From an uncultured Acidimicrobiales bacterium (lineage in GTDB: Bacteria > Actinomycetota > Acidimicrobiia > Acidimicrobiales > AC-14), in the NCBI GenBank assembly GCA_902805665.1, contig CADCTB010000159.1:495-51353 (forward strand): a stretch of 50,859 nt of DNA. The letters run 5' to 3'. This document shows positions 1-50,859 of this stretch, in pieces. The notes beneath the pieces were generated by a model. That model did not search any database. It was given only the letters and a program-made list of their open reading frames with translations, and was not told the origin of the DNA. Each line of letters starts with the position of its first letter. Position 1 is the first letter of the stretch. A program made the position numbers and the translations under genes.

Positions 1-1
1 G

Positions 2-121
2 GTCGCGGTGGGCAAGGGGGCGGCGGCCGGCGTGGCCTGCGCCATCTCGCTGCAGGGCGAGAACGGCTCGCCGATGTCGCCCTCGCCCGCGCCGAACTCC
101 AACGCGGAGCTGGAGAACTAA
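2..121 (+). CDS. C-terminal fragment of an unidentified protein (runs in from the left edge)
   Basis: Frame 2 is open from the window edge to a TAA at 119-121. It encodes about 39 residues that are Gly/Ala-rich at first, then Ser/Pro/Asn-rich, ending in NAELEN. A compact GC hairpin follows the stop within two bases, which supports this being a true gene end. No domain is recognisable in so short a tail. The other two frames lack such a clean stop-plus-hairpin arrangement. Confidence 0.4.
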   Translation, partial: VAVGKGAAAGVACAISLQGENGSPMSPSPAPNSNAELEN

Positions 122-122
122 C

Positions 123-135
123 GGGGCTTCGCCCC
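123..135 (+). terminator. Short GC hairpin after the first stop codon
   Basis: GGGGC, a TTC loop and GCCCC form a perfect 5-bp stem immediately after the TAA at 119-121. There is no T-tract, so an intrinsic terminator is plausible but not proven. Confidence 0.4.
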
Positions 136-315
136 AGCCCGACGAGCGGTGTTCGCGGTAAGCACACGACGGCACGGATAAGGGCGGGCTGGGCCGAACC
201 CCTTTGAGGCGCGAGCTCCGGCCGAGCGCACTACTGGTGCGAGGTGCTAATCCTCGCCGTTGAACCGCTCGAAGCGGTTGGTGGCCGAAGAGGCCAACGA
301 CGACCGGAGCTCGCC

Positions 316-1929
316 ATGACGCTACCCCGCAGCGTGGCCGATGTCCTCGCCGACCACGTCAGGTTGGAAGTCGAGTGCATCGACCGGATGTACCTCAACC
401 TCTACCAGCCCCGGCTCCAGCACGAGCTGGGTGTGGTGGGCTTCTTCAAGGCCCACCGGGGCTTCCCCTTCGTGTCCTCGGTGCTGATGGACCCCATCTC
501 GAAGGCCTTCGTGGCCGGCATCCACCGCTTCGTCACCGACCAGGGCGTGGACCTGGTCGACTTCCGGCCCGGCCAGCGCAAGGACGACGTCGCCCATGAG
601 TACCTGGCCAACTTCGAAGGGACCGAGGGCGTGCTGTTCGTGGGCCGGGCCCAGGAGAAGACCGGCGTGTTCCGCACCGAGAAGCGCCGCAACCCCCTCA
701 CCGGGGCCGCCTATCCGTGGCTGGTGCGGCGCAGCGCCATCGTCAACCATTTCTACATCTACGCGGTGGACGACGACTTCGGTCCCTTTTTCATCAAGTT
801 CGGCACGTACTTCCCCTACAACGCCAAGGTCTGCATCAACGGCAACGAGTGGGCCAAGCGCCAGGCCACCAAGGCCGGCATCGCCTTCGAGCCTCTCGAC
901 AACGGCTTCGCCGCCTGCGCCGAGGCGAAGAAGCTGCAACGGATCTGTGAGCGCCTGGACGCGACCAAGATCGACCGGTTCGTGCGCAAGTGGCTCGCCC
1001 GGCTGCCCCATCCCTTTACCGCGGCGGACCGCCGGGCCGGCTACCGCTACGACATCTCGATCCTGCAGGCCGAGTTCTCCCTCACCCAGGTGCTCGACCG
1101 GCCCCTGGCCGGGCGGGTGTTCTTCGAGGAGGTCATCCGGGAGAACCTCGACATCGGTCGCCCCGACCGCATCAGCGCCGTCTTCGACCGCCGGATCCTC
1201 CGTCGCGGTCCCCGTCCCACCCCCGGGCGGTTCCGGACCCGGGTGTTCACCGAGGGCGTCGTGCCCTCCCTACACGTGGAGTACAAGCACACCCGGGTGA
1301 AGCAGTATCACAAGGAAGGAGTGGCCCTTCGGACCGAGACCACCGTCAACGACACGCGCGATTTCAGGATCGGCAAACGGCTGGAGAACCTGCCCGCCCT
1401 CCGGGAGGTCGGCTTCAGAGCCAACCGACGTCTCCTCGACGTCCAACGAATCAGCCACGACCCGACCATCGGCGAAGTTGCGTTCAACCACATCGCCCAG
1501 CCGACCGTCGTCGGCGGCCAGCGTGCTCCCGCCCTGCGATTCGCCGATGCGAGGGTGCATGCCCTCCTCGGCGCCATGGTCGTGTTCCGACTTCTGCCCG
1601 ACGGCTTCGCCAACCGCGACCTGCGCGCCTACGTGGCGCCCCTGCTCGGCGTTCCCGCCGAGTCACTGACCGCGGGCAGGATGACCTATGACCTCCGGCG
1701 GTTGCGCCTGCACGGGCTCATCGAACGAATCCCCGGCACCCACCGCTACCGCGTCACCGACCTGGGACTCCGATCCGCCGTGTTCTTCACCCGTGCCCAC
1801 AACCGCCTCTTGCGTACAGGGTTGGCGGAGCTGAACGACCCGGAGGCGCCCACACCACTCCGGCTCGCCTTCGTGAACCTAGAGACGCAGATGGACAGGC
1901 TCGTCGCCCGGTCACACCTTGCCGCATGA
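316..1929 (+). CDS. Conserved actinobacterial protein of unknown function with C-terminal winged helix
   Basis: This is a 537-residue protein. I prefer the ATG at 316 (MTLPRSVADVL) over the upstream ATG at 244 because the first 24 residues of the longer form look like junk. The body has long Cys-poor stretches with motifs such as VDDDFGPFFIKF, INGNEWAKRQ, YRYDISILQAEFSLTQ and KQYHKEG. The last third contains a winged-helix-like segment (YDLRRLRLHGLIERIPGTHRYRVT). From memory, near-identical proteins recur as multi-copy hypotheticals in actinobacterial genomes, sometimes beside mobile DNA. No catalytic motif is recognised and I assign no function. It ends 36 bp before the convergent, truncated hydrolase. 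Confidence 0.8.
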   Translation: MTLPRSVADVLADHVRLEVECIDRMYLNLYQPRLQHELGVVGFFKAHRGFPFVSSVLMDPISKAFVAGIHRFVTDQGVDLVDFRPGQRKDDVAHEYLANFEGTEGVLFVGRAQEKTGVFRTEKRRNPLTGAAYPWLVRRSAIVNHFYIYAVDDDFGPFFIKFGTYFPYNAKVCINGNEWAKRQATKAGIAFEPLDNGFAACAEAKKLQRICERLDATKIDRFVRKWLARLPHPFTAADRRAGYRYDISILQAEFSLTQVLDRPLAGRVFFEEVIRENLDIGRPDRISAVFDRRILRRGPRPTPGRFRTRVFTEGVVPSLHVEYKHTRVKQYHKEGVALRTETTVNDTRDFRIGKRLENLPALREVGFRANRRLLDVQRISHDPTIGEVAFNHIAQPTVVGGQRAPALRFADARVHALLGAMVVFRLLPDGFANRDLRAYVAPLLGVPAESLTAGRMTYDLRRLRLHGLIERIPGTHRYRVTDLGLRSAVFFTRAHNRLLRTGLAELNDPEAPTPLRLAFVNLETQMDRLVARSHLAA

Positions 1930-1965
1930 CCTCGTCGGCTCGAAGAGGACCGGATGTAACTTGAC

Positions 1966-2871
1966 TCATTCAGGCCGGCTTCGCCGGCCCAAGGCTTCTA
2001 GCGGGCCCCAGCTGGCGCCGAGCGGGTCATAGCTGTTGACGCTGTCCCACAGCGGGTCCTTCACTGCAGGGTCGACCTGACCCTCGCAGCTGACACCTGG
2101 CCAGTTGAGCTGCTCCGCTCGTGTCCGCAGCCCCATCGGAAAGCCCGGCTGAGGCAGCGGTGGCGGCGTTGACGGACTGGTGCGGACGTAGTTCGGCGCC
2201 AGCAGGACGAGTCGGGCGACCTTGTCGGGATGCTGGCCCGCGTACAGACCGGCCCGGTGACCACCGAGGGACCAGCCGACCAGGCTCACCTGCTCGACGC
2301 CTCGAAGGGCGCGGATGTAGTCCACGGCGGCGTCGATCTCCGCCTGCTCGGAGCCGGTGTTCCCCAGACGGAATCGGTAGTTGACCGGGCAGGTCGCCGG
2401 CAGCGGGTTCGGGACGAGAAGTACCTGTTGGCCGGGGCTTGCGTTGCAGGGGTCGTCCATCTTCGGTTGCGGCGATCGCCCGTAGCCGGTGAGGTCGAGG
2501 GCGAAGACGTCGAAGCCGGCACGGGCCAGGTACGCCATCCAGCTGTAGTCCTCGAAGGAGAGGTCGTAGGCCGGCACCGACGGTGTGGCGCTCCCGGGGA
2601 TGAACAGCACAGCCGGGTCGGCGTCGTGCCGGGCCCGACCCTGCGCTCCTGGCCGCACCCGCTCGCGAAGCTGAAGCCCGACGGATTCGCCGGCGTTGGC
2701 CGGCACCGTCGACACGTGCGGAACGATGTGACCCACGGCGAGGACGCGGGCCTGCTCGGGTACCTCCTGCCCGGAGTCCGGTTGCGCTCCGGCGACCGGC
2801 ACGTTCAGTGGCCCTGCGGAAGCGGTCGTCGCCAGCAGCACCGCGCACGCTGTTCGAGCCCATCGACCCAT
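1966..2871 (-). CDS. Exported alpha/beta hydrolase, C-terminally truncated
   Basis: A 301-residue protein with an N-terminal signal peptide (CAVLLATTASA) and an alpha/beta-hydrolase core. The core has AVLFIPGSATPS near the oxyanion region, DLTGYGRS, and the nucleophile elbow GWSLGG at about residue 198. The start has a strong AAGGAGG site. The family normally continues for about 80 more residues carrying the acid and catalytic His (SH.M.WE). Here the reading frame diverges after GASWGP and stops at a GC hairpin, so the triad is incomplete and the product is probably inactive. A triple SARP-type box sits upstream. The missing kind of C-terminus survives as a separate relic at 25380. Confidence 0.75.
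   Translation of the reverse strand: MGRWARTACAVLLATTASAGPLNVPVAGAQPDSGQEVPEQARVLAVGHIVPHVSTVPANAGESVGLQLRERVRPGAQGRARHDADPAVLFIPGSATPSVPAYDLSFEDYSWMAYLARAGFDVFALDLTGYGRSPQPKMDDPCNASPGQQVLLVPNPLPATCPVNYRFRLGNTGSEQAEIDAAVDYIRALRGVEQVSLVGWSLGGHRAGLYAGQHPDKVARLVLLAPNYVRTSPSTPPPLPQPGFPMGLRTRAEQLNWPGVSCEGQVDPAVKDPLWDSVNSYDPLGASWGPLEALGRRSRPE
1973..1989. terminator. Bidirectional hairpin between convergent genes
   Basis: GGCCGGC, a TTC loop and GCCGGCC give a perfect 7-bp stem between the end of the 316 gene and the hydrolase. It overlaps the last codons of the hydrolase. It has no clear T-tract. Confidence 0.5.
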
Positions 2872-2919
2872 CTCGTGTCCTCCTTGTGTGGACGGCAGTC
2901 GTCGCCGTCGATGCTGGGG

Positions 2920-2962
2920 AACCTACGGACGGGCCTGTAGAGGTGCCGTAGAGAAGACGTAG
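2920..2962 (-). promoter_or_regulatory. SARP-type box and -10 of the hydrolase gene
   Basis: On the minus strand, CTAC cores start at 2962, 2951 and 2940, an exact 11-bp pitch. The last is 15 nt before a TAGGTT -10 (2925-2920). This is the cleanest triple site in the window. It points to the gene starting at 2871. Confidence 0.8.
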
Positions 2963-2987
2963 AACACCGGGTCGGACGACCGACGGG

Positions 2988-2993
2988 TAGCGT
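2988..2993 (+). promoter_or_regulatory. -10 element of the first regulator gene
   Basis: TAGCGT fits TAnnnT and lies 14 nt before the GTG at 3008. The same GGTAGCGTCG context precedes the regulator at 40496. No CTAC repeats are correctly phased to it. Confidence 0.5.
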
Positions 2994-3007
2994 CGGGCTG
3001 TCGGGCT

Positions 3008-6000
3008 GTGCTCGTCCGGGTCACGGTGGCCGGTCGCGTGGGGATCGAGGTCGGTGGGGTCCACACCGGCGAGGCCGGGCTGGGCCGGCTCGGCCGGCTC
3101 GCCCTTGCCTACCTGGTGTGCGAGCGACACCGGCCGGTGGCCCGCGACGAGCTGGCCGAGGTGCTCTGGGGCGAGGACCTGCCCGCCTCCTGGGAGCAGT
3201 TGCTGCGCGGGCAGGCGTCGAAGCTGCGGGCGACGTTCGGCCAGGCCGGGCTGGACCCGGGTGGCACGCTCACCAGCGCCCTCGGCGCCTACCAGGTCCA
3301 CCTCCCGCCGGGGGCGGTCCTCGACGTCGACGAAGCGGCTGCGAATGTGGAGGCGGCCGGAGCCGCCCTGGCCGGCGGGAACCCGGCGGAGGCCCGACGG
3401 CGGGCGGCGGCCGCAAAGGCCGTCGCTGCCCGCCAGTTCCTCCCGGCGGCGTCGGGTGCCTGGGTGGAGCGCCGGCAGGCGGAGCTCCGCGAGGTGCACC
3501 TCCGGGCGCTGGAGGTCCTCGTCCGGGCGGCTGCTGAGGACGGTCTGTGGGGCGAAGCCATCGATGCGGCCGAGGAGGCCATCGCCATCGAGCCGTTCCG
3601 GGAGTCGGCCTACCTCGCCCTCATGGCAGCCCACGCCGCCGCCGGGAGCCGGGGGGAGGCCATCCGGGCGTACGAACGGTGCCGGCGGGTGCTGGCTGAA
3701 GAGCTCGGTGTCCGGCCGTCCCCGGCCACCGAGGAGGCCTTCCTGGACCTCCTCGGCGACGAGCCGGCCCCGGTGTCCGAGGAGGTCACACCCTCCGCCC
3801 CGCTCCGTCTCCCACCGGCGTTGGTCGGGTTGGCAGGCGGCGTCGTCGTGGGCCGGGAGTCCGACGCCGAACGGCTCACGGCCGCCCTGGAGCGGGCGAC
3901 GGCGAAGGGACGCCAAGCCGTGTTCGTCGGAGGCGAGCCGGGCATCGGCAAGACCACGCTGGTCGCCGCCTTCGCCGCCGAGGCCCACAGGCAAGGAGCC
4001 CGAGTGCTCTACGGGCGGTGCGACGAAGAGCTTGGCCTGTCCTACCAACCCTTCGCCGAGGCGCTCTCCGGGTTCGTTGCCGATGCGCCGATGGCCGAGC
4101 TGGCGCTCCACGCGGCCGCGCACGGGGGCGAGCTCGCACGGCTCGCCCCCGAGCTGACTCGCCGCCTGTCCGACGTCACGGTGCCTCCCTCGACCGACCC
4201 CGAGGGTGACCGCTACTGGCTGTTCGACGCCGTCACTTCGATGCTCAAGTCTGCTGCGGCGCGTGCCCCGGTCGTCCTGATCCTCGACGACCTCCACTGG
4301 GCGGCTCCGCCCACCCTGGTGCTTCTCCGTCACCTCCTCCGAGCCACGGCGGACGCCGCCCTGCTCGTGGTCGGCACCTACCGCCACACCGACGTCGGGC
4401 CCGACCACCCGCTCACGCAGACGCTGGCCGACCTGCACAGGGAACCGGCGGTCGACCGCCTCGTCCTGCAGGGCCTGGACGGTGACGGCGTCGGCGCCTT
4501 CCTGCAGGCGGCCCGGGGCGGCACCCCGTCCGACGACGACGTGCCGCTGGTACGGGCGCTTCACGTCCACACCGCCGGCAACCCCTTCTTCGTCGGCCAG
4601 CTCCTGCAGCACCTGGGTGAGACGGGTGCCACCTATCGCCGGGAAGGGACCTGGAGCTACTACGCCGACATCGAGGACCTGGGCATCCCCGAGGGAGTGC
4701 GGGAGGTTGTCGGCCGCCGGCTGCAGCGGCTCTCGGAGCCAACCCGGGAGGTCCTCCGATGGGGCGCGGTGATCGGGACTGAGTTCGGCCTCGACGTGCT
4801 CGACCAGGTGGAAGGGCTGGCCGGCATGGACGCCCTGCTCGACGCCGTCGACGATGCGGTGCAGAGCCACCTGGCCGCCGAGCGGGGCGCCAGCCGCTAC
4901 CGGTTCACCCACGCCCTCGTCCGCGACACCATCTACGCCGAGCTCACGCTCACCCGCCGGGCTCAGTGGCATCGCCGGGTGGCCGAGGCCCTTGAGCTCC
5001 TACCCGTCGACGACGCCCACCGGTTGCCGGCGCTGGTCCACCACTTCGCGGCAGCAGCTTCCGCCGGCGGGGCGCCCAGAGCCGCAGACTACGCACTCGC
5101 CGCCTCGAGGCAGGCCCTCACCCACTCCGCATGGGAGGACGCACTGGCGTTCCTCGAGCGCGGCCTCCAGGCCCTAGCCGCCGCCGAGCCGCCGGACTTG
5201 GAACGGCGGTGCGACCTGCTGCTCGTGGTAGCCGAGACGTGGTGCCGCGTCTGGGAGCCGCCCCGGGCGCTCCCGGCGGCGACCGAGGCCGTCGCAACGG
5301 CGAGATCCCTCGGTGACCCGGAACGGATGGCGAACGCGGCGCGGTGGTACATCACAGGCCAGACTCGACCGGACCCCGCCACCATCACGGTCGCCGACGA
5401 GGCGCTGGCCGCGCTGGGCGATCGCCGCCCGGACCTGCGCGCCATCCTGCTCGCCCGCTTGGCTCCGCCCAAGCGCTTCGCCGGGGACATGACGCGCGAC
5501 GCCCTGGATCTGGCTCGTCGATCCGGCAGCCGCGACGCCCTGGGCGTCGCGCTCCTGATGCGAAGCGTCGACCTGGGGTTCTCAGGGCAGGCCGTCGAGC
5601 GCCTCGAGGTGGCCGAGGAGCTGGTGACCGCGGCACCGCCCGACGGCTGGGACGGCTGGCGAGGTGGGCACGAGCAACGGGCCGCCGCCCGGATCGCGGT
5701 CGGCGACCGTGCCGGCTTCGAGGCTGACGCCGCAGCGTGCGAGCGCATCGGTCGCGAGAAGAGGTTCTGGTTCTACCGGGCCAGGGCGGCCCTGTGGCGG
5801 GGCACCAGTGCGCTGCTCGACGGCCGCTTCGACGAGGTGGAGGCGCTGGTCGAGGAGTTCCGTGCCGTAGCGACTGCGTCGGTGGGCCCGTCGGCGCCCC
5901 GCGACCTGCCGGCCATCCAGCTCGTCCGGCTGGCCCTTGACCGGGGAACTCCCATGGAGGCCGAGACGATCCTCACTGCGGGCCTCGAACAGTCACCTGG

Positions 6001-6583
6001 GCACGGGGTGCTGGCCTCCATGCTCGCCCTCGCGGACGCCGAGCTCGGGAAGGTCGACCGGGCCCGGGCCTCGCTTGACCGGTTCGCCGGCGACGAGCCT
6101 CGCCGAGGCGCCGCCCCCTTGTCCGCGGAGCTCGCGTACCTGGCCGAGGTGGCCGATGCCCTGGTGGACCGGCGCCATGCCGCCCGGCTCTATGACCGGT
6201 TGCATCCGCTGGCCGGGCAGATGGTGGCCGCCGGGGCGGTGGCCCACTGCCCGGGTGCCGTCGACCGTTACCTCGGTCTGCTCGCCGCCACACTGGGGCG
6301 ACTCGACGCGGCCGACGTCCACTTCGCGGAGGCGCTGCGTTTGGAAGCCGGCATGCGGTCACCGCCTCTTCTCGCTCGCACCCGGTTGCGGTACGGAGGC
6401 ATGCTCCTGGACAGGGGAGCGCCCGGCGACGCGGCCGAATCCCGCCGGCTCCTCGAAGAAGCGCTGGCGACCGCGGAGCGCCTCGGCATGGCTAGCGTTG
6501 CTGCGCAGGCCGCCGATCTTGCTGGGACGGTGACAAGTCGACGGAGCCTCTACGCGTCCTCTACAGGCGTGTCCGTACAGTGA
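3008..6583 (+). CDS. SARP-like regulator: winged helix, BTAD, STAND ATPase, TPR region (copy 1)
   Basis: A 1191-residue cytoplasmic activator. Residues 1-100 are an OmpR-type winged helix (GLGRLGRLALAYLVCERHRP, DELAEVLWGEDLP). Residues 100-250 are the BTAD helical domain (EAIAIEPFRESAYLALMAAH). A P-loop GGEPGIGKTT lies near 308-317 and Walker B LILDDLHWA near 420. The rest is helical, TPR-like repeats ending in a family motif around AVDRYLG and SPPLLARTR. Family knowledge: such proteins activate promoters after ligand- or nucleotide-driven oligomerisation. The GTG start has no obvious Shine-Dalgarno. The last codons overlap the SARP-type promoter of the next gene. It is closest to the regulator at 40496. 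Confidence 0.92.
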   Translation: MLVRVTVAGRVGIEVGGVHTGEAGLGRLGRLALAYLVCERHRPVARDELAEVLWGEDLPASWEQLLRGQASKLRATFGQAGLDPGGTLTSALGAYQVHLPPGAVLDVDEAAANVEAAGAALAGGNPAEARRRAAAAKAVAARQFLPAASGAWVERRQAELREVHLRALEVLVRAAAEDGLWGEAIDAAEEAIAIEPFRESAYLALMAAHAAAGSRGEAIRAYERCRRVLAEELGVRPSPATEEAFLDLLGDEPAPVSEEVTPSAPLRLPPALVGLAGGVVVGRESDAERLTAALERATAKGRQAVFVGGEPGIGKTTLVAAFAAEAHRQGARVLYGRCDEELGLSYQPFAEALSGFVADAPMAELALHAAAHGGELARLAPELTRRLSDVTVPPSTDPEGDRYWLFDAVTSMLKSAAARAPVVLILDDLHWAAPPTLVLLRHLLRATADAALLVVGTYRHTDVGPDHPLTQTLADLHREPAVDRLVLQGLDGDGVGAFLQAARGGTPSDDDVPLVRALHVHTAGNPFFVGQLLQHLGETGATYRREGTWSYYADIEDLGIPEGVREVVGRRLQRLSEPTREVLRWGAVIGTEFGLDVLDQVEGLAGMDALLDAVDDAVQSHLAAERGASRYRFTHALVRDTIYAELTLTRRAQWHRRVAEALELLPVDDAHRLPALVHHFAAAASAGGAPRAADYALAASRQALTHSAWEDALAFLERGLQALAAAEPPDLERRCDLLLVVAETWCRVWEPPRALPAATEAVATARSLGDPERMANAARWYITGQTRPDPATITVADEALAALGDRRPDLRAILLARLAPPKRFAGDMTRDALDLARRSGSRDALGVALLMRSVDLGFSGQAVERLEVAEELVTAAPPDGWDGWRGGHEQRAAARIAVGDRAGFEADAAACERIGREKRFWFYRARAALWRGTSALLDGRFDEVEALVEEFRAVATASVGPSAPRDLPAIQLVRLALDRGTPMEAETILTAGLEQSPGHGVLASMLALADAELGKVDRARASLDRFAGDEPRRGAAPLSAELAYLAEVADALVDRRHAARLYDRLHPLAGQMVAAGAVAHCPGAVDRYLGLLAATLGRLDAADVHFAEALRLEAGMRSPPLLARTRLRYGGMLLDRGAPGDAAESRRLLEEALATAERLGMASVAAQAADLAGTVTSRRSLYASSTGVSVQ
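6539..6581 (+). promoter_or_regulatory. SARP-type box and -10 of binding-protein gene 1
   Basis: CTAC cores start at 6550 and 6561 (11 bp), with an imperfect CGAC at 6539 completing a triplet. TACAGT (6576-6581) begins exactly 15 nt after the last core and overlaps the stop codon of the regulator upstream. The predicted start site is about 24 nt before the GTG at 6612. Confidence 0.8.
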
Positions 6584-6611
6584 CCTGAGGACGACAGAGG
6601 GAGGGACGGCG

Positions 6612-8270
6612 GTGCCGAGACGACCGATCTGTGCCGCGGTGGCGGTGATGGGCTTGCTGCTGATGGCGTGCGGGGGTTCATCGGGAAGGGACACGGGTCG
6701 ACCAGGACCGTCCACGACGACGGAGACAGCCATGGACGGTGGGACGCTGGTGATCCGGACCCAGGGTGAGCCGGGGTGCTTCGACTGGCTGGCGCCATGC
6801 GCCGCTGGTCCGACGCCGCCCATTCGCAGCCTGCTGTTGCCGCAGACGGTGATGTTCGCCGGCGGCAAGTACGTGCCCACGCCGCTCCTGGCCGGCGAGC
6901 CCGTCCACCAGATCGGCCCTCCCCAGCGGCTGACCTACAGGCTGAACCCGAACGCGGTTTGGTCCGACGGCGTGCCAATCACCTCCTCGGACCTGCGGTA
7001 CACCTGGGACCAGTCCGTCAACGCCCCGGGCATCGCCAACCGCACCGGCTTCGAGCAGATCGATAGCGTCGACGACTCCGACCCGAAGACGGCCGTCATC
7101 ACCTTCAAGCAGCCGTACGCCGCCTGGTACAACCCCTTCGGCACGCTCCAGAGCATCTTCCCGAAGCACCTGCTCGACGGGAAGGACCGGACCGCCGAAA
7201 TGAAGGACGGCTTCTCCTGGAGCGGTGGCCCCTGGAAGCTGGACCGATGGGTCAAGGGCCAGGAGATCAGGTTCGTGCGGAACGCGACCTACTGGGACAA
7301 GAGGCCCCACCTCGATGCGCTGGTCTACAAGATCATCCCGGATGCAGGTGGCGCCTTCGCCGCCTTCAAGTCGGGCCAGGTCTCGCTGCTGCAAGGCGTG
7401 CCACCTGAGGTCACGCTGGCGGAGATCCAGGCCCTTCCGGATACGACCGTCGACGTCGGACTCACCCTGTCGCTGAGCCTTCTGAACTTCAACACGCAGA
7501 GGGCTCCGCTCGACTCGGTCCCCGTTCGTCAGGCCTTGGCGCACGCCACGGATCGTGACGCCTTGGTCAAGCAGGCGTTCGGGCTCTTGAAACCCGACGT
7601 CACGCCCGTGCAGGCGCTCATGACGCCCGTGAACGGACGGTGGTACATGGAGCCGTTCAAGCGGTACGGACGGGATCTGGGCCGGGTCGACCAGCTCATG
7701 CGGGGCGCCGGGTGGGCTCGGGGCGCCGACGGGGTGTGGGCGCGTGGGGATCAGCGGGCGCAGCTCGACGTGGTCGGCGTCGCCGGGAACAAGACCCTGG
7801 AGCTGCAGCAACAGATCCTGCAGAGCCAGTGGAAGGAGGCGGGTTTCGACGTGAGGGTGAACAACGTGGCCAACCCGAACGACCTGATCCGACGGGGGTC
7901 GTTCCACGTGAGCTTCAGCGGGGCCACGTTCCCGAGCGACGACCCCAGCCGGTGCTCCCTGTTGTGCGGCCGGAACGTCCCCAGCGAGGCGAACGGGTTC
8001 AGCGGTCAGAATCTCAGCCGGCTAGCCGACGCGGCCCACGACGCGGCGTGGGACCGGGTCAACAACGAGCTCGACGAGGCCAAGCGCCTGGATCTCTTGA
8101 AGGCGGCCTACGAGGTCACGGCCACCCTGGTCCCCTTCCTCCCTACCGGTCCCGGCCTCTCCCTTCTCGTCTACAACTCCTCACGCCTCGGCGGCGTCCG
8201 CAACGACGGCGGGCCGCTGGGACCGTTCTTCGACACCACACGGTGGTTCTGCCGGGAGGGACGCTGCTAG
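6612..8270 (+). CDS. ABC oligopeptide-type solute-binding lipoprotein 1
   Basis: A 552-residue family-5 solute-binding protein. The signal peptide ends in lipobox LMAC (Cys20), so the mature protein should be anchored outside the membrane. Family motifs include WSDGVPITSSDLRYTW, NPFGTLQSIFPKHLL and VRQALAHATDRDALV. Unusual for the family are three Cys pairs: CFDWLAPC near the N-terminus, CSLLC late, and CREGRC at the extreme C-terminus. They are shared by all four intact paralogues here and are probably disulphides. The GTG start follows GAGGGAGGG. The stop overlaps the ATPase gene by 28 nt, implying translational coupling. The substrate is unknown; peptide is a family-level guess. Confidence 0.9.
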   Translation: MPRRPICAAVAVMGLLLMACGGSSGRDTGRPGPSTTTETAMDGGTLVIRTQGEPGCFDWLAPCAAGPTPPIRSLLLPQTVMFAGGKYVPTPLLAGEPVHQIGPPQRLTYRLNPNAVWSDGVPITSSDLRYTWDQSVNAPGIANRTGFEQIDSVDDSDPKTAVITFKQPYAAWYNPFGTLQSIFPKHLLDGKDRTAEMKDGFSWSGGPWKLDRWVKGQEIRFVRNATYWDKRPHLDALVYKIIPDAGGAFAAFKSGQVSLLQGVPPEVTLAEIQALPDTTVDVGLTLSLSLLNFNTQRAPLDSVPVRQALAHATDRDALVKQAFGLLKPDVTPVQALMTPVNGRWYMEPFKRYGRDLGRVDQLMRGAGWARGADGVWARGDQRAQLDVVGVAGNKTLELQQQILQSQWKEAGFDVRVNNVANPNDLIRRGSFHVSFSGATFPSDDPSRCSLLCGRNVPSEANGFSGQNLSRLADAAHDAAWDRVNNELDEAKRLDLLKAAYEVTATLVPFLPTGPGLSLLVYNSSRLGGVRNDGGPLGPFFDTTRWFCREGRC

Positions 8271-10300
8271 CCGAAGGCGATGGCGCGGTTCTCTCGGTCC
8301 GCGATCTGAGCGTCCGCTTCCCCACCGACGAAGGGCCGCTGCACGCCGTCGCCGGTGTGTCCTTCGACGTGTACCCACAGGAGCTGCTCGCCGTCGTCGG
8401 CGAGTCCGGCTCGGGCAAGACGGTCACCATGCTGGCGGCGCTCGGCCTTCTGCCGCCGACCGCTGCGGTGTCGGGGCGGGTGGTCTTCGACGGCCGCGAT
8501 GTCCTCAACCTGCCGGAGCGCGAACTCGAGACGCTGCGGGGCCGGAGGCTGGCGATCGTGTTCCAGGAGGCGCTGGCTTCCTTGAACCCGGTCCAGCGGG
8601 TCGGCGACCAGATCGCCGAGGCGATCACGACCCACGACCGCCACCGATCACGGTCCGCGGTGCGGGACCGCACTGTCGAGCTGATGGACCTGGTCGGGAT
8701 CTCCGACGCCGCGGCCCGTTCCCAGAGCTACCCCCATGCGCTTTCCGGGGGCATGCGGCAGCGGGTCGTCATCGCCATGGCCATGGCCAACGATCCCGAC
8801 GTGCTGATCGCCGACGAGCCCACCACCGCGCTGGACGTGACGATCCAGGCCCAGGTGCTGGACGTCCTACGGCGGGTCCAGGAGCGCACTCGGGCAGCCG
8901 TCGTCCTCGTGACCCACGACCTCGGCATCGTCGCCGGGCTGGCCGACAGGGTCGCCGTCATGTACGCCGGCCGGCTGGTCGAGACGGCAGCAGTGCGCGA
9001 CGTGTTCGCTGCCCCTTCCCACCCCTACACGCGCGGGCTGCTGGCGTCGTTGCCCAGGATCGACCGTGACCGGTCGACGACCCGCCTCGTCGGGATCGAC
9101 GGCAACCCCCCCTCGCTGACTGCCGTCCCGAGCGGGTGTGCGTTCCACCCCCGCTGCCCGATCGCCCGACTGCCTGCTCCGTGCGCGACCGAGGCGCCGA
9201 CTCTTCGCTCGGTCCCGTCCGGCGGTGAGGCGGCGTGTCACTTCGCCGGGGAGGCGGAGGCAGTCCCGGTCGTCCCGTCGGGGCCCGCGTCGAATCCCTC
9301 ACGCGCTCCGGGTGAGATCGTCCTGGATGTGAGGGACCTGGTCAAGCACTTCCCCGGCCGGCGGGGGACCGAGGTGCATGCCGTGTGCGGCGTGTCGTTC
9401 ACGCTTGCCCGGGGCGAGACGCTGGGGGTCGTCGGCGAGTCCGGCTGCGGCAAGACGACCACCGCTCGCCTCGTGCTCAACCTGGTCCCGTCCACGAGCG
9501 GTTCGGTGAACTACGCCGGCGAGGACGTTCTCGCCGCGAGGGGTGGACGGCTCCGGGCCCTCCGACGACAGATGCAGGTCGTGTTCCAGGACCCCTACGC
9601 CTCACTCAATCCGCGCCGATCGGTGGGCAGCATCATCGCTGCGCCCCTGCGGGTCCACGGCCTCTACCGGAACGGGGGGCGGGCGCGGGTCGAGGAGCTC
9701 CTCGAGCTAACCGGGCTCGAACCGGCCCACGCCAACCGGTTCCCTCACGAGTTCTCCGGCGGGCAGCGCCAGCGGATCAGCATCGCCCGGGCGCTGGCCC
9801 TCGAACCACAGCTGTTCGTGCTGGACGAGCCGGTGTCGGCGCTGGACGTCTCGGTACGGGCGGGCATCGTCAACCTGCTCGAGGACCTGCAGGACCGCCT
9901 CGGACTCGCCTACCTGTTCATCGCCCACGACCTCGCCGTCGTCGGGCAGATCTCCGACCGGATAGCGGTCATGTACCTCGGCAAGATCGTGGAGACGGGG
10001 ACTCGCGACGACGTGCTCACCCGGCCGTCCCACCCCTACACCCAGGCGTTGCTCTCCGCCGTCCCCATCCCCGATCCTGAACTCGAGGCGGCCCGCATCC
10101 GGATCGTCCTCGCGGGCGACCTGCCCAGTGCGACGTCGCCACCGTCAGGCTGCCGATTCCGGACCCGGTGCTGGAAGGCGCAGGACATCTGCGTCGCCGA
10201 GGCGCCCGCCCTCATCGACCGGGGCCAAGGCCACCCCGTCGCCTGCCACTTCGCAAGTGACGCCGATTCCCGGGATGTCTCAATGCCGGCATCGACGTGA
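8243..10300 (+). CDS. Fused double ATP-binding subunit of an oligopeptide-type ABC transporter (copy 1)
   Basis: About 685 residues holding two complete nucleotide-binding domains, equivalent to DppD plus DppF in one chain. Walker A motifs are GESGSGKT (about 53) and GESGCGKT (about 398). ABC signatures are LSGGM (about 167) and FSGGQ (about 504). Walker B motifs are DVLIADEP and LFVLDEP. Each half ends in the oligopeptide-transporter Cys-containing tail (CAFHPRC and CRFRTRC). I chose the GTG at 8243 because the paralogues at 27267 and 45689 start at the same place, 28 nt inside the binding-protein gene (MVLPG/MVLPD). No permease gene follows; the only pair is at 20876-22815. Confidence 0.92.
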
Positions 10301-10318
10301 CCGAGGCGAATCTTCATC

Positions 10319-10798
10319 TCAGTGGCAGCGGATGTTGCTCAACTCGGCGCGAACTTCGCCATCGGCGTGGATCGTGAGGTGCTCCGTAAGGAGCAAATGC
10401 AACACGGACCCTCCAGAGCTCTTGAACGTCATGGACGAGGTGAACGTCAGGATGCGGCTCCCGTCCACAAAGTCGACGTGGGTCTGGTGGGCTGCGAAGG
10501 TCCCTGTATAGGTGGGCAGCGAGGGGTCGAGCGGGTCCACCACGGTCTTCCCGTTGGCAACCTCTACGAAGTGGCGCACGTTGCCGTTGCTCGCCGTGTG
10601 AATGACGAGTGACCCGGTGTCGGTGATCACGGCTGGGCCGAGACAAGGCACGTCCACGGTGTACGGCTCCGTGGGCAGGTCGACGCGCAGGTTGTCCGTA
10701 AACGCGCGTGCGAAGCTCGGGGTCACCGGAAGCGTGAGAGCGCCCAGCAGGCACCCCGACGCCACCGCACATTGCAACGCCAGTCTTGTGGCCTTCAT
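10319..10798 (-). CDS. Small exported protein of unknown function
   Basis: 159 residues with a clear signal peptide (CAVASGCLLGALTLPVTPSFA), so a secreted product of about 130 residues. The mature part is beta-rich and polar, with two Cys (PCLG and a C-terminal RCH) that could pair. The ATG is preceded by AAGGAGC. It is the last gene of the FtsH operon, 51 nt after the 10850 gene, and ends 18 bp from the convergent ATPase gene. The second FtsH operon has no copy of it. I recognise no family. Confidence 0.75.
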   Translation of the reverse strand: MKATRLALQCAVASGCLLGALTLPVTPSFARAFTDNLRVDLPTEPYTVDVPCLGPAVITDTGSLVIHTASNGNVRHFVEVANGKTVVDPLDPSLPTYTGTFAAHQTHVDFVDGSRILTFTSSMTFKSSGGSVLHLLLTEHLTIHADGEVRAELSNIRCH

Positions 10799-10849
10799 CC
10801 TTTTGCTCCTTGTTCATTGGTTCGTTGTGACACGCCGAAGGGGGCGCCC

Positions 10850-11329
10850 TCATGCGACCCGTCGCCGGCGCCGAACTCGACCGTGGCGCTTCGTCCGCTC
10901 GGTCACGTCCGCTCCTTGCCGGAACGTCTGGTGGCTCGACGCCCCGGGTGTGCCGAACCAGCAGAGCCGACGCACGTCTCCCCCGACCTTGAGCTCTATG
11001 ACCTCCGCCCAGGCTTCGGCTCCGGGGTCGGAGCGCCGGACGATCACGAACGCGGCCCGGGCGTCCTGCTCGCTGGCGAAGGGGGACACGACGTGTGCCG
11101 CTCCTGGACGCTCGGAGCCGGCAACCAGCAGGTAGTGAGCGGAAGGGCCGATGACGTCCGTCGTCAACCCGAGGCGGGCACAGAAGTCGGAGACCTCCAG
11201 CCCGACCCCGTCGTCCTCGACCCTTCCTGCCGTCCACCGGACCAGGCGGACCATCCCCTGGCTCTTGACGTGCTCGATCCGTACGCCGTCCCGGGCGTCG
11301 CCGACGGTGATGCTGGCTGACCGTCCCAT
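10850..11329 (-). CDS. FtsH-companion protein of unknown family (copy 1)
   Basis: A 159-residue soluble protein with no signal peptide or membrane segment. It starts 2 nt after the ftsH-like stop, so it is surely co-translated. Segments such as [40 protein letters not shown] and RLCWFGTP are shared with the 163-residue copy beside the second FtsH. The C-terminus is very Arg-rich (RVRRRRRVA), suggesting contact with nucleic acid or anionic membrane; this is inference. The constant pairing suggests a substrate adaptor or regulator of the protease. Confidence 0.75.
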
Positions 11330-11331
11330 GG

Positions 11332-13188
11332 TCAGGATGCCACCAGGGTCATCGCCGGCCGCTCGGGCGGAACGACCGCAGCCAGGAACCGGTCGAGGAC
11401 CTCCCCTTCGAGGCTCTCGACTTCGATCAGAGCGGCGACCATGACCTCGATCACGGCGCGGTTCGCCAGCACGACGCCGGCGGCGCTCGCCCCAGCTTCG
11501 TCGACGATCTTGCGGGTCTCGGCGTCGAGCGCGGCCAGCGTCGTCTCGGACCAGGATCCGCCGGGGCCGTCGGACACATCGGGTAGCGCGAACGGCCCCA
11601 GGGCATCGCTCATGCCGAAGTCGGCCACCATCTGCCGAGCCAGGCGGACCGCCCGGGCGAGGTCGTCGTGCGCGCCGGTCGACGCCTCGCCGAGGAGCAG
11701 TTCTTCGGCCACTCGTCCGCCCAGCAGCGCACTGAGCCGGTGGACCAGCTCGCTGCGAGTGGCCAGGACCCGGTCGGCCTCGGGGACGGACAACGTGAAG
11801 CCACCGCCGCTGCCCCGGGCCAGGACGGAGACCTTCGTCACCCGTCCGCCGGCGGACAGCGCCGCACCCACCACGGCGTGGCCCGCCTCGTGCACCGCGA
11901 TGCGGCGCCGGTCGGCGACGGTCAGCACCCGGGTCCTGCGGCTGGGGCCCGCCACCGCCCGCTCGACGGCCTCCGAGAGGTGGGCAGGCCCGATGGCCGT
12001 CGAGCGATGGCGGGTGGCGAGAAGGGCTGCCTCATTGACCACGTTGGCCAGCTCGGCACCGGAGAAGCCCGCCGTCTGGCGGGCCAGGGCGTTCAGGTCG
12101 ACCTCGGCCGCCAGCGGCTTCGTGACGGTGTGCAGGCGCAGGATCGCCTCGCGGCCGGCCATGTCCGGAAGGTCGAGGGTGATCCTGCGATCGAAGCGTC
12201 CGGGACGCAAAAGGGCGGCGTCGAGGATGTCGGGACGGTTGGTGGCGGCCATGACGACGACGCCGGCTTCGGCCGAGAACCCGTCCATCTCGACCAGGAG
12301 CTGGTTGAGGGTCGCCTCCCGTTCGTCGGCGCCGCCGGCGGCGCCGGTGGACCGGGCCCGGCCCACGGCGTCGATCTCGTCGATGAACACGATGGCGGGC
12401 GCCGCAGCACGGGCATGGACGAACAGATCGCGGATGCGCGCGGCGCCCACTCCGACGTACATCTCGACGAAGTCCGAGCCGGAGATCGAGAAGAAGCCGA
12501 CGCCGGCCTCGCCGGCCACCGCCCGGGCCAGCCGGGTCTTGCCGCAGCCTGGCGGCCCGGAGAGCAGCACGCCCTTGGGCGCCGCCGCACCCATGGCCGC
12601 GAAGCGGGCGGGGTCACGCAGGTGCTCGGCGACCTCGGCCAGCTCCTCGACCGCTTCGTCGCAGCCGGCCAGGTCGGCGAAGCAGGTGGGCGTCTCCTCG
12701 CCGGCCCGGCGGACTGCGGCCCGTCCGAACGCGCTGGCCCCGCTCTTCGACACCAGGGTCACGAGCACGATGAGGTCGGCCAGGATCAGGATGGGAAGGA
12801 AGTTCGAGAGCGGCCCCACCAGCCGCTTGAAGGGCTGGGAGCTGACGTCGATCGGCACCTTCGCCGCCTCGAGCGCCCCGGTCAGGCGGGCGAAGAGCGA
12901 CTCGTGGCCGCCGGAGAAGTCCACCCAGTAGCGCCCGGTCGAGCCGTAGACGCCGACGATGCGGTCGTCGTCGGCCAGGATCGTGGCCGACCCCACCTGG
13001 CCGTTCTCCACCAGGCTCAGGAACTGGTCGATCCGCAGCTCCCGCCCCGCCGACACCGGCTTGGCCCAGTAGGCGATCACCAAGGCGTAGACGGCGATCA
13101 GGAAGGGAAGGGCGAGAGCCGACAGCAGGACTGCCTGCCGCCTCCCGGCCCCGCCGTCGGATGAGTCTCTTCTGGGCCTGCTGGACAT
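11332..13188 (-). CDS. FtsH-like membrane AAA+ zinc metalloprotease (copy 1)
   Basis: 618 residues in FtsH order. There is a transmembrane helix at 18-41, an external domain to about 125 and a second helix at 129-147. The AAA+ module follows with Walker A GPPGCGKT (211-218), pore motif YVGVG (Tyr rather than the usual Phe), Walker B IVFIDEID (266-273) and the second region of homology around 315-334. The protease domain carries HEAGH at 433-437 and a STGAHDDL segment offering the third zinc ligand. All catalytic features are present, so it should be active. It heads a three-gene operon driven by a four-core SARP-type box. It is probably an accessory paralogue, not the housekeeping FtsH. Confidence 0.92.
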
Positions 13189-13230
13189 GTCCTCACCTCT
13201 CGGATGGGTCGTTCGTGCCTGCCGCTGCTG

Positions 13231-13293
13231 AACCTACGAACCGGCCGTAGATCTGGCGTAGAGGCTCCGTGACCGGCTGTAGACGTTCTGTAG
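13231..13293 (-). promoter_or_regulatory. Double SARP-type box and -10 of FtsH operon 1
   Basis: On the minus strand, CTAC cores start at 13293, 13282, 13261 and 13250: two 11-bp pairs separated by 21 bp. TAGGTT (13236-13231) begins 14 nt after the last. The same double arrangement precedes FtsH operon 2. Confidence 0.8.
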
Positions 13294-13768
13294 ACGGGCC
13301 GGTGGCTCGATGCGAAGGAGCCATTTGGGGTGGGGTTGGGGCGCCTGCGCAGTGAGAAGCCGTTTGGCGAGCTGGGCTTCTCGGCTCCCAGGCTCCCCGA
13401 CCGGGCGGCCACGATCGCCGTCGGCCAAGCGAGTAATTTGAATTGCTCCGGCACAACCGGCCGGACCCGCACGAGGCGGGTGCCGCGCAAGTCATCGCAG
13501 GAGCCTTGATCGCGGCAACGAAGGGTTGTGGCCTTCGGAGCACGGATGTCGGAGCACATCCGCCCGGACGCAAGCTGGGGGGAGCTGGCCGTACCGAGAG
13601 CTCGTTGCCACCTTGTGCGCCCACCGCTCGGACTTCCGTTGGCGGATTAGGCGGGCGATGATCCATGGCCGACCCGGCGGCTGAAACCGGAGAGCGGCAA
13701 GCGCCCGCCCGGGGTTAACCGGCTTCACTGGTCGTAGCGCCGACGGGCGGAAGGCCTCACGCTGGCGC
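13294..13768. other. Non-coding stretch, nothing recognised
   Basis: About 475 bp between the FtsH promoter and the tRNA-containing repeat. Open frames here are short and show no protein-like pattern. I see no tRNA, hairpin terminator or relic of the surrounding gene families. Confidence 0.5.
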
Positions 13769-14003
13769 GATGCTGTCGCAGTGGGGTCAGAACGACTGCG
13801 TGGATTGGCTGTCGGAATTGAAGACGTGTCGACCCAATAGATGGCCGTGACCGTCCAGGGCGCTCCTGCCGCGCGAGAAGAGCCTGGGCGAGCCCTCGTC
13901 TGCGTGATTGCTCAGCCAAGCCACAGGCTGGTGCACGTCTTCGCTGCTGCAGCAGCGCTGCAGGGAACCGAGTGCGACCGCCAGCCGCTGCGGCCCTGCG
14001 AAA

Positions 14004-14030
14004 TCCGCTCAGAGTCCGCTCAGAGTCCGC
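14004..14030 (+). repeat. Tandem 11-bp repeat inside the att-like repeat
   Basis: TCCGCTCAGAG occurs at 14004 and 14015, followed by a partial TCCGC at 14026. The copy at 46401-46427 is identical. Related AGTCCGCA pairs at 14243-14260 occur only beside copy 1. Confidence 0.8.
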
Positions 14031-14133
14031 ATCGCATCGCTCAACAGCGCACTACAGTGCGCAACAAGGTGGAAGAAAAAGCGCTCCGACCTGCGGTTTT
14101 GTGGCGCACGTGCTGGTGGGGACATTGCCGACA

Positions 14134-14182
14134 TCTGCTTGCAAGCAGGGGGTCGTCGGTTCGAGTCCGATCGTCTCCACCC
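14134..14182 (+). other. 3' half of a tRNA-Ala(UGC) gene, non-functional
   Basis: Anticodon arm, variable loop, T-arm (GTCGG TTCGAGT CCGAT) and acceptor 3' strand plus ACC are present. There is no D-arm or 5' acceptor strand. One T is missing from the anticodon loop relative to the copy at 46531 (TTTGCAA). Integrated elements commonly leave such tRNA 3' ends. Confidence 0.7.
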
Positions 14183-14242
14183 ACAAAAGTCCTGCTCAGA
14201 GGCCATATTGAGCCCCATCTGCTCAGTTCACGCCGCTTGGTG

Positions 14243-14260
14243 AGTCCGCAATAGTCCGCA
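14243..14260 (+). repeat. AGTCCGCA pair on the right side of the tRNA core
   Basis: Two AGTCCGCA copies, 10 bp apart, share TCCGC with the tandem repeat on the left of the tRNA fragment. This side is absent from the 46-kb copy. Confidence 0.5.
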
Positions 14261-14427
14261 TTGGTGAACGTCGGAGTTCAGTTGAAAGTGAGCGCCTGCT
14301 TCCGGCAGAAAGCTCACAGCGTGCGGCGGTGGATCGACTCGCGATGTTCCGAGTGCGCTCTGCGTCAGGCCCTCATGGGCGAGCGCGTTTCGTAACGCAC
14401 TCGACTCGCACACGGCCTGACGGGCTT

Positions 14428-15078
14428 TCACGAGCGGATGCGGGCCCAGACCAGGACGAGCAGGGAGAGTAGGAGCACCACTGCACTAGCGGCGAAGGCC
14501 ACCGTGGCGCCTTGGTCGGCCTTGGAGCCAAGGGTGCCGAACCCGTAGGAGGTGAGGAGGAGGCCCCGGACGGTCTCACCCTCGAAGAGGGTCTGACGCT
14601 TGCCGGTGATTTCCGCGAGCTCGCGCTGGAGATCCCCAACCCCTGGGTCGTTCGCGGCCTGCGCCCGTGTTAGCCGTTCCCGCAACTCCGTCTGCACCGC
14701 CCGCATCTCCGAGTACGTCCTACCATCGGCCACCTTCTTGAGGTGGTTGCCGATGAAGTGGTTGGCGTAGCACTCGGCCTGCGCTCCGGTGGTCAGGGCT
14801 CGGCCGGCGTACCGCACGAGACACGGGGTATCCCTCTCGTCGGGGGTGAGCGTCTCCGCCGGCTTGAAGGTGATCCGCTGCTCCGCCATTTGCCTGGCCA
14901 CGTTCTGCTCGGCGAAGGACGCGTTGCTCCTCAGAACCGACCCGAGCCCGACGAGTGCGACCGCCACGGCGAGGCCGGAGACTCCCGCCATGAAGCGACG
15001 CGTGCTCCGAGTCTTGCCCGGTTCGGTGCCGATCGGGCCCGCGTTGGAGCGCTCCGCCGATTGGATGGTCAGGGACAT
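14428..15078 (-). CDS. Bitopic membrane-anchored protein of unknown function
   Basis: 216 residues from an ATG at 15078 with a good AGGAGAG site. A longer frame to 15285 would run through the promoter box and is rejected. There is an N-terminal cytoplasmic tail, a transmembrane helix (about 31-49), an external domain of about 130 residues with Cys in DTPCLVRYAG and QAECYANHF, a helical segment (VQTELRERLTRAQAAND) and a C-terminal helix (about 190-212). The outside domain between two helices could be a sensor, but no family is recognised. A triple SARP-type box drives it. It is divergent from the regulator at 15453. Confidence 0.75.
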   Translation of the reverse strand: MSLTIQSAERSNAGPIGTEPGKTRSTRRFMAGVSGLAVAVALVGLGSVLRSNASFAEQNVARQMAEQRITFKPAETLTPDERDTPCLVRYAGRALTTGAQAECYANHFIGNHLKKVADGRTYSEMRAVQTELRERLTRAQAANDPGVGDLQRELAEITGKRQTLFEGETVRGLLLTSYGFGTLGSKADQGATVAFAASAVVLLLSLLVLVWARIRS

Positions 15079-15223
15079 GTGAGTTCTCTCCTGTTGTCTG
15101 TTGGGATTGGAAGGAAGGCCGTTTCCCGGGAGGCGGTCGGCGACCCCGTCGCGTGCCGACCGGACGTGGCCTCTCTCGGACAGGCTGCGGAAGGGATGCG
15201 TCGTCCGTGCCGGGTCGATGTGG

Positions 15224-15266
15224 AACCTAAGGACCGAGGCGTAGGTGCGGTGTAGGCCTCGTGTAG
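15224..15266 (-). promoter_or_regulatory. SARP-type box and -10 of the 14428 gene
   Basis: Minus-strand CTAC cores start at 15266, 15255 and 15244 (11-bp pitch). TAGGTT (15229-15224) begins 15 nt after the last. The predicted leader is about 140 nt. Confidence 0.8.
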
Positions 15267-15415
15267 AAGCGCGCTGACAGACCACTTGGGCAGCAACACC
15301 TGGATTCCGGCCCGCCTCGGCGACCTGGCGGCCCAGTCCCCCGCCGTAAAGCGGCGAACTCGGCTCGCAGGAGGTGCGGGAGGCAGGGAGATGGACTCCA
15401 CTGACCAGCGAATGT

Positions 15416-15445
15416 GGCTATCGCTTGCCGTCGCAAGCGATAGCC
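15416..15445 (+). promoter_or_regulatory. Perfect 13-bp inverted repeat at the regulator 2 promoter
   Basis: GGCTATCGCTTGC and its exact complement GCAAGCGATAGCC flank a 4-nt CGTC spacer. A TAGCCT -10 (15441-15446) overlaps the right arm and the GTG start follows 7 nt later. It may be a repressor operator, since a hairpin upstream of +1 would not be in the mRNA. None of the other regulator genes has it. Confidence 0.65.
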
Positions 15446-15452
15446 TCGGCCC

Positions 15453-18400
15453 GTGGCCCTCCGGGTGACGGTGGCGGGTCGGGTTGGGGTCGAGGCCGGG
15501 GGCAACGCCGTGGCATTGACCGGCCTCGGCCGGCTCGGGCGTCTGACGCTCGCCTATTTGGTCTGCGAGCGCCACCGACCCGTCTCACGTGACGAGCTGG
15601 CTGACGCCTTGTGGGGCGAGGACCTTCCCCGGTCTTGGGAGCAGATGCTCCGCGCCTTGTCAGCGAAGATGCGGGTGATGCTGCGGGACGCCGGCCTTGA
15701 TCCGGCGCAGGCGCTCGTCACCGCGTTCGGCGCATACCAGCTGCACCTACCCGCCGATGCGGTCGTCGACGTGGAAGACGCCGCGGCCAACCGGGACGCG
15801 GCCCTCGCCGCTATGGCCGCCGGGGATGCCGGCCGGTCGGTCGAGCTGGCCGGGGCGGCGGCAGCGGTGGCCGCCCGCCAGTTCGCGCCCGGAGCGACCG
15901 GAACATGGGTCGAGCGACGCCAGGCCGAGCTACGCGAGCTCAACCTGAGCGCCCTCGAGATCGTTGCGCGTGGGGCGGCGGCCCTCGGTCGGACCGCTGA
16001 TGCGGTGGCGGCCGCCGAGGAGGCGATCGCCCTCGAGCCATTCCGGGAGTCGGCCTACCTAGCCCTCATCGGTGCCCACGCGAAAGCCGGCAACCGAGGC
16101 GAGGCCCTCCGGGCCTACGAGCGCTGCCGTCGTGTGCTGGCCGAGGAGCTGGGCGTCAACCCTTCGCCATCTACCGAGGTGGCATATCTGGAATTGCTGC
16201 AGGACCCCCCGCCCGTCGACGACCAGCCCGTCGCCCTGCCCTTCCCTGCTCCACTCGGTTCCGCCGCCGGTACCTCGCTGTGGGGCCGGGAGGCAGAGCT
16301 CGACCGCCTGGCGAAAGCGTTCGAGAGCGTCGCCACGGAAGGTCGCCAAGCCGTGCTCCTCGGCGGAGAGGCCGGCATGGGAAAGACCGCGCTGGTTGCG
16401 GCCGCCGCCCGCCAGGCCCACGCTCAGGGCGCTCGGATTCTCTACGGACGGTGCGACGAAGACCTGGAACTGCCCTACCAGCCCTTCGCCGAAGCTCTCT
16501 CCCACTTCGTCGCCCACGCCGACCTGCGTGAGCTCAGTGACCACGTGGACGCCCACGGAGGCGACCTCGCCCGACTTGCGCCGGATCTGACGAGACGCCT
16601 GCCGGATGTCCCACCGGCCCCCTCAACCGATCCGGAGGCCGACAGGTACCGGCTGTTCGACACGGTCGCCGCCCTGCTCGCCGACGCGTGCAAGCGGGCT
16701 CCGGTGGTTCTCGTGCTCGACGACCTGCACTGGGCGACGAGCGGCACGCTGCAGTTGCTCCGACATGTTCTCCGCTCGATGTCCTCCGCCCGTCTGCTCA
16801 TGCTCGCGACCTACCGCCACACCGAGGTCTCCGACGCCTTGGCCGACATGTTGGCCGACCTGCGCCGTGAATCCGGTGGGATGGATCGCCTTAAGCTCGA
16901 AGGACTCGACACCGAGGCCGTGACCGCCTTCATGGAGTCAGTACAGGGACTCGCCGACGAGGACGACGACGCTCGGGCCCAGGCCGAGGCCGTGCGTGTC
17001 CATACCGGCGGCAATCCCTTCTTCGTAGGGGAGCTGCTGCGCCACCTCGCGGAGACCGGCGCGACCTACCGCCGTCGTGGACCTTGGAGCTACTACGCCA
17101 GCGGGGACGAGGTGGACGTTCCCGCCGGTGTCGAGGAAGTCGTCGCTCGCCGGCTCCGCCGCCTGTCCGAGAAGGCGAACGATGCGGTCGTCTGGGCCTC
17201 GGTCATCGGCGTGGAGTTCGACCTACAGCTGCTGGAGCGGGTCGTCGAGGGCGGGGACCCGCTGGACGCGGTCGAGGAAGCGATCCGTGGGCACGTCGTC
17301 GTCGAGGTGAGCCCCAGTCACTACCGGTTCAGTCACGCCCTGGTTCGTGACACGGTTTACTCTCGCCTCACGGCCACACGTCGCGGCCGGTTGCACCGCC
17401 GTGTCGGCGAGACGCTCGAAGCGTCGCCCGGCGGCCGCGGCCGCATCGACGCTCTCGCCCACCACTTCGCCGCGGCAGCCACGGCTGGCTGCGCTGCCAA
17501 GGCGGCCGAGTACGCCCTGGCCGTAGCGCGACAGGCTATCGACGAGGCGGCGTGGGAGGAGGCCATCGCCGTGCTCGACCGCGGCATCGCCGCCCAGGAG
17601 TCCGCCGGCGACTCGGAGCCGGAACACCGCTGTGATCTCCTGCTCCTACTGGCCGAGACCTGGACTCGCTTCTTCAACCCCGCGAGGTCGGCCGCCGTCG
17701 CCGGCCAGGCGCTGGAGCTTGCTCGTCACGTGGGCTCCCCGGAGCGCCTCGGGGCCGCGACGTACTGGTACGTCCGGGGGACCCTCGGGACGCGAGGCCC
17801 CGACGCTCAGAAGGCCGCCGACGCCGCCGTACTGGTGGCCCGGGAGGTGTACGTCACGCTGGGAGATGACGCCCCGTCCTGGCGCGCCCGCCTCCTTGCC
17901 TATTGTCCCGAGCTCCGAGAGGGACGGGACCGGTTGACGACCCGCCGCGAGGCGCTCGCCCTCGCCCGGGAGTCCGGCGACATCAACGCCATCGGGGTAG
18001 CGCTGTCGACCATCGGCGGCACCCTTGGCCCACTCCGCATCCGTGAGGCCTTGGATGTCGCAGAGGAGATGGTCTCGGGCGCACCGCCCGGCGCATGGGA
18101 CGGCTGGCGTAACGGGATCGGCATCCGATGCAGAGTGCGCCTTACGTTGGGCGATCGGGACGGTTTCGAGGCCGATGTCTCAGCTTGCGACCGGTACGGC
18201 GCCGAGCGGCGCTTCTGGTTCTTCCGCTGGAATGCCCGCTACTACATGGCCACGCTCGCCTTGCTCGACGGTCGCTTCGGCGAGGTGGAAGCCCTCGCCG
18301 TCGCCGCGGCGCGGACCGCTCCCGAGGAGTTCGACATGGCCAGGGAGGTACTCGGGAGGCAACGCTTCCGGATTCGGTCGGAGGAGGGTGACGACGAGCA

Positions 18401-18971
18401 GGCCGTGTCCGAGGCGCGGGCTCTGGTCGAGAGTTTCGCCGAGAACCCGATACATCTGTCCATGCTCGCCGCTGCGCAGGCCCGCATCGACCCTGGGCGT
18501 GCCCGTGGCGACCTGGAACGCTTCGTCGACGAGGGACCATCGGGGCCGATGCCTCCGGAACGGGTGCCGGTCACCCTCGCCTACCGGGCCGATGTGGCGG
18601 GTGCGTTAGGAACCAGCTGCCCCGCCGACCCCGTCTATCGGGACCTGCTGCCCTACCAGGGCCAAGTCGTGATCGGCGGCATGGGTGAGGGGTGCCAGGG
18701 GGCGGTGGACCGGTTCCTCGGCATGCTGGCCGGGCTGGCGGGGCGATGGGACGACGCCCAGGGCCACTTCGATTCCGCCCTCGCCATCGAGGCCGGTCTC
18801 CGGTCACCGCCGCTGCTGGCACGGACGCAGTACTGGTGCGGCCGGTTCCTGATGGAGCGCGGTGACGCCGGCGCCGCCCGTGCTTCCCTCAGCGCTGCGC
18901 TGCACACCGCCGAGCGCCTGAGTATGAGAGGGCTGAGCCGTGACACCCAGGCGCTGCTGGCAGGGACGTGA
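15453..18971 (+). CDS. SARP-like regulator: winged helix, BTAD, STAND ATPase, TPR region (copy 2)
   Basis: 1172 residues. The winged helix occupies about 1-100 (GLGRLGRLTLAYLVCERHRP) and BTAD about 100-250. Walker A is GGEAGMGKT (304-312) and Walker B LVLDDLHWA (about 420). A long helical C-terminus ends with family motifs AVDRFLGMLAGLAGRWDDA and RSPPLLARTQYW. It is more diverged from copies 1 and 4 than they are from each other. The GTG start lies about 7 nt after the -10, so the mRNA is probably leaderless. It stands upstream of the DUF1059-binding protein-permease genes, which have their own SARP-type box. Confidence 0.92.
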   Translation: MALRVTVAGRVGVEAGGNAVALTGLGRLGRLTLAYLVCERHRPVSRDELADALWGEDLPRSWEQMLRALSAKMRVMLRDAGLDPAQALVTAFGAYQLHLPADAVVDVEDAAANRDAALAAMAAGDAGRSVELAGAAAAVAARQFAPGATGTWVERRQAELRELNLSALEIVARGAAALGRTADAVAAAEEAIALEPFRESAYLALIGAHAKAGNRGEALRAYERCRRVLAEELGVNPSPSTEVAYLELLQDPPPVDDQPVALPFPAPLGSAAGTSLWGREAELDRLAKAFESVATEGRQAVLLGGEAGMGKTALVAAAARQAHAQGARILYGRCDEDLELPYQPFAEALSHFVAHADLRELSDHVDAHGGDLARLAPDLTRRLPDVPPAPSTDPEADRYRLFDTVAALLADACKRAPVVLVLDDLHWATSGTLQLLRHVLRSMSSARLLMLATYRHTEVSDALADMLADLRRESGGMDRLKLEGLDTEAVTAFMESVQGLADEDDDARAQAEAVRVHTGGNPFFVGELLRHLAETGATYRRRGPWSYYASGDEVDVPAGVEEVVARRLRRLSEKANDAVVWASVIGVEFDLQLLERVVEGGDPLDAVEEAIRGHVVVEVSPSHYRFSHALVRDTVYSRLTATRRGRLHRRVGETLEASPGGRGRIDALAHHFAAAATAGCAAKAAEYALAVARQAIDEAAWEEAIAVLDRGIAAQESAGDSEPEHRCDLLLLLAETWTRFFNPARSAAVAGQALELARHVGSPERLGAATYWYVRGTLGTRGPDAQKAADAAVLVAREVYVTLGDDAPSWRARLLAYCPELREGRDRLTTRREALALARESGDINAIGVALSTIGGTLGPLRIREALDVAEEMVSGAPPGAWDGWRNGIGIRCRVRLTLGDRDGFEADVSACDRYGAERRFWFFRWNARYYMATLALLDGRFGEVEALAVAAARTAPEEFDMAREVLGRQRFRIRSEEGDDEQAVSEARALVESFAENPIHLSMLAAAQARIDPGRARGDLERFVDEGPSGPMPPERVPVTLAYRADVAGALGTSCPADPVYRDLLPYQGQVVIGGMGEGCQGAVDRFLGMLAGLAGRWDDAQGHFDSALAIEAGLRSPPLLARTQYWCGRFLMERGDAGAARASLSAALHTAERLSMRGLSRDTQALLAGT

Positions 18972-18986
18972 CGCTCCGCCGGGCAC

Positions 18987-19018
18987 CTACGCGACATCTA
19001 CACGCGGTGGGTCACGAT
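18987..19018 (+). promoter_or_regulatory. SARP-type box of the DUF1059/binding-protein 2 operon
   Basis: CTAC cores start at 18987 and 18998 (11 bp). CACGAT, a weak TAnnnT relative, begins 15 nt after the second. It ends 8 nt before the ATG at 19027, so the transcript would be almost leaderless. Confidence 0.65.
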
Positions 19019-19026
19019 TTAGCTCC

Positions 19027-19191
19027 ATGAGGGTGATTCGCTGCGACTGCGGCTTCGAGGCGACCGGAGACGGCGACGAGGAGCTGGTCAGCCGGGCGCA
19101 GAATCACGCCCTCGAGGTCCACCGCGTGGAGATGGCCGCCGAGTTCGTGCTCGGCCTGGCCAAGGCCAAAGTGCAAACCCCCGAGAATTGA
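19027..19191 (+). CDS. DUF1059-like mini-protein (copy 1)
   Basis: 54 residues: a CDCGF motif near the start, an acidic turn (GDGDEEL), and a helix with HALEVH. This is the pattern of DUF1059 proteins. The Cys pair could bind metal; that is inference. It starts close behind a SARP-type promoter and ends 6 nt before the binding-protein gene, so the two are co-transcribed. Related genes lie at 30115, 39713 and 40161. Confidence 0.8.
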   Translation: MRVIRCDCGFEATGDGDEELVSRAQNHALEVHRVEMAAEFVLGLAKAKVQTPEN

Positions 19192-19197
19192 GGAGAA

Positions 19198-20856
19198 ATG
19201 GCGACGATCATGACGTGGGGAGCGATGCGCGTTTTCACCGGCGCGCTGACGCTGGCGATCCTGGCGACCGGGTGCAGCTCCGACACCAGCACGCCGACGG
19301 CCACGACAATCGAGGAGCCCGTCACCGCCGGCGGGACGCTCGTGCTCGGAGCGAGCCAGGAGCCAAACTGCGCAGACTGGTACGCGCCATGTGGTTCCTC
19401 GTCGTGGGGGCAGGACATGATGGGTCGCCAGACGATGCCCCGCGCCTTCGACGTCGTCGACTATCGGTACCGGCCGAGCGCGCTCCTCGCCGGCGAGCCG
19501 ACCCTCGAGATCGGGCCGCCGCAGAAGGTCACCTTGCGGATCAACCCGGCGGCAGTCTGGTCAGACGGTCAGCCCATCACGGCGAAGGACTTCAAGTACT
19601 CGGCCGAGCAGGCTCGGTTGACCGGAACGACCACGAGCCCGGCCACGTCCGTCGACGAACTCGATCCGAAGTCGGTGGTCGTCACCTGGTCCGACCCGGC
19701 CCCCGGGTGGCGCGACCAGTTCAGCCGCATTCTTCCCAGCCACCTCCTGGAAGGGAAAGACCGCACGGCCGAGCTGCGTGACGGGTACAAGTGGTCGGGC
19801 GGTCCATGGATCATCGACCATTGGACGAAGGGCCAGGAGATCAAGCTCGTTCCCAACCCGAGGTACTGGGGCAAGAAGCCCAACCTCGACGCCGTCGTGT
19901 TCAAGATCATCCCCGACGCCGCCGCCTACCTGGCCGCCTACAAGACCGGACAGGTGGACATGATCTTCGTCCAGGGCGCCCAGCCCGAGGTGCTCGAGCT
20001 CAAGCCGCTGCCAGACACCGGCTTTGAGATCCAGCTGGGCCTGACGCACGAGTTCATCACCTTCAACACGGCCAAGCCGCCCCTCGACAGCCGGTCGGTC
20101 CGCCAGGCGCTGGCCTACGCATCTGATCGGGACATCATCGTGAGCCAGCTCTCGGGGCCGCTGATGCCCGGGATCAAGCCGGCGCAGTCGTTCATGTCTC
20201 CGGCGAACAAGGAGTTCTACAGCGAGCCCTTCGCCCGCTACCGGCGTGACCTGACGAGAGTGACCCAGCTCATGACCGGCGACGGCTGGGCCAAGGGCAC
20301 CGATGGCATCTGGGTGAAGGCAGGGATGAAGGCCACCGTCGAGCTCAACACGATGACCGGAAACCGCCGGAGGGAGCTGACCCAGGAGATCCTGCTCAGC
20401 CAGTGGAAGGAAGCGGGCTTCGATGTCACCGTCAATAACACGGCATCGGCCACACTCCTCGGTGAGTGGCACCCGAGAGGGACATTCCAGGCATCGATCA
20501 CCGGTGCCGCGCCCTCCAGCACGGAACCCAACGCCTGCGGGCGGTTCTGCTCGAGCGGGATCCCGACGGAGGCCAACCGCTATCAGGGGGGCAACTTCTT
20601 CCGAATCTCCAGTCCGGAGTTGGACTCGGCGTGGGGGGCGGTGGCCCGTGAGGTCGACGCCGCCAAGCGCGTGCAACTGGTCCGGCAAGCCAACGAGCTC
20701 CTGGCCGAGGAGGTGCCGGTCCTCCCGCTCAGCCCCGTGCTTGACATCGTCGTCTTCAACTCGGCGAAGGTGGGCGGCCCGGTCAGCGCCGACCCGGGCG
20801 GCATCTTCTCCCGGATCAACGAGTGGCATTGCAGGGCGAGCAGCTGCCGGAGCTAG
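19198..20856 (+). CDS. ABC oligopeptide-type solute-binding lipoprotein 2
   Basis: 552 residues with lipobox LATGC (Cys26). The ATG at 19198 is close behind GAGGAG; in-frame ATGs at 19210 and 19225 are possible alternative starts. Family-5 motifs include WSDGQPITAKDFKYS, SRILPSHLLEGKDRTAEL and VRQALAYASDRDIIV. The paralogue-specific Cys pairs are present: CADWYAPC, CGRFC and a terminal CRASSC. It groups with the protein at 30356 rather than with those at 6612 and 44058. It is followed by the only intact permease pair, so this operon has binding protein and channel but no ATPase gene of its own. Confidence 0.9.
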   Translation: MATIMTWGAMRVFTGALTLAILATGCSSDTSTPTATTIEEPVTAGGTLVLGASQEPNCADWYAPCGSSSWGQDMMGRQTMPRAFDVVDYRYRPSALLAGEPTLEIGPPQKVTLRINPAAVWSDGQPITAKDFKYSAEQARLTGTTTSPATSVDELDPKSVVVTWSDPAPGWRDQFSRILPSHLLEGKDRTAELRDGYKWSGGPWIIDHWTKGQEIKLVPNPRYWGKKPNLDAVVFKIIPDAAAYLAAYKTGQVDMIFVQGAQPEVLELKPLPDTGFEIQLGLTHEFITFNTAKPPLDSRSVRQALAYASDRDIIVSQLSGPLMPGIKPAQSFMSPANKEFYSEPFARYRRDLTRVTQLMTGDGWAKGTDGIWVKAGMKATVELNTMTGNRRRELTQEILLSQWKEAGFDVTVNNTASATLLGEWHPRGTFQASITGAAPSSTEPNACGRFCSSGIPTEANRYQGGNFFRISSPELDSAWGAVAREVDAAKRVQLVRQANELLAEEVPVLPLSPVLDIVVFNSAKVGGPVSADPGGIFSRINEWHCRASSCRS

Positions 20857-20875
20857 CGCATACGCTCTCGATGGC

Positions 20876-21874
20876 ATGATCGCTCTGGTCGTCCGGCGGC
20901 TGGCCTGGTCGGTTGTGATTCTTCTGCTGGCTTCGATCGTCGTCTTCATCTTCGTCCGCGCCACCACCGACCCACTTGCCGTCGTACGGGGGGGAATCTC
21001 CGGAGACACGTCGGCGCCGGCGCAGGAGGCGAACCGCAGCCTGATCGAGGCCGAGGAGAAGCGGCTGGGGCTGGACCGGCCTCTCGTCGCCCAGTACGCC
21101 GGCTGGCTGTCGCACTTCGTGCGCGGCGACTGGGGTGAGAGCAGCGTCTCGCGCCGATCGGTGGGGGCCGAGATCCGCCAACGGCTCTGGAACACCACCC
21201 AGCTGGTGGTGTGGGCGATCCTGCTGTCCCTCACTGTTGCGGTGGTGGTCGGTGTGGTCTGCGCGTCCCGGCCGGACTCGATGGTGGACCACCTCCTGTC
21301 TGGCCTGTCGTTCTTGGGACTGTCGATGCCGGCGTTCTGGTTCGCCCTCCTGGCAATCGAGTGGTTGGTCTTCCAGCCCAAGCGCCTGCTCGGCCTCGAC
21401 CAGCCCATCCTGTTCTCCGTCGGGCTGCACAGCTCCACCAGCGGGATCCCGCTCGACCACCTACGCCACCTCATCCTGCCAGTCCTGGTGCTCTCCCTGC
21501 CCCTGTCCACGGTGTGGAGCCGTTACGTCCGCGCCTCAATGCTCGACGTGATGTCGGCCCCCTACATCCGCACTGCGCGGGCCAAGGGCGTGCCCAGGAG
21601 GCGGGTGCTGCTGCGCCATGCGCTGCGGAACGCGCTGATCCCTTTCACGACCGTGTCGGCCGTGGCCATCGGCCATCTCTTCGGTGGCGTCATCGTCACC
21701 GAGTCGATCTTCGCCTGGCCGGGGATGGGCCAGCTCTTCTTCAGCGCCCTCCTTGCCGGGGACACGAACGTGGTGCTGCCCTGGCTCATGGTGGCCGCCT
21801 CCTTCGTCCTGGTCCTGGTGCTCATCTCCGACATCTTGCTCGGCGTGCTCGATCCCCGGGTCCGGGCGTCCTGA
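20876..21874 (+). CDS. ABC oligopeptide-type permease, DppB-like
   Basis: 332 residues with six predicted membrane helices, the first at VVILLLASIVVFIFV. The ATPase-contact loop is AKGVPRRRVLLRHALRNALI. The inserted periplasmic segment after helix 1 is typical of OppB/DppB. The start ATG is preceded by a TACGCT -10-like hexamer 10 nt upstream, an arrangement repeated before the permease relic at 40417, so a second, leaderless promoter is possible. Stop and next start overlap as ATGA. Confidence 0.9.
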   Translation: MIALVVRRLAWSVVILLLASIVVFIFVRATTDPLAVVRGGISGDTSAPAQEANRSLIEAEEKRLGLDRPLVAQYAGWLSHFVRGDWGESSVSRRSVGAEIRQRLWNTTQLVVWAILLSLTVAVVVGVVCASRPDSMVDHLLSGLSFLGLSMPAFWFALLAIEWLVFQPKRLLGLDQPILFSVGLHSSTSGIPLDHLRHLILPVLVLSLPLSTVWSRYVRASMLDVMSAPYIRTARAKGVPRRRVLLRHALRNALIPFTTVSAVAIGHLFGGVIVTESIFAWPGMGQLFFSALLAGDTNVVLPWLMVAASFVLVLVLISDILLGVLDPRVRAS

Positions 21875-22815
21875 TGACCATGGGCGTCGAGCCCGACCGG
21901 CCGACCCCGCCGCCCGCCGAGGCGGCCAGCCCCCTCGGGGCGTTCCCTGCGCCCGCAGCAGGTGCCCAGTGGAGATTGGTGGCCCGCCGCTTCCGACGCA
22001 GGACGCTGGCCATGGCCGGGCTGGCGGCCCTTGCCGTCCTCGCCTTGTCCGCTGTCTTCGCGCCCCTGCTCAGCCCGTACGAGGTCAGCCCGACTCTGAA
22101 CTCCGACGTGCTCTCCCAGTCCCGCCAATCGCCCTCCCTCCGCCACCCGTTCGGCACCGACGAGCTCGGGCGGGACCAGCTGACCCGCGTGCTGCACGGC
22201 GGGAGGATCTCCCTGCTCATCGGCCTGTCTGTGGCGATGGCCTCGTCCCTGATCGGGACGACGGTCGGCGCGATCGCCGGCTACTTCGGCGGCTGGGTGG
22301 ACCAGGTGCTGATGCGGCTCGTCGACCTCCTCCTCGTGCTCCCCGGCACCGCGCTCCTGATGATCGCCCAGCGGGGGCTCGGCGGCTCGCTGCCGGTGAT
22401 CATCCTGATCCTCGGCTTCCTGTTCTGGCGGACGGTGGCCCGGATCGTCCGGGGGGTGTTCCTGTCGCTCAAACAGCAGGAGTTCGTCGAGGCGGCCCGG
22501 GCGTCTGGCGCATCCAGCGCCCGCATCATCGTTTCGGAGATGTTGCCCAGTGCGGTGGGACCGATCTGTGTGCACCTCACCCTCGCCTCAGGCGCCGCCA
22601 TCCTCGCCGAATCCGCCCTCTCGTTCCTTGGCTTCGGAATCCAGCCGCCCGCGGTGTCGTGGGGCAACATGCTGGCCCAGTCACGAGGCGCGGTCGGCAC
22701 CGAGCTCGCCTACCTCGTTTACGCGCCGGGGGTTGCGATCTTGATCACAGTGCTTGCCGTCAACTTCGTGGGGAACGGCTTGCGAGACGCTCTCGATCCG
22801 CACACGAGGGCCTGA
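21874..22815 (+). CDS. ABC oligopeptide-type permease, DppC-like
   Basis: 313 residues: a proline-rich cytoplasmic N-terminus, one helix at LAALAVLALSAVFAPLL, the DppC motif HPFGTDELGRD, then five helices. The coupling loop is EFVEAARASGASSARIIVSE. The ATG overlaps the dppB-like stop (ATGA), giving translational coupling and a heterodimeric channel. No ATPase gene follows; the next genes are on the other strand. The fused ATPases at 8243 and 27267 are the only local partners. Confidence 0.9.
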   Translation: MTMGVEPDRPTPPPAEAASPLGAFPAPAAGAQWRLVARRFRRRTLAMAGLAALAVLALSAVFAPLLSPYEVSPTLNSDVLSQSRQSPSLRHPFGTDELGRDQLTRVLHGGRISLLIGLSVAMASSLIGTTVGAIAGYFGGWVDQVLMRLVDLLLVLPGTALLMIAQRGLGGSLPVIILILGFLFWRTVARIVRGVFLSLKQQEFVEAARASGASSARIIVSEMLPSAVGPICVHLTLASGAAILAESALSFLGFGIQPPAVSWGNMLAQSRGAVGTELAYLVYAPGVAILITVLAVNFVGNGLRDALDPHTRA

Positions 22816-22874
22816 TCGGTTTTAGGAGCGGATGTAGGCCCGCCCCGCACGACTACAGAAAGGAAGCCCACCGC

Positions 22875-23366
22875 TCACGCGACCCGCCTCCGGCGCAGAA
22901 CTCGCCCGAGCGTTCGGGCGTGCCACTTCATCCGCGCGGTTCCCTCCGCCGCTGGCCGCAGCTCCTGGCGGGTGGACGCCCTGGGTGTGCCAAACCAGCA
23001 GAGCCGGCGCGCGTCTCCCCCGACGGTGAGCTTGGTGAGCTCGGCCCAAGCCTCGGCTCCGGGGTCGGAGCGCCGGACGATCACGAACGCGGCCCGGGCG
23101 TCCGGTTCGCTGGCGAAGAGGGACACGACGTGTCCCACTCCTGGGCGCTCGGCGCCCGCAACCAGCAGGTAGTGGGCGGAAGGGCCGACGACGTCCGTCG
23201 TCAGCCCGAGGCGGGCACAGAAGTCGGAGACTTCGAGCCCGACCGCGTCGTCCTCGACCCTTCCCGCCGTCCACCGCACCAGGCGGACCATCCCCCGGCC
23301 CTTCACGTGCTCGACCCGTACGCCGTCCCTCGCGTCGCCGATGGTGATGCTCGGTGACCGTCCCAT
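22875..23366 (-). CDS. FtsH-companion protein of unknown family (copy 2)
   Basis: 163 residues, closely similar to the protein at 10850 over its first 130 residues ([21 protein letters not shown]) and more divergent at the Arg-rich C-terminus. It starts 1 nt after the FtsH copy 2 stop. Conservation of both gene and junction after duplication argues for joint function with the protease. No exported-protein gene follows here, unlike operon 1. Confidence 0.75.
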
Positions 23367-23367
23367 C

Positions 23368-25224
23368 TCAGGACGCCACGAGGGTCATCGCCGGCCGCTC
23401 GGGCGGGGCGACCGCAGCCAGGAACCGCTCGAGGACCTCGCCCTCGAGGCTCTCGACTTCTACCAACGTGGCGACCATGGCCTCGATCACGGCCCGGTTC
23501 GCCAGTACGACGTCGGCCGCGCTCGCCCCAGCCTCGTCGACGATTCTGCGGGTCTCGACGTCGAGCGCGGCCAGCGTCGCCTCGGACCACGATCCGCCGG
23601 GCCCGTCGGACACGTCTGGCAGCGCAAACGGCCCCAGCTCATCGCTCATGCCGAAGTCCGCCACCATCTGCCGAGCCAGTCGGGCCGCCCGCGCCAGGTC
23701 GTCGTGCGCTCCGGTTGATGCCTCGCCGAGCAACAGTTCCTCCGCCACCCGCCCGCCCAGCAGCGTGCAGAGCCGGTGGACGAGCTCGCTGCGAGTGGCC
23801 AGGACCCGGTCGGCCTCGGGTACGGACAACGTGAAGCCACCGCCGCTGCCCCGGGCCAGCACGGAGACCTTGGTCACCTGGCCGCCGGCGGACAGCGCGG
23901 CACCCACGACGGCGTGGCCCGCCTCGTGGACGGCGATGCGGCGGCGGTCGGCGATGGTCAGCACCCGGGTCCTGCGGCTGGGACCCGCCACCGCCCGCTC
24001 GACGGCCTCCGAGAGGTGGGCAGGCCCGATGGCCGTCGAGCGATGGCGGGTGGCGAGAAGGGCGGCCTCGTTGACCACGTTGGCCAGCTCGGCACCGGAG
24101 AAGCCGGCGGTCTGGCGGGCCAGAGCGCTCAGGTCGACATCAACCGCAAGCGGCTTGGTTGCGGTGTGCAGGCGCAAGATGGCCTCGCGACCGGCCATGT
24201 CCGGAAGGTCAAGGGTGATCCGCCGGTCGAAGCGTCCGGGGCGCAGAAGCGCGGCGTCCAGGATGTCCGGGCGGTTGGTGGCGGCCATGACGACGACGCC
24301 GGCGTCGGCCGAGAAGCCGTCCATCTCGACTAGGAGCTGGTTGAGGGTCGCCTCCCGCTCGTCGGTCCCGCCGGCGGCGCTGGTGGAGCGGGCTCGGCCC
24401 ACGGCGTCGATCTCGTCGATGAACACGATGGCGGGGGTTGCGGCACGGGCCTGGGCGAACAGATCGCGGATACGGGCGGCGCCCACTCCGACGTACATCT
24501 CGACGAAGTCCGAGCCGGAGATCGAGAAGAAGCCGACACCGGCCTCGCCGGCCACCGCCCGGGCCAGCCGGGTCTTGCCGCACCCGGGGGGCCCGGAGAG
24601 CAGCACGCCCTTCGGGGCCGCCGCGCCCATTGCCGCGAAGCGGGCCGGGTCACGCAGGTGTTCGGCGACCTCAGCCAGCTCCTCGACCGCTTCGTCACAG
24701 CCGGCCAGGTCGGCGAAGGAGGTGGGCGTCTCCTCGCCGGACCGGCGGGCTGCGGCCCGAGCGAATGCGGTGGCCCCGCCCTTCGACACCAGGGTCACGA
24801 GCACGATGAGGTCGGCCAGGACCAGGATGGGAAGGAAGGTCGACAGCGGTCCCACCAGCCGCTTGAAGGGCTGGGAGCTGACGTCAGTCGGCACCTTGGC
24901 CGCCTCGAGGGCACCGGTCAGGCGGGCGAAGAGGGACTCGTGGCCGCCGGAGAAGTCGACCCAGTAGCGCTCGGTGGAACCGTAGACGCCGACGATGCGG
25001 TCGTCGTCGGCCAGTACCGTGGCCGACCCCACCTGGCCCTTCTCCACCAGGGTGAGGAACTGGTCGATGCGCAGTTCCCGTCCGGCTGACACCGGCTTGG
25101 CCCAGTAGGCCATCACCAGCGCATAGACGGCGATCAGGAAGGGAAGGGCGAGAGCCGACAGCAGGACTGCCTGTCGCGTGCCGGCCCCGCCGTCGGGGGA
25201 CTCGTTTCTGGGCTTGCTGGACAT
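23368..25224 (-). CDS. FtsH-like membrane AAA+ zinc metalloprotease (copy 2)
   Basis: 618 residues, the same length as copy 1 and nearly identical across the AAA+ and protease domains. Both transmembrane helices, [21 protein letters not shown] and HEAGH are retained. Differences cluster in the segment after the second helix and in surface positions. The duplicated unit is 2.4-2.5 kb (promoter, protease, companion), with copies 12 kb apart in the same orientation. Two intact copies kept under the same double box suggest selection, or a very recent duplication. Confidence 0.92.
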
Positions 25225-25266
25225 GTCCTCACCTCTCGATTACGTCGTTCGTGCCTGCCGCTGTTG

Positions 25267-25330
25267 AACCTACGAACCGCCGCGTAGACCTGATGTAGAC
25301 GTCCGTCCACCGCCCGTAGACGTTCTGTAG
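25267..25330 (-). promoter_or_regulatory. Double SARP-type box and -10 of FtsH operon 2
   Basis: Minus-strand CTAC cores start at 25330, 25319, 25298 and 25287: 11, 21 and 11 bp apart. TAGGTT (25272-25267) begins 15 nt after the last. The layout matches operon 1 although the spacer sequence has drifted. Confidence 0.8.
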
Positions 25331-25379
25331 TCGGGGAAACGACGCGGCGACTCCGGAAGGTCAGTGGGCGGGTCGGGAG

Positions 25380-25565
25380 CTACGCCGGAGGCAGCGAATC
25401 GTTGACGAGCCACGCAGGCGAGAGCCGGTGCCGCACGTCGTGCTGGCTCTCCCAGATCATGAGGTGGGACGTACGCGGGAGGGTGAGGAGCACCTCGTCC
25501 GACGTCCCGAGGTCGTCCAGGAGGTGCGCCACGTTGGTCGGCGAGATGGTGCTGTCAGGGCATCC
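25380..25565 (-). pseudogene. C-terminal relic of an alpha/beta hydrolase
   Basis: About 60 residues (DSTISPTNVAHLLDDLG, TSHLMIWE, then a short tail) match the acid/His end of the hydrolase family seen truncated at 1966. Upstream in the same frame the similarity vanishes and there is no start. The catalytic His region is intact but has no nucleophile domain. It is a leftover of a duplicated hydrolase gene. Confidence 0.55.
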
Positions 25566-25694
25566 GAAGAATGATGACGGTGGGACAACCACCGGGCCGG
25601 CGGTCTTCTGATTCCACCCCACTGGCCGTTGTCGTGGGAATTTTCGCCACACGACATCGGCCCCCAACGGTCTGCTCACCACAGACTCTCCGAA

Positions 25695-25730
25695 CTGCAC
25701 CGGGAACCCCAGTCGACCGCCTCGTCCTGG
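25695..25730 (+). pseudogene. Tiny relic of a SARP-like regulator ATPase domain
   Basis: CTGCACCGGGAACC followed by GTCGACCGCCTCGTCCTG matches the LHRE...VDRLVL segment of the regulators at 3008 and 40496. Only about 36 bp remain, so this is tentative. It would fit an ancestral regulator upstream of the binding-protein relic at 26693. Confidence 0.3.
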
Positions 25731-25983
25731 GGGGCCGGAGGAGGACGGCTGGAGTGACATCCGCCACCCCCACGCCGTTTGATGTCGGCCGCACCTGGCT
25801 CCGGGTCATCTGAGCCTGCGGCGACGCCGATACCGCCTACGACCCAAGCTCGACACCCGGCTATGCCGGTCCGGCCCTTAACTGCGACGCGTGCCCGTAG
25901 CCCACCTGCGCCCGCTAGAAAGCCTGAGGCCCCTGGGTGGTGTGGACCCGCGACGGGTCCGGGGCGTCAGTGAAGGTCAGCCT

Positions 25984-26025
25984 CTACGCGGCCTCTACGG
26001 GCGATCTACAGACGATCCCTAGTTT
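25984..26025 (+). promoter_or_regulatory. SARP-type box and -10 of the cupredoxin gene
   Basis: CTAC cores start at 25984, 25995 and 26006 (11-bp pitch). TAGTTT begins at 26020, 14 nt after the last. The predicted leader is about 75 nt. Confidence 0.8.
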
Positions 26026-26063
26026 CCGAGTCATCCGCACGATGGGAGGTGCCCTTCGGCGGC

Positions 26064-26091
26064 CAGAAGGCAACAACCAGAAGGCAACAAC
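26064..26091 (+). repeat. 14-bp tandem duplication in the cupredoxin leader
   Basis: CAGAAGGCAACAAC occurs twice head to tail in the predicted 5' untranslated region, 15 nt before the ATG. It is probably a slippage duplication. Confidence 0.7.
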
Positions 26092-26106
26092 GAGAGAGGA
26101 AACTAC

Positions 26107-26634
26107 ATGACAAGTAAAAGGCCCGGTCGCCGATGGACATCTATCGGCGCGCTCGTCGCCCTTGCCACAGTCGGCGCCGCCTGCGGCGGCGGCGACGACA
26201 CCAAGACAGTCACGGCCGCGGACTACAGCTTCAGGGACCTTCCCAAGGAGGTCGACGCCGGTACGACCCTGACGCTCAAGAACAGCTCCACCAAGGAGCT
26301 GCACGAAATGGTTGTCATGCGACTGGCCGACGACGAGAAGCGCCCCGTCGCCCAGCTGGTCAACCTCCCCGAGGCCGAGGGGGAGAAGGTCTTCGCTGGC
26401 CGGCCGGCCATGGTCCTGATTGCCCCGCCCAATGGCGGCGAGACGATCAAGGCGGTAGGCGATGGCAAGCTCATGGAGAAGGGCCGCTACGCGGTGATCT
26501 GCAGTATCCCCATCGGTGCCGACCCCGCCGCCTTCCTCGCTGCCATGCAGTCGTCGCAGGGAGGCCCCCCCAATGTCCCCGGCGGCCCGCCCCACCTCAC
26601 CCAGGGCATGTTCGGGGAGATCACGGTGAAGTAG
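26107..26634 (+). CDS. Cupredoxin-like lipoprotein
   Basis: 175 residues. The signal peptide ends at a lipobox-like GAAC. The mature part reads as a plastocyanin/azurin-type beta domain (ADYSFRDLP, GTTLTLKNSS). Candidate copper ligands are His in KELHEM, Cys in YAVICSIP, then His and Met in PPHLTQGM. The His-x4-Met spacing is plastocyanin-like, but the Cys-to-His loop is expanded to nearly 40 residues and rich in Gly/Pro. It probably binds copper outside the membrane; electron transfer is not shown. A GAGAGAGG site precedes the ATG. It is expressed from a triple SARP-type box. Confidence 0.75.
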   Translation: MTSKRPGRRWTSIGALVALATVGAACGGGDDTKTVTAADYSFRDLPKEVDAGTTLTLKNSSTKELHEMVVMRLADDEKRPVAQLVNLPEAEGEKVFAGRPAMVLIAPPNGGETIKAVGDGKLMEKGRYAVICSIPIGADPAAFLAAMQSSQGGPPNVPGGPPHLTQGMFGEITVK

Positions 26635-26692
26635 GTCCGAAGCGTCGCGCGCAGCTCCTTGCCAACGCCGGCGTTCTGAGAGTGTCCGCAAG

Positions 26693-27294
26693 CGCCCTAC
26701 CGGCGGGACCTGGCGGTCGACACAGCTCATGCGAGGCGCCGGGTGGGCCGGAGTCGGGGACGGGATCCGGACGAAAGGTGACCAGAGGGTTCAGCTCGAC
26801 TCGGCGGCCTTGTGGGGGACAGGAGCGTCCAGCTCCAGGACGAAATCCTCCAGAGCCAGTGGGAAGAGGCGGGATTCGAACTGCGGCTGAGCAACGTCTC
26901 CAACCAGGCCGACCTCCTACGGCGGGGGGCCTTCCACGTCAGCTTCACCACCGGCGCGTTCACCAACGACGAACCCCAGCCCGCTGTGGACTCCTGTGCT
27001 CCCGCAACTACGACGGAGGCGGACCTCGCAGGCGAGAACCTCAGCCGGGTGGCCGACCGCCCGCGATGCAGCCCGGGACCGGGTCAACAAGAAATCGAGG
27101 AGACTAGGCGCATGGATGCTCTCAAGTCGGCCTACGAGATCACGGCCGACCTGGTCCCCTTCCTTCCGCGTGCTCCCGGCATCTCCCTTCTCGTCTACAA
27201 CTCGTCACGACTCGCGGATATCGGCAACGACGGTGGGCCGACGGGCCCGTTCTTCGACACCACAACGTGGTTCTGCCGGGCCGGCCGCTGCTAG
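26693..27294 (+). pseudogene. C-terminal relic of a solute-binding protein (paralogue of 6612 and 44058)
   Basis: The DNA resumes binding-protein similarity at the YRRDL segment, about two thirds into the gene, 58 bp after the cupredoxin stop. Frameshifts break it near 26812 and 27060. The final stretch (DALKSAYEITADLVPFLP, LLVYNSSRL, CRAGRC) is intact and still overlaps the ATPase start by 28 nt. The N-terminal two thirds, including the lipobox, is gone. Translation of this remnant could still help the ATPase start. Confidence 0.75.
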
Positions 27295-29306
27295 ACGCAG
27301 GCCCTGCCGCCGTCCTCTCGGTCCGTGACCTCCGGGTCCGGTTCCCCACCGAGGAGGGGACGCTGCAGGCCGTCGACCGCGTCTCCTTCGACGTGCACGA
27401 GAACGAGATCCTTGCTGTCGTCGGCGAGTCGGGATCGGGCAAGACCGTCACCATGCTGGCGGCCCTTGGACTGCTGCCGCCGACTGCTGAGGTGTCGGGC
27501 GGAGTCTTTTTCAACGGACAGGACGTGCTGGGTCTCCCCGAGCGCAAGCTCAACCGGCTCCGGGGCCGGCGGCTCGCCATCGTCTTCCAAGAGGCCCTGT
27601 CCGCTCTGAACCCAGTCCAGAGGATCGGCTACCAGATCGCCGAGGCCATCACCATCCACGACCACGACGTCCCACGCAGCCGGGTGCGCGAGCGGACCAT
27701 CGAGCTTCTCGAACTGGTCGGGATCCCCGACGCCGCCGCCCGGGCCAACAGCTATCCGCACGAGCTGTCGGGAGGCATGAAGCAGCGGATCGTGATCGCC
27801 ATGGCCATGGCCAACGATCCCGACGTCCTCATAGCCGACGAGCCGACGACGGCCCTCGACGTGACCATACAGGCGCAGGTCCTCGAGGTCCTCCGGCGGG
27901 TGCAGGAGCGCACCCGCGCCGCGATCATCCTCGTCACCCACGACCTCGGGATCGTGGCCGGGCTCGTCGATCGGGTGGCGGTCATGTACGCCGGCCGCCT
28001 GGTGGAGACGGCCGGCGCGCGAGAAGTGTTCTCATTGGCGGCCCACCCGTACACCCGCGGGCTGCTTGCCTCCCTGCCTCGAATCGACCAACACCGGTCG
28101 ACGAGCCGGCTCCTCGGCATCGAAGGGCAGCCACCGTCGCTCGTCGCCCTCCCCTCGGGCTGCGCCTTTCATCCCCGCTGCCCCCGAGCCGAACTGCCCG
28201 AGCCGTGCGCCACCGACCCACCCGGCCTCCGCGCCGTGCAGCGCGGACATGAAGCGGCGTGCCACTTCGCCGGTGAGACGACACCGGCGACAGGTCGTCC
28301 GTCCGCGAGCGACCAGCGGCCTCTGGTCACCGAGCCCCGCCAGGTCGTCCTGGAGGTCGACAACCTCGTGAAGCACTTCCGGGCTCGCCGAGGCGCCGCC
28401 GAGGTGCATGCCGTGTGTGGCGTGTCGTTCACCGTCGGCCGGGGAGAGACGCTCGGTCTCGTCGGCGAGTCGGGGTGCGGCAAGACGACGACGGCCCGCC
28501 TCGTCCTCAACCTCGTCCCGGCAACGGCGGGCTCGGTCCGCTACAGCGGCCAGGACGTTCTCGCCGCCCGAGGTCGGGCACTTCGAGCGCTGCGGCGCCA
28601 GATGCAGGTCGTCTTTCAGGATCCGTACGCCTCGCTGAACCCCCGGCGCTCGGTCGGCAGCATCATCGCGGCACCGCTGCGGGTCCACGGCCTGTACGGC
28701 GACGGTGGCAAGGCACGCGTCCGAGAGCTGCTCGAGCTGACCGGCCTCGAGCCGGCCCACGCCAACCGGTTCCCGCACGAGTTCTCGGGTGGCCAGCGAC
28801 AGCGCATTAGCATCGCCCGGGCGCTGGCCCTCGAGCCCCAGCTCCTCGTACTCGACGAGCCGGTGTCGGCACTCGACGTGTCCGTGCGGGCCGGCATCGT
28901 GAACCTGCTCGAGGAGCTCCAGGATCGACTCGGGCTCGCCTACCTGTTCATCGCCCACGACTTGGCCGTTGTCGGGCACATCGCCGACCGGGTCGCGGTG
29001 ATGTATCTGGGCCGGATCGTCGAGACGGGGAGCCGTGACGACGTGTTCGTCCGATCCTCCCATCCCTACACCCAGGCGCTCCTCTCCGCCGTGCCGGTCC
29101 CTGATCCCGACCGGGAGGCAGCCCGCACCCGGATCATGCTCACCGGTGACCCGCCCAGTGCGACATCCCCACCCTCGGGCTGCCGCTTCCGCACCCGCTG
29201 CTGGAAGGCGCAGGACGTCTGCACCCACGAGGAGCCGGCGCTGGTCGACCGCGGTCAGGGCCACCCCGTTGCCTGCCACTTTGCCGAGCTCAACACCTTC
29301 GTCTGA
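27267..29306 (+). CDS. Fused double ATP-binding subunit of an oligopeptide-type ABC transporter (copy 2)
   Basis: 679 residues starting at GTG 27267 (MVLPGRPLL), with the same two-domain plan as the protein at 8243. GESGSGKT and [13 protein letters not shown] and [13 protein letters not shown] and LLVLDEP, and two Cys-bearing oligopeptide tails are present. All catalytic motifs are retained although its binding-protein partner is wrecked. It can therefore only serve other binding proteins and the permease pair at 20876. The stop lies 14 bp before the next SARP-type box. Confidence 0.92.
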   Translation: MVLPGRPLLDAGPAAVLSVRDLRVRFPTEEGTLQAVDRVSFDVHENEILAVVGESGSGKTVTMLAALGLLPPTAEVSGGVFFNGQDVLGLPERKLNRLRGRRLAIVFQEALSALNPVQRIGYQIAEAITIHDHDVPRSRVRERTIELLELVGIPDAAARANSYPHELSGGMKQRIVIAMAMANDPDVLIADEPTTALDVTIQAQVLEVLRRVQERTRAAIILVTHDLGIVAGLVDRVAVMYAGRLVETAGAREVFSLAAHPYTRGLLASLPRIDQHRSTSRLLGIEGQPPSLVALPSGCAFHPRCPRAELPEPCATDPPGLRAVQRGHEAACHFAGETTPATGRPSASDQRPLVTEPRQVVLEVDNLVKHFRARRGAAEVHAVCGVSFTVGRGETLGLVGESGCGKTTTARLVLNLVPATAGSVRYSGQDVLAARGRALRALRRQMQVVFQDPYASLNPRRSVGSIIAAPLRVHGLYGDGGKARVRELLELTGLEPAHANRFPHEFSGGQRQRISIARALALEPQLLVLDEPVSALDVSVRAGIVNLLEELQDRLGLAYLFIAHDLAVVGHIADRVAVMYLGRIVETGSRDDVFVRSSHPYTQALLSAVPVPDPDREAARTRIMLTGDPPSATSPPSGCRFRTRCWKAQDVCTHEEPALVDRGQGHPVACHFAELNTFV

Positions 29307-29319
29307 GCGTCCGCTTCGT

Positions 29320-29362
29320 CTACACGGCGTCTACAGCTGGTCTACGGCTCACTCCGTAGGTT
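29320..29362 (+). promoter_or_regulatory. SARP-type box and -10 of the 29396 gene
   Basis: CTAC cores start at 29320, 29331 and 29342, each in a GTCTAC context at exact 11-bp pitch. TAGGTT begins at 29357, 15 nt after the last. This mirrors the hydrolase box at 2920 in perfect geometry. Confidence 0.85.
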
Positions 29363-29395
29363 GCGCAGTACGAACCAACACGGAGGAGGAAGGCG

Positions 29396-30058
29396 ATGGT
29401 TGCTCAAAGTCTGCGGCGGACGACCGCATACGTCGGCGGGACGTTCACGGCGCTGTTCTGGGTAGGGATGTCCTTGTCGGGTGAGGTGCCCGAGGAGAAG
29501 GCTCCTGCGGCGGAGGTGATCTCCTTCTACACCGACCACGCCAGCCGGGTCCGGATCAGCGCGTTCGTCGCGGTGGCGGCGGCCGTCGTAATCCTGTTCT
29601 TCGGGGGTGCATTGCGGGCCGCCATGCGAGGCGATGACGACGCCAGTGGCTGGGGGGGAATGCTGGCCACCGTTCTCTTCGGTGGGTCGGTCGCCTATGC
29701 CCTGGGTCTCGCCGGGTTCGCGGTCACCTCGTTCGCGGTTGTCGAGGCGGCGGAGCTCGGTCAGCCCGAGGTGGCCAAGGCGCTGAACCTGCTGGACAGC
29801 AGCAACTTCTTCCCGACAGTTGTCGGAATCTCAGCGATGATGCTCGCCACGGGCATCCGTTCCCGGCAGGCGCGCCTGCTCCCCGGGTGGCTGGCGTGGG
29901 CGTCGATAGTCGTCGGCGCACTCGCACCCGCGGGCATCGCGGGGTTCGTGGCCTTCATGATCTTCCCGTTGTGGGTCGTCGTAGTCGGCGTGACCGTCGC
30001 CCGCAGGACGCCCGAGCGAGCCGCTCGCCGCCAGGCGGCCGATACGGTGGCCGTCTGA
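29396..30058 (+). CDS. Integral membrane protein of unknown function
   Basis: 220 residues with about five hydrophobic segments (GGTFTALFWVGMSLS, FVAVAAAVVILFFGGAL, GMLATVLFGGSVAYALG, WASIVVGALAPAGIAGFV and IFPLWVVVVGVTVA). A polar stretch (GEVPEEKAPAAEVISFY) follows the first. Proteins of this pattern are common actinobacterial hypotheticals; I know no function. A strong GGAGGAGGAAGG site precedes the ATG. Confidence 0.8.
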   Translation: MVAQSLRRTTAYVGGTFTALFWVGMSLSGEVPEEKAPAAEVISFYTDHASRVRISAFVAVAAAVVILFFGGALRAAMRGDDDASGWGGMLATVLFGGSVAYALGLAGFAVTSFAVVEAAELGQPEVAKALNLLDSSNFFPTVVGISAMMLATGIRSRQARLLPGWLAWASIVVGALAPAGIAGFVAFMIFPLWVVVVGVTVARRTPERAARRQAADTVAV

Positions 30059-30114
30059 TCTCCGAGCTACGGCCGGTCTACCGGATCTCTGCACGTGATC
30101 CGGACCATGACGAC

Positions 30115-30309
30115 GTGAGAGTCATTGCGCTGCGACTGCGGTTCGAGGTGTCGGCCGACGCCGGGCACGAGCTGGTGGAGGTCGCACAGGCCCACGCCCG
30201 CGAGATGCACGGCATGGAGCTGCCGGCGGAGCTGGTGCTGGCTCTTGCCCGCGCCGCTTCACGGGGCCGGCCACCGCGGATACGGGCGATGAGGACGGCG
30301 CCGCGCTGA
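30115..30309 (+). CDS. DUF1059-like mini-protein with Cys motif erased by a compensated frameshift
   Basis: 64 residues from GTG 30115. The C-terminal half (HAREMHGMELPAELVLALAR) is typical of the mini-proteins here. At the start, one G is inserted after ATT and one C is lost 15 nt later, so the usual RCDCG is read as ALRLR and the frame is then restored. A degenerate pair of CTAC cores (30067, 30078) lies upstream without a clear -10. It ends 46 nt before the binding-protein gene, as in the 19027-19198 operon. Confidence 0.65.
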   Translation: MRVIALRLRFEVSADAGHELVEVAQAHAREMHGMELPAELVLALARAASRGRPPRIRAMRTAPR

Positions 30310-30355
30310 AACGTCGACCTCTACACTCTGGCCCCGAGGCACCAGGGGGGCGGGG

Positions 30356-31993
30356 ATGCATTCGGGTCCAGGCCGGCAGCGATCGTTAGTCGTGACCGTC
30401 ATCGCGGCCGCGCTAGTGGCGGCGTGCAGCGGTGGAGGGGACCACCGCGCGGTGGGCCCGGTCACGACCGTCGAGCAGCCGCGCCAAGGGGGGACGATCA
30501 GTATCTCGGTTGGGGAGCCCGTCTGCGCCGACTGGTACGGGCAATGTGGAGCGTCGAACCTGGGCATCGTGGCACTCCAGACGCTGCCATCGCCGATGGA
30601 GTTCAGCGACGGCAAGTACCGCCCGACGCCGCTCCTCGTGGGCGATCCCGTGGTGGACTTTGGGCCGCCCCACCGGGTCACCTATGGCATCGCCCCCGGG
30701 GCGGTGTGGTCGGACGGCACACCGATCACGTCGTCGGACTTCAAGTACACGTGGGAGCAGGCTCGCAGCACCAACGTGCGGGGGATGGGTGATGTCGCCG
30801 CGGTGGACGACGCCGACCCCAAGGCGGCGGTCGTGACGTGGAAGGAGCCGAGTGCCGCCTGGCGGGACCGCTTCCGCCCCATCCTGCCCAGACATCTCCT
30901 GGACGGAAGGGACCGCGCCGCCGAGATGAAGGACGGGTACCGGTTCTCGGGGGGCCCTTGGCTGATCGACCGCTGGACCCGGGGGCAGGAGCTGAAGCTC
31001 GTCCGCAACCCCGCCTACTGGGGGACGCCCGCCCACCTCGATGCTGTCGTCCTGAGGGTCATCAGCGACCCGGCGGCGTCAAGGCAGGCATACAAGTCCA
31101 ATCAGGTCGACATGCTCAATCAGGCCGGGGCCGAGCCGGGCGTCGAGGACATGCGCAACCTGCCCGATACCGGCTTCGTCGAGCTCCCGGGTCTTGGCTA
31201 CAGCTTCCTCGCTTTCAACACCCAGAGTCCGCCACTGGATCGCAAGGCCGTCCGGCATGCGCTCGCATACGCCACCGACCGCGATGCGGTCGTCACCCAG
31301 CTCCAGGGCCACCTCCGGCCCGGCGTCCGACCGTCCCAGTCACTCGCGTCGCTGGCCAACCCGACCTGGTACAGCGAGCCGTTCGCCCGGTACCGCCTCG
31401 ATCTGGCCAAGGTCACGGACCTCATGCGGGCCGACGGTTGGTCGAAAGGCAGCGACGGCGTCTGGATGAAGGCCGACACCCGGGCCCGCATTGAACTGCT
31501 CGTCGACGCCGGCCCGCGATTCCATTCCCTCTTGGCCCAGATCGTCGAGAGCCAGTGGAAGGAGGCCGGCTTCGACGTGACGGTCAAGCGGGCGAACGCC
31601 ACGGCGATAAACGTCGAACTTCTTCCGAGAGGCGCCTACCAGGTCGCCTTCACCGGCGCGTTGGCGACGGTCGTCGATCCAGGCCAATGCGCGCGATTCT
31701 GCTCGAGGAACATCCCGACCGAAGCCTCGCGTTTCGTCGGGGGCAACGTCACACGGGTCATTAGCCCGATGCTCGACGACCTTTGGGCACAGGTGGACAC
31801 CGAGCTCGACACGGCCAGGAGGATCGACCTCGTCCGCCGGGGACAGGAGGCCCTAGCCGAGGAGCTCCCGGCGCTGCCCCTCGCCTCCATCATCGACGTG
31901 TACGTCTTCAACAGTCGGAAGCTCGGTGGGGTGACGGTCGGTCCGGGGCTTCCCAGCCTGCCCGTGTGGTTCTGCCGGACGACTTGCGACTAA
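30356..31993 (+). CDS. ABC oligopeptide-type solute-binding lipoprotein 3
   Basis: 545 residues with lipobox LVAAC (Cys24). Family-5 motifs include WSDGTPITSSDFKYTWEQ, RPILPRHLLDGRDRAAEM and VRHALAYATDRDAVV. The Cys pairs are present: CADWYGQC, CARFC and a slightly shorter terminal CRTTC. It resembles the protein at 19198 most. No permease or ATPase gene follows, so it would have to dock on the shared transporter. No well-formed SARP-type box is seen; it is probably co-transcribed with the 30115 gene. Confidence 0.9.
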   Translation: MHSGPGRQRSLVVTVIAAALVAACSGGGDHRAVGPVTTVEQPRQGGTISISVGEPVCADWYGQCGASNLGIVALQTLPSPMEFSDGKYRPTPLLVGDPVVDFGPPHRVTYGIAPGAVWSDGTPITSSDFKYTWEQARSTNVRGMGDVAAVDDADPKAAVVTWKEPSAAWRDRFRPILPRHLLDGRDRAAEMKDGYRFSGGPWLIDRWTRGQELKLVRNPAYWGTPAHLDAVVLRVISDPAASRQAYKSNQVDMLNQAGAEPGVEDMRNLPDTGFVELPGLGYSFLAFNTQSPPLDRKAVRHALAYATDRDAVVTQLQGHLRPGVRPSQSLASLANPTWYSEPFARYRLDLAKVTDLMRADGWSKGSDGVWMKADTRARIELLVDAGPRFHSLLAQIVESQWKEAGFDVTVKRANATAINVELLPRGAYQVAFTGALATVVDPGQCARFCSRNIPTEASRFVGGNVTRVISPMLDDLWAQVDTELDTARRIDLVRRGQEALAEELPALPLASIIDVYVFNSRKLGGVTVGPGLPSLPVWFCRTTCD

Positions 31994-32297
31994 TTGTCTC
32001 AGCCAGCGCTGAAGAGCGCATCGCCAGGAGGGTCATGTCCAGCGCCTTCGCAGATGCCAGTGCGCCCTCAGGCGGTCCGCCGCCCGTTGGCCGGCCGGCC
32101 CGGTTCGACCAGCATCTTTGCAGTACCAGTAGCGAGCCCGGGCCAGGAGCAGCGGCGACCGTAGGCGTCTTCCCGGGCCGACTCGAAGTGCTGGTGAGCG
32201 TCGTCCCACTCGCCGAGGTCGACGCGAGGCCCAGGTAGCGGTCGACCGGACCAGCAACAGTGCGAACCGATAGTGCCGGGGATCGCGGAGACGCCGG

Positions 32298-32304
32298 CGA
32301 AGGG
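32298..32304 (+). repeat. Target-site duplication, left copy
   Basis: CGAAGGG abuts the left TGTCGC end of the IS and is repeated at 33989-33995. Confidence 0.75.
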
Positions 32305-32367
32305 TGTCGCTCGCCAGCCGCGTGGGACCGGGTCTCCGCCAGGGGCATGGGACCGGTTCGGGCTCTG

Positions 32368-32705
32368 TCAGCGTCGGCGACGTGATGACCGCGGAGATGG
32401 TGGAGCTGGGTCAATAGTGCTCGGCCCGGGCTTCTGCCGGCGCCGATAGGACTCACCTTCGAGCACCAGCTCGTAGGCCGCCGACTGCAGGCGGTCGATG
32501 GCCGACTGAGCCAGCAGGGGATCCGCCATCAGCCCCAGCCACTCCACGGGCTCGCGGTTCGAGGTCACCACCGTGGCCGCCGAACGGTGCCGTTCGACGA
32601 TGAGCTCATAGACATCCGCGGTGTCGATGGCGTCGAGAGCCTGGAGGGCGAAGTCATCGATGATCAGCAGGTCAACCCGGAGCAGCTTGCGGACCTCGGC
32701 GTCGT
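32368..32705 (-). pseudogene. istB-like ATPase, C-terminal remnant
   Basis: KLLRVDLLIIDDFALQALD (Walker B region), YELIVERHRSAATVVTSNR and a C-terminal GESYRRR match IstB helper ATPases. The N-terminal part with the P-loop has been deleted together with the istA end, so the helper is non-functional. Confidence 0.8.
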
Positions 32706-33828
32706 GACTGTTGTCGCGTCGGCCCGGGCGTCGACGACCGAGCCGATGAGGTTTCCCGGGATTGAATGCAGCGCCTTGGCAACCTCGATGTGATGGTCGC
32801 GATGCACCTTGGGCTTGGCATAGAGCGGCACGTCGTAGCGGCTGGTCGGCGCCGGCAGCAACTGCGCGGCCTCCTCGAGGGCGAACAGCTCGGCCGGCCG
32901 GCACTGGGTGGTGTCGTGGATGCGCATGCCGGCTTTGGTTCGACTCCACTCCTCGGCCCGGCGCTGGGCGTCTTCACTGTCGACGAAGCGCTCCCCGGCG
33001 AAGAAGGAGGCCCGCACGTAGGGCACGACTCGCTCTACCCGAGGCTTGTCCTGGGGTCGGCGCACCCGGGCCGGATCGATGAGGAAGCCCCGGCTCTGGC
33101 CATACTCGACGAAGGCCTGGTTGAACCGGGGCTCGGTGGCGCTGGCCTTGTCGATGACCGAGGACATGTTGTCGGGGATCACGGTGGCGAACACGCCGCC
33201 GAAGAAGGCCCACGCCGCCTCGCAGCCGTCGATCACCGCCCTCGGTGGTCTGGGAAAAGCTGACCCACACGAAGCAGTGCGGGCTGAAGCAGGCGGTGAA
33301 GACCAGGACGTAGGCCGACCGCATCCGCTCGCTGGCGGGGTCATGGAGGCTGCCCATACGTCCGAAGTCGATCTGGCACTCATCGCCGGGACGGCCGTCG
33401 GCCACTCGCACCGTCGGTCCCCGGCCCCGACGGTGACCGCAGACCTCCAGGGCATAGCGGTGCAGGGTCCGCTCGGGCACGACCACACCCTGGCGGGTCA
33501 GTAGGTCGTGGCACTTCACCACGGTCAGGCCCTTGTCCAGCCAGGCCTCGATCTGATCGTGGTGGGCCACCAGCAGCCGCCACGCCTCCCCGTGGCCGTC
33601 GGAGCGATGGGGCAGGACCGCTTCGACCACCGAGCCGATCAGCTGGTCGTGGAGCTGGTCCTCCCCGCTCTCACGGGCAATGCCCTGGGCGACGGCGGCC
33701 TCCACGTACCGTCGCACGGTCTTGCGATCGACCCTGGACAGCCGCTCGATCCCCCGCAGGGTCTCGCCTCGCAGCCACAGCCGCAGCACCTCCCGCACTT
33801 CGAACACTGGAACCTCCCGAAACGCCAT
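32706..33828 (-). pseudogene. istA-like transposase, frameshifted and truncated
   Basis: From ATG 33828, a helix-turn-helix (GIERLSRVDRKTVRRYV) is followed by the start of a DDE domain (GDECQIDFGRMG). A frameshift near 33250 moves the rest (FFGGVFATVIPDNMSSVIDK, PKVHRDHHIEVAKALHSIPG) into another frame. The C-terminus stops at DARAD, where istB sequence takes over. It cannot make a complete transposase. Confidence 0.8.
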
Positions 33829-33988
33829 CGCCGCCTCCTGGTCCGCTCACCGGTGGCGGCGAGTCCATCCGGAGCGAAACCGGCGCTGGCGGTTACCCGG
33901 GGTGGTCCCATTACTGGCGGATGGGTGGTCCCATGCTGCTGGCGAAACTCAGCTCAGGGTGGTCCCATGTGACTGGCGGGCGACACGA

Positions 33989-33995
33989 AGGGGGC
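33989..33995 (+). repeat. Target-site duplication, right copy
   Basis: CGAAGGG follows the right IS end and matches the left copy exactly. Confidence 0.75.
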
Positions 33996-34330
33996 GTACA
34001 GCTCGTAGATGCGCCCGCTGGACATCGGCGAGGGGCGTCACCGCCTCAGTGAGGTACGCGAACGTGGTGGAAGTCGTGGTGAGAGTCACGGGCTTAAAGC
34101 CGCCGGCCGGGAGCCCTTCGACATCTGAGCGGCTCCTCGTTTGTCTGGCTCGGTATGAGCGAAGGCCCACATGGACGAGGAAGTTGTGGCCCGGTCTCGT
34201 GGCCAGGTCCCGGAGTAGCCGTCTGTCCGCCCCTGATGGAGGGCCAGCCTGCCGCCTTGAATGGCTCCGACATCGGTGTGGCCCGGAGAGAAGCTCAGTA
34301 TTCTCCACGCGTCCCTCTCGACGTCAGGAT

Positions 34331-34711
34331 CAATAGAGGCGCCCACCACGTCCGTCCCCTAAGTGTCGGAAGCCGCCCGAGCGACGCGTCCCCTTGTGCC
34401 GATCCGGGCGGACAGGCGCCTCCGTCACGCCCGAAGCACTGGCCGGTGCGCCCAGGTGGCTCAACAAAGCGGAGGTCGCTCGGTCGTTGGACCAGTCGCC
34501 CCTCAGCCGACGAGTGGACCATTGCCGGTGCTCGGCGAGAGGTTCTGGGTTCCGGCAGAGCGGGCGGTGTAGCCGCAGCTGGAAATGGCGATCGCGGCGG
34601 CTCTGCATATGAGCGCCCACACCGCAACCAACGTGAGCCGCCTCCTGGCGGTCGGCAGGACGTCACCCTACCGTTCGCAGACCTGAGCTGGCGGATCCTG
34701 ATCGTCCCTCG
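34331..34711. other. Non-coding stretch, nothing recognised
   Basis: About 380 bp between the regulator wreck and the terminator hairpin. No convincing gene, relic or RNA is seen; overlapping short frames on both strands look random. Confidence 0.4.
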
Positions 34712-34745
34712 GGGAGTCCCTCCGACGTGCACCGGAGGGACTCCC
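34712..34745 (-). terminator. Strong hairpin downstream of the 34798 gene
   Basis: GGGAGTCCCTCCG and its exact complement CGGAGGGACTCCC flank an 8-nt loop, 52 bp past the stop of the exported-protein gene. The 13-bp perfect stem is the best terminator candidate in the window; there is no T-tract. Confidence 0.65.
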
Positions 34746-34797
34746 GTTGGCTCATCTTGGCTGGTGCCGATGCGGTGTGCGGCTCACCGCGGTCTCG

Positions 34798-35271
34798 TCA
34801 CAACCCGCAGGCGGGCCAGAAGGCGCTTATGGTTGTGCCGGCGGCAGTGGTGGCGTACAGGATGATGGCGGGCCCGGTTCCGTCCACGTTGAGCAGGACG
34901 TTCCCGGTCGGGTCGACGATGATGCCGGTGGGCTGCAGGTTCGTAGGATTCGACTCCGGCGCGAAGAGAAGCTCCGTACCCGGCGCGAGGCCGGCACCTG
35001 TAACGGTGGTGAAACAGGTTGCCGGATCGAGCAGGACCGAAAGCGTCGGGGTGCCGGTCGGCGGGGGCGGAGTGGGTGCGCACTGTAGGCCCTTGGCCAC
35101 GCTCTTCCCCTTGTTCAGCGCATGAACCTGACAGGCGCGTGCCTTTCCTGTTGTGCCGGCGCTGGGGCCGACACCTTTTCCTGACGCCAGCGCCGGCGGG
35201 GCGCTGATCGCGAGTGTTGCCAGCCCCAGCCCAACGGTCATGGCTGCGGTGGCCATCCTTCTACCAATCAT
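34798..35271 (-). CDS. Small exported protein of unknown function
   Basis: 157 residues from ATG 35271, preceded by GGGAGGAA. The signal peptide ends near PPALASG. The mature part begins with a basic, Gly-rich segment (GKGVGPSAGTTGKARACQ), a Pro/Thr linker, and a beta-rich domain (GTPTLSVLLDPATCF to ISAFWPACGL) with four Cys, probably two disulphides. The extra 43 codons of the longer frame cover the promoter box and are rejected. It is driven by a triple SARP-type box. No family is recognised. Confidence 0.75.
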   Translation of the reverse strand: MIGRRMATAAMTVGLGLATLAISAPPALASGKGVGPSAGTTGKARACQVHALNKGKSVAKGLQCAPTPPPPTGTPTLSVLLDPATCFTTVTGAGLAPGTELLFAPESNPTNLQPTGIIVDPTGNVLLNVDGTGPAIILYATTAAGTTISAFWPACGL

Positions 35272-35323
35272 GGTGTGTTCCTCCCTGCCGCCGACAGGCA
35301 TCTCCGGTAGGCGGCTGCCTGGC

Positions 35324-35365
35324 AACCTACGGATGGGCCGTAGATTCCGCGTAGGCCACCCGTAG
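35324..35365 (-). promoter_or_regulatory. SARP-type box and -10 of the 34798 gene
   Basis: Minus-strand CTAC cores start at 35365, 35354 and 35343 (11-bp pitch). TAGGTT (35329-35324) begins 14 nt after the last. Confidence 0.8.
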
Positions 35366-35468
35366 AGGTGGTCGCGGTCGGTCCTAACGGGCTTCTCCAC
35401 CTTCCCAGCCCTACACTTCGCGGTAACGCCTCAACGAATGGTTCTGCAGGACGACCTGCGGGGACGCG

Positions 35469-38400
35469 TCAGAGCTCGGAGGCTTGCGCCCGGAGGCGTT
35501 TCATGCCAAGCCGTCCGGCGGTCTCGACCGCTACCTTCACGAGGGCGCGGGCCTGATCGGCATCACCCGCCCGGTTGCGCTCCACCAGCATTCGGCCGAA
35601 GCAGTACTGGGTTCGGGCCAGGAGCGGCGGAGCACGCAGGCCGGACTCCAGGTGGAGGGCAGCCCGGTAGTGGCCCTCGGCCTCGTCCCACCGCCCGAGC
35701 GCCGACGCCAGCTGCCCGAGGTACCGGTCGACCGCGCCGGGGCAGTGGGCGCCGACGCCGGAAACACAGGCCAGCCCCGAGTACGGGCGGAACAGCTCGT
35801 AGACCTTCGCCATGCGGTCCGCTTCCTCCAGCGCAACGACCACTTCGGTCACATAGGCGAGGGTCGTGGTCGTCAGCCCCCGGAGCACGTGCCGGAAGTC
35901 GTCCGCTTCCAGCTCCGCGACAACTCGAAGAGCGTCCTCGTGCCGGCCTCTCTCGGAGTGGGTGAACGCGACCATCGAGAGCAGGATCGTGTTCCCCGGG
36001 ACGGCGGCGGACACGCGAACCGCCTCGTCCTCGAAGGCGGCTGCCCGTCCCTCCTCGAGCGCGAGCTTGCACATCTGTATGGCCCACGGATCGATGTGGG
36101 CGGGGACGAGGCTGAGGCCCGCGGAGGCCAGGGCCTCGACCTCCCCGAACCGCCCCTCGAGAAGCGCCAACGTGGCCCGCCACAACACGTCGTTCCACTG
36201 CCCGCCGCGGTTCTGGAGCTCGCCCGTCCGGGCCGCGAGCTTGGCAGCGTCGGCTTCGAACCCGGTCCGGTCGCCGAGTGAGAGCCGGGCCAAGGCCCGG
36301 CCACGACCGAGGCTGAACATCCACCGGCTCACGCCCGCCACGGGTCCGGACCGCGGACCGATCGCCACCAGCTCCTCCTCGACGGCGAGCCACTCGCGAG
36401 CCCGCGGTGAGTCGGCGAGGAGCAGCTTGCGGGCCACGAGCGCGGTGTGAACTGCGTCCGAGTCACCCGACTCCCGTGCCAGGGCGAGGGCCACTTCCGC
36501 CGTTGCTTCGGCCCTGCCGGGATCGTGACGAGCGCTCACGGCCAAGCCGGCCACGAGGCGGGCGCGCAGGTCCGGCGCCGAGCCACCGAGACGTTTGAGT
36601 GCCTCCTCCGCCAGTTCGACGACACCGGGGTCGGCGGGACGCACCATCAGATAGACGCTGGCGGCCCGGGCCATGGTCTCCGGGGACCCGAGGAGCTGCG
36701 CGGTTTCCACGGCCGCCACGAGAGCCTCGGTGGCCGGTGCGAAGATCGCTAGGACCATGAGCGTCTCGTAGCGGAGCAGGAGGAGCTCGAAGCGGAGCGC
36801 CAGGTGGGTGCCGTCGTCCAGGGATAGGGCGCCGATCCCCGATGTCACGAAGGCCAGGACGTCCTCCCATGCCGACTTGTCGAATGCCTGGCGCGCCGCG
36901 GCGAGGCTGTACTCACCGGCCTGGGTGGCGGCTTCGTCCGCCGCGGCCTGGGTGAAGTGGTGGGCGAGCGACGGGAGACGGACGTCGTCGTCGCCGGGAA
37001 GCGACGCCAGCGCCCTTCCCACCTGGTGGTGCAGCCTTGCCTTCCGGGTGGCTGTGAGCGTCGAGTAGACCGTGTCCCGAACCAGGGCGTGGGCGAACCG
37101 GTAGTGGCCGGTGCCCAACTCCGTGACGACCTGGGCGCCGACCGCCTCGTCGAGTGCGTCGAGCGTCGTGCCGGCACCGCCCGGCACGCCCAGCATCTCG
37201 AGTAGCCGCAGGTCGAACTCGACGCCGACCACCGATGCCAGGGTGAGGACCCGATTAGCCGCCTCTGAGAGCCGGGCCAGGCGACGGCCCAAGACGTCCC
37301 GGACGCCCTCGGGCACCCCGAGGTTCTCCGAGTCCTCGTAATAGCTCCACGTCCCTTCCCGCCGGTACACCGCTCCCGTCTCGGCCAGATGCCGTAGGAA
37401 CTCTCCGACGAAGAAGGGGTTCCCGGCGGTTCGAACGTGGAGCGCCCGGGCCAGGTCGCGTCCCGCTTGGTCGAGCGCGTGGCCCTCGCGCCGCTCGACG
37501 AAGGCCGACACCCCGCCCTCTTCGAGGCCCTCGAGAAGCAGCCGCTCGATGCCCGGTTCCCGCCACAGGTGCGCGAGCGTGGAGCCCAGTGGATGGTCGG
37601 GCCCGACCTCGGTATGGCGGTAGGTGCCCACGACGACCAAGTCTGCGGCCCTTGGCCGCAGCACGTGACGCAGCAGCGCGAGTGTCGGAGGTGCGGCCCA
37701 GTGGAGGTCATCGAGCACAAGGATCAGCGGGCCCCGCTGTGCCGCCCCGGTGATGAGCTCGGAGATGGCCTCGAAAAGGCGGTAGCGGTTGCCATCCGAT
37801 TCGGTGACCGGCGGAGGCTGTGCCGGCAACCTGCGCATCAGCTCCGGGGCGACGCGCGCAACCTCCGAGCCATGGTCGGCCACGTGGACCTCGAGCTCAG
37901 CTCGCGGGGCGTGCCTGACATAGTGGCCGAGCGCCTCAGCGAAGGGCTCGTAGGCGACTCCCGGGTCCTCGTCGCAGCGCCCATAGAGCACCCGGGCGCC
38001 CCCGGCGTGGGCCTCCCGGGCGAAGTCGGCAACCAGGGAGGTCTTCCCGATGCCCGGCTCGCCGGCGACAAGCACCGCCTGACGGCCGTCGGAGACCGCC
38101 CGCTCGAGCGCCCCTCGGAGACGGTGCGACTCGGTACTTCGTCCGACGATGAAGCTGACCGCAGCAGGGGCGAGGAGGGGCGGAAGCGGTAACCGTGACT
38201 CGGCTGTGTCGGGAGCGTGCTCGTCGGTAAGCAGTGAGACGTAGACCCTCTCTGTCGCGGCGGAGGGGCTTGCTCCCAGCTCTTCGGCCAGAACCCGCCG
38301 GCATCGCTCGTACGCCCGCAGCGCCTCAGCGGGGTTGCCGGATCCCTTGTGGGCCTCCATCAGCATCTGGTGCGCTGACTCGCGGAACGCCTGGAGGGCT

Positions 38401-38978
38401 ACGGCTTCCTCGGCCGCTGACACGGCCTCGACCCACCGCGCGCCGGCCAAGGCGGCTCGGGCCAGCTGCTCGAGCGCCCGCAGGTGGAGCTCGCGCAACT
38501 CAGCCTGACGTCGCTCGACCCAGATCCCCGATGACCCGGGCAGGAACCCTCGGGCCACCACCCCGACGGCCGCCGACGCGGCCTCGTAAGCCTCCTCTGC
38601 ATTCCCAGCATCGAGCGCAACGACGGCCGCCTCCACGTTCGACTCGGCTTCCTCGACGTCGACCACGGCATCGGGCGGAAGACGGACCTGGTAGGCACCG
38701 AACGCGCTGCTGAGGGTCGCCGCCGGATCCAGGCCTGCGGTGGCGAGCACGGTTCGGAGCTTTGCAGCGTTCCCCCGCAGCATCTGGTCCCACGAGCGGG
38801 GGAGGTCGTCCTGGCCCCACAGCACCTCGGCCAACTCGTCCTTCGCTACCGGTCGCCGCCGCTCGCTCACCAGGTAGACCCAGAAGAGCCTGCCGATGCG
38901 CCCCAGGCGTTCCATCTCGACCCGTGCGCCGTCGACGTCGATCTCGACGAGGCCGGCGACCGAAACTCTCAGCGGCAC
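35469..38978 (-). CDS. SARP-like regulator: winged helix, BTAD, STAND ATPase, TPR region (copy 3)
   Basis: 1169 residues. Its winged helix is the most divergent of the four (RLGRIGRLFWVYLVSERRRP, DELAEVLWGQDDLP). BTAD follows, then Walker A AGEPGIGKTS, Walker B LVLDDLHWA and a TPR-like C-terminus ending AVDRYLGQLASALGRWDEA and RAPPLLARTQYCF. The GTG at 38978 is 8 nt after a TAGGGT -10. It is divergent from the exported protein at 39115, whose promoter has a SARP-type box. The wreck at 31996 is its closest relative in layout and orientation. Confidence 0.92.
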   Translation of the reverse strand: MPLRVSVAGLVEIDVDGARVEMERLGRIGRLFWVYLVSERRRPVAKDELAEVLWGQDDLPRSWDQMLRGNAAKLRTVLATAGLDPAATLSSAFGAYQVRLPPDAVVDVEEAESNVEAAVVALDAGNAEEAYEAASAAVGVVARGFLPGSSGIWVERRQAELRELHLRALEQLARAALAGARWVEAVSAAEEAVALQAFRESAHQMLMEAHKGSGNPAEALRAYERCRRVLAEELGASPSAATERVYVSLLTDEHAPDTAESRLPLPPLLAPAAVSFIVGRSTESHRLRGALERAVSDGRQAVLVAGEPGIGKTSLVADFAREAHAGGARVLYGRCDEDPGVAYEPFAEALGHYVRHAPRAELEVHVADHGSEVARVAPELMRRLPAQPPPVTESDGNRYRLFEAISELITGAAQRGPLILVLDDLHWAAPPTLALLRHVLRPRAADLVVVGTYRHTEVGPDHPLGSTLAHLWREPGIERLLLEGLEEGGVSAFVERREGHALDQAGRDLARALHVRTAGNPFFVGEFLRHLAETGAVYRREGTWSYYEDSENLGVPEGVRDVLGRRLARLSEAANRVLTLASVVGVEFDLRLLEMLGVPGGAGTTLDALDEAVGAQVVTELGTGHYRFAHALVRDTVYSTLTATRKARLHHQVGRALASLPGDDDVRLPSLAHHFTQAAADEAATQAGEYSLAAARQAFDKSAWEDVLAFVTSGIGALSLDDGTHLALRFELLLLRYETLMVLAIFAPATEALVAAVETAQLLGSPETMARAASVYLMVRPADPGVVELAEEALKRLGGSAPDLRARLVAGLAVSARHDPGRAEATAEVALALARESGDSDAVHTALVARKLLLADSPRAREWLAVEEELVAIGPRSGPVAGVSRWMFSLGRGRALARLSLGDRTGFEADAAKLAARTGELQNRGGQWNDVLWRATLALLEGRFGEVEALASAGLSLVPAHIDPWAIQMCKLALEEGRAAAFEDEAVRVSAAVPGNTILLSMVAFTHSERGRHEDALRVVAELEADDFRHVLRGLTTTTLAYVTEVVVALEEADRMAKVYELFRPYSGLACVSGVGAHCPGAVDRYLGQLASALGRWDEAEGHYRAALHLESGLRAPPLLARTQYCFGRMLVERNRAGDADQARALVKVAVETAGRLGMKRLRAQASEL

Positions 38979-38986
38979 GGCTACTC

Positions 38987-38992
38987 ACCCTA
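38987..38992 (-). promoter_or_regulatory. -10 element of regulator 3
   Basis: TAGGGT on the minus strand ends 8 nt before the GTG at 38978, implying a leaderless or nearly leaderless mRNA. No phased CTAC repeats are upstream of it. Confidence 0.5.
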
Positions 38993-39029
38993 CGACCGCT
39001 CCGTATCGGCGCGCTGATGAACCCCCGAT

Positions 39030-39060
39030 CTACAGCGGATCTACAGGCACTTCCTAGGGT
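39030..39060 (+). promoter_or_regulatory. SARP-type box and -10 of the 39115 gene
   Basis: CTAC cores start at 39030 and 39041 (11 bp), both in GATCTACAG context. TAGGGT begins at 39055, 14 nt after the second. Confidence 0.8.
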
Positions 39061-39114
39061 CCCGTTCAGAGGCAGCACCGATGCGGCCTCCCCGCCGTAC
39101 ACCAAAGGAGAGTC

Positions 39115-39618
39115 ATGACCATCAAGAAGCTTGTCCTCACTGCGGCCGTCGTCGGCTCGGTACTGGTGGGAAACCCCGGTCCGGCCGCCGCCGTCACCGC
39201 CCCTCAGGACTTCACGGTCGTGAAGATCGGAGCCAACACGGGAACGGTGGTGGCTCAAGGGCTCATCACCGGCGCAGGGCGGGAGGAGAACAACCGGCTC
39301 CTGGTCGCCCGCGGAGGCCCGTTCCAGGTGCAGTTCAGCTTCCCGGAAGGCGACCTCTACCAGACCATCACCCCCGCCGGCCCGCCCCAGGTCGACTTCA
39401 ACCCCACAACCTGCGTGGCCCGTTTGACGTTCTCCCACATGGCTGTCGTCACGGGCGGGACCGGCGCGTACGCCGGGGCCACCGGAGGTGGCACGGCCGT
39501 TGCCAATCTCACGGTGATCCGCGGGCGAAACGCAGATGGCAGCTGCCTGCCGGACACCGCCCCGCCGATCTTCGAGATGTCCTACGTGAGGGCGACCGGA
39601 ACGGTAACTGTTGACTGA
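39115..39618 (+). CDS. Exported beta-barrel protein, allene-oxide-cyclase/dirigent-like
   Basis: 167 residues with a signal peptide (LVLTAAVVGSVLVGNPGPAAA), then a beta-rich domain. The segment VVTGGTGAYAGATGGGTA is the glycine-rich turn seen in allene-oxide-cyclase and dirigent-type barrels, and TCVARLTFSH fits the preceding strand. The function is unknown; the fold assignment is by motif only. The ATG follows AAAGGAG. It is expressed from its own SARP-type promoter and is divergent from regulator 3. Confidence 0.75.
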   Translation: MTIKKLVLTAAVVGSVLVGNPGPAAAVTAPQDFTVVKIGANTGTVVAQGLITGAGREENNRLLVARGGPFQVQFSFPEGDLYQTITPAGPPQVDFNPTTCVARLTFSHMAVVTGGTGAYAGATGGGTAVANLTVIRGRNADGSCLPDTAPPIFEMSYVRATGTVTVD

Positions 39619-39712
39619 TGGTCTGTCTCGGCGGAAGGGCAGCGGGCCGGGTCCGCTGTCCGTCGCCGGCGATTACGCCGCCTTTTACAGCCGATCCGTC
39701 ACGGTCGCCGTG

Positions 39713-39877
39713 ATGAGAGTTATGCGGTGCGACTGTGGCTTCGGAGTGACGGGAGACGGCGACGACGAGCTGGTCACGCGGGCCCAGACCCACGCCCGGG
39801 AGGTGCAGAGCATGGATCTCCCCGCAGAGCTGGTGCTATTGTTGGCCAAATCCACGACGGAGCGCCCCCGCGACTAG
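39713..39877 (+). CDS. DUF1059-like mini-protein (copy 3)
   Basis: 54 residues starting ATG 39713, with RCDCGF near the start and HAREVQ and LPAELVLLLAK helices. CACGGT, 8 nt upstream, parallels the CACGAT before the 19027 gene, again suggesting a near-leaderless message. Degenerate TTAC cores lie at 39673 and 39685 (12 bp apart). No binding-protein gene follows; another mini-gene does. Confidence 0.75.
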   Translation: MRVMRCDCGFGVTGDGDDELVTRAQTHAREVQSMDLPAELVLLLAKSTTERPRD

Positions 39878-40105
39878 TCCCGTGGCGAGGCGACGGCCGG
39901 CCACAGCCCCATCTCGACGCGGGCGCGGCGCCGACGGAAGGGTGATCCTTGGACCGGGTAACGTCCGGTGGATCAGCGGTAGTCATGGGTCCACTAGGGT
40001 CACGCGGGAGCACCCAAGCGCCCGAGCAGCCTCCCAGCACCTTCGGAATTACGCGCGCCCTAAGGCTCTGCATCTCCGGTTCCTTCATCCGGAGCGCCGA
40101 CGGCT

Positions 40106-40136
40106 CTACGGGAAATCTACAAGCGATTCGTACGGT
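40106..40136 (+). promoter_or_regulatory. SARP-type box and -10 of the 40161 gene
   Basis: CTAC cores start at 40106 and 40117 (11 bp). TACGGT begins at 40131, 14 nt after the second. Confidence 0.7.
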
Positions 40137-40160
40137 GTCGCTGTCGAGGGAGGTTCACCC

Positions 40161-40343
40161 ATGCAGAGGGTCATTCGATGCGACTGCGGCTTCGAAGCGA
40201 CCGGGATTTCAGACGACGACCTGGTGCCGGTCGCTCAGGCCCACGCCAGCGCGGCCCACGACATCAAGCTATCGGCCGATCTGCTCCTGGCGTTGGCTCG
40301 CCCTCATCCCGGGCCGGCAACCCCGACCAAGCAAGAGACGTGA
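40161..40343 (+). CDS. DUF1059-like mini-protein (copy 4)
   Basis: 60 residues: RCDCGFEATG at the start, an acidic turn (SDDDL), then HASAAHDIKLSADLLLALAR and a polar tail. Unlike the other copies it has a normal leader with GAGGGAGG before the ATG. The binding-protein gene expected next is missing. The following DNA jumps to a permease start relic at 40417, then to regulator 4. Confidence 0.78.
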   Translation: MQRVIRCDCGFEATGISDDDLVPVAQAHASAAHDIKLSADLLLALARPHPGPATPTKQET

Positions 40344-40416
40344 CGGAGCGCCGGATCAACGATTGGCGTCGCCTGGCGCCGCAGTCCCCGGTCGTAGGTC
40401 GTACGCTCTCGACCTC

Positions 40417-40467
40417 ATGGTCGGTCTGGTCCTGCGACGGGTCGCCTGGTCGATTAGAACGGGCTAG
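40417..40467 (+). pseudogene. N-terminal relic of a DppB-like permease
   Basis: MVGLVLRRVAWSIRTG then TAG. The first twelve codons match the start of the permease at 20876 (MIALVVRRLAWSV), and the TACGCTCTCGA promoter-like context before it is also shared. The rest of the gene is deleted. It shows that a complete DUF1059-binding protein-permease unit once stood here. Confidence 0.7.
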
Positions 40468-40483
40468 AAGAGTGAACGAACGG

Positions 40484-40489
40484 TAGCGT
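40484..40489 (+). promoter_or_regulatory. -10 element of regulator 4
   Basis: TAGCGT in the same GGTAGCGTCG context as regulator 1. It ends 6 nt before the GTG at 40496, placing the expected start site at the start codon. Confidence 0.55.
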
Positions 40490-40495
40490 CGAGCC

Positions 40496-43400
40496 GTGTT
40501 CGTCCGGGTCACGGTGGCTGGTCGGTTCGGTCTCGAGGCTGGAGGCGTCCATACCGGTGAGGCCGGGCTGGGCCGGCTCGGTCGGCTGGCGTTGGCCTAT
40601 CTGGTGTGCGAGAGGCACCGGCCAGTGTCCCGAGACGAGCTGGCCGACGTCCTCTGGGGCGAAAACCTTCCGGCGTCCTGGGAACAGCTCCTGCGAGGCC
40701 TGACGTCGAAGATGAGGGCGACGCTGAGTCACGCCGGACTCGACCCGGCCGAAAGTCTCACCAGCGTCGGCGCCTACCAGATTCACCTCCCGGCCGACGC
40801 GGTCGTCGACGTCGAGGAGGCGGCCGAAGCCTTGGAGGCGGCGGCCGCCGCCCTGGCCACAGGGGACTCGGCGGGCGCCCGGTGCCTGGCGCCCGGCGCC
40901 ATCGCCGTGTCTGCCCGCCAGTTCCTACCCGCCGCCAGGGGAACGTGGGTGGAGCGCAGGCAAGCGGAGCTCCGCGAGTTGCACCTCCGCGCCCTCGAGG
41001 TGCTCGCACGGGCGACGACGGCCGACGGGCTGTGGGGCGAGGCCATCGACGCCGCCGAAGAGGCGATCGCCATCGAGCCGTTCCGGGAGTCGGCCTATCT
41101 CGCTCTCATGGCCGCCCACGCCGGCGCAGGGAGCCGGGGGGAGGCGATGCGTGCGTACGAGCGTTGCCGGCGGGTGCTGGCGGAGGAGCTCGGGGTGGCA
41201 CCGTCGCCCCAGACCGAGGCGGCGTTCCTGGCCCTCTTGGGCGACGAGCCGGCGGCGGTGTCAGAGGCGTCTCCAGTTCCCCTCCCGGCTGCGCTACTGG
41301 GGCTCCCCAGCGGCTTCCTGGTCGGCCGCGAGACCGAGACCGAACGACTCGACGACGCCCTGAAGCGGACAACGGTGGAGGGTCGCCAGGCCGTGTTTGT
41401 CGGAGGTGAGCCGGGCATAGGGAAGAGCACGCTGGTCGCGGCCTTCGCAAGGGACGCCCACCGCCAGGGAGCACGCGTCCTCTACGGACGCTGTGACGAG
41501 GAAATCGGCCTGTCATACCAGCCGTTCGCCGAGGCCCTCTCCGGCTTCATCGCCGAGGCCTCACTGGACGAATTGGCCGCCCACGTCGCCGCCCACGGCG
41601 GTGTGCTGGCCCGGCTGGCCCCTGAGCTGACCCAGCGCCTGCCGGACACGCCGGTGCAGCCTGTGACCGACCCGGAGTCCGATCGTTACCGGTTGTTCGG
41701 TGCCATTACTTCACTGCTGACGGACGCAGCCGCCGGTGGCCCAGTCGTCCTAATCCTCGATGACCTGCACTGGGCCGCGCCACCGACCCTTGTACTGCTG
41801 CACCACGTTCTCCGCTCCACGGCCGCCGCCCAGGTGCTCATGATCGGGACGTATCGCCACACCGACATCGGACCCGACCATCCACTCACCCAGGCCCTCG
41901 CCGACCTGCACCGGGAACAGGCCGTGGACCGCCTCGTCCTCGCGGGTCTCGACGAGGACGGTGTGGCGTCGTTCGTACAGGTCGCCGGTGCGGGCGAGGA
42001 GGGTGGCGACGACCTCGCCCTGGTCAGCGCCCTTCACGCCCAGACGTCGGGCAATCCCTTCTTCGTCGGTCAACTTCTGCGGCACCTCGGTGAGACGGGC
42101 GCCACGTACCGCCGTGAGGGCAGCTGGACCTATTACGCCGGCACTGAGGCACTTGGGATCCCAGAGGGGGTGCGCGAGGTGGTCGGCCGCCGCCTGCACC
42201 GGCTTTCGGAGCCCGCGCGGGAAGCTCTCCGCTGGGGGTCTGTCGTGGGAACCGAGTTCAGCATCGACCTGCTCGAGCGGATCGACGGGTTTCCCGATAT
42301 GGACACGCTGCTCGACGCCGTCGACGAGGCGGTGGGCGCCCACCTGGTCGTTGAACGAGGTTCGGGCCGATACGGGTTCGCCCACGCCCTCGTCCGGGAC
42401 AGCATCTACGCCGAGCTCACGCTGACCCGCCGAGCCCACTGGCATCGCCGCGTGGCAGATGCTCTGGAGTCCGTCCCGACCGACGACGCCCATCGCCTGC
42501 CGGCGCTGGTCCATCACTACGCCGCCGCCGCTACCGCCGGCGGGACCACAAAGGCCGTCGATTACGCCATGGCAGCCGCCCGCCAGGCCTTCGCTCAGTC
42601 GGCCTGGGAGGACGCGGTGGCCTTCCTCGAGCGAGGCCTCGATGCCTTGGCCGTCGCCGACCCGCCAGACTTGGGACGGCGCTGCGACCTGCTGCTCATG
42701 CTCGCCGAGACATGGTGCCGCTTCTGGGATGTCGACCGGGCGCTGCCGGCGGCGACCGCGGCGGTGGCGACGGCGAGATCGCTCGAGAGCCCTGAGCGAT
42801 TGGCAGTGGCAGCCCGCTGGTACCTCATGGCCGAGAGACGGCCCACGTTCGCCGCGGCGATCGCCGAAGAGGCGTTGGCAGCCCTAGGCGACGATCGCCC
42901 GGATCTGCGGGCCATCCTCCTCGCCCGACTCGCGGTCACCAAGGGCTATCCCGCGTCGATGACCGGTGAGGCGATCGCCTTGGCCCGTCGGTCGGGAAGT
43001 CAAGAGGCTCTGGGGGTCGCCCTCCTGATGCGCAGTTGGGACCTGGGTAACACCGGGCAGGCCGAGGAGCGCCTGGCCGTGGCCGAAGAGCTCGTGTCCG
43101 CGGCGCCGCCCGACGGCTGGGACGGCTGGCGTGGAGGGTACGAGCAACGGGCGGTCGCCCGGATCGCGTTGGGCGACCGTGCCGGCTTCGAGTCCGATGC
43201 GGCGGCGTGCGAGCGCATCGGGCGCGAGCGGCAGTTTTGGTACTACCAGGCGAAAGCTGTCCTGTGGCGGGTCACACGGGCGCTGCTCGACGGTCGGTTC
43301 GACGAAGTGGAGGCGTTGGCCGAGCAGTTCCAGGCCATGGCCACCGAAGCGACGCGAACCCCGATCCCTCTTGACGTGCGAGCCATCCAACTTGCCAGAC

Positions 43401-43984
43401 TCGCCCTTGACCGTGGACAGCCGCGTCAGGCTGATGTGATCCTACGGACGGCCCTCGAGCACTGGCCGGGACACGCCGTGCTGTCGGCCATGCTGGCCTC
43501 GGTGGACGCCGAGCTCGGCGAGGTCGACGTCGTCGTTCGCGAGCTGGACCGCTTCGCCGCCGACAGCCGCCGGACGTACCTGTCCGCCGCGCTGGCCTAC
43601 CTGGCGGAGGCGGCCGCCGCCCTCTTGCACCGCGATCACGCCGGCCACCTGTACGACCGGTTGCATCCGTTCGCCGGCCAGATGGTGGCCGGTGGCGCCG
43701 TAGCCCATTGCCCAGGAGCCGCCGACCGATATCTCGGTCAGCTGGCCGCCACCCTCGGCCGGTTCGACGCCGCAGAGGGTCACTATCAACGGGCACTCCG
43801 GATGGAGGAGGGCATGCGATCCCCGCCCCTTCTCGCTCGCACGCGTTTCTGGTACGGCCGCATGCTCCTGGAACGGAGGGGGCCCGGAGACACCGCTCGG
43901 GCACAACAGCTCCTCCGCAAGTCGTTCGAGGCCGCTAACCGACTCGGCATGGCCGGCTTGGCCCACCAGGCCGCCAAGCTATGA
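40496..43984 (+). CDS. SARP-like regulator: winged helix, BTAD, STAND ATPase, TPR region (copy 4)
   Basis: 1162 residues, the close paralogue of the protein at 3008. The winged helix (GLGRLGRLALAYLVCERHRP) and BTAD (EAIAIEPFRESAYLALMAAH) are near-identical. Walker A is GGEPGIGKST, Walker B LILDDLHWA, and the C-terminus ends AADRYLGQLAATLGRFDAA and RSPPLLARTRFWYG. The TPR half is the more variable part, as expected if it binds different ligands. As with copy 1, it is followed directly by a binding-protein gene with its own SARP-type box. Confidence 0.92.
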   Translation: MFVRVTVAGRFGLEAGGVHTGEAGLGRLGRLALAYLVCERHRPVSRDELADVLWGENLPASWEQLLRGLTSKMRATLSHAGLDPAESLTSVGAYQIHLPADAVVDVEEAAEALEAAAAALATGDSAGARCLAPGAIAVSARQFLPAARGTWVERRQAELRELHLRALEVLARATTADGLWGEAIDAAEEAIAIEPFRESAYLALMAAHAGAGSRGEAMRAYERCRRVLAEELGVAPSPQTEAAFLALLGDEPAAVSEASPVPLPAALLGLPSGFLVGRETETERLDDALKRTTVEGRQAVFVGGEPGIGKSTLVAAFARDAHRQGARVLYGRCDEEIGLSYQPFAEALSGFIAEASLDELAAHVAAHGGVLARLAPELTQRLPDTPVQPVTDPESDRYRLFGAITSLLTDAAAGGPVVLILDDLHWAAPPTLVLLHHVLRSTAAAQVLMIGTYRHTDIGPDHPLTQALADLHREQAVDRLVLAGLDEDGVASFVQVAGAGEEGGDDLALVSALHAQTSGNPFFVGQLLRHLGETGATYRREGSWTYYAGTEALGIPEGVREVVGRRLHRLSEPAREALRWGSVVGTEFSIDLLERIDGFPDMDTLLDAVDEAVGAHLVVERGSGRYGFAHALVRDSIYAELTLTRRAHWHRRVADALESVPTDDAHRLPALVHHYAAAATAGGTTKAVDYAMAAARQAFAQSAWEDAVAFLERGLDALAVADPPDLGRRCDLLLMLAETWCRFWDVDRALPAATAAVATARSLESPERLAVAARWYLMAERRPTFAAAIAEEALAALGDDRPDLRAILLARLAVTKGYPASMTGEAIALARRSGSQEALGVALLMRSWDLGNTGQAEERLAVAEELVSAAPPDGWDGWRGGYEQRAVARIALGDRAGFESDAAACERIGRERQFWYYQAKAVLWRVTRALLDGRFDEVEALAEQFQAMATEATRTPIPLDVRAIQLARLALDRGQPRQADVILRTALEHWPGHAVLSAMLASVDAELGEVDVVVRELDRFAADSRRTYLSAALAYLAEAAAALLHRDHAGHLYDRLHPFAGQMVAGGAVAHCPGAADRYLGQLAATLGRFDAAEGHYQRALRMEEGMRSPPLLARTRFWYGRMLLERRGPGDTARAQQLLRKSFEAANRLGMAGLAHQAAKL

Positions 43985-43987
43985 CTA

Positions 43988-44030
43988 CGACGACACCTCT
44001 ACGCGTTCTCTACACGCTCCTCCGTAGATT
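43988..44030 (+). promoter_or_regulatory. SARP-type box and -10 of binding-protein gene 4
   Basis: CTAC cores start at 43999 and 44010 with an imperfect CGAC at 43988, all at 11-bp pitch. TAGATT begins at 44025, 15 nt after the last. Even the degenerate CGAC is shared with the box at 6539. Confidence 0.8.
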
Positions 44031-44057
44031 CCCTTACAGAAGACGAGGAGGATGATC

Positions 44058-45716
44058 GTGTCGGCAAAGAGGATGACTGCGGCCGTACTCGCGATGGCCC
44101 TGCTGGCGGCGGCCTGCGACACTTCGACGCCCGAGGTGACTGATCGATCGGCACCTCCTACTACCTCCGACCCGGCCGTGGACGGTGGCACGCTCGTCAT
44201 CCGGTCGCAAGGTGAGCCCGGGTGCTTCGACTGGCTCGCGCCCTGCGCGGCCGGCACCGGACCTCCGATCCGAAACCTGGTCATGCCGCACACGGTGGCG
44301 TTCGTGGGCGGCAAGTACGTCCCGACGCCCCTGCTTGCGGGCGAGCCGGTCCAGGAGATGGGGCCGCCCCACCGCCTGACCTACAAGCTGAACCCGAGGG
44401 CGGTGTGGTCCGACGGAGTGCCGATCACCTCGTCCGACTTGCGCTACACCTGGGACCAAGCGGCCCATGCGCCGGGCATCCGCAACCGCACCGGGTTCGA
44501 GCAGATCGAGAGCGTCGACGACTCGGACCCGAAGACGGCGGTGATCACCTTCAAGCAGCCCTATGCCGCCTGGTACAACCCCTTCGGCACACTGCAGAAC
44601 ATCTTCCCCAAACACCTGCTGGAGGGCAAAGACCGCACGGCGGAGATGAAGGACGGCTACAGCTGGTCGGGCGGTCCCTGGAAGCTCGACCGTTGGGTCA
44701 GGGGCGAGGAGATGCGCTTTGTGCCGAACCCCAACTACTGGGGCAAGAAGCCTCACCTCGACGCACTGGTGTACCGCATCATCCCTGATGCCGGGTCCGC
44801 CCTTGCCGCCTACCGCAGCGGTCAGGTGAGCCTGTTGCAAGGCGTCCCACCCGAGGTCACCCTGGCGGAGCTCAAGGCCATCCCCGACACCACCGTCGAG
44901 ACGACCGAGAACCTCTCCGTAAACCTCGTGGTGCTCAACACCCAGAGGGCACCGCTCGACGCAGTGGCCGTTCGTCAGGCGTTGGCCCACGCCACCGATC
45001 GGGAAGCGCTCGTCCGCCACGCCTTCTCGCTCCTCAAGCCGGACATCAAGCCGATCCAGGCCCTCATGACGCCCGTGAACGGCCGCTGGTACGTGGAGCC
45101 CTTCGGGCGCTACCGGCGTGACCTTCCCCGGGTCGACCAGCTCATGCGGAGCGCTGGGTGGGCCCGAGGAACCGACGGAATCTGGGCCAAAGGAGACCAG
45201 CGGGCCGAGCTGGAGGTGGTCGGGCTGGCCGGGAACAAGAGCGTCCAGCTCCAGGAGGAAATCCTCCAGAGCCAGTGGAAGGAGGCTGGATTCGCAATGC
45301 GGGTGAACAACGTCTCGAACCAGGCCGAGCTTCTACGGCGCGGTGCCTTCCATGTCGGTTTCAGCACCGGGTCGTTCACCAACGACGATCCCAGCCGTTG
45401 CGCCCTGCTCTGTTCACGCAACATCCCGACGGAGGCGAACGGCTTCGGGGGTGAGAACCTCAGCCGGTTGGCCGACGCAGCCCATGACGCGGCCTGGGAT
45501 CGGGTCAACAACGAGGTCGACGAAGCAAAGAGGATGGACGCCCTCAAGGCTGCCTACGAGATGACCGCCACCCTGGTCCCCTCGCTTCCCACGGCTCCCG
45601 GACTGTCGCTCCTCGTGTACAACTCCTCACGCCTCGCCGGCGTGCGCAACGACGGCGGCCCGATGGGCCCTTTTTTCGACACCACCGCATGGTTCTGCCG
45701 GACCGGCCGCTGCTAG
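44058..45716 (+). CDS. ABC oligopeptide-type solute-binding lipoprotein 4
   Basis: 552 residues from GTG 44058. The ATG at 44052 directly abuts the AGGAGG site, whereas the GTG has 6-nt spacing. Lipobox LAAAC (Cys20). It is highly similar to the protein at 6612 throughout: WSDGVPITSSDLRYTWDQ, NPFGTLQNIFPKHLLEGK, Cys pairs CFDWLAPC, CALLC and CRTGRC. The stop overlaps the start of a truncated ATPase gene by 28 nt. The protein itself looks intact, so it would need an ATPase and permease encoded elsewhere in the locus. Confidence 0.9.
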   Translation: MSAKRMTAAVLAMALLAAACDTSTPEVTDRSAPPTTSDPAVDGGTLVIRSQGEPGCFDWLAPCAAGTGPPIRNLVMPHTVAFVGGKYVPTPLLAGEPVQEMGPPHRLTYKLNPRAVWSDGVPITSSDLRYTWDQAAHAPGIRNRTGFEQIESVDDSDPKTAVITFKQPYAAWYNPFGTLQNIFPKHLLEGKDRTAEMKDGYSWSGGPWKLDRWVRGEEMRFVPNPNYWGKKPHLDALVYRIIPDAGSALAAYRSGQVSLLQGVPPEVTLAELKAIPDTTVETTENLSVNLVVLNTQRAPLDAVAVRQALAHATDREALVRHAFSLLKPDIKPIQALMTPVNGRWYVEPFGRYRRDLPRVDQLMRSAGWARGTDGIWAKGDQRAELEVVGLAGNKSVQLQEEILQSQWKEAGFAMRVNNVSNQAELLRRGAFHVGFSTGSFTNDDPSRCALLCSRNIPTEANGFGGENLSRLADAAHDAAWDRVNNEVDEAKRMDALKAAYEMTATLVPSLPTAPGLSLLVYNSSRLAGVRNDGGPMGPFFDTTAWFCRTGRC

Positions 45717-45775
45717 ACACCGATCCCGACCGGGTCCTGTCGGTTCGGGACCTACGGGTCCGGTTCTCGACTGGC
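45689..45775 (+). pseudogene. N-terminal relic of the fused ABC ATPase (copy 3)
   Basis: ATG 45689 begins MVLPDRPLL, then VLSVRDLRVRFST, matching the first 29 residues of the ATPases at 8243 and 27267 in the same 28-nt overlap. Similarity ends abruptly near 45775, before the P-loop. The frame then runs through unrelated sequence to a stop at 45913. Confidence 0.75.
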
Positions 45776-46165
45776 AGCAGGGCCTTTCGGTCACCGATGG
45801 AGTTGGCGCCGGTACGAGCTCCACGCCGCCGGTCGGTGAAACTGCTCAGTCGTGAGAACCCCGACCAACAGATGCGGTTCCTGTCTTCTCAGCTCGGTGC
45901 AGGCCGGCATTAGCCAGGGGTGCCCCAGAACGCGCTTCCCAGAACGCTGAAAGGCCGAGAGCGAGGCGTCTCCTAGGGTGCCGTACGGGGGCGTAGCCTG
46001 ATGGCGAGCCGGGCGTTGCCCACGTCCTCGCCGGGGACGCCAGTGGGCGCCAGCTCGGGGAGAACGTGGCCGCCGGGGAGACGGCGTTCCACATCCGCCC
46101 CGGAGGGTGACTTTCCGAGTTCCTCGCCACGACCGGGGGGCGCAGATCAGCCCCACTCGGGGCGG
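45776..46165. other. Non-coding stretch between the ATPase relic and the att-like repeat
   Basis: About 390 bp with no recognisable gene, RNA or relic. The breakpoint that truncated the ATPase gene lies at its left edge. Confidence 0.45.
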
Positions 46166-46591
46166 GATGCTGTCGCAGTAGGGTCAGGACGACTCCGTCG
46201 ATTGGCTGTCGGAAATGAAGACTTGTCGACCCAATAGATGGCCGTGACCGTCCAGGGCGCTCTTGCCGCGCGAGAAGAGCCTGGGCGAGCCGTCGTCAGC
46301 GCCATTGCCACGTCCAACCACAGGCTGGTGCACGTCTACGCGACGTGGCCAGCGCTGCAGGGAACCGAGGGCGACCGCCAGCCGCCCCGGCTCTACGGAA
46401 TCCGCTCAGAGTCCGCTCAGAGTCCGCATTGCATCGCTCAACAGAGCACTACAGTGCGCAACAAGGTGGAAGAAAAAGCGCTCCGACCTGCGGTTTTGTG
46501 GCAAAACCCCTGGTCAGAGGTTTGCCGATATCTGCTTTGCAAGCAGGGGGTCGTCGGTTCGAGTCCGATCGTCTCCACCGCAGAAGTCCTG
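46166..46591 (+). repeat. 426-bp direct repeat, copy 2 (attachment-site-like, ends in tRNA-Ala 3' half)
   Basis: The second copy of the 13769-14194 repeat, same length and orientation. TCCGCTCAGAG tandem copies are at 46401-46427, and the tRNA 3' half is at its end. To the right the flank is unrelated to the copy 1 flank and lacks the AGTCCGCA pair, so this copy looks like a one-armed (attL/attR-like) junction. Confidence 0.75.
46531..46579 (+). other. 3' half of a tRNA-Ala(UGC) gene, non-functional
   Basis: Anticodon arm TCTGC TTTGCAA GCAGG, variable loop, T-arm and acceptor 3' strand CGTCTCC plus ACC are present. The upstream 40 bp form a different hairpin (GGCAAA/TTTGCC) instead of acceptor and D-arm, so no whole tRNA can form. 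The anticodon loop is complete here, unlike copy 1. Confidence 0.75.
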
Positions 46592-46649
46592 GTCAGGGGC
46601 TTGATCTTCGTTCTCAGTAGACCCATTCAGCTACGCCCAGGCCACGGGC

Positions 46650-46760
46650 TACTGGCCGCCGGGCAGACCAGCATCCGGACTTCGTCGACGGCGCCGTCGT
46701 CCAGTAGGTTCTGGATGAGCTTCGGGCTCCCCTAGAGCCAGATGTCCTTGCCGCTGCTCC
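46650..46760 (-). pseudogene. Relic of a RibD/DHFR-family reductase
   Basis: On the minus strand, SGKDIWL, an in-frame TAG (46734-46732), then GSPKLIQNLLDDGAVDEVRM match the C-terminal strand-helix of DHFR-like reductases. The frame decays after LVCPAASS. An intact member of the same fold lies at 47633. Confidence 0.55.
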
Positions 46761-46988
46761 TTGAGCTCCAAGACGCCAGCGACGATGAGAAGAAGCACGA
46801 CGAGAAGTGAGGGATCAGCTCGCGTGCGGGCGGGTTCACGTTCCGTGGCGTAGACGCCCTGGGCGTGACGGCCAGATGAAGTTCCCGAGAACGCAGCACA
46901 TGTCCGGGTGTAGAAAATGTGGCGCTGGCTCCGTCCTCGGTACACCGGTGGCCACGACAGGCCGCGCCGACGAAGGAGGAGAACCACC

Positions 46989-47435
46989 ATGACGATTCAG
47001 CGGCTGGACCACGTGAGCGTCGTCGTCGACGACCTTGAGGCTGCGAAGGCGTTCTTTGTCGAACTTGGCATGGAGCTGGAGGGCGAGGCGCCGATCGAGG
47101 GACCTTGGGTGGACCGTGTCAATGCGCTCGACGGCGTCCGAGTCAACATCGCGATGATGCGGACCCCGGACGGCAACGGCCGGCTCGAGCTGACGAAGTT
47201 CCACACGCCGACGGCGATCAGGGCTGAGTCGGAGAACGCACTTGGGAACACGCTTGGCCTACGTAGCATCATGTTCGTCGTCGACGAAATCGACGCCACT
47301 GTCGCCCGCCTGCGAGCCCACGGCGCGGAACTCGTTGGAGAGGTGGCGCAGTACGAGAACAGCTACCGGCTCTGTTACGTCCGCGGCCCCGCGGGGATCA
47401 TCGTCGCGTTGGCCGAGCAGCTCCAAACCTCATGA
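46989..47435 (+). CDS. VOC-family (glyoxalase/dioxygenase-fold) protein
   Basis: 148 residues from ATG 46989, with GGAGGAG upstream. It has two beta-alpha-beta-beta-beta modules: DHVSVVVDDLEAAKAFFVELG at the start and SIMFVVDEIDATVARLRAHG in the second half. Candidate metal ligands are the His in LDHVSV, the Glu in GRLELTKF and a Glu near the C-terminus. The substrate cannot be told from sequence. It is a single-gene unit outside the SARP-box region. Confidence 0.85.
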   Translation: MTIQRLDHVSVVVDDLEAAKAFFVELGMELEGEAPIEGPWVDRVNALDGVRVNIAMMRTPDGNGRLELTKFHTPTAIRAESENALGNTLGLRSIMFVVDEIDATVARLRAHGAELVGEVAQYENSYRLCYVRGPAGIIVALAEQLQTS

Positions 47436-47632
47436 AGAGACACCGAACGATCGCTCCAGATCTCGGCGCCCGGCGATCGATCCAGCGCACCAACGCGCCT
47501 AGTGAGCGGCGACCGGGCCGCATAACGCTCGTCACCAAAGACACCGCTCCCCCATCACCGATCGACGACTATGTGCCGTCCGCACGACCGGCGCCTCTGC
47601 ATCATCCGGGGATAGGTGCGTCTCAGGGCCGG

Positions 47633-48289
47633 TTAACGACGGGCGAAGGTCAGGTGGGTGACGCCGCTCGGTGACGACACCGCCTCGATGTCGTAGCGGT
47701 CCTCGACGCCCTCGACGCCGTCCCAAAGGCGCACGCCGCGGCCGAGCAGGATCGGTACCTGCACGACGTGGAGCGTGTCGATGAGGTCGGCGGCGAGGAA
47801 GTCGCGGACGACGGTCGGGCCACCGCCGATGCGCACGTCGAGGTCGCCGGCTGCCTCCCGGGCGAGGTCGAGCGCCTCCTGCGGGCTGGCGTCGACGAAG
47901 TGGAACACGGTGCCGCCCTCCATCTCGATCGACGGGCGCGGGTGGTGCGTGAGCACGAACACCGGCGTGTGGAACGGCGGGTTCGGCCCCCACCAGCCAC
48001 GCCATTCATCGCTGGTGCCGACATCGGTCCACGGGCCGGTCTGCGGGCCGAACTTGCCGCGGCCCATGATCTCGGCACCGATGCCGCGGCCATGGCGCTC
48101 GGCGAAGGAGTGGTCGACACCCGCGGTGCCACCGGTATCGCCGACCATCGAGCGCCAGAATCGGGTGCCGAACATCCACTCGTGCAGGCGTTCCCCGGCG
48201 TGACCGAACGGCGCATCGAACGTGATGCCGTCGCCGGTCCCGAACCCGTCCAGGGAGATCGAGAAGTTGTGGACACGGACCTGCGACAT
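47633..48289 (-). CDS. RibD C-terminal/dihydrofolate-reductase-like protein
   Basis: 218 residues. It starts with VHNFSISLDGFGTGD, then GRGKFGPQ, a NADPH-site-like IGGGPTVVRDFLAADLIDTL, and VPILLGRGVRLWDG. This is the stand-alone actinobacterial DHFR/RibD-like family, probably an NADPH-dependent reductase of unknown substrate. It follows the PNPOx-like gene by 67 nt on the same strand, so a two-gene operon is likely. Confidence 0.85.
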   Translation of the reverse strand: MSQVRVHNFSISLDGFGTGDGITFDAPFGHAGERLHEWMFGTRFWRSMVGDTGGTAGVDHSFAERHGRGIGAEIMGRGKFGPQTGPWTDVGTSDEWRGWWGPNPPFHTPVFVLTHHPRPSIEMEGGTVFHFVDASPQEALDLAREAAGDLDVRIGGGPTVVRDFLAADLIDTLHVVQVPILLGRGVRLWDGVEGVEDRYDIEAVSSPSGVTHLTFARR

Positions 48290-48356
48290 GGCTGCCTCCC
48301 GGGCGTAGTAGTGAACTGCCGGCGTCGGACGTCGGGGTCCGCGCCGGTCGGGCTCG

Positions 48357-48881
48357 TCAGAATCGGAAACGGGTCAGACCGCCAGGATCCGTCCCCAATG
48401 TCACGATCGCCGAGCGCGGCTCGATGCGGTACACGTTCCACGGCGGTGGACCTTGCGCGGGTGCATTGAACGGGGCAGTGATGCCCGAACCGCTGTCGTC
48501 TGGTTCCGCCGGCCAACCGTTGTCCGCCCACGCCCTTGCGACGCGTGCCACTGCGCTCGGCTCGGTCACCCGGGCGGCGTCACCTTCGACCACAACGTCC
48601 GCATCCTGAATCGATAGCGCGATCGAACACCTTTGATCGCGCGCCACATTGCGTCCCTTCCGCGTGCCTGCCCCCGTCTGGAACCAGAACGCGCCATCCA
48701 GCCAAACCGCACCGACGGCGGTCACGTGCGGGCTGCCGTCCTCGTTGACGGTGCACAGCCAGGTTGTACGGGAGTTCATGGCGTCTGGAGCCGGCGCCGA
48801 GCCCGACTCGAGCTTGTCGACAATAGCAGCCCAATCGACCGGCGGCAGCCCGTCGGCCTCACCGAGATTGATGATCTTCAC
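48357..48881 (-). CDS. Pyridoxamine-5'-phosphate-oxidase-like flavin/F420-binding protein
   Basis: 174 residues from GTG 48881, 8 nt after AAGGAG; the longer ATG start at 48902 lacks a site. A split-barrel pattern is seen: TTWLCTVNEDGSPHVTAVGAVWLDG, FWFQTGAGTRKGRNVARD and CSIALSIQDADVVVEGDAARV. The conserved RKGRN region is typical of the cofactor phosphate site. Whether FMN or F420 is bound is open. It is co-directional with the DHFR-like gene, which may mean a shared redox role. Confidence 0.82.
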   Translation of the reverse strand: MKIINLGEADGLPPVDWAAIVDKLESGSAPAPDAMNSRTTWLCTVNEDGSPHVTAVGAVWLDGAFWFQTGAGTRKGRNVARDQRCSIALSIQDADVVVEGDAARVTEPSAVARVARAWADNGWPAEPDDSGSGITAPFNAPAQGPPPWNVYRIEPRSAIVTLGTDPGGLTRFRF

Positions 48882-49255
48882 GGGAGTCTCCTTCCACTGC
48901 ACCGGCCATCCTCCCCTATGGCGTCTCGTGGATCAGACGTGGCGCGATCGCGAAAGTCATCGCACGCGTTCGTCATTCGCTACCGACGCGACGCTCATCA
49001 GGGCCGCCCGATCCTGGTAGACGAGCTTGGAGAGGTGCGGCAGCGAGTTGTCGAGGTGGTCTCTGGCCGAACGGCGGAAACTGGAGGCACTCCCGTCGGC
49101 GCATCGGCCTTTGGACGTTCGTGGCCCGGCGAATACCCGAAGCGCTTCGTGTGGTGGGCCTTGGCACTCGCCAACGCTTCCGACCCGACCAGCGGCGGTC
49201 GACCGCTCATCCCGGAACCCCCCTGCTCCGCGTCCCCGGGGCGACCCTGATCGAT
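48882..49255. other. Non-coding stretch, nothing recognised
   Basis: About 370 bp between the PNPOx-like gene and the IS110 right end. Short frames occur on both strands, none protein-like. Confidence 0.45.
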
Positions 49256-49268
49256 GCTCCTAGGGATG

Positions 49269-50309
49269 TCAAGCAGCCTTTAGAGGCACGAGGTAGTAGA
49301 AGACTTCTCGGGCGACGTAGCGCTTGAGACACCGCATCGCCTCCGCCTTGGTCAGGCCTTCCTTGCACCGCCGCTCGACGTAGCGCTGCGTTCTCGGGTC
49401 CGACGCCATGCGGGTGATGACGATCCGCCACAGCGCAGAGTTGGCCTGGCGGTCACCGCCACGGTTGAGCCGGTGGCGCAGTTGCTTGCCCGAGGACGCG
49501 TCGAGCGGCGACACCCCGCAGAGGTGGGCGAAGGTGGCTTCGTTGCCGAGGCGCTCGGGGTTGTCGCCGGCGGCGACGACGAGAGCTCCGGCGGTGTCGG
49601 GCCCGACGCCGTAGAGGGAGACGAGATCGGGTGCGGTCTCAGACACCAGAGGACGCAGCACGGCGTCGATCTCGGCCACCTCGGCGTCGATGTCGCGCAC
49701 CCGCCGGGCGAGGCAGCGCATGGCCAGCTTGTTGGCGTTGAGGACGTCGGTGCGCCCGCTGGGCCGCATGCCTGCCGTCTTGTGCACCAGCTGGGAGATG
49801 CTCAGCCCCCGCAGCTCGGCCCGCAGCTCCTCCGGCGCGGTGGACACCAGGCTGCGGAGCTGGTTGATGGCCCGGACCCGCTCCTTGCGGGCGCTGCAGC
49901 GGGCGATGCGCAGCACCCGTATGGCCTCCACGCTGCCGTTTCGTGTCTTGGGCTGTCCCTTGGCCCGCCCCGACAATGCAGCTCGAGCGGCTTCCACCGC
50001 GTCGATGGGATCGGACTTGCCGGCCCGCCGGCGCTCCTGGCGGTTGGGCCGGTCGACCTCGACGACGCTCACCCCCTTGTCGTGCAGGTGGCGGGTCAGG
50101 CCGGCGCCGTAGCTGCCGGTGCCCTCGACTCCGATCAGCACGACGGTGCCGAAGCTCTCCAGCCAGCTCAACAGGCGGCGGTAGCCGGGACCGTCGGCGG
50201 GGAAGGACTCGACGCCCAAGAGGCCGCCGATGGCGTTGAGGGCGGCGGCGACGTGGACGTCGAGGTGGGTGTCGACCCCTCCGGTGATCTCATCTGGCAT
50301 GGTGGTCAT
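49269..50309 (-). CDS. IS110-family DEDD transposase (RNA-guided recombinase family)
   Basis: 346 residues. The N-terminal RuvC-like DEDD domain has GGVDTHLDVHV (Asp), IGVEGTGSYG (Glu) and KSDPIDAVEAARAAL (Asp, Asp). A helical linker is followed by the C-terminal Tnp domain with GVGPDTAGAL and the serine-bearing PLDASSGKQLRHRLNRGGDR. All expected catalytic residues are present and the frame is intact. The start is preceded by GAAGGGA. Family knowledge: IS110 recombinases use a bridge RNA from the element end to pair donor and target. Confidence 0.92.
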   Translation of the reverse strand: MTTMPDEITGGVDTHLDVHVAAALNAIGGLLGVESFPADGPGYRRLLSWLESFGTVVLIGVEGTGSYGAGLTRHLHDKGVSVVEVDRPNRQERRRAGKSDPIDAVEAARAALSGRAKGQPKTRNGSVEAIRVLRIARCSARKERVRAINQLRSLVSTAPEELRAELRGLSISQLVHKTAGMRPSGRTDVLNANKLAMRCLARRVRDIDAEVAEIDAVLRPLVSETAPDLVSLYGVGPDTAGALVVAAGDNPERLGNEATFAHLCGVSPLDASSGKQLRHRLNRGGDRQANSALWRIVITRMASDPRTQRYVERRCKEGLTKAEAMRCLKRYVAREVFYYLVPLKAA

Positions 50310-50600
50310 GGTTCGTCCCTTCTCTCGCTGGGTGGGGATGGACCAGCCGGCCGGGACGGCGGACAGGACAACGACGGGCCTCTGGGACAGGCTCCTAGAA
50401 AGTCACTCCGCCCGACTGGTTGGTACCGAGTGGGTGACCGGGCCAGGCCGACGGATCGATCAAAGGACAACCCCCCGACATCGAGAGCGTCAGCCGGTAC
50501 TAGTTGAGTCAGACCTGGTCCGGGCACCCACCCGGGACCCTGGCGTCCCTCACCGACTAGGTGGTGGATACCGGGGCGTCCCCATCCTCGTTGCCGGCCG
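50310..50600 (-). ncRNA. Candidate IS110 bridge-RNA region
   Basis: About 290 bp upstream of the transposase with no gene. It holds several GC-rich stem-loops (for example CCGGGTGGGTGCCCGG near 50521-50536). It also repeats short words found at the opposite end of the element: CTAGGAGC at 50398-50391 and ATCGATC near 50460. IS110-group bridge RNAs come from this position, but boundaries and loops are inferred. Confidence 0.4.
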
Positions 50601-50749
50601 TGGGCGCCCCGAACTGGCTGCGAGTCTCAGGCTCGGACCGCGACCCGGTCGCTCAGTGACCTCGTCAGCGAGGCGGAGCATGGGCCCATCGCTAGCGTCG
50701 AGCCACGACTGTGGGAACTACGACGGCTCGTGGACGGAATGGGGCAAAC

Positions 50750-50859
50750 GTGGTCAAGGCGCCCAGCGAGATGGAAGCGTCACTGGTCGAACACGACGAC
50801 GACCTTGCCTGGGCCGTGACCTTCCTCGACCCGGGCGAGGGCGTCGACCGCATGTTCGA
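50750..50859 (+). CDS. N-terminal fragment of an unidentified protein (runs off the right edge)
   Basis: A frame from GTG 50750 stays open to the window end, encoding about 36 residues (VKAPSEMEASLVEHDDDLAW and on). The residue mix is protein-like and acidic, but there is no clear ribosome site, and the start could lie elsewhere. No family assigned. Confidence 0.35.
   Translation, partial: MVKAPSEMEASLVEHDDDLAWAVTFLDPGEGVDRMF

Follow-up and report, generated by a model that had tools for sequence, protein, structure and literature searches.

One copy of the DUF1059 mini-gene in an uncultured Acidimicrobiales bacterium, at 30115-30309, has lost the CxC motif that its neighbours carry. This locus raises the question of whether a double frameshift has produced a working protein without cysteines or has broken a gene. 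The second answer is probably correct: the open reading frame (ORF) appears to be a recently frame-broken paralog of the short DUF1059 mini-gene that is becoming a pseudogene. The window, meaning the whole 50,859-nucleotide stretch of DNA that was analysed, is part of contig C159 in an assembly of 3.52 Mb and 227 contigs. It holds four short DUF1059 genes (19027, 30115, 39713 and 40161), while contig C25 of the same genome carries two intact ones and one fragment. The neighbours of the mini-genes are SARP-type regulators (BTAD plus AAA domains) and family-5 solute-binding proteins (SBPs). The window features needed at the outset are as follows.

19027-19191, plus strand: intact short DUF1059 paralog, RCDCG
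30115-30309, plus strand: damaged short-form DUF1059 ORF, 64 aa, GTG start, VRVIALRLRFEV..., without CxC
30127, plus strand: inserted G, frame +1, from base-by-base comparison with 19027
30141-30142, plus strand: junction of a 1-base loss, frame back to the FE-helix; the closest intact paralog has a GGG here, of which one G is missing
30142-30252, plus strand: helical half in the ancestral frame, H27 and H32 kept, coding signature +23 bits
30253-30306, plus strand: tail, probably wrong-frame, +6.3 bits in frame +2 versus -8.0 in the ORF frame
30356-31993, plus strand: intact family-5 SBP gene just 3' of the 30115 ORF
39713-39877, plus strand: intact short DUF1059 paralog, RCDCG
40161-40343, plus strand: intact short DUF1059 paralog, RCDCG

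Two indels and the lost cysteine pair

The 30115 copy opens with the codons GTG AGA GTC ATT GCG CTG CGA CTG CGG TTC GAG, in which the inserted G is the first base of the fifth codon, and 19027 opens with ATG AGG GTG ATT CGC TGC GAC TGC GGC TTC GAG. The respective layouts are GTGAGAGTCATT-G-CGCTGCGACTGCGG-TTCGAG and ATGAGGGTGATT-CGCTGCGACTGCGGC-TTCGAG. The initial annotation had described an extra G directly 3' of ATT and a single base missing after CGCTGCGACTGCGG; base by base, the former is 30127 and the latter falls between 30141 and 30142. The net change is one base gained and one lost, with 14 of 14 nucleotides between the indels matching 19027. RCDCG is turned into ALRLR and both Cys are gone, after which FE and the helix follow in the old frame, so the compensated +1/-1 shift is real. 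ALRLR is the other-frame reading of the RCDCG codons, and the same frame in the intact window copies gives LRLRLR, VRLWLR and MRLRLR. The ORF ends with the TGA at 30309.

The nearest intact paralog lies on contig C25 (C25:21899); its helix is 62% identical to that of 30115, as is its SBP neighbour to the SBP beside 30115. It starts with GTGAGAGTCATCCGGTGCGACTGCGGGTTCGAGGTGTC, and the 3' loss in 30115 aligns to one G of its GGG run, as a homopolymer slip would give. The gained G corresponds to one extra TGCG within the TGCGCTGCGACTGCGG stretch of 30115, which suggests that this base may also have been added by slippage.

Family membership, helix and tail

The 30115 product matches DUF1059 (PF06348) with 26.1 bits against a curated cut-off of 21.1, over residues 10-41, and this match begins only downstream of the Cys motif position. 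A caution follows for annotation, as the family model counts 30115 as a member despite the lost Cys pair. The N-terminal Cys pair, which the short form has as CxC and the long form as two spaced Cys, is absent from 30115; this criterion is the present analysis's own and not Pfam's. HxxxxH in the first helix, likewise a criterion of this analysis, is present, with H27 and H32 aligned with 19027; the intact 39713 copy has Q at the second His.

Frames were scored by codon usage trained on eight long open window ORFs (19,245 bases). The helix of 30115 scores +23, where the three intact window copies span +14 to +28, and among 344 coding windows its score ranks at the 94.5th percentile. In the short and poorly conserved tail, frame +2 leads the ORF frame by 14.3 bits. 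Another frame was so far ahead in 0 of 701 control coding windows, which overlap partly and were each scored with their own gene out of training. When the tail was shuffled 5000 times, a gap at least as large arose in 165 cases and a best-frame score of +6.3 or more in 21. For the three intact paralog tails scored, the own-frame values span only -4.6 to +0.8, and that of 40161 lies below both other frames. Read in frame +2, the 30115 tail gives TGPATADTGDEDG, in a style like the 40161 tail, PHPGPATPTKQET. Codon statistics thus make a third frame change in the tail likely. The earlier statement that both frame and helix remain intact stands for the helix and is doubtful for the frame. A longer ORF of 140 aa at 29887-30309 was also considered and rejected as a real gene, because the part scored upstream of 30115 (29995-30114) lacks a clear coding signature in the frame of this ORF.

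Relatives in the order and a second broken copy

An HMM that covers only the helix and does not see the Cys stretch was run against 397 genomes of the order. With no more than 19 candidates scored in each genome, it gave 33 matches, 30115 counted, in 20 genomes. When the sequence 5' of each helix match was read, 31 of the 33 had two Cys (CxC, CPPC, or the spaced pair of the long form). The two exceptions are 30115 and the following copy, which share a genome and each lie upstream of an SBP gene.

C25:25202-25300 (locus L074:7702-7800): a second short DUF1059 copy that is broken, with an intact SBP gene directly 3' of it

This copy keeps LVARAQDHAQRAHGM and then loses the frame after HGM; its 5' half is unrecognisable and the CxC half is gone. 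Its downstream SBP gene encodes a product 86.6% identical to that of C25:22078, an SBP gene whose mini-gene is intact. This identity indicates that after a duplication one mini-gene decayed and both SBP genes stayed open. Elsewhere in the window, an SBP remnant at 26714-27291 (plus strand) comprises the C-terminal third, with 65% identity across 164 aa to the product of 44052, and is frameshifted near 26806-26821; duplicates do decay in this cluster.

Orthologs of the damaged locus were sought in two ways. With the mini-gene as query, 60 genomes gave matches in four including its own, and all seven matches outside its own genome have CxC. The initial annotation had proposed a look for the same variant in related strains; none of these seven is a counterpart. 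With the SBP as query, nothing in 21 genomes exceeded 62% identity except the query itself. Used on named genomes, in a search that may omit records of the same or a very near genome, the SBP query returned two loci, both distant, at 36% and 23% identity, the better one in an Acidimicrobiales MAG.

Age of the break and selection on the helix

Compared with 12 intact copies, the 30115 helix has five unseen residues, and the intact copies have 1 to 13 each. It departs once, by an unseen residue, from a column common to at least nine of the 12 others (D8 to G). On the terminal branch of 30115, omega=1 is rejected (2dlnL 7.07) in a degenerate fit with saturated dS and a branch length that ran off; the same fit gives no difference between this branch and the background (2dlnL 2.07). 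The rejection extends to six of the 12 intact branches (2dlnL above 3.84). Because of the saturated dS and runaway branch length, the test is silent on recent time. The proposed check for purifying selection on the helical half has a divided result: no relaxation is seen, by omega or by the high codon score, but the fit is degenerate. With no ortholog found in the genomes searched, the helix results fit a young break and continued selection alike.

A further measure comes from the shifted block, where 0 of 14 differences from 19027 limit neutral divergence since the shift to about 19% per site or less (1-0.05^(1/14)). Together, the 14 matching nucleotides and the unrelaxed helix indicate that the break is probably young.

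Probable decay of a duplicate and competing explanations

Relative to its intact paralogs, 30115 carries two frame-disrupting changes seen base by base and a probable third from codon statistics. In the favoured reading of a young pseudogene, the TGCG-rich start would have gained a base, and a G run 14 bases further on would have lost one. This would have turned CxC, probably a metal or redox site, into ALRLR, and a probable further indel would have shifted the tail into the wrong frame. The helix alone would still stand in its old frame, there having been too little time for decay. From this evidence we infer both the loss of function and the youth of the break. Two features count against decay: no relaxation is seen in the helix, and a frame-restoring second indel is what selection on the helix would favour. 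An intact helix is, at the same time, also the expected outcome of a young break.

The same restoration is one argument for a working variant without Cys, in which the HxxxxH helix would be kept for a role free of metal or redox chemistry, such as binding the partner of the intact copies in competition with them. The helix frame returns 14 bases after its loss, the helix is as well kept as in intact copies, and the start codon and two of three upstream CTAC boxes are present. This explanation is nevertheless unlikely: the only other example among the 33 matches is a more broken copy, the tail is probably out of frame, and none of the searches (60 genomes by mini-gene; 21 genomes and the named genomes by SBP) found an ortholog. 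A bolder version is distinctly improbable: here the double frameshift would have turned a mini-gene into a regulator, a new Cys-less DUF1059 that is expressed and uses its helix-and-His half to bind the intact copies' partner and so to block or tune these copies. In the initial annotation, the compensated shift and the kept helix were well founded; for the residual role or new variant drawn from them no positive evidence was obtained, and the probable tail frame change, the second broken copy and the two Cys in 31 of 33 matches leave that inference unsupported.

That the true gene is intact, and that at least one of the indels is an error of sequencing or assembly, could be argued from the 227-contig assembly and from the position of one indel at the G run of the nearest paralog. 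Such an origin is very unlikely: it would take two errors of opposite sign within 14 bases of each other, and probably another one in the tail, at a low background rate, given that the eight homology-supported ORFs of the window are open throughout their 19,245 bases. A functional product still made by ribosomal frameshifting, with initiation at the TTG at 30125 from which the CxC frame is open across LRCDCGS, is scarcely credible, with no slippery heptamer seen by eye at TGC GGT TCG, the usual start position in another frame, a TGA at 30116 in the CxC frame, and a tail that would remain out of frame.

Decay of a duplicate is on its own a minor, ordinary event; it shows how mini-gene duplicates arise and die beside transporter genes. 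If a Cys-less product were made, it would provide a natural test of which half of the uncharacterised DUF1059 family matters.

Gene cluster and upstream boxes

Upstream of the damaged gene lies a short array of repeats.

30067-30092, plus strand: three boxes, CTAC-N7-CTAC-N7-CTGC, 11-bp period, 5' of the 30115 start; the third box deviates

Such arrays recur in the window, where several CTAC boxes with an 11-bp period are followed by TAGGTT or a similar sequence. At spacing 11 there are 20 CTAC pairs, and no other spacing between 5 and 60 has more than five. Repeat matches with at most one mismatch number 35, compared with 11.9 +/- 3.4 in 100 shuffles, none of which reached 35. The sites are 2926-2962, 6550-6575, 13236-13293, 15230-15266, 18987-19012, 25273-25330, 25984-26020, 29320-29356, 30067-30092, 35329-35365, 39030-39055, 40106-40131 and 43999-44024. 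By eye, several stand directly 5' of gene starts (6612, 19027, 29396, 30115, 40161 and 44052). The boxes look like a candidate SARP operator common to the cluster. Promoter decay was rejected as a sign that 30115 is dying, as the intact 19027, 39713 and C25:21899 are likewise without a clear TAGGTT. At one intact mini-gene on C25 (L074:4396-4572), the stop codon overlaps the SBP start (GGATGAG), an arrangement that suggests translational coupling of the two genes.

Long-form DUF1059 with in-frame TGA

Long-form genes of the family can have an in-frame TGA in place of the first Cys; among 74 matches, 22 hold one TGA. It falls on the first conserved Cys in all 11 loci read, namely 10 of those 22 and L050, whose match starts after its TGA. 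The representative in the genome of 30115 is the following.

C109:13933-14094, minus strand: long-form DUF1059 with in-frame TGA (L001; also L047-L053 and L057-L059)

The TGA-containing form reads MPEFR*RDADHACRWQ, compared with MAYQFACRDNDHQCRWK. The same genome encodes tRNA-Sec (65.2 bits, cut-off 47), SelA (404.6, cut-off 267.9) and SelB (262.4, cut-off 242.25). A stem of the CCTGC...GCAGG type was seen by eye about 19 nt 3' of the TGA in most loci. RNAalifold of the stretch after the TGA in the Sec-like forms gave a weak result, 40 of 200 column shuffles reaching the same energy, and NCBIfam models gave no match to the one TGA-containing form searched. The name DUF1059 is absent from the accessible text of a 2026 review of the prokaryotic selenoproteome (PMC13188914). 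The TGA-containing DUF1059 is probably a selenoprotein form, both in this genome and in its order. If the TGA encodes selenocysteine, the Cys position would be reactive, and a copy without either Cys would be without an active site; for the short form, this argument is carried over from the long form.

Predicted fold of the intact protein

AlphaFold2, run on the four window copies with 19027 first and the damaged copy as one row, predicts a strand-strand-helix-helix fold (mean pLDDT 83.6). In the model, CxC lies between the strands and HxxxxH where the first helix ends. We take this predicted arrangement to resemble a beta-beta-alpha zinc finger. The VIA-align search with the 19027 model has as its top row 2lvh, a zinc finger from an archaeal virus (Z 3.5, rmsd 2.2, 41 aligned). 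Unrelated rows tie with it, so it offers only a hint of a zinc-finger-like fold in intact DUF1059. Foldseek with the same model gave a best E of 2.0 and none below 0.001, and a search by sequence for a solved DUF1059-like structure found none. The CxC of the short form is probably a metal or redox site, a putative role. In the portions of the literature available, DUF1059 appears in a gene list beside a discussion of hydrogenase and in an annotation table.

Comparison with known systems

The cluster is similar to the SARP-LAL regulators, represented by PimR in the available part of the published account (PMC5930380), in its BTAD-plus-AAA regulators and in direct repeats with an 11-bp period; the PimR box given there, CGGCAAG, differs in sequence from CTAC. 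Like the short CxC form of PF06348, 30115 has a helix match above the curated cut-off, HxxxxH, and a position 5' of an SBP gene, as in 19027 and C25:21899. Unlike that form, it has the frame-shifted ALRLR in place of the N-terminal Cys, and its tail is probably in another frame. The closest parallel is C25:25202-25300, also a short DUF1059 remnant without its Cys half directly 5' of an intact SBP gene; with an unrecognisable 5' half and the frame lost after HGM, it is the more decayed of the two.
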